Shown here: positions 1-47,621 of the stretch, in pieces
How positions within the stretch are numbered: position 1 is the stretch's first letter
How the letters are laid out: every line of letters starts with the position of its first letter
Origin: Eubacteriales bacterium
Lineage (GTDB): Bacteria; Bacillota; Clostridia; Lachnospirales; Lachnospiraceae
Length of the DNA stretch: 47,621 bases
Reading direction: 5' to 3'
Assembly (NCBI GenBank): GCA_030531555.1
Contig: JAUNNI010000016.1
Span: 1 to 47,621 of the forward strand
Notes under the pieces: generated by a model
Databases searched by the model: none
Seen by the model: only the letters and a program-made list of their open reading frames with translations
What the model was told of the DNA's origin: nothing
Made by a program: the position numbers and the translations under genes

Positions 1-655
<655 letters not shown>

Positions 656-766
656 CTATAACATTTGAATTCTACAAAAATTTAAAAATACTATATAAAA
701 GCAACATAATTACGCTATAGTATTTTGATTGTCTCAATGATACATAATACTCTTATTTACAAATAA

Positions 767-798
767 AATCAAGACTTTATTTCGATAAAGTCTTGATT
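767..798 (-). terminator. Rho-independent terminator after ilvN
   Basis: A perfect 14-bp inverted repeat (arms 767-780 and 785-798, loop TTCG) lies 51 bases past the ilvN stop. Read on the minus strand it is followed by a T-rich run. It separates the LCP-ilvN unit from ilvC. Confidence 0.8.
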
Positions 799-848
799 CA
801 TTGGAAAAATCAATAATTTTAAGTTTTTTCTTACTTCTATAGATTTCT

Positions 849-1340
849 TTATAAAAGAGTACCCATACCACGTTCTAAACCGGTAAGACCAGTTCTTACC
901 AATTCAAGCTGCTCAAAATCAGCCATAAGCTCTAAGAAGGCATTTAATTTATTCTGATTACCAGTGAGCTCAATCATAACAGACTCTCTGGAAACATCAA
1001 CAATCTTTGCACGGAAAATGTCCGCAATGGCGATGATGTCCTGTTTTTCTGTTTTATTTGCAAAAACTTTCAGAAGGAGAAGCTCACGACATACAGAAGT
1101 TTTGTCTTCGAGTACGCTGATTTTACGAACTTCTTCCAGTTTTTCAATCTGAGCACGAATCTGTTCTACAACCTGATCATCCCCACTTACACTTACGGTG
1201 ATACGTGTAAAACGCTCATCGTTCGTTCTTCCGGCACTGATGGTTTCGATATTATAATTTCTGCGGCTGAATAAGCTTGCAACTCTGGCAAGAACACCAG
1301 GATTGTTATCAACCAGCAATGATAATACTGTCTGTTTCAT
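849..1340 (-). CDS. ilvN: Acetolactate synthase small (regulatory) subunit
   Basis: IlvN is the regulatory subunit of acetolactate synthase, the first common step of branched-chain amino acid synthesis; it confers valine feedback inhibition. The N-terminal ACT domain (about residues 2-75) has the typical LLVDNNPGVLARVASLFSRR and NIE sequence, followed by the conserved C-terminal domain ending in GLERGM. I start at the ATG at 1340 (163 aa), because the AGGGAAGGG ribosome site sits 8 bases upstream; an in-frame GTG at 1349 would almost touch that site. The catalytic subunit IlvB is not next to it. Instead it lies close behind an LCP-family gene, and ilvC follows after a terminator. Confidence 0.93.
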   Translation of the reverse strand: MKQTVLSLLVDNNPGVLARVASLFSRRNYNIETISAGRTNDERFTRITVSVSGDDQVVEQIRAQIEKLEEVRKISVLEDKTSVCRELLLLKVFANKTEKQDIIAIADIFRAKIVDVSRESVMIELTGNQNKLNAFLELMADFEQLELVRTGLTGLERGMGTLL

Positions 1341-1358
1341 TGAATTCACCCTTCCCTG

Positions 1359-2501
1359 CTAATATGTTGAAATACCTTCTGTCTTTTCTGGATAGTAACC
1401 GTTGATAAAGTGGTCATTACCGATACCATAATTATCATTAACCCCTGGATCTTCCCCAGTTCCGTAGATAAAGTACTGGATTGCCTGACGGTTTTTCTCA
1501 TAATCAACCTGCATTACCCATGCACCATTGGCAGAAGTTCTGTCTTCCTGATAAGTTCCTTCGTATGGAATACGAAGCTGTTCAATTTCTGTAGTACCCA
1601 TAGAAATAACAGACATCATAAGGCTTCGAATCTGCTCTTCTGTAAGGTCAGTCTTGATATATTTTAAAGATTTCATACAGATATTGGTGATTGTCATAAT
1701 ATCTGCATTCTTCAATTCGTTAAAGATATTGATAAGTACCTTTCTCTGGCGGTCCGTACGACCAAATTCCCCTGTGATATCCTGACGGATACGGCAGTAT
1801 GCAAGTGCCTGATATGGAGTTAAAAGGTTGGCTCCCGCAACAACATTCTTCTCTCCATGTTTGGATCTTACGTAAGCAGTCTGAAGGAAATATGCTTCTG
1901 CCTCTGTGATATCCATTGGAACACCACCAATGAGATCAACCACCTGACGGAAAGCAGCCATATCTACTTCAACATAGCCGTCGAGACGAATTCCAAATGT
2001 GTTGGCAATCGTTTCATATTCGAGTTCAACGCCACCGTAAGAATATGCTGCATTGAACTTATGTAATCCATAGCCTGGAACCTCAATGTACATATCTCGC
2101 ATGAGGGAAGTCAGCTTCAGCTTACCATTCTTTAAATCCACTGTTGCAATCATAGTGGAGTCGGAACGACCGGCTTCCGTCTCGTCCGCACGTTTATCAC
2201 AACCGATCAGCAAAATATTTACTACATCCTGATCATAAGCAAGATCCGCTTCAATAACATCGGCATTCTTTAATGTTGTCTCACTGTCTGTCACAATGTT
2301 GGATGTCATATTATTAAAATATGCTGCCGCTGCACCAAATGCTGCGGAGGATACAAACAATGCAACAAGAACGATACAGGTTACAACCTGTAATGCCATA
2401 CGAATTCTTCTATCTTTTTTGCGGGACTTTTTGGCCTTCCCTGAAGCAGAAGTTCTTTTTCTATTTGTTGTACTATTAGTCTTACGTGTATCTTTGTTCA
2501 A
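1359..2501 (-). CDS. LytR-CpsA-Psr (LCP) family cell-wall ligase
   Basis: LCP proteins transfer undecaprenyl-linked glycopolymers such as teichoic acids or capsule to peptidoglycan on the outer face of the membrane. The 380-residue protein has a very basic cytoplasmic N-terminus (residues 1-35, many Lys and Arg), one membrane segment at about 36-60, and an extracellular LCP domain from about 92. That domain has the ILLIGCD start, the GRSDSTM motif, the LMRDMY motif and the late RTDRQR motif, whose Arg and Asp residues bind pyrophosphate and metal. Translation starts at a TTG with GGAGG 7 bases upstream; no better ATG is near. The gene ends 18 bases before the ilvN ATG, so the two are probably cotranscribed. 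A promoter and a CodY-like box lie upstream. Confidence 0.92.
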   Translation of the reverse strand: MNKDTRKTNSTTNRKRTSASGKAKKSRKKDRRIRMALQVVTCIVLVALFVSSAAFGAAAAYFNNMTSNIVTDSETTLKNADVIEADLAYDQDVVNILLIGCDKRADETEAGRSDSTMIATVDLKNGKLKLTSLMRDMYIEVPGYGLHKFNAAYSYGGVELEYETIANTFGIRLDGYVEVDMAAFRQVVDLIGGVPMDITEAEAYFLQTAYVRSKHGEKNVVAGANLLTPYQALAYCRIRQDITGEFGRTDRQRKVLINIFNELKNADIMTITNICMKSLKYIKTDLTEEQIRSLMMSVISMGTTEIEQLRIPYEGTYQEDRTSANGAWVMQVDYEKNRQAIQYFIYGTGEDPGVNDNYGIGNDHFINGYYPEKTEGISTY

Positions 2502-2551
2502 AATAAATCCTCCTTATGGAATAAATATTTAAGATAAATACCGTTCTTTAC

Positions 2552-2578
2552 ATTATACTACTTTTCTCTTCTTTGCAA
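2552..2578 (-). promoter_or_regulatory. Candidate promoter of the LCP-ilvN unit
   Basis: On the minus strand a perfect TATAAT (2552-2557) is preceded by TTGCAA (2573-2578) at a short 15-base spacing; shifting the -35 by one or two bases gives 16 or 17. It lies about 50 bases before the TTG start of the LCP gene. Confidence 0.55.
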
Positions 2579-2593
2579 TACATAAATTCTTAA

Positions 2594-2608
2594 AATTTTC
2601 AGAAAAAT
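2594..2608 (-). promoter_or_regulatory. CodY-like box
   Basis: The 15-mer AATTTTCAGAAAAAT (plus strand) matches the CodY consensus AATTTTCWGAAAATT at 14 of 15 positions. It lies about 16 bases upstream of the -35 element of the LCP-ilvN promoter. CodY senses branched-chain amino acids and GTP and controls ilv genes in many Firmicutes, which fits ilvN being in this transcription unit. Binding is inferred from sequence only. Confidence 0.55.
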
Positions 2609-2625
2609 TCTAAGAAAATATGAAA

Positions 2626-3537
2626 TTATTTCCAATAAGTTGGATTCAGAGAAATCTTTCGAATCATCCACATTGGCAATTTTTTATAATTTTTTCCCAA
2701 TTTATATCCAATATATTTTGCCGCATTCTGAATAAAAATATGTGGGAGTAAAAGAAGTTTTCCCTTTTTGAAAAAATAAAGCATGGTATTTTTCACAAGA
2801 CGGATGCCTTCTGATTCGGATTTCACCTGATCAAAAAGTCCGCCGGCATCCACTTGAGATACCGCAAGGTCAAAATTTCTGGTCAGTTGCTGCCAGGCAG
2901 TGTAATTATGCCAATGCCACACTTTCGCATCTGCCACATAGGCGATTTTCTTTCCAGCCTCTATCAGGCGACTGGCAAAGATCATATCTTCATTAAAGAT
3001 TGTATGTAACGGAAAGCCACCCATGGCATCATAAACTGATTTTCGGTAAGCAGAACAGACATTGGAGCAGAAAAATGTCTTGATTCCTAAGGTATCAAGA
3101 TCCTCTTTGCTCTTAATACGACTCTCTTTTGGATAATTAAAGATACGTGTGTAAGCCTCCACCGGATTGTCCTTCCAATCTGCCATCTGTCTGCCATAAG
3201 CCGCACAAACTTTCTCGTCTTCTTCAAAAGGACGAATCAGATTTTCAATCAAATGTTCATCCGCTGGGATAGCATCCTGAGTCAAAAGTACCATATAGTC
3301 ACAATCACACATTGCCGCAGCCTGATTTCTTGTACCACCATGGTCGAAATCACTCTTTTTAATATGAATGATCTCTCCCTGTGGCAAGGTATCAAACACT
3401 TCACTATGGAATAAAGATTCTTCCGTATTGATCAAAAGAATCTTATCTGGCTGTAATGTCTGCTTTTTTAACATTTTAAGGTTCCGATCCAGTTTGTGGT
3501 CTGGACGGTATGTCGGTATAATCACATGTACACGCAT
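2626..3537 (-). CDS. Family 2 glycosyltransferase (rhamnosyltransferase-like)
   Basis: This is a GT-A fold sugar transferase, probably acting on a cell-wall or capsule polymer from a nucleotide sugar. The 303-residue protein begins with the GT2 pattern VHVIIPTYRPD. It has HGGTRNQAA (about 67-75) and LTQDAIPAD with the metal-binding acidic pair (about 84-92), then NEDMIFASRLIEAGK, which holds the likely catalytic acid. No transmembrane channel is present, so it is probably a peripheral membrane enzyme. I start at 3537 because AAGGAGGATTATCTC lies directly upstream; an upstream in-frame start at 3564 precedes that site. It follows metH but has its own good promoter. The acceptor cannot be told from sequence. 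Confidence 0.85.
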   Translation of the reverse strand: MRVHVIIPTYRPDHKLDRNLKMLKKQTLQPDKILLINTEESLFHSEVFDTLPQGEIIHIKKSDFDHGGTRNQAAAMCDCDYMVLLTQDAIPADEHLIENLIRPFEEDEKVCAAYGRQMADWKDNPVEAYTRIFNYPKESRIKSKEDLDTLGIKTFFCSNVCSAYRKSVYDAMGGFPLHTIFNEDMIFASRLIEAGKKIAYVADAKVWHWHNYTAWQQLTRNFDLAVSQVDAGGLFDQVKSESEGIRLVKNTMLYFFKKGKLLLLPHIFIQNAAKYIGYKLGKNYKKLPMWMIRKISLNPTYWK

Positions 3538-3540
3538 GAG

Positions 3541-3595
3541 ATAATCCTCCTTATATAGATTCAATCATAATATTGTACCATATCAGGAGGATTAT
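3541..3595. repeat. 10-bp inverted repeat containing the glycosyltransferase Shine-Dalgarno
   Basis: ATAATCCTCC at 3541-3550 is perfectly complementary to GGAGGATTAT at 3586-3595. On the minus strand the proximal arm is the ribosome binding site of the glycosyltransferase, and the distal arm lies in the spacer of its promoter. Only transcripts entering from metH would contain both arms. Confidence 0.7.
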
Positions 3596-3600
3596 GTCAT
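3572..3600 (-). promoter_or_regulatory. Promoter of the glycosyltransferase gene
   Basis: ATGACA (3595-3600) and TACAAT (3572-3577) on the minus strand are separated by exactly 17 bases, each one mismatch from the sigma-A consensus. Expected transcription start is near 3565, about 28 bases before the ATG. Confidence 0.65.
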
Positions 3601-3615
3601 GTTTTTCTTATTTAT

Positions 3616-6063
3616 TTACTTTTCTAAAAGCTTCTCCACCAGTTTCACCGCCTCGGATGCATCGGCAGAATAACCATCGGCACCAATCTCATCCGCATAA
3701 CTCTGCGTAATTACCGCACCTCCGATAATCACTTTGCTTGTCAGTTTTCTCTCATTGCGAAGATCAATCACATCTTTCATCTTCATCATGGTTGTGGTCA
3801 TCAAAGCCGATAATGCAATGACTGCAGCATCATATTCTTCCGCTGCATCGATAATACGGTCCGCCGGCACATCTTTGCCAAGATCAATGACTTGATATCC
3901 ATAATTACGCAACATAAGAGCCACCAGATTTTTCCCAATATCATGGATGTCTCCCTCCACGGTTGCGATGACAATCACTGGCTTCACTTCCTGATCTTCT
4001 CCATCCTTCAGCATCGGCTCAAGAAAATGAATCGCCTCCTCCATGGTCGTGGCACTGGCGATGAGCTGTGGCAGGAAATATTCCTGAATATCAAAAAGTC
4101 GTCCCACCTCATTGATGGCTGGAATCAGCATATCATCCAGAATCTTTCTGGCTGTAATTCCCTCTTTTAATGTGTTTTCTACCAGGGAAACGATACCTTT
4201 TCGATTGCCCTTCACCACCGCCTGAAATACAGGAGGATGTTCTGTTATTGTCTCATTTTCTGCTTTTCCATCCGTTTTCACCGCTGGCTGAACTTTCTTT
4301 CCCTCTGCCATCGGTTTGTATGGTTCCATACGCTTTACCTGATTGATATAGGAAACATCAGCCTCCTCTTTGTTCACCAAAAGGTCTGATGCAAAGCTAA
4401 GTCCCATAAGCAGCTGGTTGGATGGATTGGCGATGGCCATGGACAAACCATTCTGGATAGCCATGGCAACAAAAGCACCATTTACATAGGAGCGTTCTGG
4501 AAGTCCGAAAGAAATGTTGGATAAACCTACCGTTGTACAGATTCCCAGTTCCTCCTTACAATATCGAATGGTCTCAAGGGTTTCAATGGCTGCTTTTTTA
4601 TTGGCTGCCACGGTGGAAACCAATCCGTCAGCCACAATCTGATTGCGACGAATTCCCATGGCTTCTGCACGATCTAAAATTTCATGGATGATGGAAATCT
4701 TCTCTTCCAGGCTTTTTGGAAGCCCTGCTTCAGAAAGTGGAAGCAAAATGAACATGGCTCCATATTTTTTCACCATTGGAAGTAATTTATCAATTTTTTC
4801 TTTTTCCAGGGAAATAGAATTGATCAAAGCACGTCCCGGATAAGCACGAAGCGCTGCTTCCATAACCTCAACATGGCTGGTATCAATACAAAGAGGAAGG
4901 CTGGATACCATGGTCACTTTTTCTATGGCACGAAGCATCATCTCTTTCTCATCGATTCCATTTACTCCCATATTAATATCCAGGATATGTGCTCCTTTTT
5001 CTTCCTGATCCTGTGCCATTTCTTCCACAAGATCCAGACTGCCTGCACGAAGTTCTGCCTGCAGTTTTTTCTTTCCCGTCGGATTGATTCGTTCTCCGAT
5101 GATCACAAGGCTTCCATCTAAACGGATTTCCTGTGATTTTCTCTCAGAAGCCAGCATCATTGGATGCAGATTCTTAACTGGTAATACCTGCATATCTTTT
5201 ACTGCATCATGTAAGAGTCGAATATGATCTGGTGTGGTTCCGCAACAACCTCCAAGAAAAGCAGCTCCAGCCTCTACAAAAGCAGGACCATAGGAAGCAA
5301 ATTCTTCCGCACCCATCGGGAAGACCGTCTCCCCATTCTCAAGCTGTGGAAGACCAGCATTGGCCTTCACCAAAAGAGGAACTTCCGCATACTCTTTCAT
5401 CAATTGAACCATTGGAATCATTTCCTTTGGTCCGGTGGAGCAATTGATCCCCACCACATCAGCACCAAGGCTCTGTAAAACTACCACCGCGGTTACCGGA
5501 TCCGTTCCATAGAGAGTTCTTCCATCTTCCTGGAAAGTCATGGATACCATAACCGGCAATTCACTGCATTCTTTGATGGCGATTAAAGCAGCTCTTGTCT
5601 CAGACAAACTCATCATGGTTTCGATGACAAAAAGATCACATCCAGCCTGTTCCAAAATTGTGGCCTGTTCCTTATAAATGTCCACAAGTTCTTCAAATCC
5701 CATTGGTCCAATTGGTGCCAATGCAACACCTGTCATGGTAAGATCACCAGCAACCAAAGCCCGATTTCCTGCTGCCTTTTTACTAAGTTTTACCAAGCTG
5801 CTATTGATTTCCTGGATGGAATCTTCCAATCCATATTCTGCCAGCTTGATTCGATTTCCGGTAAAAGTTGGTGCATACAAAATATTTGTCCCAGCTTCCA
5901 CAAAAGACTTTTGAAGCGCAATCAGCTTTTCTTCATTTTCCAAGATCCATCGTTCCGGACATATCCCAGGCTTTAATCCAACCTTTTGCAAATTGGAGCC
6001 TGTTGCACCGTCCAAAATGACCGGACCTTTCTTTAACATTTCATACAATTGATTCTGTGTCAT
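3616..6063 (-). CDS. metH: Cobalamin-dependent methionine synthase, short form without reactivation domain
   Basis: MetH moves the methyl group of 5-methyltetrahydrofolate through cob(I)alamin to homocysteine, giving methionine. In this 815-residue protein the homocysteine-binding barrel comes first (1-300, zinc ligands Cys208, Cys273 and Cys274 in GINCS and GGCCGTT). The pterin-binding barrel follows (about 315-575, IIGERINPTG), then the cobalamin cap (about 615-690), then the B12-binding domain with GDIHDIGKN at 704-712, where His707 is the lower cobalt ligand. The protein stops right after the B12 domain, so the roughly 330-residue AdoMet-dependent reactivation domain of the E. coli type is absent, as in other clostridial short MetH proteins. 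It follows the MTHFR fusion gene by 19 bases in one operon. The ribosome site AGAAGGA lies 11 bases before the ATG. Confidence 0.95.
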   Translation of the reverse strand: MTQNQLYEMLKKGPVILDGATGSNLQKVGLKPGICPERWILENEEKLIALQKSFVEAGTNILYAPTFTGNRIKLAEYGLEDSIQEINSSLVKLSKKAAGNRALVAGDLTMTGVALAPIGPMGFEELVDIYKEQATILEQAGCDLFVIETMMSLSETRAALIAIKECSELPVMVSMTFQEDGRTLYGTDPVTAVVVLQSLGADVVGINCSTGPKEMIPMVQLMKEYAEVPLLVKANAGLPQLENGETVFPMGAEEFASYGPAFVEAGAAFLGGCCGTTPDHIRLLHDAVKDMQVLPVKNLHPMMLASERKSQEIRLDGSLVIIGERINPTGKKKLQAELRAGSLDLVEEMAQDQEEKGAHILDINMGVNGIDEKEMMLRAIEKVTMVSSLPLCIDTSHVEVMEAALRAYPGRALINSISLEKEKIDKLLPMVKKYGAMFILLPLSEAGLPKSLEEKISIIHEILDRAEAMGIRRNQIVADGLVSTVAANKKAAIETLETIRYCKEELGICTTVGLSNISFGLPERSYVNGAFVAMAIQNGLSMAIANPSNQLLMGLSFASDLLVNKEEADVSYINQVKRMEPYKPMAEGKKVQPAVKTDGKAENETITEHPPVFQAVVKGNRKGIVSLVENTLKEGITARKILDDMLIPAINEVGRLFDIQEYFLPQLIASATTMEEAIHFLEPMLKDGEDQEVKPVIVIATVEGDIHDIGKNLVALMLRNYGYQVIDLGKDVPADRIIDAAEEYDAAVIALSALMTTTMMKMKDVIDLRNERKLTSKVIIGGAVITQSYADEIGADGYSADASEAVKLVEKLLEK

Positions 6064-6082
6064 TTTTATATCTATCCTTCTA

Positions 6083-7918
6083 TTAGTAATTGTCCAAAAT
6101 ATTTTTAATGAGACTCACACGATTAAATGGAGTCATCATATAATACCCGGCACCTATATTTTCACATTTCTGCATCATTTTTATGGAGAAATCCACGGAA
6201 ACCTTTTCCCATTCTTCCCGACTGGCATCTGGCTTATAGAGAGCTACCACCTCATCAGGAACCACAATTCCCGGCATCTCATTTTGCATAAAAATTGCAT
6301 TTCGATGACTGACCAGAGGTAGAATCCCAACTAAAATCCTGGCTCCCGTCATTTCTTTTAACCTACGAAGTCGTTCCATACTTTCATTGGAATATACCGG
6401 CTGGCTCATAAAGTAGGAGCATCCCTCTTCTATTTTTTTCACCATTCTTTTGGCGATGGCTTCGAGATTGGCACCATCCTGGTTTAGAGCACCACCATAA
6501 AAAACAGGATTATCCTGGAACAAGGAATCATTCATCTGTTTCACATAGCGCATACATCCAATCGAATTGAAATCAAAAACCGCCTTTGTATTGTCACGGT
6601 CTGCCCTTGGGACAGGATCTCCCGTCACAAAAAGGAAATTATGGATTTCATTGATGTAGGCTCCCAAAATTCCACTTCGGATGGCAATTCGATTGCGATC
6701 ACGGCAGGCCATATGTGGCATCACATCCATACCTGTCTCTCTTTTTATTTTTGCTGCCATGATCAGCGAGTCTGCCCTGGCTCTGGCTAGTGGAGAATCT
6801 GCCAGAGTGATGATATCTGCTTTTGTAGCACATAATTGTTCTGCAGCACTCATCAGTTTACCACAATCCACATCAAATGGAGGATCTAATTCCACCGCAA
6901 TAACTTGCTTTCCATTTTTTATTTTATCAGCAAAAGTGTTGTTTCTTTTTTCCGCTTTCTTCTGCTTCTCTTTGGAGGAAGCAGGAAAAATTTTGGTTGG
7001 AAATACCAGATTTTCTTCAGTAATCCATCGAGAGATGGCTGCAATGTAGTCCGGTGTAGTACCACAACAACCCCCGAGAATTCGAACTCCTTTTGAAGCA
7101 ATTCTTTTTAAATTTTCCGAATAATAAGGGAGGCTGTCCGAATAAATTACCTTTCCACGGACAATCTGTGGATAACCACTATTCGGCAAAGCAGATAACA
7201 AAAGCTCCCTGCCATCCCATTCTTCTAAAAATCGATCGAAAAAGTCTTCCATATGGAAAGCACCCACGCCGCAGTTTAAACCAATGGCATCTAAATCATT
7301 GCACTCTGCTGCATTTTTTAAAACCGAAAGAAAATGATGTCCTGTGCTTCCGTATCCTGTCTGCATAAAAGTGAACTGTCCCAAAAGAAAAGCATGGGGT
7401 TCCTTCTCTTTAATATAGCTTGCCATTCGAATCACATAATATTCCTCTGGAAATGTTTCAAGAACATAAACTTTACAGCCTTCTTCTAAAAAAGCATCAC
7501 ATATTTCATAGTATTGTTCTAAGATCTCTTCTCGCTCTCGTTCCGAATGTTCTACCAGAGGACCGATATCTGCCGCTGCCCAGACCATTTTTCCTTCTGC
7601 TCTCGCTTCTTTTTCTGTCTCTTTGGCAATCCGATATCCAGCTTTTACAAAGTCTTTTAAAGTGAGGTCTCGGAATCCTCCTGTTTTCAACTGAATCTGT
7701 TCCAAGGTATCTTTATTGGCTGAGAAGGTGTTACTGCGAATCAGATTGGCACCGCTATCTATATATTGATGATGTATTTTTTTGATCAGTTCTGGCTTTG
7801 TCAGATTGGCCTCCTCAGAACATATCATCTCTTCCTGCTCAAGTAAGTCAAAATATGTTCCCATGGCACCATCTGTCAGCAGACGATGTTCTTTTAAATA
7901 TTCTCGAATATTCTGCAT
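6083..7918 (-). CDS. Bifunctional homocysteine S-methyltransferase / 5,10-methylenetetrahydrofolate reductase (YitJ type)
   Basis: The N-terminal half (1-300) is a zinc homocysteine methyltransferase domain with ligands Cys216, Cys284 and Cys285 (GLNCG, GGCCGTTPD). The C-terminal half (about 335-611) is a MetF-like TIM barrel that reduces methylene-THF to methyl-THF with FAD; it shows AVELDPP, the FVTGDP loop and SQPVY. At 611 residues it matches the YitJ fusion of Bacillus and clostridia. Directly upstream of metH, it supplies the methyl-THF that MetH uses, and its own methyltransferase domain may use S-methylmethionine or another donor. It is the first gene of the operon, and a MET-box-like palindrome lies about 90-105 bases before its ATG. 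The ribosome site (AAGAGA) is weak. Confidence 0.92.
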   Translation of the reverse strand: MQNIREYLKEHRLLTDGAMGTYFDLLEQEEMICSEEANLTKPELIKKIHHQYIDSGANLIRSNTFSANKDTLEQIQLKTGGFRDLTLKDFVKAGYRIAKETEKEARAEGKMVWAAADIGPLVEHSEREREEILEQYYEICDAFLEEGCKVYVLETFPEEYYVIRMASYIKEKEPHAFLLGQFTFMQTGYGSTGHHFLSVLKNAAECNDLDAIGLNCGVGAFHMEDFFDRFLEEWDGRELLLSALPNSGYPQIVRGKVIYSDSLPYYSENLKRIASKGVRILGGCCGTTPDYIAAISRWITEENLVFPTKIFPASSKEKQKKAEKRNNTFADKIKNGKQVIAVELDPPFDVDCGKLMSAAEQLCATKADIITLADSPLARARADSLIMAAKIKRETGMDVMPHMACRDRNRIAIRSGILGAYINEIHNFLFVTGDPVPRADRDNTKAVFDFNSIGCMRYVKQMNDSLFQDNPVFYGGALNQDGANLEAIAKRMVKKIEEGCSYFMSQPVYSNESMERLRRLKEMTGARILVGILPLVSHRNAIFMQNEMPGIVVPDEVVALYKPDASREEWEKVSVDFSIKMMQKCENIGAGYYMMTPFNRVSLIKNILDNY

Positions 7919-8005
7919 GTTCTATTCTCTTTTCTTAAATTAAATATAGAGCCATTCTATCACATTTCGCATATTATATTCTTATATTACATTTTTATAC
8001 TCTGT

Positions 8006-8022
8006 TATAGTTTAATACTATA
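8006..8022. promoter_or_regulatory. MET-box-like operator
   Basis: TATAGTTTAATACTATA differs at one position from the published streptococcal MET-box consensus TATAGTTTnAAACTATA, bound by LysR-type MtaR/MetR regulators. It lies within a perfect 8-bp inverted repeat with a 5-base centre (8004-8024). Read on the minus strand it is upstream of the homocysteine methyltransferase operon, about 40 bases before a TATAAT at 7973-7978. No SAM riboswitch is present in this leader. Regulator identity is inferred. Confidence 0.5.
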
Positions 8023-8041
8023 ACATTTTTAAATAAATATA

Positions 8042-8083
8042 ATAAAAAACTGCCGTATGGAAAAACACATTTACATACGACAG
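8042..8083 (-). terminator. Rho-independent terminator
   Basis: A 10-bp stem with one mismatched or wobble pair (8050-8059 with 8074-8083) is followed on the minus strand by TTTTTTATT. It ends the transcript of the gene at 8099-8812. Confidence 0.8.
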
Positions 8084-8098
8084 CTTCTATTCTCATAA

Positions 8099-8812
8099 TT
8101 ATTCGATGGTGGAAATCTTTCCTTCGTACTCTAAATTGATACGCCCTTTCATATTACATGCAACTGCAAGTCTTCTCATACAACGCATCATGGCACGATT
8201 GTCCTCTACACCGTATTTATCGATGATAGAAACAAATTTGTCGATGGAATCCATAGCTTCTGGATCTGAAAGGTAGAATGTTTCAATAATCTGCTGAACA
8301 TTCTCTCTTTTTGATGTTGTAAAATACAATAATGTAATCTGGAGTCCGGCAAATGCATGATAAAGTGGACGGTTGTACTCAGAGATTCCTGATTTTAAGA
8401 ATGCAAATAAATCACTTAAACGCATGGTGTCAATATCATCAATATGCATATCGTATTTTTTCAATTTATTCTCCACATCAATATCCATGATGACAGAGCT
8501 AATCATCATAGCAACCTGATTGGCATCCAAATCGTGCTGGGAAGTTGGAGTGAGGATTGGTGCCTGTCTGCTCATTTGTTCGCAGTAAATGATATCACGA
8601 ATCAGTGCATTTTCGAAAAGATTCTGCTCTAAATTCTTATCTAACTTTACAATAAATTCTTTCTTACCAGTATCCATAGCAACCGGATGGCTGCAGTCTT
8701 CCTGATTTTCCGGATCTAACTCTAAAAAGGTAACAGGATAAATTAAATCCTGAGCAAGTTCCTTATATGCGGCTTCTGTTTTCTCTGTTAAGGTAATTCC
8801 TAAAATTTCCAT
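8099..8812 (-). CDS. Conserved-looking protein of unknown function (possible degenerate metallopeptidase fold)
   Basis: I do not recognise this 237-residue soluble protein. No signal peptide or membrane segment is visible. The middle (about residues 68-120) reads like the helix pair of gluzincin-type proteins, with a stretch ENALIRDIIYCEQM where HExxH would be expected. The two metal-binding His and the catalytic Glu are not there, so an active peptidase is unlikely. The C-terminal third is helical and charged. I start at the ATG at 8812, with GAGG 10 bases upstream, rather than the GTG at 8821, which sits on the ribosome site. It is a single-gene unit with a clear promoter and terminator, transcribed toward the methionine operon. 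Confidence 0.75.
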   Translation of the reverse strand: MEILGITLTEKTEAAYKELAQDLIYPVTFLELDPENQEDCSHPVAMDTGKKEFIVKLDKNLEQNLFENALIRDIIYCEQMSRQAPILTPTSQHDLDANQVAMMISSVIMDIDVENKLKKYDMHIDDIDTMRLSDLFAFLKSGISEYNRPLYHAFAGLQITLLYFTTSKRENVQQIIETFYLSDPEAMDSIDKFVSIIDKYGVEDNRAMMRCMRRLAVACNMKGRINLEYEGKISTIE

Positions 8813-8872
8813 AAATAGCACACCTCATTCTATTTTTCACATATTTTTCTTATTCTATAAGCAATTGTTACT

Positions 8873-8901
8873 ATTTTAGCAAAATATTCCTCTGCTGACA
8901 A
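8873..8901 (-). promoter_or_regulatory. Promoter of the unknown gene at 8099-8812
   Basis: Minus-strand TTGTCA (8896-8901), a 17-base spacer ending in TTTTGC, and TAAAAT (8873-8878). This is a good sigma-A promoter about 60 bases before the ATG. Confidence 0.7.
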
Positions 8902-8991
8902 GTTAGATTTTTGTCATGAAAGCTGATGGGAATGGAGGATATATCCGCATTCTATAGCAAGAAACATTCCTCATGGAACAAGATTTCACCA

Positions 8992-9026
8992 CAAAAAAAG
9001 ACGTCAGAAGCAAATCTACTGACGTC
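8992..9026 (-). terminator. Rho-independent terminator after the DUF975 gene
   Basis: Perfect 8-bp stem GACGTCAG/CTGACGTC (9000-9007 with 9019-9026), followed on the minus strand by seven T residues. It lies 25 bases past the DUF975 stop codon. Confidence 0.88.
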
Positions 9027-9051
9027 AAAATATAGCTATAAGAACAAATTC

Positions 9052-9747
9052 TTACAATTCTCTACCATAAAGTTTTTCCGCTCTGCCAGATGCCTCATTG
9101 AAAAAGACAGTTTCTGACATGGAATAGTATGGATTTACCCAGAAAAACGCAAGTCCTAAGCTAAGAAATCCCAGGAGTTTCCAACCGATGAAACTCAATC
9201 GGAAACAGAAAAACTTCCAGCGTTTTCCTTTCATTTTCTTTTTAGATAAACGCATGGCTGCTGAAACACTAAGTTTGTGATCACATTCTAAAAGAAATGG
9301 AGCCATGGCATAATTATAATAAACCACAATACCTGGAATAAGGAAAAAGATACTTCCAATCGCTATCATGATCATCATGCGTAGATGGAGCTCAAAGCTG
9401 TTCCACCATAAAGCAGATGCATCAAAAAGCATACCACCATAAGACTTTCTACGGTCAAGAATGGCCAGATTATATTCCAGATATCCAAGTCGTGCAAAGC
9501 TTCCAATGAAAATCCATAAAAAAGCAATCAAAAAAATAACGATCATCGTTAACGTGCTGAGCATCGGCACTCCCTCACAGAAGAAAAGGATCAATGATGC
9601 TAAGATGATCAGTTTTAGTACTCCAGTAAACAGGTTTGTAAATACACCTAAAATCGATGCAATGAAACCTGTGATTGCTGAACGAAACCATCGGCCTCTC
9701 AACGCACTCCTTGCAATATGTCGACATATGTCCGCTCTCAGATTCAT
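9052..9747 (-). CDS. DUF975 family integral membrane protein
   Basis: This 231-residue protein has about five or six hydrophobic segments, at roughly 22-55, 60-90, 120-145, 180-200 and beyond, and the DUF975 pattern. Typical of that family are the R-xx-A-xxxLRGRW start, the GIVVYYNYAMAPFLL segment and the late FRLSFIGWKLLGFLSLG with NPYYSMSETVFF. DUF975 proteins are common in Clostridia and their biochemical role is not established. The gene starts 15 bases after a 59-codon gene and shares its transcript. Its ribosome site (GAAAGA) is weak, so translational coupling to the small upstream gene is plausible. Confidence 0.85.
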   Translation of the reverse strand: MNLRADICRHIARSALRGRWFRSAITGFIASILGVFTNLFTGVLKLIILASLILFFCEGVPMLSTLTMIVIFLIAFLWIFIGSFARLGYLEYNLAILDRRKSYGGMLFDASALWWNSFELHLRMMIMIAIGSIFFLIPGIVVYYNYAMAPFLLECDHKLSVSAAMRLSKKKMKGKRWKFFCFRLSFIGWKLLGFLSLGLAFFWVNPYYSMSETVFFNEASGRAEKLYGREL

Positions 9748-9762
9748 AAGATTCTTTCGAAC

Positions 9763-9942
9763 TTAGATCTCCCACATCTCTTTCACACGGAGTACTTCAT
9801 TCAATGTCATATTCATAAATGCTTCATTTTTTGGATTGTTACTAAAAGCACCTGTTTCTTTACGATAAACGATTTCCGCTTCGATATCTTCCATGGTGAT
9901 CCCTTTTTCTTTTAAAATCTGTGCTGCTTCATAACCTCTCAT
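9763..9942 (-). CDS. Small protein of 59 residues, function unknown
   Basis: The ATG at 9942 has a strong TAAGGAGG ribosome site 7 bases upstream, and the frame is open for 59 codons to a TAA. The product begins MRGYEAAQILKEKGITMEDI and ends VLRVKEMWEI. It is soluble, acidic and helical, with the first 20 residues resembling a short DNA-binding or coiled helix. No family is recognised. It ends 15 bases before the DUF975 gene, whose own ribosome site is poor, so it may be coupled to it. The strong ribosome site and balanced codon use argue that it is real. Confidence 0.72.
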   Translation of the reverse strand: MRGYEAAQILKEKGITMEDIEAEIVYRKETGAFSNNPKNEAFMNMTLNEVLRVKEMWEI

Positions 9943-10046
9943 AAGATTACCTCCTTATAAATGATATCACATTTTCCATTGCGAACCTGTCGCTCCATTT
10001 ATATCTATTATAAATAAATGAAAATTTTTTGTAAATAGAACCCATT

Positions 10047-10574
10047 TTAAATATTATGGAATCTTTTGCTGTCTTTTTCCTTCTCACCGGCTCCAAAGCC
10101 CAATTCATCGTATTGTGCTTTCACTTCTTCCCAAGGGAGGACATCTCTTTCTTCTTTTAAATAAGATAAGATATCTGCAATACCCTCTCCGGTGTAAGCA
10201 CTTGTGAAGAAAATCTTCTCACAACCGGCAAGCTCCAGCCATCTGGCTGCCTGCTCTGGTTCTGCGGCCCAGTGATCAATCTTGGTAACCACCCCAACTA
10301 CCTCACGATTACAAACTGGTGTAAGGTTCGGTGCATAAAGAGAATATGGCTCCGTGGAATCCATCAACAAACCAATCACATCTGCTTCTGCAGTGAATAC
10401 AGCCAAGGCAGAAATCAGATTTTTTGTCTGTAAGTACTCTCCAGGTGTGTCAATGATCGCATCATAGTGATTGATATACTGTGTTTTGTGATAAGTAATA
10501 GTTTGCCCTTTCATGGCCTGTGTCAGTGTAGTTTTACCCGCCTCACTACGGCCAATAAACATAATCTTTCTCAT
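10047..10574 (-). CDS. EutP/PduV family small GTPase
   Basis: This 175-residue P-loop GTPase has Walker A GRSEAGKTTL (residues 8-17), the G3 motif DTPGE near residue 44 and the G4 motif TKID near residue 97, then SAYTGEGI in the G5 position. EutP/PduV proteins accompany ethanolamine and propanediol microcompartment operons, where their role (possibly acetate kinase activity or compartment placement) is unsettled. No eut or pdu genes are nearby, so this copy is an orphan. It is longer than the roughly 145-160 usual for EutP because of a charged tail after about residue 150. It has its own promoter and an AGAGGATG ribosome site. I saw no clear terminator behind it. Confidence 0.85.
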   Translation of the reverse strand: MRKIMFIGRSEAGKTTLTQAMKGQTITYHKTQYINHYDAIIDTPGEYLQTKNLISALAVFTAEADVIGLLMDSTEPYSLYAPNLTPVCNREVVGVVTKIDHWAAEPEQAARWLELAGCEKIFFTSAYTGEGIADILSYLKEERDVLPWEEVKAQYDELGFGAGEKEKDSKRFHNI

Positions 10575-10612
10575 AAATCATCCTCTTAGAAACAAGGTCA
10601 TTTGTCTCAATT

Positions 10613-10641
10613 ATTATAGCAAATGAAAATAAGCATAGCAA
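10613..10641 (-). promoter_or_regulatory. Promoter of the EutP-like gene
   Basis: Minus-strand TTGCTA (10636-10641), a 17-base spacer ending in TGC (extended -10), and TATAAT (10613-10618), about 40 bases before the ATG. Confidence 0.7.
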
Positions 10642-10769
10642 GAAAATCGTTTTGTATATATTGCTTGATTTTTGCCATGAAACGTGCTATTATATAGAAA
10701 ATCTTAACAAGATTGTATTTGCTTTTTACTATTTTCTATATATTTTTATTGGGAATTGGGTTACATTCC

Positions 10770-10800
10770 AAAAAAAAGAGCACCGTTGGGGGACGGTGCT
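10770..10800 (-). terminator. Rho-independent terminator of the MarR/ABC/Nudix operon
   Basis: Perfect 8-bp stem AGCACCGT/ACGGTGCT (10779-10786 with 10793-10800) around a C-rich loop, followed on the minus strand by CTTTTTTTT. It lies 36 bases past the Nudix stop. Confidence 0.9.
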
Positions 10801-10836
10801 TCTTTTATTTTTCTCTATTTTTTCTTATTTTCTGAA

Positions 10837-11469
10837 TTAAACACCCATGAAAAACATCATAGCAGCCCAGCTCCAGATTGGATAATATATTCCTTCCTGA
10901 TCTCTTCCGCTGCAAAGGAGATTTTCCGCATCTTCTTTGGTGAGCAACTCAAATCCGTTGAACTTTTCAGAACCTACCGCACCATCCTGGCTTAAGGATG
11001 GCATGGTATCTCTTTTAATTCTCATATAAACAAGGGCATTGGCTTCATCCGTCATACCTGGAGTACTGAAAACAAATGGATTCACGACACGAATCTCATC
11101 CCATGGCTCAAAAGTAATGCCGGTTTCTTCCTTTAATTCACGGATGGCTGTTCTTTCCAAAGCATCCATGTATTTTTTATCTTCCTCATCGATGAGCCCT
11201 GCCGGTACACTTAAAAGGTACTGGCCGGCTGGATAACGAAACTCTTTGCTTAAGAGAAGTTTTGGTTCTTCTCCTTCCACATCAATAACAACAATGCAGC
11301 TAACCGCATCTGGTAACATGGTTGCATAATCTTCTTTTTTGGCTAAGGCTGGAAGGTCATCAACATCATGACGGCTGGCCACCATATAATGGCGGCCTTC
11401 TTCATACTGAAGATCGTACATTTTAATAAATTTTGAATCATACACTTTTTCAATCTGTTCTTTTTTCAT
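10837..11469 (-). CDS. Nudix hydrolase (ADP-ribose pyrophosphatase-like)
   Basis: Nudix enzymes cleave nucleoside diphosphates linked to another moiety; this subgroup usually hydrolyses ADP-ribose to AMP and ribose-5-phosphate in the cytoplasm. The 210-residue protein has an N-terminal beta domain and a Nudix box whose core RELKEETGI is intact. The distance from the leading Gly (PAGLIDEED) to the RE pair is longer than the classic GX5EX7RE pattern and the first Glu position holds an Asp, so substrate use may differ. It is the last gene of the marR-ABC operon, starting 10 bases after the second transporter gene, with an AAGGAGA ribosome site. Its link to the exporter is unknown. Confidence 0.88.
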   Translation of the reverse strand: MKKEQIEKVYDSKFIKMYDLQYEEGRHYMVASRHDVDDLPALAKKEDYATMLPDAVSCIVVIDVEGEEPKLLLSKEFRYPAGQYLLSVPAGLIDEEDKKYMDALERTAIRELKEETGITFEPWDEIRVVNPFVFSTPGMTDEANALVYMRIKRDTMPSLSQDGAVGSEKFNGFELLTKEDAENLLCSGRDQEGIYYPIWSWAAMMFFMGV

Positions 11470-11479
11470 ACTATTCTCC

Positions 11480-13423
11480 TTAGCTTAATACCAGGTTACC
11501 AGTATAAAGCTGATAATATCTGCCTTTCTGTTTCAGAAGATCTTCATGATTTCCTCGTTCAATGATACGTCCCTGCTCTAATACCATAATACAGTCACTG
11601 TTCTGGATTGTGGACAAACGATGGGCAATTACAAATGTAGTTCTTCCCTCCATCAGTTTATCCATACCTTCTTGAACGATTTTTTCGGTACGGGTATCAA
11701 TAGAACTTGTCGCTTCATCTAAGATCAAGGCAGGTGGATCTGCAATTGCTGCTCTTGCAATGGAGAGAAGCTGTCTCTGACCCTGACTTAAGTTGGCACC
11801 ATCGCCTGTAAGAACCGTATCATATCCCTGAGGAAGTCGACGAATAAATTCATCGGCATTGGCAAGTTTTGCTGCTGCGTATACTTCTTCATCCGTTGCA
11901 TCTAATTTACCATAACGGATATTTTCTTTTACTGTTGCCGTAAAGAGGTGAGTATCCTGAAGTACCATACCAAGAGATTTACGAAGATCTGCTTTTTTAA
12001 TCTTGTTGATATTGATTCCATCATAACGGATCTTTCCATCCTGAATATCGTAGAAACGATTGATCAGATTTGTGATGGTTGTCTTTCCGGCACCTGTAGA
12101 TCCTACAAAAGCAATTTTCTCCCCGGAATGGGCATACATTTTGATATCATGTAAGACAATTTTCTTATCATTGTATCCAAAATCTACTCCTAAGAATTCC
12201 ACATTTCCTTCCTGTTTTACATAGGTTGTGGTACCGTCTGCTTTGTGGAAATGTTTCCAAGCCCACATACCGGTATGTTCTTTTGTTTCTTCGATTTCGC
12301 CTGCCTCATTATAGCGGGCATTGACCAACATAACATAACCATCATCCACCTCTGGTTCTTCATCCAAGAGGGCAAATACTCGCTGTGCACCAGCCAGAGC
12401 CATAACGATAAAGTTTACCTGCTGGCTGACCTGGTTGATTGGCATGTTGAAGCTCTTGTTGAAGGTGAGGAAGCTGGCCAGCTTACCAAGAGTAAGTCCT
12501 CCAACCCCATTGATTGCCAGAATACCACCGGTAATCGCTACCAATACATAACTGATATTGCCCAGCTGTCCGTTGATTGGCATCATGATGTTGGAAAATT
12601 TATGGGCATTGTTTGCGCTCTCACATAACTGTTCATTCAATTCATTAAATTTTTCAATATTTTTATCTTCATGACAGAATACTTTTACTACCTTCTGTCC
12701 GGTAAGCATTTCTTCCACGAAACCATTGGTTGCACCAAGGTCTTTCTGCTGTTTCATGAAGAAACCACCAGAGAAACCTGCCAGTGTTTTGGAAGTGTAA
12801 AGCATTACTGCAACCATGGCAAGAGTAACTAAAGTCAGTGGAATGCTTAAGAAGATCATACAGGATAATACACTAACGATGGTGATTCCACTATTGATGA
12901 TCTGTGGAATGGACTGGGAGATCATCTGACGAAGTGAGTCAACGTCATTGGTGTAAACAGACATGATGTCACCATGGGAATGTGTATCAAAATATTTGAT
13001 TGGAAGGCTCTGCATATGATCAAAAATATCTTTACGAAGGCTTCGCATGGTTCCCTGTGTGATGATGATCATGATCTGCTGCTGCAGGAAGGACACGATA
13101 ACTCCAAGAGCATAGAAACCTGCCACACGCATAATCGCATGGTTCAGTCCGGAGAAATCATGAGAATTATCTGCCAACATCGGTTTGATATAATTATCAA
13201 TCAAAGTCTGCATAAACATGGTTCCCTGAATATTGCAAAGAACACTTGTGATAATACAAAGAATGATAATCACATACAATACGCCATACTTTTTAAAAAC
13301 GTAACCCATGAGGCGTTTGAATAATTTGCCAGGATTTTCAATTTTCGGTCTTGGACCCATCATTCCTCTACGGCCTGGCCCTTTGGGTCCACCATGCATT
13401 GGTCTTGCTTTATTCTCAGCCAT
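11480..13423 (-). CDS. ABC exporter half-transporter, catalytically complete partner
   Basis: This 647-residue type IV ABC exporter subunit has a six-helix membrane domain (about 50-370) fused to a nucleotide-binding domain. The NBD has Walker A GSTGAGKTT, signature LSQGQ, Walker B ALILDEAT with the catalytic Glu, and the switch IAHRLS with its His. The N-terminus is Gly-, Pro- and Arg-rich (GPKGPGRRGMMGPRP). I start at 13423, where GGAGGAG precedes the ATG; the open frame runs further upstream only through the neighbouring gene. It overlaps the previous ABC gene by 8 bases. The neighbour carries a degenerate catalytic site, so the two form a heterodimeric exporter of the LmrCD/TM287-288 type, probably for drugs or other hydrophobic compounds. 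Confidence 0.93.
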   Translation of the reverse strand: MAENKARPMHGGPKGPGRRGMMGPRPKIENPGKLFKRLMGYVFKKYGVLYVIIILCIITSVLCNIQGTMFMQTLIDNYIKPMLADNSHDFSGLNHAIMRVAGFYALGVIVSFLQQQIMIIITQGTMRSLRKDIFDHMQSLPIKYFDTHSHGDIMSVYTNDVDSLRQMISQSIPQIINSGITIVSVLSCMIFLSIPLTLVTLAMVAVMLYTSKTLAGFSGGFFMKQQKDLGATNGFVEEMLTGQKVVKVFCHEDKNIEKFNELNEQLCESANNAHKFSNIMMPINGQLGNISYVLVAITGGILAINGVGGLTLGKLASFLTFNKSFNMPINQVSQQVNFIVMALAGAQRVFALLDEEPEVDDGYVMLVNARYNEAGEIEETKEHTGMWAWKHFHKADGTTTYVKQEGNVEFLGVDFGYNDKKIVLHDIKMYAHSGEKIAFVGSTGAGKTTITNLINRFYDIQDGKIRYDGININKIKKADLRKSLGMVLQDTHLFTATVKENIRYGKLDATDEEVYAAAKLANADEFIRRLPQGYDTVLTGDGANLSQGQRQLLSIARAAIADPPALILDEATSSIDTRTEKIVQEGMDKLMEGRTTFVIAHRLSTIQNSDCIMVLEQGRIIERGNHEDLLKQKGRYYQLYTGNLVLS

Positions 13424-15167
13424 TGATTTCTCCTCCTTCCTCGCTTTCTTTTCCCTGTGTCTGTGCTTTGTATACATCCATGTAGATTTCATTGCCTGCA
13501 AGAAGCTCTTCATGGCTTCCGAATCCGTTGATCTCACCGTTATCAAGCACCAGAATTCGGTCAGCATCCTGAATACTGGAGATACGCTGTGCAATAATCA
13601 GCTTTGTAACATCCGGAATCTCTTCACGGAACGCTTTACGAATCTTTGCATCGGTGGCAGTATCTACCGCACTTGTACTATCATCAAGAATCAGGATCTT
13701 AGGGTTTTTCAGCAGGGCTCTGGCAATACAAAGACGCTGTCTCTGTCCACCGGAAACATTCGTTCCACCCTGTTCGATATAAGTTTCATAAGCTTCTGGC
13801 ATTTTTTCAATAAATTCATCGGCACAAGCCAGCTTACATGCACGGATACATTCTTCCTCTGTCGCATCTTCTTTTCCCCAGCGAAGGTTATCTAAAATAC
13901 TTCCGGAGAAAAGAACATTTTTCTGTAATACAACAGAAACTTCGTTTCGGATTGTTTCAAGATCGTATTCACGAACATCTCTTCCACCAACTTTAATGCT
14001 GCCTTCATCCACATCATAAAGACGGCTGATCAGGTTAGCCAAAGTGGATTTTGCACTACCGGTACCACCTAAAATACCAATGGTTTCTCCCGCCTTAATG
14101 GAAAGGCTGACATCATTTAATACTGGTTTTTCACTGTCTTTATAGTAACGGAAAGTCACATGATCAAAGACGATGCTTCCATCCTTTACATGATATACAG
14201 GATTTTCCGGATTTTTAATATCTGGTTCTTCTGTAAGAACTTCATAAATACGTTTTGCACTAGCCTGACTCATGGTCATCATAACGAAGATCATGGAAAG
14301 CATTAATAAGTTCATTAAAATGTTCATACAATATGCAAGAAGCATCATGAGTTCACCGGTGGTAAGCTCGTTTTGCACGATCATTTTCGCCCCCATCCAG
14401 CTGATCAAAAGAATACAGCTGTAAACTGCAAGCATCATACTTGGCATATTTAACGCAACGGTTCTCTCCGCTTTAATACCAATATCATATACCGCCTGCA
14501 ATGCCTTTTCAAAAAGACTCTTTTCATGCTCTTCACGAACAAATGCCTTCACAACACGGATGGAAGATACATTTTCCTGCACCTTACTGTTTAATACATC
14601 GTATTTTTCAAACATCTGTGTGAAGAATTTCATCGCATTTTTTACGATGAGTACAATAATAATACCAAGAATACATACGGCACCAAGATAGATGCTTGCC
14701 AGTCTGGCATTTACCATAAATGACATGAACATAGCACAAATAAGAGAAATTGGTGCACGGAAACACATACGAAGAATCATCTGGTATGCATTCTGTAAAT
14801 TCGTCACGTCCGTAGTCATACGAGTTACCAAACTACCTGTACTAAAACGGTCGATGTTCGCAAAAGAGAAAGTCTGTATTTTTTCAAACATTGCTTTTCT
14901 TAAATTTTTTGCAAAACCTGTCGATGCTTTCGCACCAAAAGCACCGCCTAAAATACCGCAAAGTAATGCAAATGCTGCCGCTATGATCATCAAAATTCCT
15001 ATGAGGAAAATATGCTGGATATTCCCTTTCTCTACCCCTTCATCAATAATGGAAGCCATGAGAAGTGGTATGACCATTTCCATGATGACTTCAAGAATCA
15101 TTACGATTGGGGTCATAATCGATACTTTTTTATATTCCCCAATCTGAGCTGCCAATGTTTTTAACAT
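13416..15167 (-). CDS. ABC exporter half-transporter, degenerate ATPase partner
   Basis: This 583-residue protein is a six-helix membrane domain (about 15-310) with an NBD. Walker A is GGTGSAKST, with Ala where Gly is usual, and the signature NVSGGQRQR is intact. Walker B reads ILILDDSTS, with Asp in place of the catalytic Glu, and the switch His is replaced by Gln (IIAQRIS). These changes are the hallmark of the non-hydrolysing site in heterodimeric exporters, in which this subunit pairs with the next gene product. It starts 24 bases after the marR stop with an AAAGGAGAG ribosome site and is controlled with it, so induction by the exported compound is likely. The substrate is unknown. Confidence 0.93.
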   Translation of the reverse strand: MLKTLAAQIGEYKKVSIMTPIVMILEVIMEMVIPLLMASIIDEGVEKGNIQHIFLIGILMIIAAAFALLCGILGGAFGAKASTGFAKNLRKAMFEKIQTFSFANIDRFSTGSLVTRMTTDVTNLQNAYQMILRMCFRAPISLICAMFMSFMVNARLASIYLGAVCILGIIIVLIVKNAMKFFTQMFEKYDVLNSKVQENVSSIRVVKAFVREEHEKSLFEKALQAVYDIGIKAERTVALNMPSMMLAVYSCILLISWMGAKMIVQNELTTGELMMLLAYCMNILMNLLMLSMIFVMMTMSQASAKRIYEVLTEEPDIKNPENPVYHVKDGSIVFDHVTFRYYKDSEKPVLNDVSLSIKAGETIGILGGTGSAKSTLANLISRLYDVDEGSIKVGGRDVREYDLETIRNEVSVVLQKNVLFSGSILDNLRWGKEDATEEECIRACKLACADEFIEKMPEAYETYIEQGGTNVSGGQRQRLCIARALLKNPKILILDDSTSAVDTATDAKIRKAFREEIPDVTKLIIAQRISSIQDADRILVLDNGEINGFGSHEELLAGNEIYMDVYKAQTQGKESEEGGEING

Positions 15168-15191
15168 GGTTCACTCTCCTTTCTATATTTT

Positions 15192-15665
15192 CTATTTATC
15201 CTCAATCTGGGTAAGATTTCTCTCGAGATTGGATTTCATTTTCAAGCCTGTTGCGACAAAAGCCTCCAGTTCTTCTTCTGGAATCCCCTGACACATATAC
15301 TGATCAATTGATTTGAAAGAACGAATAAAATCCTTCTGGATTTTTTCTCCTTCTTCACTGAGATAAATCCTTTTCAAACGGGTATCATATTCCCCGGATT
15401 CCCGGCGGATGTATCCTCGTTCTGCCATCTGTTTTAGCATGGTAGCTAAAGTGGATTTGGGGATACTGAATTCTGCTTCCAAATTCTTCTGATAAATCAC
15501 CTGATCCCTATGAAAATAAAGGTAAGCCATAATCCATCCCTGCATCGGAGTCAACTCCAGAGTTTTCCCCTGATCCATGGACCCACAATGCCTTGCAAAA
15601 CCTGCATTCCTCATGATCAGATTATTAAGACATTTGATGGTTTTTCCCACTTTATCTGTTGTCAT
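15192..15665 (-). CDS. MarR family transcriptional regulator
   Basis: MarR proteins are dimeric winged-helix repressors released by small ligands. The 157-residue protein has the typical core: LTPMQGWIMAYLYFHRDQVIYQKNLE, then recognition-helix residues IPKSTLATMLKQMAERGYIRRE, then the wing DTRLKRIYLSEEG. I start at 15665 because AAGGAGGAAGT lies directly upstream; an in-frame ATG 21 bases earlier precedes that site. It is the first gene of an operon with two ABC exporter genes and a Nudix gene. Repeated operator-like sequences lie between its promoter and its start, so it probably represses its own operon. Confidence 0.93.
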   Translation of the reverse strand: MTTDKVGKTIKCLNNLIMRNAGFARHCGSMDQGKTLELTPMQGWIMAYLYFHRDQVIYQKNLEAEFSIPKSTLATMLKQMAERGYIRRESGEYDTRLKRIYLSEEGEKIQKDFIRSFKSIDQYMCQGIPEEELEAFVATGLKMKSNLERNLTQIEDK

Positions 15666-15691
15666 ACTTCCTCCTTTCCTTTTCATTCATG

Positions 15692-15730
15692 AAACTGTTC
15701 CAAATCAAACTGTTCCATCTCGAACTATTT
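15692..15730. promoter_or_regulatory. Repeated operator-like sequences before marR
   Basis: AAACTGTTCC occurs at 15692-15701 and again at 15707-15716, 15 bases apart, and a related CGAACTATTT begins at 15721. The centre contains GTTC-6-GAAC dyad symmetry on the minus strand. The block lies between the transcription start and the ribosome site, where a bound repressor would block elongation or initiation. The MarR encoded next to it is the likely binder. Confidence 0.5.
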
Positions 15731-15740
15731 TCCAAAAATA

Positions 15741-15768
15741 ATTATAATACATCTTTACAAAAAGTCAA
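15741..15768 (-). promoter_or_regulatory. Promoter of the MarR/ABC/Nudix operon
   Basis: Minus-strand TTGACT (15763-15768), 16-base spacer, TATAAT (15741-15746). This is a near-consensus sigma-A promoter with transcription start near 15734, immediately before the repeated operator-like block. Confidence 0.78.
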
Positions 15769-15788
15769 ATGAAATGAAATCACATTTC

Positions 15789-15829
15789 AAAAGAAAAAGC
15801 TGCTGAACTCAAATGAGAACAACAGCTTT
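15789..15829 (-). terminator. Rho-independent terminator after trpS
   Basis: A 10-bp stem with one G-U pair (15796-15805 with 15820-15829), followed on the minus strand by CTTTTTCTTTT. It lies 11 bases past the trpS stop. Confidence 0.82.
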
Positions 15830-15840
15830 AGAAAACTTTT

Positions 15841-16926
15841 TTATTTGCTGAATTTTGCAACCTGTTCTTTGATCCATTCATCATTATCAAAGTAATTGAT
15901 CTTCATGGCTGCTTTTACTTCTGCTAAAGTCTGTGCAGCTTTTGCCTGTGCAACTTCACTACCTTTGCGTAAGATTTCATAGACTGCCGGAATGTTGTTT
16001 TCCCAGTATTTTCTTCTCTCACGGATTGGAGCAAGCTCTGCCTGAAGGACTTTAAGAAGGAATTTTTTCACCTTAACATCACCAAGACCACCACGTTCAT
16101 AGTGAGTTTTTAACTCATCAAGATTTGCATATTCTGGCCAGAATTCTGCAAAATGTTCTGGTTTACTGAAAGCGTCAAGGTAAGTAAATACGGTGTTGCC
16201 TTCCACATGACCTGGATCCTCCACACGAAGATGTGTAGGGTCTGTGAACATGGACATAACTTTTTTCTTTACTTCCTGCTCTGTATCAGAAAGATAAATA
16301 CAGTTTCCAAGAGATTTACTCATTTTAGCTTTTCCATCAATTCCCGGAAGACGAAGACAAGCTTTGTTATCTGGAAGAAGAATTTTTGGATCCACAAGTG
16401 TTTCACCGTAAACGCTGTTGAACTTATGAACGATTTCTTTACACTGTTCCAGCATAGGAAGCTGATCTTCCCCAACAGGTACTGTTGTTGCCTTAAATGC
16501 AGTGATATCTGCAGCCTGGCTGATTGGGTAAGTGAAGAAACCTACTGGAATACTTGTCTCAAAATTACGCATCTTAATTTCAGTCTTTACGGTTGGGTTG
16601 CGCTGAAGTCTGGATACAGTTACGAGATTGGAGTAATAGAAAGTGAGCTCTGTGAGTTCTGGAACCATGGACTGAATAAATAATGTGGATTTTTCAGGGT
16701 CAAGTCCACAGGATAAATAGTCAAGAGCTACTTCCATAATATTCTGACGTACTTTTTCTGGGTTATCGGCATTATCTGTCATCGCCTGAGCGTCAGCAAT
16801 CATAATAAAAATCTGATCGAATTCACCGGAATTCTGTAATTCTACTCTTCTTTTTAAAGAACCAACGTAATGTCCAACATGAAGACGTCCGGTTGGTCTG
16901 TCACCTGTTAAAATAATATTTTCCAT
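15841..16926 (-). CDS. trpS: Tryptophanyl-tRNA synthetase
   Basis: TrpS is a class I aminoacyl-tRNA synthetase that charges tRNA-Trp. The 361-residue protein has the HIGH-type motif HVGH at residues 16-19 within [17 protein letters not shown] and a perfect KMSKS at 201-205. The length is slightly above the usual 330-340. It is transcribed alone from a near-consensus promoter only about 30 bases upstream of the gene, so there is no room for a T-box leader. The ribosome site AAAGGAA is 11 bases from the ATG. A terminator follows. Confidence 0.97.
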
Positions 16927-16957
16927 TGTATATCATATTCCTTTCCATATCGTTTCT

Positions 16958-16985
16958 ATTATACTATAGGTGATTTTTTTGTCAA
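16958..16985 (-). promoter_or_regulatory. Promoter of trpS
   Basis: Minus-strand TTGACA (16980-16985), 16-base spacer and TATAAT (16958-16963), both hexamers perfect. The implied leader is about 25 bases, too short for a T-box. Confidence 0.82.
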
Positions 16986-17036
16986 TCGTTTGCCATCTTC
17001 CTTCTGGAAGAAAACATCTTCTCCATTTACAATCCT

Positions 17037-18383
17037 TTAAAGCTGACTGATAATTTTTTGATTGGTACGAATCAAATAATAAGTACAAAGTGCAACGGAC
17101 ATCAGCTCAGCAATTGGCCAGGACAGCCAAACCATATTGATATTTCCGGTTCTTGCCATGAAAAATGCTACAGGAAGCAACACCACAAGCTGTCTCATAA
17201 ATGAAATGATCAGACTCCATATTCCATTACCAAATGCCTGGAAGACGGAGGATGACACAATACTATATCCGGCAAAAATAAAGCTGACACTGATGATGCG
17301 AAGGGCCGGGATACCGATGGAAAGCATTTCCTCGGAAGCATTGAAGAAACCAAGAAGAATGGCTGGGGCAACCTGGAAGATCAGGAAACCAACACACATA
17401 ATACATACGGCAGAAATGACACTCAGCTTTATGGTCTTCATAATACGATCTTTTTTCGCTGCACCATAATTGTATGCAATGATTGGAATCATACCATTAT
17501 TCAGACCAAAGATCGGCATAAAGATGAAGCTCTGTAATTTGAAATAAGCTCCAAAAACTGCAACTGCTGTGGCAGTAAAGCCCATAAGAATACGGTTCAT
17601 GCCAAATGTCATGAGAGATCCAATTGCTACCATAAGAACAGATGGAATACCGATATATAAAATATTTCGAATGAGAGCAAGATCCAAACGGAACTCTTTT
17701 GAAGAAATATGAATTTCTTTATTTCTTCTTAAGTTAAAATAAATCGCCAGAATACCAGCCACGACCTGTCCGGTAACAGTTGCTACCGCTGCACCGGCAA
17801 TTCCCATTTTGGGACAACCAAAGTATCCAAAGATCATGATTGGGTCGAGAATCATATTGATGATGGCTCCAGTACCCTGTGTGATCATAGCATAGAATGT
17901 CTTGCCGGTAGACTGAAGCATTCTCTCAAAACAAAATTGTGTGAAACATCCAAAGGATGCGCATGTTACAATCGTAAGATATTGATATCCAAGATCAAGA
18001 ATGTTGTGGATGTCCGTCATTCCTCGAAGGAATGGTTTTACAGCAAATAAACCAATCAACAGGAAAAGCAGATAAGCCACAATATAAATTAAGATACCAT
18101 TATCGGCTACCTGATTGGCCTCCTCATGTTTTTTCTCACCAAGCTTTCTTGAAAGCAAAGCATTCATACCAACACCGATACCCGCGGCTACTGCAATCAT
18201 CAGATTTTGCATTGGAAAGGCTAAGGATACTGCTGTCAAAGCATCCTGAGACAATCTTGATACGAAAATACTATCGACAATATTATAAAGAGCCTGCACC
18301 AGCATAGATGCCATCATTGGCAAAGCCATGGAAAACAGGAGTTTTCCCACAGGCATTGTTCCCATTTTATTTTCCTGGGCCAT
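17037..18383 (-). CDS. MATE family multidrug efflux transporter
   Basis: MATE proteins export cationic drugs or metabolites in exchange for Na+ or H+. The 448-residue protein starts with the family pattern PVGKLLFSMALPMMASMLVQALYN, has about twelve membrane helices, and carries the internal MATE repeats around FVSRLSQDALTAVSLAFPM and GLNNGMIPIIAYNYGA. It belongs to the NorM/DinF-like group common in Clostridia. It has its own promoter upstream and is followed after about 50 bases by the trpS promoter, with no strong terminator visible in between. The substrate is unknown. The start is supported by GAGAGGATGAG upstream of the ATG. Confidence 0.93.
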   Translation of the reverse strand: MAQENKMGTMPVGKLLFSMALPMMASMLVQALYNIVDSIFVSRLSQDALTAVSLAFPMQNLMIAVAAGIGVGMNALLSRKLGEKKHEEANQVADNGILIYIVAYLLFLLIGLFAVKPFLRGMTDIHNILDLGYQYLTIVTCASFGCFTQFCFERMLQSTGKTFYAMITQGTGAIINMILDPIMIFGYFGCPKMGIAGAAVATVTGQVVAGILAIYFNLRRNKEIHISSKEFRLDLALIRNILYIGIPSVLMVAIGSLMTFGMNRILMGFTATAVAVFGAYFKLQSFIFMPIFGLNNGMIPIIAYNYGAAKKDRIMKTIKLSVISAVCIMCVGFLIFQVAPAILLGFFNASEEMLSIGIPALRIISVSFIFAGYSIVSSSVFQAFGNGIWSLIISFMRQLVVLLPVAFFMARTGNINMVWLSWPIAELMSVALCTYYLIRTNQKIISQL

Positions 18384-18430
18384 AGAATCTCATCCTCTCT
18401 TTTCTTTTTATATTAAATGCACAATTAATT

Positions 18431-18459
18431 ATTATAGTATAATTCATCTCTTGCGTAAA
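18431..18459 (-). promoter_or_regulatory. Promoter of the MATE gene
   Basis: Minus-strand TTTACG (18454-18459), 17-base spacer, TATAAT (18431-18436), about 45 bases upstream of the ATG. Confidence 0.6.
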
Positions 18460-18707
18460 GCATTTCTATTCCTATCTTACAAATTCTTGTAGATAGATTA
18501 TCTAGTAAATGAAGGATTATATTCTTTGCAATTCATTTATTATTTCATTTTGTCTTTATTCAGAAAATCATATTTAAAAGTCATATTTTTTCATTTATTT
18601 TATTAGAATTTTACACCACTATTCTTAACTTTTTTATGTTATCTCTTAATTATTTTCAATTTCCTTTTAAATTCACAGAATGTACACGAATTATCAAGAA
18701 TAAAAAG

Positions 18708-18736
18708 TTGCATTTTATACTTTTTTACTGTATCAT
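18708..18736 (+). promoter_or_regulatory. Promoter of citrate synthase
   Basis: TTGCAT (18708-18713), 17-base spacer, TATCAT (18731-18736). Transcription would start near 18743, just before a 9-bp hairpin. Confidence 0.62.
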
Positions 18737-18750
18737 ATTAAATAGCTTGT

Positions 18751-18775
18751 CTGTCTCTTCTAACAAAAGAGACAG
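18751..18775 (+). promoter_or_regulatory. Leader hairpin upstream of citrate synthase
   Basis: CTGTCTCTT and AAGAGACAG form a perfect 9-bp stem with a 7-base loop, starting about 8 bases into the predicted transcript and ending about 13 bases before the GGTGG ribosome site. No T run follows, so it is not a terminator. It could protect the mRNA 5' end or be a protein binding site. Confidence 0.5.
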
Positions 18776-18802
18776 AAAACGATTAGAAAAGGTGGTTTTA
18801 AA

Positions 18803-20182
18803 ATGGAAAAAAAACATGCCATGATGGAATTGGGGGAAGAAAGCAATATTCAGTTTGATTCCCTCGTAAAAAATTGTATGGTATCTGGTGAGTTCGATCA
18901 AGATCTCTATGCATTATATGATGTTAAGCGAGGTCTTCGTGAATCCAATGGTAAAGGTGTTCTTACAGGTCTTACTGAAGTATCCGATGTTGTTGCTGTA
19001 AAACATTCCAAAGGACGTCCTTACCCAATCGATGGTGAATTATATTACCAGGGTGTAAATGTACGTGATTTAATTTATAGGAGTAAAACAACACGTTACC
19101 TCTTTGAAGAGACAACTTATTTATTACTTTTTGGCCGTTTACCAAATGAAGACGAATTAAAAGATTTCTGTAAAATTCTTTCTGAGCTGCGTGAATTATC
19201 TGGTCAGTATGTTCGTGATGTTATCATGAAATCCCCCCCAGCTAACCTGATGAATGCACTCCAGAAATGTATCGTTCTTCTTTATTCCTACGATGCGAAC
19301 CCAGACGATATCTCCATCCCTAACGTTCTTCGTCAGTCCTTACAGCTGATTGCAAAAATGCCAATGATGGCAGTTTATTCTTACTATGCATATCGTCATT
19401 TTTATGAAGATAAAACTTTGGTAATCCGCCCTCCAAGAGAAGACTATTCCACAGCGGAAAATATCCTTTATATGCTCCGTGGTGATGGTAAATTTACAGA
19501 GTTAGAGGCAAGAGTATTAGACGTTGCACTTGTTCTTCATGCAGATCACGGTGGTGGTAACAACTCCACATTTACAAACCACGTTGTAACCACATCTGGA
19601 ACCGATACTTACTCTGCAGTGGCCGCATCCATGTCATCCTTAAAAGGTCCTAGACACGGTGGTGCCAACTTAAAAGTTATGCAAATGTTTGATGACATCA
19701 AAGAAAACTGTGAAAACATCCATGATGAAGTAATGCTTGCAGAATATCTTCATCATATCTTAGAACATGAAGCCTTTGATCAGAGTGGTTTAATCTATGG
19801 TATGGGTCATGCCGTTTATACCCTCTCTGACCCACGTGAAGTTACCTTAAAAGAATTCGCTCAGAAGCTTTCTGAAGAAAAAGGAACGCAGGATGAATTC
19901 AAATTCTATGACAGTGTAGAAAGAATTTCCGGTGTCTTAATCGCCAGAAAACGTCGTTTATTTAAACCAATGTGTGCTAACGTCGATTTCTACAGTGGAT
20001 TTGTATATTCTATGCTTGGTATTCCAAGAGAATTATTCACTCCAATCTTTGCCATCTCCCGAATCTCCGGTTGGTGTGCTCATCGATTAGAAGAGTTAAT
20101 CAACAATGGCAAGATCATTCGTCCTGCCTACAAATATATTGGTCATCATGAACCATATGTACCAATTGACGAACGTAAATAA
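18803..20182 (+). CDS. gltA: Citrate synthase
   Basis: Citrate synthase condenses acetyl-CoA and oxaloacetate to citrate, here probably feeding a partial TCA branch toward 2-oxoglutarate and glutamate. The 459-residue protein contains LHADHGGGNNSTF and GPRHGGAN, which carry active-site His residues. It also has GMGHAVYTLSDPR with a further catalytic His, and a late active-site Asp region. The N-terminal extension of about 60 residues before the conserved fold makes it longer than the usual 370-430, as in other Lachnospiraceae-like enzymes. It is a single plus-strand gene with its own promoter and ribosome site (AAAAGGTGG), and a double hairpin region follows it. No aconitase or isocitrate dehydrogenase gene is next to it. 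Confidence 0.94.
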   Translation: MEKKHAMMELGEESNIQFDSLVKNCMVSGEFDQDLYALYDVKRGLRESNGKGVLTGLTEVSDVVAVKHSKGRPYPIDGELYYQGVNVRDLIYRSKTTRYLFEETTYLLLFGRLPNEDELKDFCKILSELRELSGQYVRDVIMKSPPANLMNALQKCIVLLYSYDANPDDISIPNVLRQSLQLIAKMPMMAVYSYYAYRHFYEDKTLVIRPPREDYSTAENILYMLRGDGKFTELEARVLDVALVLHADHGGGNNSTFTNHVVTTSGTDTYSAVAASMSSLKGPRHGGANLKVMQMFDDIKENCENIHDEVMLAEYLHHILEHEAFDQSGLIYGMGHAVYTLSDPREVTLKEFAQKLSEEKGTQDEFKFYDSVERISGVLIARKRRLFKPMCANVDFYSGFVYSMLGIPRELFTPIFAISRISGWCAHRLEELINNGKIIRPAYKYIGHHEPYVPIDERK

Positions 20183-20200
20183 TCATCAAATTATATCATT

Positions 20201-20232
20201 GAAAGGATCCACTTCTTTTATGTGATCCTTTC
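20201..20232. repeat. Hairpin downstream of citrate synthase
   Basis: GAAAGGATC (20201-20209) and GATCCTTTC (20224-20232) are perfect complements. The stem lies 18 bases past the gltA stop and just before a larger bidirectional hairpin. It has no T run of its own. Confidence 0.6.
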
Positions 20233-20236
20233 CCAT

Positions 20237-20299
20237 AAAAAAGGTGGTATTCTCAAGCGCTAACAGTGTCCTCCAGTGCTTGATCATACCACCTTTTTT
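20237..20299. terminator. Bidirectional terminator between gltA and rsmH
   Basis: AAAAAAGGTGGTAT (20237-20250) pairs perfectly with its complement ending in TTTTTT (20286-20299). Inside is a further 9-bp stem beginning TCAAGC. The A and T runs at both sides make it work on either strand. The genes converge here. Confidence 0.85.
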
Positions 20300-20326
20300 A
20301 TAAGATTCATTTTTTATTTTATGATT

Positions 20327-21388
20327 TTAGCTGCGAATGGCCCATCTCATCTTTGTGGAACGGGCTCTGCCATTGATGCGGCATTCTTCTTTGGAAGGAC
20401 GAATTACATCTTTGGCCACATCTTGCCATAATCCTTCTTTTTGCTGTCTTTTCCATGTTTTTTTCACAAGACGATCTTCACCGGAATGGAAAGTAAGAAT
20501 TGCAACTCTGGCTCCAGGACTTAAGATTTCCGGAAGTTTTTCTAAGAATTCCTCCAACACCTCAAACTCACTGTTCACGTCGATACGCAAGGCCTGGAAG
20601 ACACGCTGGCAGGTCTTTTTCACAATATCTTTCTTCTCTTTGTTCTCTGGAAGGAAAGAAAGTGCAGATTCAATGGCAGCACGAAGCTGTCCTGTTGTCT
20701 CAATGGATTTTCCCTGTCGAAATTCCTTGATAATCTCATTGGCAATCTCCACCGCATATGGCTCATCGGAATTCTCCACGAACATTCCAATCATCTCTTC
20801 ACGACTAAGCTCCTTTAAACGCTCTGCAGCAGATACACCCTTCTCCGGATTCAAACGAAGATCCAAAGGACCCTCCACCTTATAAGAAAATCCTCTGGCC
20901 GGATTATCAATCTGCATGGAAGAAACACCTAAATCCGCCAAAACAAAATTAAAAGGACCATGCTCTTCAGCCACAAGATCAATATTTCTGAAATTCTCCT
21001 GAATAATTGTAAGAATATCTTCCCCGTAGCCCGCATCTCTTAAACGCTTTGTTGTTTTAACGATTTCAATAGGATCCACATCAAGACCATACATATGGCC
21101 CTGTCCATTTAAACACTCAAGCATTTTTCTCGTGTGTCCACCATATCCCAGAGTACAATCAAGCCCTTTTTGTCCCGGCTGAATCTCTAAAAAATCAAGG
21201 ATTTCTTTTACGCAGATAGAAATATGCATACCTGCCGGAGTACTGCCCTTTCGAATTACCTTCTCTATGGTATCCTGGTATTTTTCCGGCTGTAATTCTT
21301 TATATTTTTCTTCAAATTTTCTTGGATGGGTTCCTTTATATCTAACACGTCTTTTGTGCACCTGTTCCGTGTTCTTTTCCTGTTCCAT
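20327..21388 (-). CDS. RsmH-like 16S rRNA (cytosine-1402 N4) methyltransferase, extended paralogue
   Basis: The MraW/RsmH fold is clear: the AdoMet site LDCTLGYGGHTRKML, the YGLDVDP acidic strand, the LADLGVSSMQID motif (about 150-165), FSYKVEGPLDLR, and the C-terminal SFHSGEDR-type stretch (ILTFHSGEDRLVKK). The 353-residue protein has a basic N-terminal extension of about 50 residues. The usual HxPVLLxE start of RsmH is replaced by GMHISICVKEIL, so this is a divergent paralogue rather than the copy in the cell-division cluster. It ends an operon that begins with amino-acid transport genes. The catalytic target is uncertain; methylation of rRNA or another RNA is likely. The ribosome site AGGAGAA fits the ATG at 21388. 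Confidence 0.85.
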   Translation of the reverse strand: MEQEKNTEQVHKRRVRYKGTHPRKFEEKYKELQPEKYQDTIEKVIRKGSTPAGMHISICVKEILDFLEIQPGQKGLDCTLGYGGHTRKMLECLNGQGHMYGLDVDPIEIVKTTKRLRDAGYGEDILTIIQENFRNIDLVAEEHGPFNFVLADLGVSSMQIDNPARGFSYKVEGPLDLRLNPEKGVSAAERLKELSREEMIGMFVENSDEPYAVEIANEIIKEFRQGKSIETTGQLRAAIESALSFLPENKEKKDIVKKTCQRVFQALRIDVNSEFEVLEEFLEKLPEILSPGARVAILTFHSGEDRLVKKTWKRQQKEGLWQDVAKDVIRPSKEECRINGRARSTKMRWAIRS

Positions 21389-21432
21389 AATAATTCTCCT
21401 ATATTTCGATTTATGTTATGCAACTTATCATA

Positions 21433-22272
21433 TCATAAGAGATACAATGAGACAAGATAGTCTGCAATGGCCTCCTCGGCACTTTCCCCAATCACGACAT
21501 CCGCCGCCTTTTTGCACAAATCACTGGCAGCTGCCACCGCAACCCCAAGACCTGCCGCCTGTAGCATCTCACTGTCATTATCTCCATCCCCAAAAGCCAT
21601 AACTTCTTTCAGTGTAAATCCAAGATTTTCCGCCAAAGCTTCCATAGCTTTGTGTTTCCCGGCTTTTTCATTGGAAATCTCAATGAGGTGAGAAACACTG
21701 GTTGTCATATAAATTCCAGAAAAATGACTTCTGATCTCATCACTGACGCGCTGTCTTTCTTCCGGTAAAACAATGACATCCAAAGCATCCAGCTCCCCTG
21801 CATGTTCAAGAACAAAAGCTTCGATATCGGGAACGGGAACTCTGGTGCTTTGCACATAATTTCTCTCTCGATCTCCCGGAATTCCAAACACAGCAGGATC
21901 ATCAAAATAACTTTGAGAAGTATATGCCTGTCCTTTAATAAAACACTCATAAGTTACCCATTCATTTCGCTCTTTCAAAAAATGAAAGAGCTGCCCTGCG
22001 AATTCCTCTGGCAAAGTGAGGGAAATCAAGGCTTCTTTCTTTTCCATATCATAGACAGCCGCTCCATTGGAAACAATGGCATAATGAAATCCCGGAAAAC
22101 CCATAACATCCTCCGGCATAGACCAAAAGGCCCTTCCGGTACTCGGAACCACATAGATTCCTTCCTGGACGAGCCTCATAAGAATGTCTTTTGTTTTCGG
22201 GGAGATCGTCTTATCCGGCATCAATAAGGTCTGATCCAAATCGGAACAGATCATACGATAATTCTGATTCAT
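21433..22272 (-). CDS. HAD family phosphatase, Cof type
   Basis: This is a 279-residue haloacid dehalogenase-type hydrolase of the Cof/YidA class, which removes phosphate from sugar phosphates or flavin and pyridoxal cofactors. Motif I is SDLDQTLL (nucleophile Asp11 and Asp13), a Ser/Thr motif II is VPSTGR, the Lys motif III is in the NEKAGKH region, and motif IV is GDGDNDSEML. A large C2-type cap lies between. The substrate cannot be predicted from sequence. It is in an operon between the amino-acid ABC ATPase gene and the rsmH-like gene, with an AGGAGAG ribosome site. Confidence 0.9.
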   Translation of the reverse strand: MNQNYRMICSDLDQTLLMPDKTISPKTKDILMRLVQEGIYVVPSTGRAFWSMPEDVMGFPGFHYAIVSNGAAVYDMEKKEALISLTLPEEFAGQLFHFLKERNEWVTYECFIKGQAYTSQSYFDDPAVFGIPGDRERNYVQSTRVPVPDIEAFVLEHAGELDALDVIVLPEERQRVSDEIRSHFSGIYMTTSVSHLIEISNEKAGKHKAMEALAENLGFTLKEVMAFGDGDNDSEMLQAAGLGVAVAAASDLCKKAADVVIGESAEEAIADYLVSLYLL

Positions 22273-22294
22273 AGATTCTCTCCTAAATGAATAG

Positions 22295-23077
22295 TTATCC
22301 CTCAGAATAACGGGATAAAAACTGTCTGGTACGTTCTTCCTGTGGATTGTCGATCACCTGTTTTGCAGGACCCTGTTCCACAATATAACCACCATCCATG
22401 AAAATGATTTCATCCGCCACATCACGGGCAAATGCCATTTCATGGGTAACAATAATCATGGTTGTTTTCTGCTCTGCAAGGCCACGAATTACCTTAAGAA
22501 CCTCTCCCGTAAGTTCTGGATCAAGAGCAGAAGTTGGTTCGTCAAAGCATAAGATATCCGGTTTTAAGGCCAAAGCTCTGGCAATGGCAACTCGCTGCTG
22601 CTGTCCACCGGATAACTGGTGTGGGTAATGGCTTGCTCGATCCTTTAAGCCCATCATATCAAGCAATTCCATGCCATGATCATCGATTTGGTCTAAAATT
22701 TCTTTTTTATTAGCTTTAAATCCTACCTGCTCCTGGGCAAGAAGTTTTTCTGCTAAAGTAACATTTTCCAGGGCAGTATACTGTGGAAAAAGATTGAATT
22801 GCTGGAATACCATTCCAAAATGAAGTCTTCGGTCACGAAGCTCACGATCATTTAATTCTTTTTCACCTGCATTAAATACAGCTTCCCCCTTTACGATAAT
22901 ATTTCCCTGATTTGGTTTTTCCAGGAAATTTAAACATCGAAGTAAAGTAGTTTTACCGGAGCCAGAGGATCCGATGATTGCCAATGCATGTCCTTCTTCC
23001 AGTGAGAAGCTGACATCTTTAAGTACCTTGGTACGTCCAAAGTGTTTTTCAATATTATTAACTTCTAAGATTGCCAT
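22295..23077 (-). CDS. Amino-acid ABC transporter ATP-binding protein
   Basis: This 260-residue ATPase of the GlnQ/HisP group powers uptake of polar amino acids. Walker A is GSSGSGKTTL, the signature is LSGGQQQR, and Walker B is ILCFDEPTSALD. Two inserts, at about 65-80 and about 115-135, make it longer than the classic 240. It lies 11 bases after the permease gene and is the third gene of the transporter set. The ribosome site AGGAGGTG fits the ATG. Confidence 0.93.
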   Translation of the reverse strand: MAILEVNNIEKHFGRTKVLKDVSFSLEEGHALAIIGSSGSGKTTLLRCLNFLEKPNQGNIIVKGEAVFNAGEKELNDRELRDRRLHFGMVFQQFNLFPQYTALENVTLAEKLLAQEQVGFKANKKEILDQIDDHGMELLDMMGLKDRASHYPHQLSGGQQQRVAIARALALKPDILCFDEPTSALDPELTGEVLKVIRGLAEQKTTMIIVTHEMAFARDVADEIIFMDGGYIVEQGPAKQVIDNPQEERTRQFLSRYSEG

Positions 23078-23088
23078 ATTCCCACCTC

Positions 23089-23745
23089 CTATCTAAAATA
23101 ATCCAGTTTCTTTTCAATATAATTGAAAATCAAAGTTAAAATACCAACAAATGCGAGATAGAATACACCTGTATAGAACAATGGCCATGTGATACCTGCA
23201 GATTTCATGAAAGAGAAACCTGTGAAGGTAAGCTCATAAGCGGCGATAATACGTGCTAAAGATGTATCTTTTACCAAAGTAATAATCTCGTTGGACATTG
23301 GTGGAACAACACGTTTAATCATCTGAAGTAAAGTAACCTTGAAGAAGATTTGTGTTTTGGTCATACCTAATACAAGTCCGGCTTCTCTTTGTCCTACTGG
23401 AACACCTTCGATTCCACCACGGAAAATTACGGAGAAATAGCAGGCGTAGTTGATGGTAAATGCTACAACTGTCGCTGCGATACGACCCGCTTCATTTCCA
23501 CTCCAGATATTGTGGCCAAGCCAAAGACCAGGTCCATAGAAAATAATAATCAACTGAAGCATCAGAGGGGTTCCTCGAATGATCCATACGATGATCTGAA
23601 TAATCATTTTTAATAGTTTAAATTTGCTGGTGGAGCCTAAGGCAACGATCAGACCCAATGGCAACGCAAAAATCAATGTCAGAATAAAGATCTGAAATGT
23701 CGTCCATAAACCACCAAGTAACTGCAAGGTTACTGATACAAACAT
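23089..23745 (-). CDS. Amino-acid ABC transporter permease
   Basis: This 218-residue inner-membrane protein of the HisM/GlnP family has five hydrophobic segments and the EAA loop near residues 130-155 (REAGLVLGMTKTQIFF), which contacts the ATPase. I start at 23745 because AAAGGAGTAAATCAA lies directly upstream; the frame is open for 22 further codons but without a better ribosome site. The single permease gene implies a homodimer. It is separated from the binding-protein gene by a strong hairpin, so its expression may be lower. Confidence 0.92.
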   Translation of the reverse strand: MFVSVTLQLLGGLWTTFQIFILTLIFALPLGLIVALGSTSKFKLLKMIIQIIVWIIRGTPLMLQLIIIFYGPGLWLGHNIWSGNEAGRIAATVVAFTINYACYFSVIFRGGIEGVPVGQREAGLVLGMTKTQIFFKVTLLQMIKRVVPPMSNEIITLVKDTSLARIIAAYELTFTGFSFMKSAGITWPLFYTGVFYLAFVGILTLIFNYIEKKLDYFR

Positions 23746-23790
23746 TTGATTTACTCCTTTTCTCTCTTTATAGTGTATCAATTCAAAGGG

Positions 23791-23839
23791 AAAGGCTGTC
23801 GTTACCATCATCTATGATTACGGTATCACGCCAGCCTTT
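23791..23839 (-). promoter_or_regulatory. Intercistronic hairpin in the amino-acid transporter operon
   Basis: AAAGGCTG (23791-23798) and CAGCCTTT (23832-23839) form the outer stem, with inner pairs TACC/GGTA and ATCAT/ATGAT in the loop. No T run follows on the minus strand. Such a stem after a binding-protein gene usually protects the upstream mRNA or reduces downstream expression. Confidence 0.65.
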
Positions 23840-23883
23840 ATCAATTATCTTATCCTATCAACGAACACTTGAAATGAAATATA

Positions 23884-24696
23884 TTATTTCTGTGTTACAA
23901 CTACCTGAGCATTGTTGCAATATGGAACAGAACATTCCATAGCATTTGTTACTTCATTTGTCAATGTCATACCATTCCAAACAACGTCGATGTTTTTGGA
24001 ATCAAGTTCCATAGTCTTTGTATCCCAATCGATTTCAACGATCTGACAATCAACACCAAGTTCTTCTGCAACGATATTAGCCATATCAGCATCAAAGCCA
24101 ATCCAAGCACCGCTTTCATCTTTATAATCCATTGGAGCGAAGTCTGTAACACCAACTACTAAAACGCCTTTTTCTTTGATTGCTGCAACATCACTATCTT
24201 TAGCAGATGCTTCAAATGTGCTTTCTGGGATATCAACAAGAGATTCCTGAACACCGTATTTCTCAGCAACTTCCTGTAATGTTCCATCCTGAGATGTTGT
24301 ATATAAAACACTGTTGATAAAGGAAGCAAGGTCAGAACCTTTACGGCAACCTACACCGTATTCTTCTGTTGTAAGCTCATCTGTATGGATGAGATCTGGA
24401 TAGCTTGTACCTTCACCAATCATAGCGCCTGCCATAAGAAGGTCGATGATTGCTGCATCAGATGTGCCAGACTGAACTTCCATGAGAGCATCTGCCTGGG
24501 AAGCAACTTCATTGGTTTTGAAACCTTTTTCTGCTGCTACTTCTGCACCTGCGGAACCAGCTTCAACTGCATAAACCATATCTTCTTTTGAAGCTTCTGT
24601 TGTCTTTTCTGGTGTGTTGCCTCCGCCGCCACATCCGGCAAGAGCAAAGCTCATAACCATTACGCCACTTAATAATATTGCTAATCTTTTTTTCAT
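23884..24696 (-). CDS. Amino-acid ABC transporter substrate-binding lipoprotein, circularly permuted
   Basis: The 270-residue extracellular lipoprotein has a signal peptide and lipobox LAGC with Cys22. Its SBP-family-3 fold has its halves in reversed order. Residues about 40-150 (VEAGSAGAE, TSDAAIIDLLM, YGVGCRKGSDL, TLQEVAEKYGV) match the C-terminal half of a normal GlnH-type protein. Residues about 177-268 (VLVVGVTDFAPMDY, WIGFDADMANIVAEELG, DVVWNGMTLTNEV, PYCNNAQVVV) match the N-terminal half. In ordinary proteins the second block comes first. Overall length is normal, so nothing is missing apart from the short bridging loop. Arg in the usual T-x-x-R ligand site is replaced by Val (TNEV), as in some related clostridial proteins. 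I start at 24696 because GGAGG lies 10 bases upstream. The ligand is probably a polar amino acid. Confidence 0.88.
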   Translation of the reverse strand: MKKRLAILLSGVMVMSFALAGCGGGGNTPEKTTEASKEDMVYAVEAGSAGAEVAAEKGFKTNEVASQADALMEVQSGTSDAAIIDLLMAGAMIGEGTSYPDLIHTDELTTEEYGVGCRKGSDLASFINSVLYTTSQDGTLQEVAEKYGVQESLVDIPESTFEASAKDSDVAAIKEKGVLVVGVTDFAPMDYKDESGAWIGFDADMANIVAEELGVDCQIVEIDWDTKTMELDSKNIDVVWNGMTLTNEVTNAMECSVPYCNNAQVVVTQK

Positions 24697-24737
24697 TGTA
24701 ATCAATCCTCCATGATTTATGTTTGTAATTTGTATAT

Positions 24738-24794
24738 ATGTTATCACGTTATCGCATTAAAGTAAATATACATTTTATATATATATCACATCAA
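24738..24794 (-). promoter_or_regulatory. Candidate promoter(s) of the amino-acid transporter operon
   Basis: Two overlapping candidates exist on the minus strand: TTGATG-18-TATATT (24765-24794) and TTTACT-17-TAACAT (24738-24766). A tandem direct repeat GTTATCAC/GTTATCGC (24740-24755, plus strand) overlaps the second. Neither is strong enough to choose. Confidence 0.38.
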
Positions 24795-24797
24795 TCT

Positions 24798-24832
24798 AAA
24801 AAATAATCGGCAGAGATATTCTGCCGATTATT
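24798..24832 (-). terminator. Rho-independent terminator after the flavoenzyme gene
   Basis: Perfect 13-bp inverted repeat (24802-24814 with 24820-24832) with a 5-base loop, followed on the minus strand by TTTTTTAG. It lies 14 bases past the stop. Confidence 0.92.
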
Positions 24833-24845
24833 CCATAATATTTCT

Positions 24846-26735
24846 TTAAATCTGAACGATAATTTCTCTCGCTTCACGAAGAGCATCAATAGCTCTTCTT
24901 GCACGAACTGCATCACCGATTACATACTGTTCTTTTACGATTCCTTCTGCAAATGGCTGATAGGAAGAAGAACCGAGAGCAAGAACTACACTGTCAAAAC
25001 CACGAAGATCCATCTTGGCTGTTTTTACACCATCAACAAAGATTTCTTCTACCGGTTCGTTAACATATGTTTTTACATGGTTTTCTTCAAAGCTCTTTAA
25101 GAGATAAATGCGATGTTCGCCGATGATATCTCCTGCAATCTGATCCTTTGCTTCCACTACAGAAACATCAAATCCACGTTCTGCAAGATAATCTGCTGTT
25201 TCACAACCAACAAGACCAGCACCGATAACAAGAACTTTCTTGCCACACTGTTTTTTACCATCAAGGACATCGATGGCATCCACTGTGTTATCAATTCCTG
25301 TAATTCCAGGACGAAGTGGTTTTGCACCGGTAGCGATCACAAGAACATCTGGATTCATTTCTTTAATCATTTCTTCTGTCACTTCCACACCAGTGTGAAT
25401 ATTTACATTATTCTTTTCACATAAAACGATGTAGCTGCGAACTGCTGTTGTGATATCGCCTTTTCCAGGAGGTACTGCTGCAAGACGCATCTGTCCACCA
25501 AGAACAGCTTCTTTTTCGTAAAGATCCACTTTATGACCTTTTTTGGCAAGCTGATAAGCAGTGAATAAACCACCAACACCGGCACCAACAACCATAACAT
25601 TTTTAGGAGTTTCTGTGCGATCGGTAAGATGTGCTTCATAACCAACAAATGGATTTACAAGACATTCAATTGGCTGACCAACGAACATGTTTCCAACACA
25701 ACCCTGAAGGCATCCGATACAAGGGATGATTTCTTCAAAATGATTGCCTGCTGCTTTATTTGGGAAATGTGGATCTGCGATGGACTGACGACCCATGGCA
25801 ATCATATCTGCATATCCCTTTTTCACTACTAATTCTGGAAGGAATGGATCATTATAACGACCAACTGTAACAACCGGAATATCTACAACATCTTTGATCT
25901 TCTTTACATGATCTAAGTTGAAGCCCTGATGGATACAGGAAGGAGCCCACATATATTCATCTTTTAAATGAATACTTCTGGAAACGTCAATGGCATCGAT
26001 ACCTGCTTCTTCTAAATATGCCGCAATTGCCTGTGCATCTTCTACCGTAACGCCACCAAGTGTTTCATCACAGCTGTTGATACGAGCAAGAACTGCCATG
26101 TTGTGACCAACTTTGCTTCGAATATTATCAATGATCAGTTTTGGAAGACGCATACGGTTTGCAAAGCATCCGCCAAACTCATCAAGACGTTTGTTTGTCT
26201 GTGGAGAGATAAAGCTGGATACCAGATAACCATGTGCCATATGGATTTCTACTGCATCTACTCCTGCTTTTTTTGCACGAAATGCGGCGTCACCATAAAG
26301 CTCTACTAATTCATAAATCTGTTCATTGGTCATTTCCAGTGGAATGTCCTTATTGCAGGAAGCCTGTACTCTGGAAGCAGATTTTAATGGATGACCAGCC
26401 GCTTTTGCACTTCCTTCCGGACCTGCCTGCTGAAGCTGAACCATAACCTTTGCCCCATAGGTGTGGCAGGCATCTACTGTACGTTTTAATGCATCGATCT
26501 GACTGTCATCAAAAAGGCAGTGTTTCTTTGGACCACCCTTGGCAGTTGGGTCAATTACTGTCGCTTCAATTGTGATCAGGCCAAAACCACCTTTGGCTCT
26601 CTCACGATAATAAGCTAAGGAGCGGTCGCTGAGTTCACCTGTTGCAATCGCATAGTTGTTAGACATTGGTGGAACCATATAACGGTTATTTACTGTCATA
26701 GGTCCAATCTGTAATGGTTGATACATATACTTCAT
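24846..26735 (-). CDS. NADH:flavin oxidoreductase with Fe-S cluster (old yellow enzyme / 2-enoate reductase family)
   Basis: The 629-residue protein resembles 2,4-dienoyl-CoA reductase, BaiCD/BaiH and 2-enoate reductases, which reduce C=C bonds next to a carbonyl. An FMN barrel (about 1-370) carries the HMAHGYLVSSFISP and NKRLDEFGG active-site segments. A 4Fe-4S motif follows with Cys339, Cys342, Cys346 and Cys358, then FAD-binding (GAGVGG near 384) and NAD-binding (GAGLVG) Rossmann domains. The electron path NADH-FAD-FeS-FMN is conserved. It is a single gene with its own promoter and terminator, and no bile-acid or aromatic-acid genes lie nearby, so the substrate cannot be assigned. The AAGGAGA ribosome site supports the ATG at 26735. 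Confidence 0.92.
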   Translation of the reverse strand: MKYMYQPLQIGPMTVNNRYMVPPMSNNYAIATGELSDRSLAYYRERAKGGFGLITIEATVIDPTAKGGPKKHCLFDDSQIDALKRTVDACHTYGAKVMVQLQQAGPEGSAKAAGHPLKSASRVQASCNKDIPLEMTNEQIYELVELYGDAAFRAKKAGVDAVEIHMAHGYLVSSFISPQTNKRLDEFGGCFANRMRLPKLIIDNIRSKVGHNMAVLARINSCDETLGGVTVEDAQAIAAYLEEAGIDAIDVSRSIHLKDEYMWAPSCIHQGFNLDHVKKIKDVVDIPVVTVGRYNDPFLPELVVKKGYADMIAMGRQSIADPHFPNKAAGNHFEEIIPCIGCLQGCVGNMFVGQPIECLVNPFVGYEAHLTDRTETPKNVMVVGAGVGGLFTAYQLAKKGHKVDLYEKEAVLGGQMRLAAVPPGKGDITTAVRSYIVLCEKNNVNIHTGVEVTEEMIKEMNPDVLVIATGAKPLRPGITGIDNTVDAIDVLDGKKQCGKKVLVIGAGLVGCETADYLAERGFDVSVVEAKDQIAGDIIGEHRIYLLKSFEENHVKTYVNEPVEEIFVDGVKTAKMDLRGFDSVVLALGSSSYQPFAEGIVKEQYVIGDAVRARRAIDALREAREIIVQI

Positions 26736-26781
26736 TGAACTATCTCCTTCTTTCCCTTGATATAAATCACATTTTCTCTTA

Positions 26782-26812
26782 TCTATAAGAATACCATAAA
26801 ATAAAGTGTCAA
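26782..26812 (-). promoter_or_regulatory. Candidate promoter of the flavoenzyme gene
   Basis: Minus-strand perfect TTGACA (26807-26812) followed by TATAGA (26782-26787) at 19 bases, which is longer than optimal. No strong terminator separates it from the antiporter operon upstream, so read-through is possible. Confidence 0.45.
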
Positions 26813-26842
26813 ACTAATTTCTTCCATTTATGGAATTTACCT

Positions 26843-28924
26843 TTACGATAAGAAAACGATATAAATCAAGGTTAGCATAAGACCTACACCAAAGAGCATA
26901 AGACCAAAGGAAAGACTTCTCTGAATGATTCGGAAGATTTCGTTTCTCTCCTGTTGTTTCAATGCTTCCTCATGAACATAATCCCATTGTGTAGGATTCT
27001 TTCGATGGATGGTTCTGTTTGCAATAAACTGAATGGCATTGCGGATATTTCCCACAATGGAAGAAAATACCGAGCCTTCCATTCTTTCTCTTGGTAAAGG
27101 ACTATCTGCAAGAAGAGTTTTTCGTAAAAGTACAACCACCATATCTGGCAAGGTGTCAAAAATACGGAAAATCACACCAAAAACTGTTGGTAAAATCGTA
27201 AGTAAAAGGGGACGATATAATAATTCTTCCATATCATACCATCTTGGCCAACGATTCACATAAATCACGTGACCATCCTCTTCCTTTCTCAGCACTTTTC
27301 GAATAAAAAATACATAAATCAAAAGGCCGATCAATATGGAAATCACAGAACCTTTCAGATTACCTATACTATAATAAGCTACCACTTCTCCTTCTTCAAA
27401 GAGACCCATAAATCGAGAGCCGAGCTCTGCTGCTTTATCCATGATATTGTGGGGAACCACTCCCCAGATAAAAAGAACGATGGCACTGCCGAGAAGGGCA
27501 AACGTACTTTTTCCGTTCATATATCGCTTCATGGAATCATAATGTGCCTGTAACTTCTTATCTTCATTTTCTTCGACAAAGATTGCCATATATAATTTGG
27601 TCATGTAGGCAAAGGTCATTCCACCACTGATTAAGAAGATCCATTCCATGGCTTTCATGGCAATTCCTCCGCCGAATTCCACGATACTTTCATGGAGAAG
27701 GGTTTTACTGACATAACCTCCCAACATAGGAATTCCCGCAATGGTGATAGCCCCTACTAAATAAATGACTTTTAACAGATTTTTCTTCTTTCCAAAACCT
27801 CGAATTTCATTGAGGTCCAGAGAATGGGCATTCATGAATACCACACCAGCTACCATGAAAAGAACCAGCTTGATCAAAGAATGGTTTACCATGTGAAGTA
27901 AGGTACCATGAACAGCCAGGGCATTTTCTTCTCCCAGAAGAGCCTGCATTCCAACCCCCACCAAAATAAAACCAATCTGGGACATGGAGGAACATGCTAA
28001 GGTGCGTTTTAAATCGATGGAGAAGACAGCAAGAAGCGCTCCACCAAACATGGTAAGCTCTCCGATGATGAGAATCATATATCCCCAGGTCTGATTATGG
28101 ATAAACAAATTACTTGTAATAATCAGGATTCCATAAATACCGGTTTTCGTTAGGATACCGGAAAGCAGTGCAGAGGCTGGAGCCGGTGCAACCGGATGGG
28201 CCTTTGGCAGCCAGATATGTAATGGAAAAGCACCTGCTTTTGCCCCAAAACCAAAAAGCATACATACGCCTGCTGCAAAAAGAACTTCCGGATGGGAGCA
28301 ATTTGCCGCTGCCGGTAATAATTCAGAAATCATCAAAGTTCCCAGTTCATGATAAACAAGAAAAAGTCCCATCAGCATCACAAGACCACCAATCACTGCC
28401 ACAGCAAGATAGGTCTTGGCGGCTTTTAAAGAAGGAACATTTTCTTCCTGAGCTACCCAAACATAAGAAGTAAAGGACATGATTTCAAAGAAGACAAATG
28501 TAGTATATAAGCTTGCGCTCAAGAAAACTCCCATGGTAGCACCAAGGGTCCACAGCATAAAGAAATAATAACGATTTCGATTGCCATGGTGTGTAAAATA
28601 TTCCTGAGATAAGATGATGGTCATCATCCACATAAGAGCAGCAATACTTCCATAGATTCCACGAAAGCCGTCTAAAGTAAAGTCCAGACCCATCCCACAG
28701 ATTCCAGGAATTCCTGCGGAAATATAACTCAATGCCTCGCCCTGAAGAGGAATTCCTGTCATACTCATATAGGCAAATCCTGCCATAAGAAGGAATTCGA
28801 TCACACCAGATAGCATTGCAAAGTAATCTCGAATCGTCTCATTTTTTCGTCCGATTCCATAACAGATCAAACCGCTAATAAAAGGAAAGAACACAATGAG
28901 ATCAAAAATATAAGAATTATTCAT
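26843..28924 (-). CDS. NuoL/MrpA-like antiporter subunit, fourth large subunit of the Mrp/Mbh cluster
   Basis: This 693-residue protein of the proton-conducting ND5 family has about 14-16 membrane helices. The key channel residues are present: Glu in FVFFEIMSF, Lys in GFGAKAGAFPLHIWLPKAHP, Lys in ILTKTGIYG, and a Lys near the helix-12 position in GYVSKTLLH. The C-terminal third (after about 480) is an extension resembling that of formate hydrogenlyase membrane subunits HycC/HyfB rather than that of MrpA. It is the last gene of the cluster, 12 bases after the preceding subunit gene. It would transport H+ or Na+ across the cytoplasmic membrane within the complex. Confidence 0.88.
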   Translation of the reverse strand: MNNSYIFDLIVFFPFISGLICYGIGRKNETIRDYFAMLSGVIEFLLMAGFAYMSMTGIPLQGEALSYISAGIPGICGMGLDFTLDGFRGIYGSIAALMWMMTIILSQEYFTHHGNRNRYYFFMLWTLGATMGVFLSASLYTTFVFFEIMSFTSYVWVAQEENVPSLKAAKTYLAVAVIGGLVMLMGLFLVYHELGTLMISELLPAAANCSHPEVLFAAGVCMLFGFGAKAGAFPLHIWLPKAHPVAPAPASALLSGILTKTGIYGILIITSNLFIHNQTWGYMILIIGELTMFGGALLAVFSIDLKRTLACSSMSQIGFILVGVGMQALLGEENALAVHGTLLHMVNHSLIKLVLFMVAGVVFMNAHSLDLNEIRGFGKKKNLLKVIYLVGAITIAGIPMLGGYVSKTLLHESIVEFGGGIAMKAMEWIFLISGGMTFAYMTKLYMAIFVEENEDKKLQAHYDSMKRYMNGKSTFALLGSAIVLFIWGVVPHNIMDKAAELGSRFMGLFEEGEVVAYYSIGNLKGSVISILIGLLIYVFFIRKVLRKEEDGHVIYVNRWPRWYDMEELLYRPLLLTILPTVFGVIFRIFDTLPDMVVVLLRKTLLADSPLPRERMEGSVFSSIVGNIRNAIQFIANRTIHRKNPTQWDYVHEEALKQQERNEIFRIIQRSLSFGLMLFGVGLMLTLIYIVFLS

Positions 28925-28936
28925 TTTCTTCCCCCT

Positions 28937-30409
28937 TTATAAAACAGATACTACGTTATGTAAAATGTTATAGAGTAGCTGTGGATGTAAGCCCAAAATC
29001 ACCATGCCGATGACGAAGCAGGCAAGGGGAAGGATCATCATCCAGTTTGGATCTTCCACCGTTTCAATCTTAGAATAATCAAACGCTTTTCCCGGGAAGA
29101 AGGCGCGAATAGAAACGGTTAACATATAAATAGCTGTCAATAAAGCAGAAACCAAGAGAGCACCCACGCCAAGATAAGAAAGAGCACTTCCGTTTTCCGT
29201 TGCTGCTTTTACGATATACCATTTGCTGATGAAGCCACATAAACCAGGAACACCCATAAGCCCAAGCCCGGCAAAGGTGAATGCCAGGAATACTTTTGGC
29301 ATTTTTCTTCCAAAGCCATCCAGTTCATGGATATAATGACAACCTGTTTTATACATGATGGCACCTGCACAGAAGAAACCACAGATCTTCATGAAGGCAT
29401 GGGCAACCATATGTCCAAGAGCACCTTCCAAGCCAGCCGCAGACATCTGAGTCACAGCAAATAAAATATAAGACAGGTTACTGACCGTTGACCAGGCCAA
29501 TCTCCTCTTGATGTGTGTTTCCTTTAACGCCCTGGAAGAAGCATATACAATCGTGATAATGGTCAGAGTCATGACAAAACTCTGAGCCCAGCTCCCCTTC
29601 AAAAGATCGATTCCAAAGCTGTAATAGGTAATTCTCATCACAGCAAAAACACCTGTTTTAACAACCGCTACCGCATGCAAAAGTGCGGTGACCGGTGTTG
29701 GAGCCACACCTGCTTTTGGAAGCCAGGAAGAAAATGGGAAGAGCGCTGCTTTTACACTAAATCCACAGAAACACATGACATATATTAATAAGAAGAAATT
29801 CTCACGACCTGCAACCTTGGCAGGGTCCAAAACTCCACCTGGAACGAAAGAAGAGGTGGTTCCATAAATCAGAATGAAGATCATACCAATGAAGGCAAAG
29901 GCAGCACCACCGACCATATAATAGAAATAGGTTCGACTGGCATGGATTGCCTCTCTGGTAAGAGTATGCATGATAAGAGGCAGCGTAATTAAGCTGAGCA
30001 TCTCAAAAAATACATAAAGTGTCAGAATATTTTCTGCTTCACAAACACCAAGAGTTACACCATAAGTCATCACATAAAACATAAAGAAATACTTTTCATG
30101 TCCTTCATGCTTCATATATTCAAAAGAGAATAAAACGGCAAGAGGCCATAATATGGCAATCATACCGGCAAAGATGCTTCCAAGTCCATCTAAGGTAAGG
30201 GTCACACTAAGATTTCCCTGAAAACGGAATAAAGTGAAGACTCCATCTGGCGTATTCATTTCCATATAAAGTACAAGTAAGGAGGTCAGAATCACCACAG
30301 TCTCAATGTAAATCATCATCTGTGTTCTATTTTTAAATGGAAGAAGCACGATTAGCACACCCATAAGAATTGGGAACAAAACCGTGATCGCATATATATA
30401 ATTTCCCAT
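28937..30409 (-). CDS. MrpD/NuoN-like antiporter subunit, third large subunit
   Basis: This 490-residue member of the MrpD/NuoN/NuoM family has about 14 helices. The conserved Glu lies in LYVFFEMLS, the Lys residues in SVKAALFPFSSWLPKAG and VAVVKTGVFAV, and a late Lys in GFISKWYIVKA. All the charged residues of the half-channels are kept, so it should be competent in ion transport. It lies 15 bases after the second large subunit gene and 12 before the fourth. The ribosome site GAAAGGAGAGG fits the ATG. Confidence 0.88.
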   Translation of the reverse strand: MGNYIYAITVLFPILMGVLIVLLPFKNRTQMMIYIETVVILTSLLVLYMEMNTPDGVFTLFRFQGNLSVTLTLDGLGSIFAGMIAILWPLAVLFSFEYMKHEGHEKYFFMFYVMTYGVTLGVCEAENILTLYVFFEMLSLITLPLIMHTLTREAIHASRTYFYYMVGGAAFAFIGMIFILIYGTTSSFVPGGVLDPAKVAGRENFFLLIYVMCFCGFSVKAALFPFSSWLPKAGVAPTPVTALLHAVAVVKTGVFAVMRITYYSFGIDLLKGSWAQSFVMTLTIITIVYASSRALKETHIKRRLAWSTVSNLSYILFAVTQMSAAGLEGALGHMVAHAFMKICGFFCAGAIMYKTGCHYIHELDGFGRKMPKVFLAFTFAGLGLMGVPGLCGFISKWYIVKAATENGSALSYLGVGALLVSALLTAIYMLTVSIRAFFPGKAFDYSKIETVEDPNWMMILPLACFVIGMVILGLHPQLLYNILHNVVSVL

Positions 30410-30424
30410 CGATTCCTCTCCTTT

Positions 30425-31945
30425 CTATAAAATTGTTCTGGCAATTTCCGTCAGGAAGCCAAGAATTGGATTAGGAAATAATCCAAGAACTAAACTAAGT
30501 GCTGCAAGTACAAGCAATGGGATCGCCAATCCTTTGGAAAATGGATGAAGAATCGTAATCTCTTCATAATCTTCCCCTGGAAGAAAACCATTCATTGTCA
30601 CTGGTAACAGATAACCTGCTGTTAAAAGGGCACTGATAAGAAGAATCACTGGTCCAAGATAGCGGAAAATACCGATGGAAGCATTTAAAGAACCTGCAGC
30701 CAAATACCATTTACTGACAAATCCACCAAATGGTGGAATTCCGACCAAAGCAAGGGAGAAGAAAGTCCAGCACCAAAGAAATACCGGCATCTTTTTCCCA
30801 ATTCCTTTCAGTTCTTCCACTCTTGTCTTATGGAGACAGAATAAGAAGACACCCGCACTTAAGAATAAACCAGATTTAATGAAAGCATGGCAGATCACAT
30901 GAAGTAATGCACCCACAAAACCATCTTCATTTAAAACGGCAAGACCAAATAAAATGTAAGAAATCTGACTGACCGTGGAATAAGCCAGACGTTTTTTCAC
31001 AATCGGTTCTAAATAAGCCATCATGGAGCCCATAAATACAGTAAGTAATGCCAATGTCATCCATGCATACTGCACCCATGTGCCGCGGATAAAATCTGGA
31101 CCGACAATATAAAAGACACTACGAATAATACAAAGGACACCAGATTTTACAATCAGACCAGATAAAACTGCAGATGCTGGAGATGGGGCAACGGGATGGG
31201 CAGCTGGCAGCCAGCCATGTAGTGGGAACATACCTGCCTTTGCACCAAAACCAATCAACATACAAAAGATGGCGATTAATAGGATTCCTTTATGTTCCAC
31301 CGCAGCTGCAGATAGTGTTCCTCCTGTTGTAAATACCAGAGAATCGCAATATCGATATAATGTAAAAATACCAAATAATCCAAGGTAAGCTCCACACATG
31401 GAGTAAAACAAATATTTCAAAGTGGCCATGATGGCTTCTCTGGAACCATTATGGAAAACTAGTGGTAAAGCAGTCAGTGTCATCATTTCATAGAAACAAT
31501 ACATGGTGATCAGATTTCCGGAAAAATCCAAAAGAATAAGGACACTATAAACGATCATAAAGAATCCAAAGTATCTTTTCTCCTCTCCTTCATGCTTCAT
31601 ATAAACGAATGAGAAGATTCCTGCAAGGGCCCAAACAATGGTAACAATTGTTGAAAAAATTCGACCAATTGCATCAATATGAAAATAAATTGGAACATCT
31701 TCCATTAATTGAAATAAAACAAACTCTCTCTCTCCTGTCCAGGCAAGATAAAGGACCGATGCCATAGAGATTCCAAGAATCAAAGCTACAGCGCCATGGA
31801 GAGCAGACAGATTTCCCTCTTCCGGTATATTTTCTTTTCCACCTGTAAGATTTGTAATTTTGCTATGATCCACAAAAGAGGATGCCACAAAAAGAATTCC
31901 TGCAAGTGCCGGAAGCATTACCAGGATGAAAAATAAACCATTCAT
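30425..31945 (-). CDS. MrpD/NuoM-like antiporter subunit, second large subunit
   Basis: This 506-residue multipass protein of the proton-conducting antiporter family. Glu lies in MYCFYEMMT, Lys in FGAKAGMFPLHGWLP, Lys in LIVKSGVLCI and Lys in GFVSKWYLAAG. It is related to, but clearly distinct from, the neighbouring large subunits, so it is a diverged copy and not a recent duplicate. It begins 12 bases after the first large subunit gene. The complex would move H+/Na+; the direction depends on how it is driven, which is unknown here. Confidence 0.88.
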   Translation of the reverse strand: MNGLFFILVMLPALAGILFVASSFVDHSKITNLTGGKENIPEEGNLSALHGAVALILGISMASVLYLAWTGEREFVLFQLMEDVPIYFHIDAIGRIFSTIVTIVWALAGIFSFVYMKHEGEEKRYFGFFMIVYSVLILLDFSGNLITMYCFYEMMTLTALPLVFHNGSREAIMATLKYLFYSMCGAYLGLFGIFTLYRYCDSLVFTTGGTLSAAAVEHKGILLIAIFCMLIGFGAKAGMFPLHGWLPAAHPVAPSPASAVLSGLIVKSGVLCIIRSVFYIVGPDFIRGTWVQYAWMTLALLTVFMGSMMAYLEPIVKKRLAYSTVSQISYILFGLAVLNEDGFVGALLHVICHAFIKSGLFLSAGVFLFCLHKTRVEELKGIGKKMPVFLWCWTFFSLALVGIPPFGGFVSKWYLAAGSLNASIGIFRYLGPVILLISALLTAGYLLPVTMNGFLPGEDYEEITILHPFSKGLAIPLLVLAALSLVLGLFPNPILGFLTEIARTIL

Positions 31946-31957
31946 AATTCCTTCCTC

Positions 31958-33451
31958 CTAGGCAAACATATTAAGACCGAACTCAATAAGTTTGACGATT
32001 GGTTCGGAACTCAATCCAAGAATCAGGTTAAGGACAATAAAAAATGCAAGGGCAATCGCTTTTTTGGGCTGATCCTTAATCGTGATTGTTTGTCCTTTTG
32101 ACTCACGGTTTGGTGTATAAATACGAATTACCGTTTTCATGAAATAAATCGCATTCAGGATGGTACTGATGGCCAGGGCAATCAGTGTTGGAAGCATTTT
32201 ATAGGTATGCCCAATGGCTGCCTGCGCAAAAAGCAGCTTGGAAATAAACCCAGTAAACATTGGGAAACCAATCATAGATAAAGATCCTACGGTAAATGCA
32301 AGCCCTGCGATCTTATTTCGATAACCGGCACCAGTCAGTTCTGAAAACTCTGTTTTATTTTCAGAAGATGCTGTGATACCAGACCCTGCTACGAAGAGAA
32401 GGGATTTTGTAGCTGCATGGGATAAAATATGGTAGATACTGGCGATAACACCAGCTCTTGTCCCAAGACCAAAGCCCATGTAGATATATCCAATCTGTGC
32501 AACAGAAGAAAAGGCAATCATTCGACGAATGTTGTTCTCTGCAATGGCACTAAGGGATCCCATAATCATGCCTAAAAGGCCGAATACAAAAAGAACATGG
32601 ATAACTTTGCTTTCTGTAACGATTTCAAAACCAATGACACGGTAGAATATTTTAATCAAAAGGAAGATATATCCTTTGGAAACTAAAGAAGACAAAATCG
32701 CTGCAGAAGAAACGGTAGAATATCCATACGCATCCGGTAACCAGGAATGGAATGGATACAAAGCACTCTTAATGGCAAGACCAACAGACATCAAACCAAG
32801 GGCTACCATCAAAGGTACATGATATTCCGGAATGTCTGCAATGATGGCAACCTGCTCTTTAATATTGCTCATCAAAAGATGACCCGTAAGGTCATAAAGG
32901 AAGCAAAGTCCAAGGAGTAAAAGACCAGAACCCAACAAACTCATGATCATATATCGCATCGATGCTTCTAAAGTTCGTCCATTTTGTCGGATCATAATAA
33001 GACCACAGGCAGAAATGGTATTGATTTCTACGAAAACGTAGGCAGTAAAAATATCATTGGTATAGATCAAAGCAAGCAGGGAGCATAAAAGAAGATTTAC
33101 CATAATATAGTAAAGATTCTCTTTCCCTTCTTCTACATGAATCAATCGCTCCTTCTCTCCACCAATCATACATAAAAGCATGACAATGCAGAAAAAGGTT
33201 GCCATAAAGGCTTCTAAAACACCAACACGGATTTCATTTCCCCATGGTGCAGGAAAATGTCCCATGCGATAAACATAAGACTGCCCTGTCTTACAAACAA
33301 AGGTAAGAACGGTGGCAGACATGACGCCAATAATACTCAAGACAAAAAGATTGACTTTTTTTGCGTTTTTTCCATCCAATACCATTGAAAGTGGTCCAGA
33401 AAAAAGGGACAGGATGATACACATAAATGGAAAGTTCTGAACAAATGCCAT
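31958..33451 (-). CDS. mrpD: MrpD-like antiporter subunit, first large subunit
   Basis: This 497-residue protein of the MrpD/NuoN family directly follows mrpC, as mrpD does in ordinary mrp operons. The stop of mrpC and its ATG are adjacent, with the GGAGGG ribosome site inside the end of mrpC. Channel residues are Glu in TAYVFVEINT, Lys in GLAIKSALYPFHSWLPDAY, Lys in LVSKGYIFL and Lys in GFISKLLFA. About 14 membrane helices. Position and sequence make it the best candidate for the true MrpD of the set. Confidence 0.86.
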   Translation of the reverse strand: MAFVQNFPFMCIILSLFSGPLSMVLDGKNAKKVNLFVLSIIGVMSATVLTFVCKTGQSYVYRMGHFPAPWGNEIRVGVLEAFMATFFCIVMLLCMIGGEKERLIHVEEGKENLYYIMVNLLLCSLLALIYTNDIFTAYVFVEINTISACGLIMIRQNGRTLEASMRYMIMSLLGSGLLLLGLCFLYDLTGHLLMSNIKEQVAIIADIPEYHVPLMVALGLMSVGLAIKSALYPFHSWLPDAYGYSTVSSAAILSSLVSKGYIFLLIKIFYRVIGFEIVTESKVIHVLFVFGLLGMIMGSLSAIAENNIRRMIAFSSVAQIGYIYMGFGLGTRAGVIASIYHILSHAATKSLLFVAGSGITASSENKTEFSELTGAGYRNKIAGLAFTVGSLSMIGFPMFTGFISKLLFAQAAIGHTYKMLPTLIALAISTILNAIYFMKTVIRIYTPNRESKGQTITIKDQPKKAIALAFFIVLNLILGLSSEPIVKLIEFGLNMFA

Positions 33452-33829
33452 TTATAATCCCTCCTTTCGGAGTCTGGTAGAAATCTCATCCAAATCCAGG
33501 GTATGATATCTACGATACAGACGAATGGTGAGGGAAAGCATAAGAGCTGTTACAGATACGGAAACAACAATACCTGTAAGAACCAATCCACTTGGAATTG
33601 GGTTAATGTAAGCTTTCACACTCTGCACTCCATTTACTACGACCGGTGCCTTGCGCCCTGCAATGTATCCCTTTAAGGCAAGGAAAAGGTAGGTGGCCGT
33701 ATCCATAATGTTAAGTCCAACAATTTTTTTAATTAAATTCTTCTGAAGAAGCAAATTAGAGAAACCGATTCCAAAAAGAATCATGGCTACTGCTTCTTCA
33801 TAATTTTGAATCAGATTTGCAATATTCAT
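33452..33829 (-). CDS. mrpC: MrpC (NuoK-like) cation antiporter subunit
   Basis: This 125-residue NuoK/MrpC homologue has three membrane helices, the GFSNLLLQKNLIKKIVGLNIMD segment of helix 1-2, and the INPIPSGLVLTGIVVSVSVTA segment that corresponds to DPLPQALVLTAIVI of MrpC. It contributes to the proton path between the large subunits. It lies between the MbhE-MrpB fusion and the first large subunit. The ribosome site is GGGAGAAA. Confidence 0.9.
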   Translation of the reverse strand: MNIANLIQNYEEAVAMILFGIGFSNLLLQKNLIKKIVGLNIMDTATYLFLALKGYIAGRKAPVVVNGVQSVKAYINPIPSGLVLTGIVVSVSVTALMLSLTIRLYRRYHTLDLDEISTRLRKEGL

Positions 33830-33843
33830 AGTATTTCTCCCAA

Positions 33844-34794
33844 TTAATTTGCTTTTCGGAACATAGCATAGAATGTAAACATAGTTCCTGCAACAACAGT
33901 ACCTACACAGATGTTCAGAATGAGGATCAATCCACTACTTAAAATGGCTCCCGGTGTTCCAAGAGGAATAATACTGTGGATTTCATTGGCACCGGTATAG
34001 AAGGAATAGCTCTTACAGATGCTATAACATGCCAAAGCACATAAACTCATTCGCTGGTAAATCTTCATATTAAAGAAACGTTCTGTTTTCTTAAAACCAA
34101 AAGCATTCAGATAAAGAATCAGACCTGCTCCGATGACCGCTCCACCAGAGAAACCACCACCTGGTCCCAGGTGTCCTGCCAAAATAATATAAATTCCAAA
34201 AATCATAATCGTTGGAACTAAAACTCTTGCAACCGTCTGCAGAATCACATCGTTTTTTGGCTCATAAATACGGTCACTGAATTCTAAAACCTCCTGTTCT
34301 TTTTTCTTCTTTTCTTTGCGAAGTAGAATTAAAACAGTACCCGTTGCAATAAACAATACATGGGATTCTCCTAAAGTATCAAAAGCTCGATAATCGAGAA
34401 TCATACCTGTTACAATATTCACCGCGCCAGTTTCCTGAAGACCATTTTCGATATAACGCTGGGAAACTTCATTATTAATTGGTCTCTCTTCCGTACCGAT
34501 TGCTGGCAGGTGAGAAATTGCTGCTAATAAGATAAACACAAGGCTGATACAGAATACAATACTGAATACACGATATATTTTCTGAAATAATCGCATTTTT
34601 GCATTATGCTCAATATCATATACCCGCTCTAAAATGGTTCTTTCTTCCTGTTCATGTCTCTGAATCTGTGGACGTTCTTCTTGCTTTTTCATCTCCACCA
34701 CATCAAGGTAGGGATCTTTGCTTCCTTCGAACCACTGTTTAAAACGAAAGGACAGGGTTTTTTCGTATTTTTCATCCGAAACTCGCTTACTCAT
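33844..34794 (-). CDS. Fusion of MbhE-like and MrpB-like subunits
   Basis: The 316-residue protein has three parts. Residues 1-70 are a soluble, highly charged, coiled-coil-like tail. Residues about 75-165 match MbhE or the C-terminal end of MrpA, with the NIVTGMILDYRAFDTLGES pattern. Residues about 185-316 match MrpB (MbhF), with YIILAGHLGPGGGFSGGAVIGAG. In standard Mrp the MbhE part belongs to MrpA; in hydrogenase-type Mbh it is a separate gene. Here it is joined to MrpB. It overlaps the preceding MbhD-like gene by 4 bases (ATGA), which implies translational coupling. Confidence 0.87.
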   Translation of the reverse strand: MSKRVSDEKYEKTLSFRFKQWFEGSKDPYLDVVEMKKQEERPQIQRHEQEERTILERVYDIEHNAKMRLFQKIYRVFSIVFCISLVFILLAAISHLPAIGTEERPINNEVSQRYIENGLQETGAVNIVTGMILDYRAFDTLGESHVLFIATGTVLILLRKEKKKKEQEVLEFSDRIYEPKNDVILQTVARVLVPTIMIFGIYIILAGHLGPGGGFSGGAVIGAGLILYLNAFGFKKTERFFNMKIYQRMSLCALACYSICKSYSFYTGANEIHSIIPLGTPGAILSSGLILILNICVGTVVAGTMFTFYAMFRKAN

Positions 34795-35078
34795 TCTCCG
34801 CTTCCTCCTTCCTCCTGATCGATATCCTCATCCTCATTATTTTTAAGGATGGCATGGATTTTCTTCAAAGTAACGAAGAATAAGATACTGGTAACACCCG
34901 CTCCTACCGCTGCTTCTGTGATGGCAAGGTCAGGGGATTCTAAAAGGATCCAGATTACAGACATAACAAGGCTGTAAGACATAAATACAAGAATCGTATT
35001 CAACAAATTTTTTGAAAAGCTTGCTGCCAGTGCACATACAATTAAAAAGCCCAGCAACAATATGGTAAATACCTGCAT
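34791..35078 (-). CDS. MbhD-like antiporter subunit (DUF4040)
   Basis: This 95-residue, three-helix membrane protein has the MbhD/DUF4040 pattern SPDLAITEAAVGAGVTSILFF. In Mrp antiporters this domain is part of MrpA; here it is free-standing, as in Mbh hydrogenases. Its start overlaps the mrpG stop by one base (TAATG), and its stop overlaps the next gene by 4 bases. The acidic C-terminal tail (EDEDIDQEEG) is cytoplasmic or solvent-facing. Confidence 0.87.
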   Translation of the reverse strand: MQVFTILLLGFLIVCALAASFSKNLLNTILVFMSYSLVMSVIWILLESPDLAITEAAVGAGVTSILFFVTLKKIHAILKNNEDEDIDQEEGGSGE

Positions 35079-35458
35079 TACTTCTTCTCCTTTCCATCCA
35101 TTTTTTCTTCTGTCTCTTCTTTTTTCTTTTTCATAGAAATTCTTCGATAATGTTTCTCGCTCTCCTCATCGGTTGTAACCTCCAAACGGGCAATCAGGTG
35201 AGAGGATGCCGGGGAAGAAAACCATAAGAAACAGATTACAAGAAAAAGTTTTAAAGAAGTAAATGTAAATCCGGACATGATGATCAATCCAAGAAAAGAA
35301 AAACCAATCCCCAAAGTATCTCCGATGGCTGCCGCATGCATACGATTTAAAACATATTTAAATTTGAAAACACCAACAATTTCTAAAAGAAAAAATCCTA
35401 CTCCAATCAAGAGAAAAATGCTTCCAATTATGAATTTTATCCATTCTATGATTGCCAT
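35078..35458 (-). CDS. mrpG: MrpG cation antiporter subunit
   Basis: This 126-residue MnhG/MrpG family protein has three membrane helices and the NRMHAAAIGDTLGIG segment typical of the family, where RMHA is the conserved core. The basic tail after residue 95 is rich in Lys and Glu. It begins one base after the mrpF stop and has its own GGAGAAAT ribosome site. Confidence 0.9.
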   Translation of the reverse strand: MAIIEWIKFIIGSIFLLIGVGFFLLEIVGVFKFKYVLNRMHAAAIGDTLGIGFSFLGLIIMSGFTFTSLKLFLVICFLWFSSPASSHLIARLEVTTDEESEKHYRRISMKKKKEETEEKMDGKEKK

Positions 35459-35459
35459 A

Positions 35460-35813
35460 CTATTTCTCCTCTTCTTCTACATTTTTTGCAGATTTCATCT
35501 GTTTTACACGTTCTTTTCTTTCTAAGTAGATACCAATATATACTTTGGTAAGCACGATAACGGAAAGAAAACTGATCATCGCGTAAATAATACAGATATC
35601 AACAAGATATCCCTCTTCTAACATGAGGGCAAGAATCCCTATCATAACGATAGTCATCGTTCCCATCATATTAACGGAAACAACACGGTCTGCAACACGA
35701 GGCCCGATAATGGCACGAACCAGGCAAAGCATTAATAAAATCGCTAAAAAGATTAAAACAGCTACAAATAAAATATGATAAGCTGATTCTAATCCTGCTA
35801 TACCTTTTCCCAT
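35460..35813 (-). CDS. mrpF: MrpF cation antiporter subunit
   Basis: This 117-residue MnhF/MrpF family protein has three helices with the GPRVADRVVSVNMMGTMT core; the conserved Asp in ADRV is typical. It follows mrpE by 11 bases and precedes mrpG. It is longer than the usual 90-95 because of a charged C-terminal tail. Confidence 0.9.
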   Translation of the reverse strand: MGKGIAGLESAYHILFVAVLIFLAILLMLCLVRAIIGPRVADRVVSVNMMGTMTIVMIGILALMLEEGYLVDICIIYAMISFLSVIVLTKVYIGIYLERKERVKQMKSAKNVEEEEK

Positions 35814-35824
35814 ACTTTTTCCTC

Positions 35825-36292
35825 CTATTTGTCCTCGGATTCCAGTTCTCTTAACAGATCCTGAAATACCAGTTCATCAATTCCATCCGCAAGACTTTCA
35901 TCCAGACAATGTACTGTGTATTCATTTTCTTCCAATGATACCGTAATGGTTCCTGGTGTCAGAGTAATGGCATTGGCAAGAAAAGCTCTAGCAGCCGGAG
36001 TCTTTAAATCGGTCTCAAAATCTACGATGACAGGATCCACTTCTTCTCTCTCTGAGAGGATCATGCCCACAACAGTTACATTCGCTTTAAAAATTTCTAT
36101 GATCAAGGTTACAATATAGCGAATACCTCGAAAAATGTTACCGATATTCTTTTTTTCTTTTTCTATACTATAATCCATAAATTTGCAGGTAAAAGCAAAG
36201 ATAACTGTGGCAATAATGATTCCAAAAATACAGATTTCTAATGTAATCTGTCCGTTAAATATCACCCATAAAAGAAAATATAATGCGTACAT
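35825..36292 (-). CDS. mrpE: MrpE cation antiporter subunit
   Basis: This 155-residue MnhE/MrpE homologue has two N-terminal helices followed by a cytoplasmic domain with TLTPGTITVSLEENEYTVHCLD, the family signature. It is the first gene of the cluster, preceded by AAAGGAGG. The gap to the ogt stop is only 31 bases, so the promoter must lie inside or before ogt. Confidence 0.92.
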   Translation of the reverse strand: MYALYFLLWVIFNGQITLEICIFGIIIATVIFAFTCKFMDYSIEKEKKNIGNIFRGIRYIVTLIIEIFKANVTVVGMILSEREEVDPVIVDFETDLKTPAARAFLANAITLTPGTITVSLEENEYTVHCLDESLADGIDELVFQDLLRELESEDK

Positions 36293-36323
36293 ATACTACC
36301 TCCTTTTTCAACATCGACCCTTA

Positions 36324-36869
36324 TTATATTCCTTTTCCACATACTGGTCTATATTTAATTTGACCATCTTCAACACAAAATCCTTCTATAATAAGAAGTC
36401 TTTCTTTTTTCTCGATCCCGCCGGCATAACCAGTAAGCTTTCCTTTCGCTCCCACCACACGGTGACAGGGAACCAAGATTCCAATAGGGTTATGACCCAC
36501 TGCCTGTCCTACTGCCTGGGCAGACATATGATCAAGTCCTCTTAGATGAGCCAGCTGTTTTGCAAGTTCCCCATAGGTAATTGTTTTCCCATAAGGAATC
36601 TTCTTCAGAAGTTTCCAAACTGTCTCCTGAAAAGAAGTTCCTTTTGCTCGTACCGGTGGAATCTCTCCGGGATCTTCTCCACGAAAATAGCGTGTCAGCC
36701 ATCTTTTCGCCTCCAAAAAAACCGGAAGCTCTTCTTTCAGGCATTCCTTAGAAAGTCCGTTTCCATAATATTTTTGTCCTTCAAACCAGAGTCCTGTGAT
36801 AGATTTTCCATCACTTGCTAAAGTAATACATCCCATAGGACTGTCATAAAATGTGATATATCCCCTCAT
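36324..36869 (-). CDS. ogt: Methylated-DNA--protein-cysteine methyltransferase
   Basis: Ogt repairs O6-methylguanine by transferring the methyl group to its own active-site Cys. The 181-residue protein has the PCHRV motif with Cys135, the preceding VGHNPIGILV segment, and the helix-turn-helix DNA-reading part around QAVGQAVG. It lacks the Ada N-terminal domain. It is transcribed toward the mrp cluster with 31 bases in between, but nothing links it functionally. The ribosome site (AGAAAGAA) is weak. Confidence 0.94.
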   Translation of the reverse strand: MRGYITFYDSPMGCITLASDGKSITGLWFEGQKYYGNGLSKECLKEELPVFLEAKRWLTRYFRGEDPGEIPPVRAKGTSFQETVWKLLKKIPYGKTITYGELAKQLAHLRGLDHMSAQAVGQAVGHNPIGILVPCHRVVGAKGKLTGYAGGIEKKERLLIIEGFCVEDGQIKYRPVCGKGI

Positions 36870-37110
36870 TTTTATACCATTCTTTCTAAAATATTGATAC
36901 TAAATTCATAACAAATCATTTACGAAAAGACGTTTCATTATAACACATTTTTATAAAAATAACCTTATTTTTTAAATTTTTTTATAGAAACTTTCGTTAT
37001 TATTACGATAGTTTTACTCTTTTGGAATTGGATTGTTTTTCTTATTAAAATCTAGTATATTGAATTCCACAATATTATGTTCCCTGTCCTATTTATATCC
37101 AGGAGGTATT

Positions 37111-38175
37111 ATGATGAAACAAAAAAAACTAAAAAAAGCATTCCTTTCCTTCTTTCTTTGTAGTCTACTCCTTCTTGCTGGGTGTTCCGGCAGCCAAATT
37201 AGCAAAAGTCAGCCCGCCATGAAATCTAAGGCTACGGAACAGGCAGCCGATGAAGAAAATTATGGTTCTGGGAATCAAAATGCAGACGAAATAGTCACAG
37301 AGGGTGACAATACTATGTCTATCGACTCAGCCGCAGATGCACAGCAACCATCGAAAGAATCGGTAAAAAGTGAAGAAAAATTGGTTTATACTTGCGATAT
37401 GACCATGGAAACTTTAGAATTCTCACAAACCATCAAAGCAATCAAAGAACAGATTGCCAAATATGATGGAATTATTGAACAAGAAAATGAATCCGATAAC
37501 AATTACCAATGGTATTACACCACAGAAAAAAGCAATGCAACTTTATCCTCTTTTTTGGTAATTCGCATCCCTTCTGAAAAGTATGAACAATTTTTAGACT
37601 CCCTTACTGGCAATGGAAAAATCACTTCCAAAAATATGAGGGTAGAAAATATCACAAAACATTATTCTGAAGTAGAAACCAGTATTAAATCTTTAAAAAC
37701 ACAGGAAAAACGTCTACTTGACATGATGGAACAGGCAAAAACCGTAGAAGATATGATCACAGTGGAAAGCAGACTTTCTGAAGTACAAAATGAACTGGAA
37801 CAATATAAAAATACTTTATCTGCTCTGGATACTGATATCACCTATTCCACCATCAATCTGTCTATCAATGAAGTGGTGAAATACGAGGAATCGCAAGAAA
37901 CATTCCAGCAGAGACTCCATAATACATTGGGGGAATCCAAACAATTCTTCTTTAATTTCCTGGAAAATGGATTGTTTACTCTGATCCTTTTTGGACCGGT
38001 TCTCCTTGTATTGGCTATCGTTCTTTTTATCATCATAGCAGTCATTGGCAGAATCCGTCGTAATAAGCGTCAGAAAAAAGCCCTTAAAAGATTCCAAAAA
38101 GAAATCTATCAAAATGACCAAATACCAAGATCCGAAGAATCCCAAGAAGGTGGAAATGTGACAAAAAATGAATAG
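37111..38175 (+). CDS. DUF4349 domain lipoprotein
   Basis: The 354-residue lipoprotein has a signal peptide with lipobox LAGC and Cys25. A low-complexity charged linker follows (about 30-110), then the DUF4349 domain (about 115-275) with a predicted coiled coil around the ENITKHYSEVETSIKSLKTQ stretch, one membrane segment (about 285-320), and a basic cytoplasmic tail. The final Cys-anchored domain plus a transmembrane helix suggests anchoring at both ends. DUF4349 has no agreed function; envelope stress or surface scaffolding is a guess. I start at the first of two adjacent ATGs (37111), where AGGAGGTATT lies directly upstream. It is a single plus-strand gene. Confidence 0.85.
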   Translation: MMKQKKLKKAFLSFFLCSLLLLAGCSGSQISKSQPAMKSKATEQAADEENYGSGNQNADEIVTEGDNTMSIDSAADAQQPSKESVKSEEKLVYTCDMTMETLEFSQTIKAIKEQIAKYDGIIEQENESDNNYQWYYTTEKSNATLSSFLVIRIPSEKYEQFLDSLTGNGKITSKNMRVENITKHYSEVETSIKSLKTQEKRLLDMMEQAKTVEDMITVESRLSEVQNELEQYKNTLSALDTDITYSTINLSINEVVKYEESQETFQQRLHNTLGESKQFFFNFLENGLFTLILFGPVLLVLAIVLFIIIAVIGRIRRNKRQKKALKRFQKEIYQNDQIPRSEESQEGGNVTKNE

Positions 38176-38183
38176 TATAATCC

Positions 38184-38212
38184 TTGACAGTTAGTTATAT
38201 TTTCTGTAAAAT
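38184..38212 (+). promoter_or_regulatory. Promoter of the PfkB-family kinase gene
   Basis: TTGACA (38184-38189, perfect), 17-base spacer, TAAAAT (38207-38212). It lies just past the DUF4349 stop. The transcript would start near 38219. Confidence 0.78.
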
Positions 38213-38234
38213 CATATTATATAATTGTTGTTTT

Positions 38235-38250
38235 TTGACAATTTTGTCAA
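38235..38250. promoter_or_regulatory. Palindromic operator-like site before the PfkB kinase
   Basis: TTGACAA-TT-TTGTCAA, 7-bp perfect arms with a 2-base centre, located about 16-31 bases into the transcript and before the GAGGAGG ribosome site. A repressor bound here would block elongation. The regulator is unknown. Confidence 0.5.
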
Positions 38251-38277
38251 GTCATAAGAAATGAGGAGGATGTATTT

Positions 38278-39201
38278 ATGGCAGCAAAAATTTTAATGGT
38301 TGGTAGTATTATGATGGATTTAATCTTACAGATGCCTCGTATCCCTCATCCAAGTGAAAGTATTCTTGGTACAACATATTCCAACGCTGGTGGCGGAAAA
38401 GGAAGTAACTCCGCAGTAGCTGCAGCTCGTGCAGGCGGTGAAGTTTCTGTTTGTGGTACCCTTGGACAGGATGCAAATGGAGAAGCTCTTCTTGGTATGT
38501 TAAAAGATGCAAACATCGATGTTTCCAACCTTGTATTAAAAGAAGGTTCCAACACTGGTATGGCTGTTATTATGCTTGAAGAAGATGGTATGAACCGTAT
38601 CGCAATCTACACTGGTGCTAATAATGATACAGCTCCTGAATATGTAGATGCAGCATTTGATGGCAAAGAATATGATGCATTAATGATGCAGCTTGAAATT
38701 CCATTGGAATCCAACGTACGTGCTTTTGAAATTGCAAAAGAAAGAGGTATGATTACATGTCTTGACTGTGGTCCAGCTCAGTCTTATCCAATCGAAAAAT
38801 TCCAGGGTATCACAATTCTTTCTCCAAATGAAACAGAAACAGATGCTCTCGTAGGTATCTTACCTGTTGATGATGAAACATGTCTTGCAGCTTCCAAGAT
38901 CATCAAAGAACGTTGCGATTGTAAATATGTTGTTCTTAAAATGGGTGACAAAGGTTCCTACATCTATGGTGAAGGCATCGCTCAGATGGTTCCTACATTC
39001 AAAGTTGACGCAGTTGACCCAACAGCAGCTGGTGACTGCTTCACAGGTGTTCTCGTAAAACAGTATGCTGAAACAGGCGATATCATTGCTTCCGCTAGAT
39101 ACGCTAGCGCTGCTGCTGCAATTTCTGTTCAGAGTCTTGGTGCTCAGCCATCTCTTCCAGAAAAAGCTGCTATCGAAGCTTTCATCGCTGAAAGAGCATA
39201 A
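38278..39201 (+). CDS. PfkB-family carbohydrate or nucleoside kinase (ribokinase-like)
   Basis: This is a 307-residue ribokinase-fold kinase. The N-terminal motif NAGGGKGSNSAVAAARAGG and the C-terminal DPTAAGDCFTGVL with the catalytic Asp are intact; the first two residues of the usual DTTGAGD are altered (DPTAAGD). Codon use is strongly biased to a small set of codons, which suggests high expression. A second ribokinase lies in the ribose operon (46017-46901), so this copy probably phosphorylates another sugar or a nucleoside. It is monocistronic, with its own promoter, palindromic site and strong terminator. Confidence 0.9.
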   Translation: MAAKILMVGSIMMDLILQMPRIPHPSESILGTTYSNAGGGKGSNSAVAAARAGGEVSVCGTLGQDANGEALLGMLKDANIDVSNLVLKEGSNTGMAVIMLEEDGMNRIAIYTGANNDTAPEYVDAAFDGKEYDALMMQLEIPLESNVRAFEIAKERGMITCLDCGPAQSYPIEKFQGITILSPNETETDALVGILPVDDETCLAASKIIKERCDCKYVVLKMGDKGSYIYGEGIAQMVPTFKVDAVDPTAAGDCFTGVLVKQYAETGDIIASARYASAAAAISVQSLGAQPSLPEKAAIEAFIAERA

Positions 39202-39266
39202 TGCATAATGAAATCATATTAATATAAATTCCTTATGATTGGCCTTACGGCCTGATAAAACCTCAA

Positions 39267-39306
39267 AAGGACGAAGAATTTTTAAAATTCTTCGTCCTTC
39301 TTTTTT
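39267..39306 (+). terminator. Rho-independent terminator after the PfkB kinase
   Basis: Perfect 16-bp inverted repeat (39267-39282 with 39284-39299) followed by CTTTTTT on the plus strand. The long stem is also followed by a T-rich stretch on the minus strand, so it may serve the convergent gene too. Confidence 0.92.
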
Positions 39307-39333
39307 ATGTTGCTTTCTTTTTTTAATCAGGAT

Positions 39334-40380
39334 TCATTCTTTCGAATTCACAGCTTCTTCTTCCATCTCCCCTTCATTGGCCTGTTCCAATACAAGTTCT
39401 TCTTGCAGCTCATTGTGAAATCTCACCTGCAAAACTGCCTGTGACAGATTCAAAGAGAGAGTCATATGTTTCTCTTTCTTTTCCGCTTCTTCTTTAAAAA
39501 TTTCCAAAAGATCCTTCAACACTGCTCTGGTAAGATATCCTCCTCTCCAATGAAAGAGAAAAACTCTTCCCTTTTTCACAGCCTGAGCGCAACGTTTCCG
39601 AACTTCCTCATAAGTAGTAAAGGAAATCTTTTTCTCCAGATAATATTTCTTTTTCGAATCCACACATTCTGGTATTTTCCAAATCACTGGCTCATGATCA
39701 CGGAAACAACTACTATCGTCAATATTGAAATAATCATAACGGATCACTCCATCTTTGCTTAATGAATTATCAAAGGTTGCATCCAAATGATAATATTTTC
39801 CTCCAAGTTTTAGAATATTCCAGGTGTGACGATATTTGATCTTCTTTTCTGGATTATTGTCACAAATCGCAATAATGCACCATAGATTAAGAGCATCACA
39901 CAGAGCTTTTACCGTCTTTGCAATTCCTTCACAAACCCCAATTCCATGACCAAGGGGTCCTATGATTTCATGAGAATATGCTTTTTTGAGTTTGTCATAA
40001 TGCACATTTTCACAGATAAAATCATGAATATATTTTTCCTTTTCCCATTCTGTCATATTTTGGGCAGGACGGACTAGTTTCTGAATTCTCGATTCCATAG
40101 CTTTTGTATGGGCTTTGATCTGCTTTTTATTAAAAAGATATTCTGGAATCAGTTCCATGGAATCTGCTTTGGCATAATGTCTACACTGGAATCTCTCACT
40201 ATAGAATAAGAAAGGATCCTCCAGTCGTACCAAAAAGAAAATTTCAGATAATTCCTTCATATCCATCTTTGGAACAATAATCGTATCTTTTAACTCCCGG
40301 AGCCCTGTTTGAATAGAATGATAAACAGCCTTTTGAAATTTATTCAAATGATTGAAATAGTAAGATTCTGCTTTACTCAT
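39334..40380 (-). CDS. Transglutaminase-like domain protein
   Basis: The 348-residue cytoplasmic protein has a papain-like transglutaminase core: Cys in GHGIGVCEGIAKTVKALC, His in YRHTWNILKLGGKYYHLD, and Asp in the final LDATFD. All three triad residues are present. A helical N-terminal region (1-110) and a C-terminal 80-residue tail flank it. No signal peptide is seen, unlike many secreted members of the family. It overlaps the dus gene by 8 bases and has a GGAGGAG ribosome site inside the dus end; I start at 40380 for that reason. The role is unknown: cysteine protease, peptidase or cross-linker. Confidence 0.82.
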   Translation of the reverse strand: MSKAESYYFNHLNKFQKAVYHSIQTGLRELKDTIIVPKMDMKELSEIFFLVRLEDPFLFYSERFQCRHYAKADSMELIPEYLFNKKQIKAHTKAMESRIQKLVRPAQNMTEWEKEKYIHDFICENVHYDKLKKAYSHEIIGPLGHGIGVCEGIAKTVKALCDALNLWCIIAICDNNPEKKIKYRHTWNILKLGGKYYHLDATFDNSLSKDGVIRYDYFNIDDSSCFRDHEPVIWKIPECVDSKKKYYLEKKISFTTYEEVRKRCAQAVKKGRVFLFHWRGGYLTRAVLKDLLEIFKEEAEKKEKHMTLSLNLSQAVLQVRFHNELQEELVLEQANEGEMEEEAVNSKE

Positions 40381-41377
40381 AAAATTCTCCTCCAAGGAAA
40401 AATTTTTCTTCCAATGTAAGATAATGTTCATAATCATTGGTAAGGAAAATCTGCCTTACTTCCTCTTCCCGATCTTTATAATGAACTCTCATAAAACTCC
40501 AGATTTCCTTTGATTTATTCAAAAGATAATATTTTTTGTCCATACGTGGAGCTTTCTGACAATTCTCACGATATCGTCTCATAAACTGAAGCAGTTCTTC
40601 TCCGGTAACTTTGGGACCACCTTTGATCTCACGTCCTAATGCCGGATTGGCCAAAAGTCCACGTCCCATCATAATGCCTGTCATAGACTCAATCATTTCC
40701 TCAGCATTTAAATCAGGAGTTTCCTTCGCCAAATACTCTCGAATCGATTGTAAAAAATTATGATAATCTTCTACCGTATAGATATCCCCATTATAAGAAA
40801 GTGGATTTTTGCTGTGAGTTAAAGCATAATAAAAATACTCCCGGTGAGGGAATCCAGAATACTTCTCCAGGCCAGTTCTTGGATGGATAATCAATTCTTT
40901 CAAAGGGTATTTATTATAAATTTCCAGCAAATCATAAAATTCTTCACTTTTTCTAGTTCCAATCCTTGTTTTTACAGAAATGTCAATCTCTTTGGGTTTC
41001 TTTTCGAATACCCCATCAAGAAAAGCATCCAGCTTCTCTTTACGCTCCAAAAGTCCGGCTCCTCTCCCCTTTGAAGCTACTTTATGGGAAGGACAGCCGA
41101 TATTAATATTGATTTCCTGATAACCACGGTCCACAATTCCTGTTGCCATTCGCCAAAAACCCTCTGCATCATCAGTAAGAATCTGCGGTATTAAAGTTTC
41201 TACCAGATTATTTTCCGATGCCAGCTGCCTTTTTTCTTTCTCATCCAGAGAAATCTTAGTATGAGGCATAAAAAATGGCATGAAATAAGTATCGATAGAC
41301 TCCCCAAACATTTCATGCATGGTATTTCGATAAACGTGTGTTGTAATATTCTCAAGAGGTGCTAAATAAATCTTCAT
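40373..41377 (-). CDS. dus: tRNA-dihydrouridine synthase
   Basis: Dus enzymes reduce uridine to dihydrouridine in the tRNA D-loop with FMN. The 334-residue barrel carries NIGCPS with the catalytic Cys95, then KTRIGTRKSEEF and the late MMGRGLLANP. It belongs to the DusA/DusC-like branch common in Clostridia. It follows the rsuA-like gene by 31 bases in one operon and overlaps the next gene. The ribosome site is weak, so it may depend on coupling. Confidence 0.91.
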   Translation of the reverse strand: MKIYLAPLENITTHVYRNTMHEMFGESIDTYFMPFFMPHTKISLDEKEKRQLASENNLVETLIPQILTDDAEGFWRMATGIVDRGYQEININIGCPSHKVASKGRGAGLLERKEKLDAFLDGVFEKKPKEIDISVKTRIGTRKSEEFYDLLEIYNKYPLKELIIHPRTGLEKYSGFPHREYFYYALTHSKNPLSYNGDIYTVEDYHNFLQSIREYLAKETPDLNAEEMIESMTGIMMGRGLLANPALGREIKGGPKVTGEELLQFMRRYRENCQKAPRMDKKYYLLNKSKEIWSFMRVHYKDREEEVRQIFLTNDYEHYLTLEEKFFLGGEFYE

Positions 41378-41408
41378 GGTATTTTTTCTCTCTATCTGTT
41401 CTCTCTTA

Positions 41409-42020
41409 CTAGAAAATGTTCTCTTCGGAAATAGAATCGGATGGATTCCATTCCTTCCACTGACCTGGTTTCAGTTCTTCATCTAGAAAAATGCCATCAC
41501 ATGAGATTCTTTTCAAGTAAACAATCAGACAGCGCACTTTTTTAAACATGCGTCGAATCTGTCTTTTTCTTCCTTCTGTAATGGTAATTCTCCCATAAAA
41601 AGCCGGATGATCCATACGATTATGCTTTGATGCTTCCCAAACTTCCGGAGGCAGATCCTGCTTTGCCTCCAAAAGGGTAGACACATAATGCAGCTCAATC
41701 TTACAAGGTTTTGTCAGCCGATCATCTCCGGGAAGAAGCACTCCATCTTCCAATGTTTTTCTTTTCTGCGAATCCATAATACCAAGTGCAATGAATTCGT
41801 ATACTTTCTCTTTCCGATAATCTGGATGAGTCATCTTTTGATTCCATTTGCCATCATCCGTGATGAAAAGAAGTCCTTCCGTCTCCCGATCCAGTCTTCC
41901 CACCGGTGACAGGTCCGGATTATTTAATTCTTTAAAATAGTCCATAACTGTAGGAAATGTGTCATCTTTTCGAGCGGTCACACAACCGTAAGGCTTATGG
42001 AACATATAATAATGAAACAT
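41409..42020 (-). CDS. RsuA/RluE-type rRNA pseudouridine synthase
   Basis: The 203-residue protein has the RsuA-family catalytic motif GRLDRETEGLL with Asp44 and the later ITEGRKRQIRRMF. No S4 RNA-binding domain precedes it, which fits the RluE type more than RsuA/RluB. It modifies a uridine in rRNA; which position cannot be told. It is the first gene of a three-gene operon, with a good promoter upstream and AAAGGATG as ribosome site. Confidence 0.88.
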   Translation of the reverse strand: MFHYYMFHKPYGCVTARKDDTFPTVMDYFKELNNPDLSPVGRLDRETEGLLFITDDGKWNQKMTHPDYRKEKVYEFIALGIMDSQKRKTLEDGVLLPGDDRLTKPCKIELHYVSTLLEAKQDLPPEVWEASKHNRMDHPAFYGRITITEGRKRQIRRMFKKVRCLIVYLKRISCDGIFLDEELKPGQWKEWNPSDSISEENIF

Positions 42021-42052
42021 TGGCTCATCCTTTCTTTGCTTACATGGGCTCT

Positions 42053-42081
42053 ATTATACCAAATGTTATCTTATGAGCCAA
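42053..42081 (-). promoter_or_regulatory. Promoter of the rsuA-like operon
   Basis: Minus-strand TTGGCT (42076-42081), 17-base spacer, TATAAT (42053-42058), about 33 bases before the ATG. Confidence 0.7.
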
Positions 42082-42097
42082 TGATAAATTTAAAAAG

Positions 42098-42138
42098 AAA
42101 AAAGCCGTGCATCGTACGAGGTAAACGATGCACGGCTT
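42098..42138 (-). terminator. Terminator of the ribose operon
   Basis: Perfect 14-bp inverted repeat (42102-42115 with 42125-42138), followed on the minus strand by TTTTTTCTTTTT. It ends rbsB transcripts about 65 bases past the stop. Confidence 0.92.
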
Positions 42139-42155
42139 CCTCTCCCAAGGAGAGG
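42139..42155. repeat. Small hairpin between rbsB and its terminator
   Basis: CCTCTCC and GGAGAGG form a perfect 7-bp stem with a 3-base loop, directly before the terminator stem. It may stack on the terminator or block exonucleases. Confidence 0.5.
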
Positions 42156-42204
42156 ATTCAGGCTGACTCATTTAAAGAGAACAATTAGGAAAAAAATGAA
42201 TCAA

Positions 42205-43113
42205 CTATTCTTTAACAAGTGTAACTTCTACAGGGATGGATTTTTCAACTTCTTCGCCATTGATGAGTTTGATTGCTGTAGCAACAGCTGTTTCACCCAT
42301 TTTGTCTGGCTGCTGAGCAACTGTAGCTGCCATTGTGCCTTCTTTAACTGCTGCAAGAGCATCATCTGTAGCATCGAAACCGATGATAACGATGTCTTTT
42401 CCAGCAACTGCTTCTACTGCACCAAGAGCCATTTCGTCGTTATGAGCGAATACACCTTTGATTTCAGCATCTGCCTGAAGCATGTTTTCCATAACTGTAA
42501 GACCTTCTGCACGGTTGAAGTTAGCTGTCTGGCTAGCAACTACGTTTAAGCTGGAGTCAGCAACATTGTGGAAGCCCTGTCCACGATCGATTGTAGCGGA
42601 AGCACCGTTAACACCCTGAAGTTCTGCAACTTTAGCGCCTTCACCAACGAGTTCTTTTAAGTATTCTGTAGCCATTTCAGCACCAGCTACGTTATCAGAA
42701 GCGATCTGGCAGTCGATGTCAACACCATTAACAGCACGGTCAACAGCGATAACTTTGATACCTGCATTCATAGCATCTTCTACTGCAGGAGCGATAGCGT
42801 CAGAGTCAACTGGGTTTACAATAAGAACGCTAACCTGTTTAGAAACAAGGTCTTCTACGTCAGATGTCTGTTTTGCAGCATCATCACCAGCATCAACAAC
42901 AACGAGTTCAACACCAGCTTCTTCTGCTGCTTTTTTAGCACCTTCAACTAATGTTACGAAGAATGGGTTGTTCTGTGTGGAAACAGCTAAACCGATTGCA
43001 CCACTACCTGTGGATTCTGCAGAATCAGATTTTTTGTCACCTTCAACACCACATGCAGCGAGGCCAAATACCATAGTTGCAGCCATTAATAACGCAAGAA
43101 TTCTTTTTTTCAT
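42205..43113 (-). CDS. rbsB: Ribose ABC transporter substrate-binding lipoprotein
   Basis: The 302-residue lipoprotein has a signal peptide and lipobox LAAC with Cys21, followed by a periplasmic-binding-protein family-2 fold as in RbsB. The typical stretches NNPFFVTLVEGAKKAAEE, QVSVLIVNPVDSDA, VDRAVNGVDIDCQIASDN and FAHNDEMALGA are present. It captures ribose, or a related pentose or AI-2-like sugar, outside the cell for RbsA and RbsC. It is the last gene of the rbs operon, 41 bases after rbsC, and a strong terminator follows. Strong codon bias suggests high expression. Confidence 0.93.
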   Translation of the reverse strand: MKKRILALLMAATMVFGLAACGVEGDKKSDSAESTGSGAIGLAVSTQNNPFFVTLVEGAKKAAEEAGVELVVVDAGDDAAKQTSDVEDLVSKQVSVLIVNPVDSDAIAPAVEDAMNAGIKVIAVDRAVNGVDIDCQIASDNVAGAEMATEYLKELVGEGAKVAELQGVNGASATIDRGQGFHNVADSSLNVVASQTANFNRAEGLTVMENMLQADAEIKGVFAHNDEMALGAVEAVAGKDIVIIGFDATDDALAAVKEGTMAATVAQQPDKMGETAVATAIKLINGEEVEKSIPVEVTLVKE

Positions 43114-43154
43114 CTTTTTTTCTTCCTTTCTTTTATTAAGATGTTTTATTTATG

Positions 43155-44096
43155 TTATCTCTTTCTATCGGATAATACAGCAACAAGGATTACGATTCCT
43201 TTTACTACGTCCTGATAGTAAGAAGATACACCTAAGATATTAAGACCATTGTTCAGTACAGCAATAATTAATACACCGATCAATGTTCCTGTGATTTTAC
43301 CACGTCCACCGTTCATACTTGTTCCACCAAGAGCTACAGCAGCGATCGCATCAAGTTCGTATCCACTACCGAGTGTTGGCTGAGCAGAATTCAGACGAGA
43401 TAAGAGAATTAAACCTGCTAATGCAGATAAAACACCAGATAATCCGTAAACGAATAATTTTGTTCTGTCGATGTTAACACCAACGAGCTGTGCACATTTG
43501 GAGTTACTACCTGTAGCGTAGATTCTTCTACCTAATGTAGTTTTGTTAAATACAAAGTATAATACTCCAAAAATTACAAGGAATAAGATAGCTGGGAAAG
43601 GAATTCCGAAGATAGTTCCTTTACCGATGAATTTTAAGATAAAGATGTCTCCTAAACCAGAGATTGGTTTACCATCTGTGTAGATCATGGTTACACCACG
43701 ATATACTGTCATTGTAATCAATGTTGCAATGAATGGCTGAAGACGTCCTTTTGTTACCATGAAACCACTTACAAGGCCAAATACTGCACCAAGAATAAGT
43801 GCTGCAAGCATTGCAATACCTGCTGGAATACCAGCAGTGATTAAGCCAGCACAAAGAGCTGTTGTAAGAGCTAATACGGAACCAACGGAAAGGTCGATAC
43901 CGCCTGTTAAAATAACACCTGTCATACCGAAAGCGATGAGACCGTTGATGGAAGACTGTCTTAAAAGAGATAAGAAGTTGTTTCCTGTACGGAACTCTGG
44001 GCTAACAATACTGATGCCTACTACTAAAATAATGAGAGCTAAAAACGCGCCATACTCCTGGATAATATCTCCAACACTTTTCTTTTTGTTATCCAT
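43155..44096 (-). CDS. rbsC: Ribose ABC transporter permease
   Basis: This 313-residue permease of the RbsC/BPD_transp_2 type has about eight to ten helices, with the motif GGIDLSVGSVLALTT and the conserved segment GRRIYATGSNSKCAQLVGVN, which includes the coupling loop. It overlaps the rbsA stop by one base (TAATG), with the ribosome site GGAGG inside rbsA. It works with RbsA and RbsB. Confidence 0.93.
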   Translation of the reverse strand: MDNKKKSVGDIIQEYGAFLALIILVVGISIVSPEFRTGNNFLSLLRQSSINGLIAFGMTGVILTGGIDLSVGSVLALTTALCAGLITAGIPAGIAMLAALILGAVFGLVSGFMVTKGRLQPFIATLITMTVYRGVTMIYTDGKPISGLGDIFILKFIGKGTIFGIPFPAILFLVIFGVLYFVFNKTTLGRRIYATGSNSKCAQLVGVNIDRTKLFVYGLSGVLSALAGLILLSRLNSAQPTLGSGYELDAIAAVALGGTSMNGGRGKITGTLIGVLIIAVLNNGLNILGVSSYYQDVVKGIVILVAVLSDRKR

Positions 44097-45580
44097 TAGA
44101 TTGTACCTCCTGTTGCTAATGTCATAATCTTCTCCTGATCGGCGTCTTCGATATTTAAGATACCTCTGACTTCTCCTTCACGAACAACCATAACTCGGTC
44201 ACTCATACCGAGGATTTCAGGAAGTTCAGAAGATACCATGATAACAGCCACACCCTGTGCTGCTAATTCATTGATGACATTGTAAATTTCTTTCTTCGCT
44301 CCGATATCTACACCTCTGGTAGGTTCATCCAGAATAAGAATCTTAGGGTCTGTGTAGATCCATTTTGCAAGAACAACTTTCTGCTGATTACCACCAGATA
44401 AGTTGCCACATTCGTGTTCTGGTCCAAAACATCTGATTTTGAACTCGTCAATTCCTTTCTTTACAAGAGCTTTTTCTTTCGCTTTGGAAATCACTCCCGA
44501 TCCGGAAATCTTACCAAGGTTAGCAAGATCAATATTTTCACGAATGGTCTTTTCAAGCATGAGACCTTCTACTTTTCTATCTTCTGTAATAAAACCAATA
44601 CCAGCTTTCATAGCATCAAGTGGTTTACGAATCTTAACTGGTTTTCCTTCGATGATGATTTCACCAGAATCTGCTGGAACTGCACCGAAAATAGCCTGCA
44701 TGATCTCTGTACGTCCAGCACCCATAAGGCCGGAAACACCGAGAACTTCGCCAGCTCCTACTGAGAAACTTGCGTCATGGAAAACACCATTTTTTGTAAG
44801 ATCCTTAACTTCGATTACAGTATCTCCAATTGTTACATCTCTTGCTGGATAACGTTCTCCGATTTCACGACCAATCATCATCTTAACAACATCATCCATT
44901 GTGATATCTTTAATTTCACAAGTATCGATGTAAGAACCATCTCGAAGAATAGTGATTCTGTCACATAATTCAAAGATTTCTTCCATACGATGAGAAATAT
45001 AAACCATGGAAACACCACGTTTACGAAGAGACTGAATAACATCAAATAAAGCTGCTGTTTCTGTCTGTGTTAATGCTGCAGTTGGTTCATCCATGATGAT
45101 AACTTTTGCATCTACCATCAAGGCTTTGCAGATTTCGATCATCTGCTGCTGACCTACAGATAAATCAGACATTTTCGCATCAACCGGGATATTAACACCC
45201 ATACGATCCATAACTTCTTTTGCTTTTGCGCGCATTGCTTTACGATCACAGATTCCGAAACCTTTTGTGATTTCTTTGCCCATGAAAAGGTTTTCTTCTA
45301 CTGTAAGATCGAACATTACGTTTAATTCCTGGTAGATAAATACAATACCAGCTGCTTCCGCTTCCTGTGGATTGCGGTAATGTACTTCCTGTCCATCTAC
45401 CTTTACAATACCTGCATCACGTGTATAAACACCTGTAAGGATCTTCATTAAAGTAGATTTACCAGCACCATTTTCCCCCATAAGAGCATGAACTTCTCCG
45501 TCGCGCAAGAAGAAGCCTGCCTGTTTTAATACTTGGTTGCTACCAAAGGATTTATCAATCCCTGTCATCTCAATATTCAC
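44096..45580 (-). CDS. rbsA: Ribose ABC transporter ATP-binding protein
   Basis: The 494-residue protein has two tandem ATPase domains. The first has GENGAGKSTL, LSVGQQQM and IIMDEPTAALT. The second has GLMGAGRTE, a Walker A lacking the usual Lys as is normal in RbsA, then LSGGNQQK and LILDEPTRGVD. It starts at a GTG with AAGGAG 7 bases upstream; an ATG five codons in is a poorer alternative. It is the third gene of the rbs operon, 21 bases after rbsD. Confidence 0.94.
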   Translation of the reverse strand: MNIEMTGIDKSFGSNQVLKQAGFFLRDGEVHALMGENGAGKSTLMKILTGVYTRDAGIVKVDGQEVHYRNPQEAEAAGIVFIYQELNVMFDLTVEENLFMGKEITKGFGICDRKAMRAKAKEVMDRMGVNIPVDAKMSDLSVGQQQMIEICKALMVDAKVIIMDEPTAALTQTETAALFDVIQSLRKRGVSMVYISHRMEEIFELCDRITILRDGSYIDTCEIKDITMDDVVKMMIGREIGERYPARDVTIGDTVIEVKDLTKNGVFHDASFSVGAGEVLGVSGLMGAGRTEIMQAIFGAVPADSGEIIIEGKPVKIRKPLDAMKAGIGFITEDRKVEGLMLEKTIRENIDLANLGKISGSGVISKAKEKALVKKGIDEFKIRCFGPEHECGNLSGGNQQKVVLAKWIYTDPKILILDEPTRGVDIGAKKEIYNVINELAAQGVAVIMVSSELPEILGMSDRVMVVREGEVRGILNIEDADQEKIMTLATGGTI

Positions 45581-45601
45581 AATTTTTCTCCTTTCAGCAG
45601 A

Positions 45602-46012
45602 TTATCCAAAGATACATGCAGCCTGCAGAATAATGTTCGCATATGGTGTTGTTTCCCCACTGCGAATTACTGCTTTACAATCCTCTGAGAGTGCTTTAAG
45701 TTCCACATGAGAAACATATTCCACTTCAAAAGGTCTGTCTGCTTTTTCGAAATACTCTAAAATGCTTTTTAACACTTCAGGATTCTGTTCTTTGATTTCT
45801 TCTGCCAAAATGATCTTCTCGACTGCCATATCGTCGCCAACTGCTTTTAATACATCCATGAAAGATGGCTGACCAAATGTGAGCGCAAGATCAATTCTTT
45901 CAGTGCAGTCTGGAATAGGAAGACCACAATCTCCAATACAGATGCGATCTGTATGGCCAAGATAAGCTAACACTCTAGCAATCTCAGCATTAATAATTCC
46001 ATGTTTTTTCAT
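45602..46012 (-). CDS. rbsD: D-ribose pyranase
   Basis: RbsD interconverts the pyranose and furanose forms of ribose so that ribokinase can act. The 136-residue protein has the family features [30 protein letters not shown] and the C-terminal [17 protein letters not shown]. It starts 4 bases after the rbsK stop, with its ribosome site (GGGGG) in the rbsK end, so the two are translationally coupled. Confidence 0.95.
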
Positions 46013-46016
46013 GACA

Positions 46017-46901
46017 TTAAGCCCCCATTTCTTTGAGAACTTCTTCTCTTGTAGGCATTCCGCCCTGAGCGCCGAACTTCTCTGTTGATAAGCTTGCTGT
46101 TACATTGGCAAATTCAAGCGCACTCTTAATATCTGCTCCTTCTGCCATTTTTACGGAGAATGCTCCATTTAACGTATCTCCAGCTCCTGTGGTATCTACA
46201 ACATTTGCTTTTCTTGCTGGAACAAGTAAAACTTCTCCAGATTTTAAACATGTTGTAACACCTTTTGAACCCAATGTAATAATGAGTTTTTCAGGATATT
46301 TCTTTAAAAGATCTTCTGTAGCTACATCACCAAATAAGATTTTTGCTTCATGCTCATTTGGTGTGAGATAAGTGATCTTTTCGATGGTAGAAAGTGCTAA
46401 TGGTGCAGCTGGTGCAGGATTTAAAACAACATCAATGTTGTTTTTGTCACAGAAATCCACGATATATTCTACTGTATCGATTGGGATTTCATGCTGAAGA
46501 ACCACGAGGCTGGATTCTTTTAAAGAATCTGCGATACTGTCCACATATGCTCTGTCTACACAACCATTTGCACCGGCAACAACGATAATTGTGTTGTCGT
46601 TTTCGCCAACTGTAATCATAGCAACACCAGTAGGTACACCTTCAACCACACCGATGTGTTCTGTGATTACGCCTTCTTTTGCAAGTTTTTCAACAAGCTG
46701 TTTTCCGTTCGCATCATCACCAACACAACCGTACATCTCAACTTCTGCGCCAAGTCTTGCCATAGCTACTGCCTGGTTTGCACCTTTGCCGCCTGGGATG
46801 TAGTTAAGAGTATCACCATGTAAAGTTTCACCTTTTAATGGAATTCTCTCAGCAGTAACAGTCATGTCCATGTTAATGCTTCCCACTACTGAAATTTTCA
46901 T
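46017..46901 (-). CDS. rbsK: Ribokinase
   Basis: RbsK phosphorylates ribose to ribose-5-phosphate. The 294-residue PfkB-fold protein has [19 protein letters not shown] and [13 protein letters not shown] with the catalytic Asp, as well as the conserved LTPNEHEA. I start at 46901 because AAGGGGGAAATAAA lies directly upstream; the frame is open for another 17 codons through operator DNA without a better site. It is the first gene of rbsK-D-A-C-B, downstream of twin LacI-type operators. Confidence 0.95.
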
Positions 46902-46937
46902 TTTATTTCCCCCTTCTTTAAAAATAAAAATAGTAGT

Positions 46938-46951
46938 TGAAACCCGTTTCA
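46938..46951. promoter_or_regulatory. LacI-type operator 1 of the ribose operon
   Basis: TGAAACCCGTTTCA, an almost perfect 14-bp palindrome. The same sequence occurs 54 bases upstream (46992-47005). This copy lies between the promoter and the rbsK start. Confidence 0.82.
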
Positions 46952-46991
46952 TACATATCTAAAAAATATAAGAAATGTGTTTAACCTCGTT

Positions 46992-47005
46992 TGAAACCCG
47001 TTTCA
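46992..47005. promoter_or_regulatory. LacI-type operator 2 of the ribose operon
   Basis: TGAAACCCGTTTCA, identical to the site at 46938-46951. It overlaps the predicted transcription start of the ribose operon, the classic place for a LacI-family repressor. Confidence 0.85.
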
Positions 47006-47012
47006 TGTACAT

Positions 47013-47041
47013 AGATTACTCCTTTATTTTCATTTAGTCAA
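47013..47041 (-). promoter_or_regulatory. Candidate promoter of the ribose operon
   Basis: Minus-strand TTGACT (47036-47041), 17-base spacer, TAATCT (47013-47018). The -10 is imperfect. The position directly before operator 2 supports it. Confidence 0.55.
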
Positions 47042-47130
47042 CATAATATCAGTAAAAAATTGCATTTCGCTATTTTATACAAAAGATTACATGTCTTTTT
47101 GGGCATATTCACAGATAAAGCAATATATTC

Positions 47131-47174
47131 ATAAAAATAACCCCATTCATGAGGAAACTCTACACGAATGGGGT
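47131..47174 (-). terminator. Terminator of the rbsR-like gene
   Basis: A perfect 9-bp stem ACCCCATTC/GAATGGGGT (47140-47148 with 47166-47174), followed on the minus strand by TATTTTTAT. It lies about 20 bases past the regulator's stop and upstream of the ribose operon promoter. Confidence 0.8.
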
Positions 47175-47193
47175 AAATGTTTAATAAAATGTA

Positions 47194-47621
47194 CTATAAA
47201 GTTTTTGTTGTTTGTCTGGCCATAAGCTTTACTGGAAATTTATACTCTTTTTGTGGAGGCTCTTGTTCTTTCGATTCAAGAATAATTAATTCCACTGCTT
47301 TTTCAGCCATTTCATCTAATGGTTGTTTGATGGAGGAAATTTCTGGTGTAAGCATCTGTGTCCATTCGATATCATCAAATCCAATCAATTGAATTTGTTC
47401 AGGAACGGAAATTCTATGCTGAGTAAGTACCTTCATGGCAGATAATGCAACCATATCGTTACAGGAAATAATGCCATCCACCAAAGGAAATTGATTTAAA
47501 ATATCCTCCACTACCCGCAAGCCATTTTGAAAATTATAATCACATTCAATATTATGTTCTTCAATTCCATTTTCTTTACATACATCAGAATAGCCTTTAT
47601 AACGTTCACGGGCACTGGAAT
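47194..47621 (-). CDS. LacI-family regulator, C-terminal part (probable RbsR; N-terminus outside window)
   Basis: The visible 142 or so residues are the end of the sugar-binding domain: ARERYKGYSDVC near the edge, then DGIISCNDMVALSAMKVL and the family signature IQLIGFDDIEWTQMLTPEISSIKQPLDEM. The DNA-binding N-terminus is beyond the window edge. It precedes the rbs operon, with a terminator between, and the twin operators downstream are of LacI type. That makes it the likely ribose repressor; identity as RbsR is from context. Confidence 0.9.
   Translation of the reverse strand, partial: SSARERYKGYSDVCKENGIEEHNIECDYNFQNGLRVVEDILNQFPLVDGIISCNDMVALSAMKVLTQHRISVPEQIQLIGFDDIEWTQMLTPEISSIKQPLDEMAEKAVELIILESKEQEPPQKEYKFPVKLMARQTTKTL

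Follow-up and report, generated by a model that had tools for sequence, protein, structure and literature searches.

We confirmed that a gene in the window, by which we mean the whole 47,621-nucleotide stretch of DNA that was analyzed, encodes a lipoprotein of the SBP_bac_3 type that is, by sequence, circularly permuted. The best explanation of our results, and one that we consider very probable, is that this protein is the lipid-anchored binding protein of an ABC importer that looks intact, with a permease and an ATPase as its other components, and has a two-lobe family-3 sequence that is circularly permuted. The gene most likely encodes the binding protein of a working importer. A preliminary description of this DNA had given the correct coordinates, and the gene is on the minus strand; the interpretation in that description is partly supported, as described below.

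Positions in the window of the binding-protein gene, its parts, and the genes of its operon
Feature	Positions	Strand	Remarks
Circularly permuted SBP_bac_3 lipoprotein gene	23884..24696	minus	270 aa + stop
Start codon; last sense codon; stop codon	24696; 23887; 23884-23886	minus	
Signal peptide and lipobox LAGC, residues 1-22	24631..24696	minus	
Segment Ma, residues 41-97 (lobe 2, first part; mid-protein in canonical order)	24406..24576	minus	boundaries rounded by hand
Segment Mb, residues 98-150 (last part of lobe 2, hinge 2, and lobe-1 tail)	24247..24405	minus	boundaries rounded by hand
Hinge 2 equivalent, residues 109-113 (GlnBP 181-185)	24358..24372	minus	GlnBP alignment, transferred by hand
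Linker, residues 151-168 (canonical C-tail and canonical post-lipobox remnant)	24193..24246	minus	
Segment N1, residues 169-270 (lobe-1 head, hinge 1, and the first strand of lobe 2; start of the mature canonical protein)	23887..24192	minus	
Hinge 1 equivalent, residues 259-263 (GlnBP 85-89)	23908..23922	minus	
C-terminal small-lobe strand QVVVTQK, residues 264-270 (GlnBP 90-96)	23887..23907	minus	
Polar amino acid-type ABC permease (BPD_transp_1)	23089..23811	minus	alternative start codon 23748
ABC ATPase	22295..23077	minus	best NCBIfam matches TcyN and GlnQ, both below cut-off

The halves of the window protein matched solved family-3 binding proteins in swapped order. Against 6svf_A, residues 172-270 aligned with chain residues 5-104 (domain i-Evalue 7.9e-17) and residues 41-147 aligned with chain residues 120-226 (domain i-Evalue 6.5e-9), in agreement with the reversed lobe order proposed previously. 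Among the solved chains, the best stretch spanned the permuted order in the tandem protein 6h30 alone, and the order of the minor stretches was seen for few alignments. The Pfam profile SBP_bac_3 (PF00497) gave a score of 91 bits, above its curated cut-off of 26.4, with a match to residues 180-270 only (profile positions 2-92 of 132) and thus not in collinear order over the whole profile. The protein is homologous to SBP_bac_3 and is a permuted variant of it: both halves are homologous to one unpermuted orthologue, their order is rotated, and the termini are joined, as in a natural circular permutant. Such a protein is covered only in part by the Pfam profile, and its order is therefore easy to miss in annotation.

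Both hinge segments are present in the permuted chain, which runs through lobe 2, hinge 2, the lobe-1 tail, the linker, the lobe-1 head, hinge 1, and one lobe-2 strand. Hinge and small-lobe residues were placed on the window protein by hand, from an alignment with GlnBP and the domain limits in the accessible text of PMC13229503 (large domain 5-84 and 186-224, small domain 90-180). That text prints the second hinge of GlnBP as '181, and 189', and residues 181-185 are the gap between its domains. With this placement, the path goes from lobe 2 to lobe 1 and back to lobe 2 with two interlobe crossings, contrary to the earlier statement that only one covalent crossing remains. Altered domain closure had been suggested on account of the lost crossing, a reason that does not hold, as the cut point is inside the small lobe, away from the hinges, and both hinge segments are in one chain. 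The permuted chain would be expected to fold as a single two-lobed family-3 domain.

The linker is a mosaic of the two ends of a canonical protein. In 18 rows of permuted proteins from clade A, to which the window protein belongs, the linker opens on the tail that is C-terminal in canonical proteins (in most rows ALVEQ or SLVEQ; the window protein has SLVDI), and its last residues before 'DVAYIK.KG' are DS or DG in most rows. In the canonical orthologues, DS or DG follows the lipobox region and is again ahead of 'DVAYIK.KG'. Such a combination of canonical tail and canonical head fits an in-frame head-to-tail fusion, and it bears out the earlier suggestion that the linker resembles the post-lipobox stretch, as from a tandem duplicate. 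The canonical bridge '.DKAD.Y.D..S..DL' is absent from the clade-A permuted proteins, and for this clade the bridging loop was correctly described as the only piece lost; a second permuted clade (clade B) retains the 'SVDDL' part of the bridge.

The permuted gene is followed by genes for a permease and then an ATPase on the same strand, the components found in polar amino acid-type ABC importers. This arrangement was conserved: among 80 permuted loci kept from a scan of named genomes, a permease homologue was directly downstream in 79, and the ATPase was next after the permease in 75 of those 79; the exception, L110, had no recognized permease downstream. Upstream of the binding-protein gene and on the same strand, at window 24846-26735 and 26843-30409, are a gene resembling NADH:flavin oxidoreductase and genes for two large membrane proteins, the latter two resembling, by eye, subunits of NADH dehydrogenase or hydrogenase. 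Between the upstream gene and the binding-protein gene, we saw by eye a 13-bp inverted repeat (window 24802-24832) that was not listed by the terminator scan.

Close relatives of the window protein exist in both orders. Clade A contains 84 distinct permuted proteins, including that of the window, and the other 83 are 65-80% identical to it. Eight of 299 genomes of the same family, its own included, have a near full-length permuted clade-A protein at 66% identity or more, and another 41 have a close canonical-order orthologue, defined by a limit that we set (a lobe-1 piece at least 55% identical). The canonical order was checked in all 22 orthologue loci that were fetched and was read from the positions of two split matches in the other 19. 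With eight first-look candidates scored per genome, none of the 299 genomes had both orders. The canonical-order orthologues are 59-69% identical to the window protein and lie ahead of the same permease type in related genomes; the permeases beside them are 59-66% identical to the window permease. In the scan of named genomes, the best 80 of at least 561 relatives (at least 598 stretches) were all permuted, a proportion to be read with the collinear query in mind, as it favors permuted matches. These loci are mostly from Lachnospiraceae, with some from Oscillospiraceae and a few identified as strains by title.

The dN/dS ratio was low, 0.05-0.10, for five of the six pairs compared, although dS already reached 2.0 and 2.4 in the two of these five that include the window gene; the sixth pair was saturated at synonymous sites and gave no value. 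A simple pattern found a lipobox-like motif in 77 of the 84 clade-A permuted proteins, and one more has the variant LNGC. The start of another is outside its contig, and five have a signal peptide without the cysteine, indicating that the N-terminal anchor is not universal. These five (L093, L097, L104, L108, and L121) may be secreted rather than lipid-anchored, and all of them come from the 28 named loci (of 80) that alignment A3 does not include.

The putative ligand site has changed, probably before the permutation. The arginine of the TxTxxR motif binds the carboxylate of the ligand. At the corresponding position 249, the window protein has valine, and the clade-A permuted proteins have valine (75/84) or threonine (9/84), never arginine. 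Valine is also found in all 22 canonical clade-A rows, and arginine is found in eight of ten more distant relatives. The presence of valine in the canonical rows points to a change in ligand recognition that is probably older than the permutation, and the loss of the arginine from the permuted members examined makes a standard alpha-amino acid, bound in the usual manner, an improbable ligand. Asp85, which we take to be the ligand of the amino group, is present in 83 of the 84 permuted proteins (one was unmatched by the pattern). Cys117 is present in 81 of the 84 (three unmatched by the pattern) and in 8 of the 22 canonical rows.

Permuted binding domains are found well beyond clade A, and in more than one rotation. 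We ran profiles of the segments N1 (lobe-1 head), Ma, and Mb, seeded with two proteins (that of the window and one from clade B) and then iterated, over all fetched open reading frames of at least 180 aa, a limit below which separate half-genes would fall. Distinct proteins numbered 152 in the window order (Ma-Mb-N1), 66 in the canonical order (N1-Ma-Mb), and 19 in a second rotation (Mb-N1-Ma), counts that mirror what was fetched and are not frequencies. There were also multi-domain chains (three double permuted, one five-fold permuted, one triple canonical, and one double canonical) and three partial detections. Of the 152 window-order proteins, 84 are in clade A and 68 are outside, and 12 are in open frames of more than 450 aa, as in fusions of binding protein and permease. 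The genome of the window itself has five SBP_bac_3 matches, and we observed there an apparent second binding domain in permuted order, fused to a permease (G000:C87, locus L256:1185-2741, minus strand; an open frame of 519 aa), in which Ma and then N1 were detected and the Mb signal was too weak.

Clade B is only distantly related to the window protein (21-30% identity) and has canonical relatives of its own that are 56-65% identical to a clade-B member. By a hand count of the matches listed, at least 43 of 200 family genomes have a match to the clade-B profile spanning at least 210 of its 266 positions, a count that omits the canonical tandem of G195. Matches to a combined profile (E <= 1e-45) were present in 28 of the 295 genomes sampled from the order, 46 of the 391 from the class, and 8 of the 398 from the phylum; these samples overlap, and some of the matches are short of full length.

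Trees and segment orders indicate that clades A and B reached the same order independently and that, with the second rotation, there were at least three permutation events. In a 105-row tree built after the alignments had been reordered, the 18 rows selected from the permuted proteins of clade A formed one clade (SH-aLRT 98) inside the canonical ones. When the two halves of clade-A proteins were analyzed separately, after removal of the distant rows L200 and L205, lobe 2 supported one permuted clade (98); the free lobe-1 tree lacked this clade and needed three changes, and the tree constrained to have it scored better (p-AU 0.88). In quick trees of 43 hand-chosen rows, forcing the permuted proteins of clades A and B together cost 281 log-likelihood units (p-AU 4e-67). 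In the same set of rows, clade B permuted proteins formed one clade without firm support (63), and grouping L164 with the rest of the second rotation was compatible with the data (p-AU 0.34). The trees of 105 and 41 rows had two changes for clade B, and placing clade B, a divergent fused set, and the second rotation on a shared branch was likewise compatible (p-AU 0.43, 41 rows). The second rotation has a different order and therefore represents a separate event. It begins near GlnBP residue 173, again in the small lobe, and with both cut sites there, the termini, including the N-terminal anchor where present, shift from the large to the small lobe. One locus (L060:2448-6374) has adjoining operons, one with a second-rotation and the other with a first-rotation permuted binding protein.

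Relatives with tandem binding domains, together with the mosaic linker, fit an origin by duplication, fusion, and trimming. A canonical gene would have been duplicated in tandem and fused; the lobe-1 head would then have been lost from the first copy, with its signal peptide kept, and lobe 2 and the tail from the second. Three very similar canonical binding domains are in tandem with a permease in one open frame of 973 residues (L160:913-3831), and L251 has two canonical domains in one chain. Permuted domains are also found in tandem. Two of them are joined to a permease and an ATPase in each of the open frames L161 (1149 aa) and L254 (1071 aa) and to a permease in L255, and five are followed by a permease in the 1527-residue open frame of L253:74-4654 (G557:C150), with an ATPase gene just upstream on the same strand. 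The search for permuted and tandem relatives that the preliminary description had recommended thus yielded both, the tandem chains in clades other than A.

The permuted order might instead have arisen by fission and fusion, or by another local rearrangement of one gene. We consider this unlikely, even though fission and fusion is an established model for other proteins (according to part of PMC3320104) and none of the fetched loci showed a tandem intermediate of clade A: the linker retains both the canonical C-terminal tail and the canonical residues ahead of the domain, as a head-to-tail fusion predicts, and tandem binding domains in one chain do exist in relatives. Much less probable is a single ancient permutation behind all of the permuted proteins, with the canonical-order orthologues as reversions. 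The identical rotation and nearly identical cut region of clades A and B would fit such a history, but the nesting of permuted clade A inside canonical proteins argues against it, the second rotation requires an event of its own in any case, and one origin for all permuted proteins was rejected by the constrained tree of clades A and B described above.

The linker is short, about 18 residues, and the permuted chain could function by domain swapping in a dimer, or together with halves from other binding proteins, instead of as a monomer. This seems quite improbable to us, as the canonical N- and C-termini are both in the large lobe (GlnBP 5-84 and 186-224, from the available portion of PMC13229503), where a short linker could plausibly close the gap, and as the permuted gene occupies the place of the binding-protein gene in its operon. 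The window is a single contig of 47.6 kb in a draft genome of 165 contigs, and an artefact of assembly, which had been named as a possible refutation, or a decaying gene might be suspected; the chance of either is negligible in our judgment. The same permuted order in 80 of 80 kept named loci, including some with titles of strains and not of MAGs (Roseburia porci L092, 0.1xD8-71 L083, and 1xD42-87 L087), led us to reject an assembly artefact, and the low dN/dS speaks against decay. As a monomeric binding protein, the predicted product would close on its ligand and deliver it to its permease, and its anchor would be on the small lobe, in place of the large lobe that bears it in canonical proteins.

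Natural permutation of binding proteins is already known, from the parts of PMC4990184 and PMC2395249 available to us, in which it was recognized between distant proteins; what stands out here is its recurrence and the closeness of the unpermuted orthologues. Related genomes have orthologues with and without the permutation, 59-69% identical and in the same type of operon, and the change was repeated, which amounts to a natural experiment. These natural pairs pose the questions of whether chain order affects ligand affinity, closure, or docking, and of whether it makes a difference which lobe bears the anchor. A broader reading is possible, and we offer it with more doubt than confidence: Clostridia-type bacteria may have repeatedly rotated family-3 proteins, with the anchor (and, in fusions, the permease) hanging from the small lobe, with two cut sites, both in lobe 2, with at least three events, with all three rotations of the three segments in use, and with up to five permuted domains per importer. 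If this is true, the site of tethering would be a trait for which the importer has been selected. The five clade-A relatives that lack the lipobox cysteine make this reading somewhat less likely.

Among known systems, the family-3 polar amino-acid proteins (GlnH, HisJ, ArtJ, 3hv1, and 6svf) are like the window protein in sequence and in having permease and ATPase partners, and differ from it in that its segments are rotated and the TxTxxR arginine is absent. In GlnPQ (6h30), which we take to be from Lactococcus, SBD1 and SBD2 are in tandem, and a profile stretch in permuted order crosses from the first into the second domain (27-262 on 97-326); unlike the window protein, each domain is canonical and nothing is trimmed. 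A literature search, which had most subscription journals outside it, gave us no paper in which family-3 binding proteins are described as naturally circularly permuted. The glucose-binding lipoprotein TpMglB-2 (Tp0684) is also a naturally circularly permuted ABC binding lipoprotein, for which 'Type Ic / Cluster Bc' was proposed and membrane tethering was raised by its authors as a possible reason for the topology (accessible sections of PMC4990184). The same sections describe a Type I fold that binds a sugar, a fourth crossing between the lobes, and poor conservation of the permuted part against the unpermuted relative. Type Ic / Cluster Bc combines the Type I fold with three hinge crossings and a fourth, whereas the window protein is, judging from its residues, of family 3 like GlnBP, with two hinge segments. 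Circular permutation was also reported, with CPSARST, to relate glycine betaine-binding proteins, molybdate-binding proteins, and CysB (PMC2395249, in the portion available). Those relations were detected from structure at less than 24% identity, in contrast to clade A, in which both orders are found at 59-69% identity and the change of order is one of several events.
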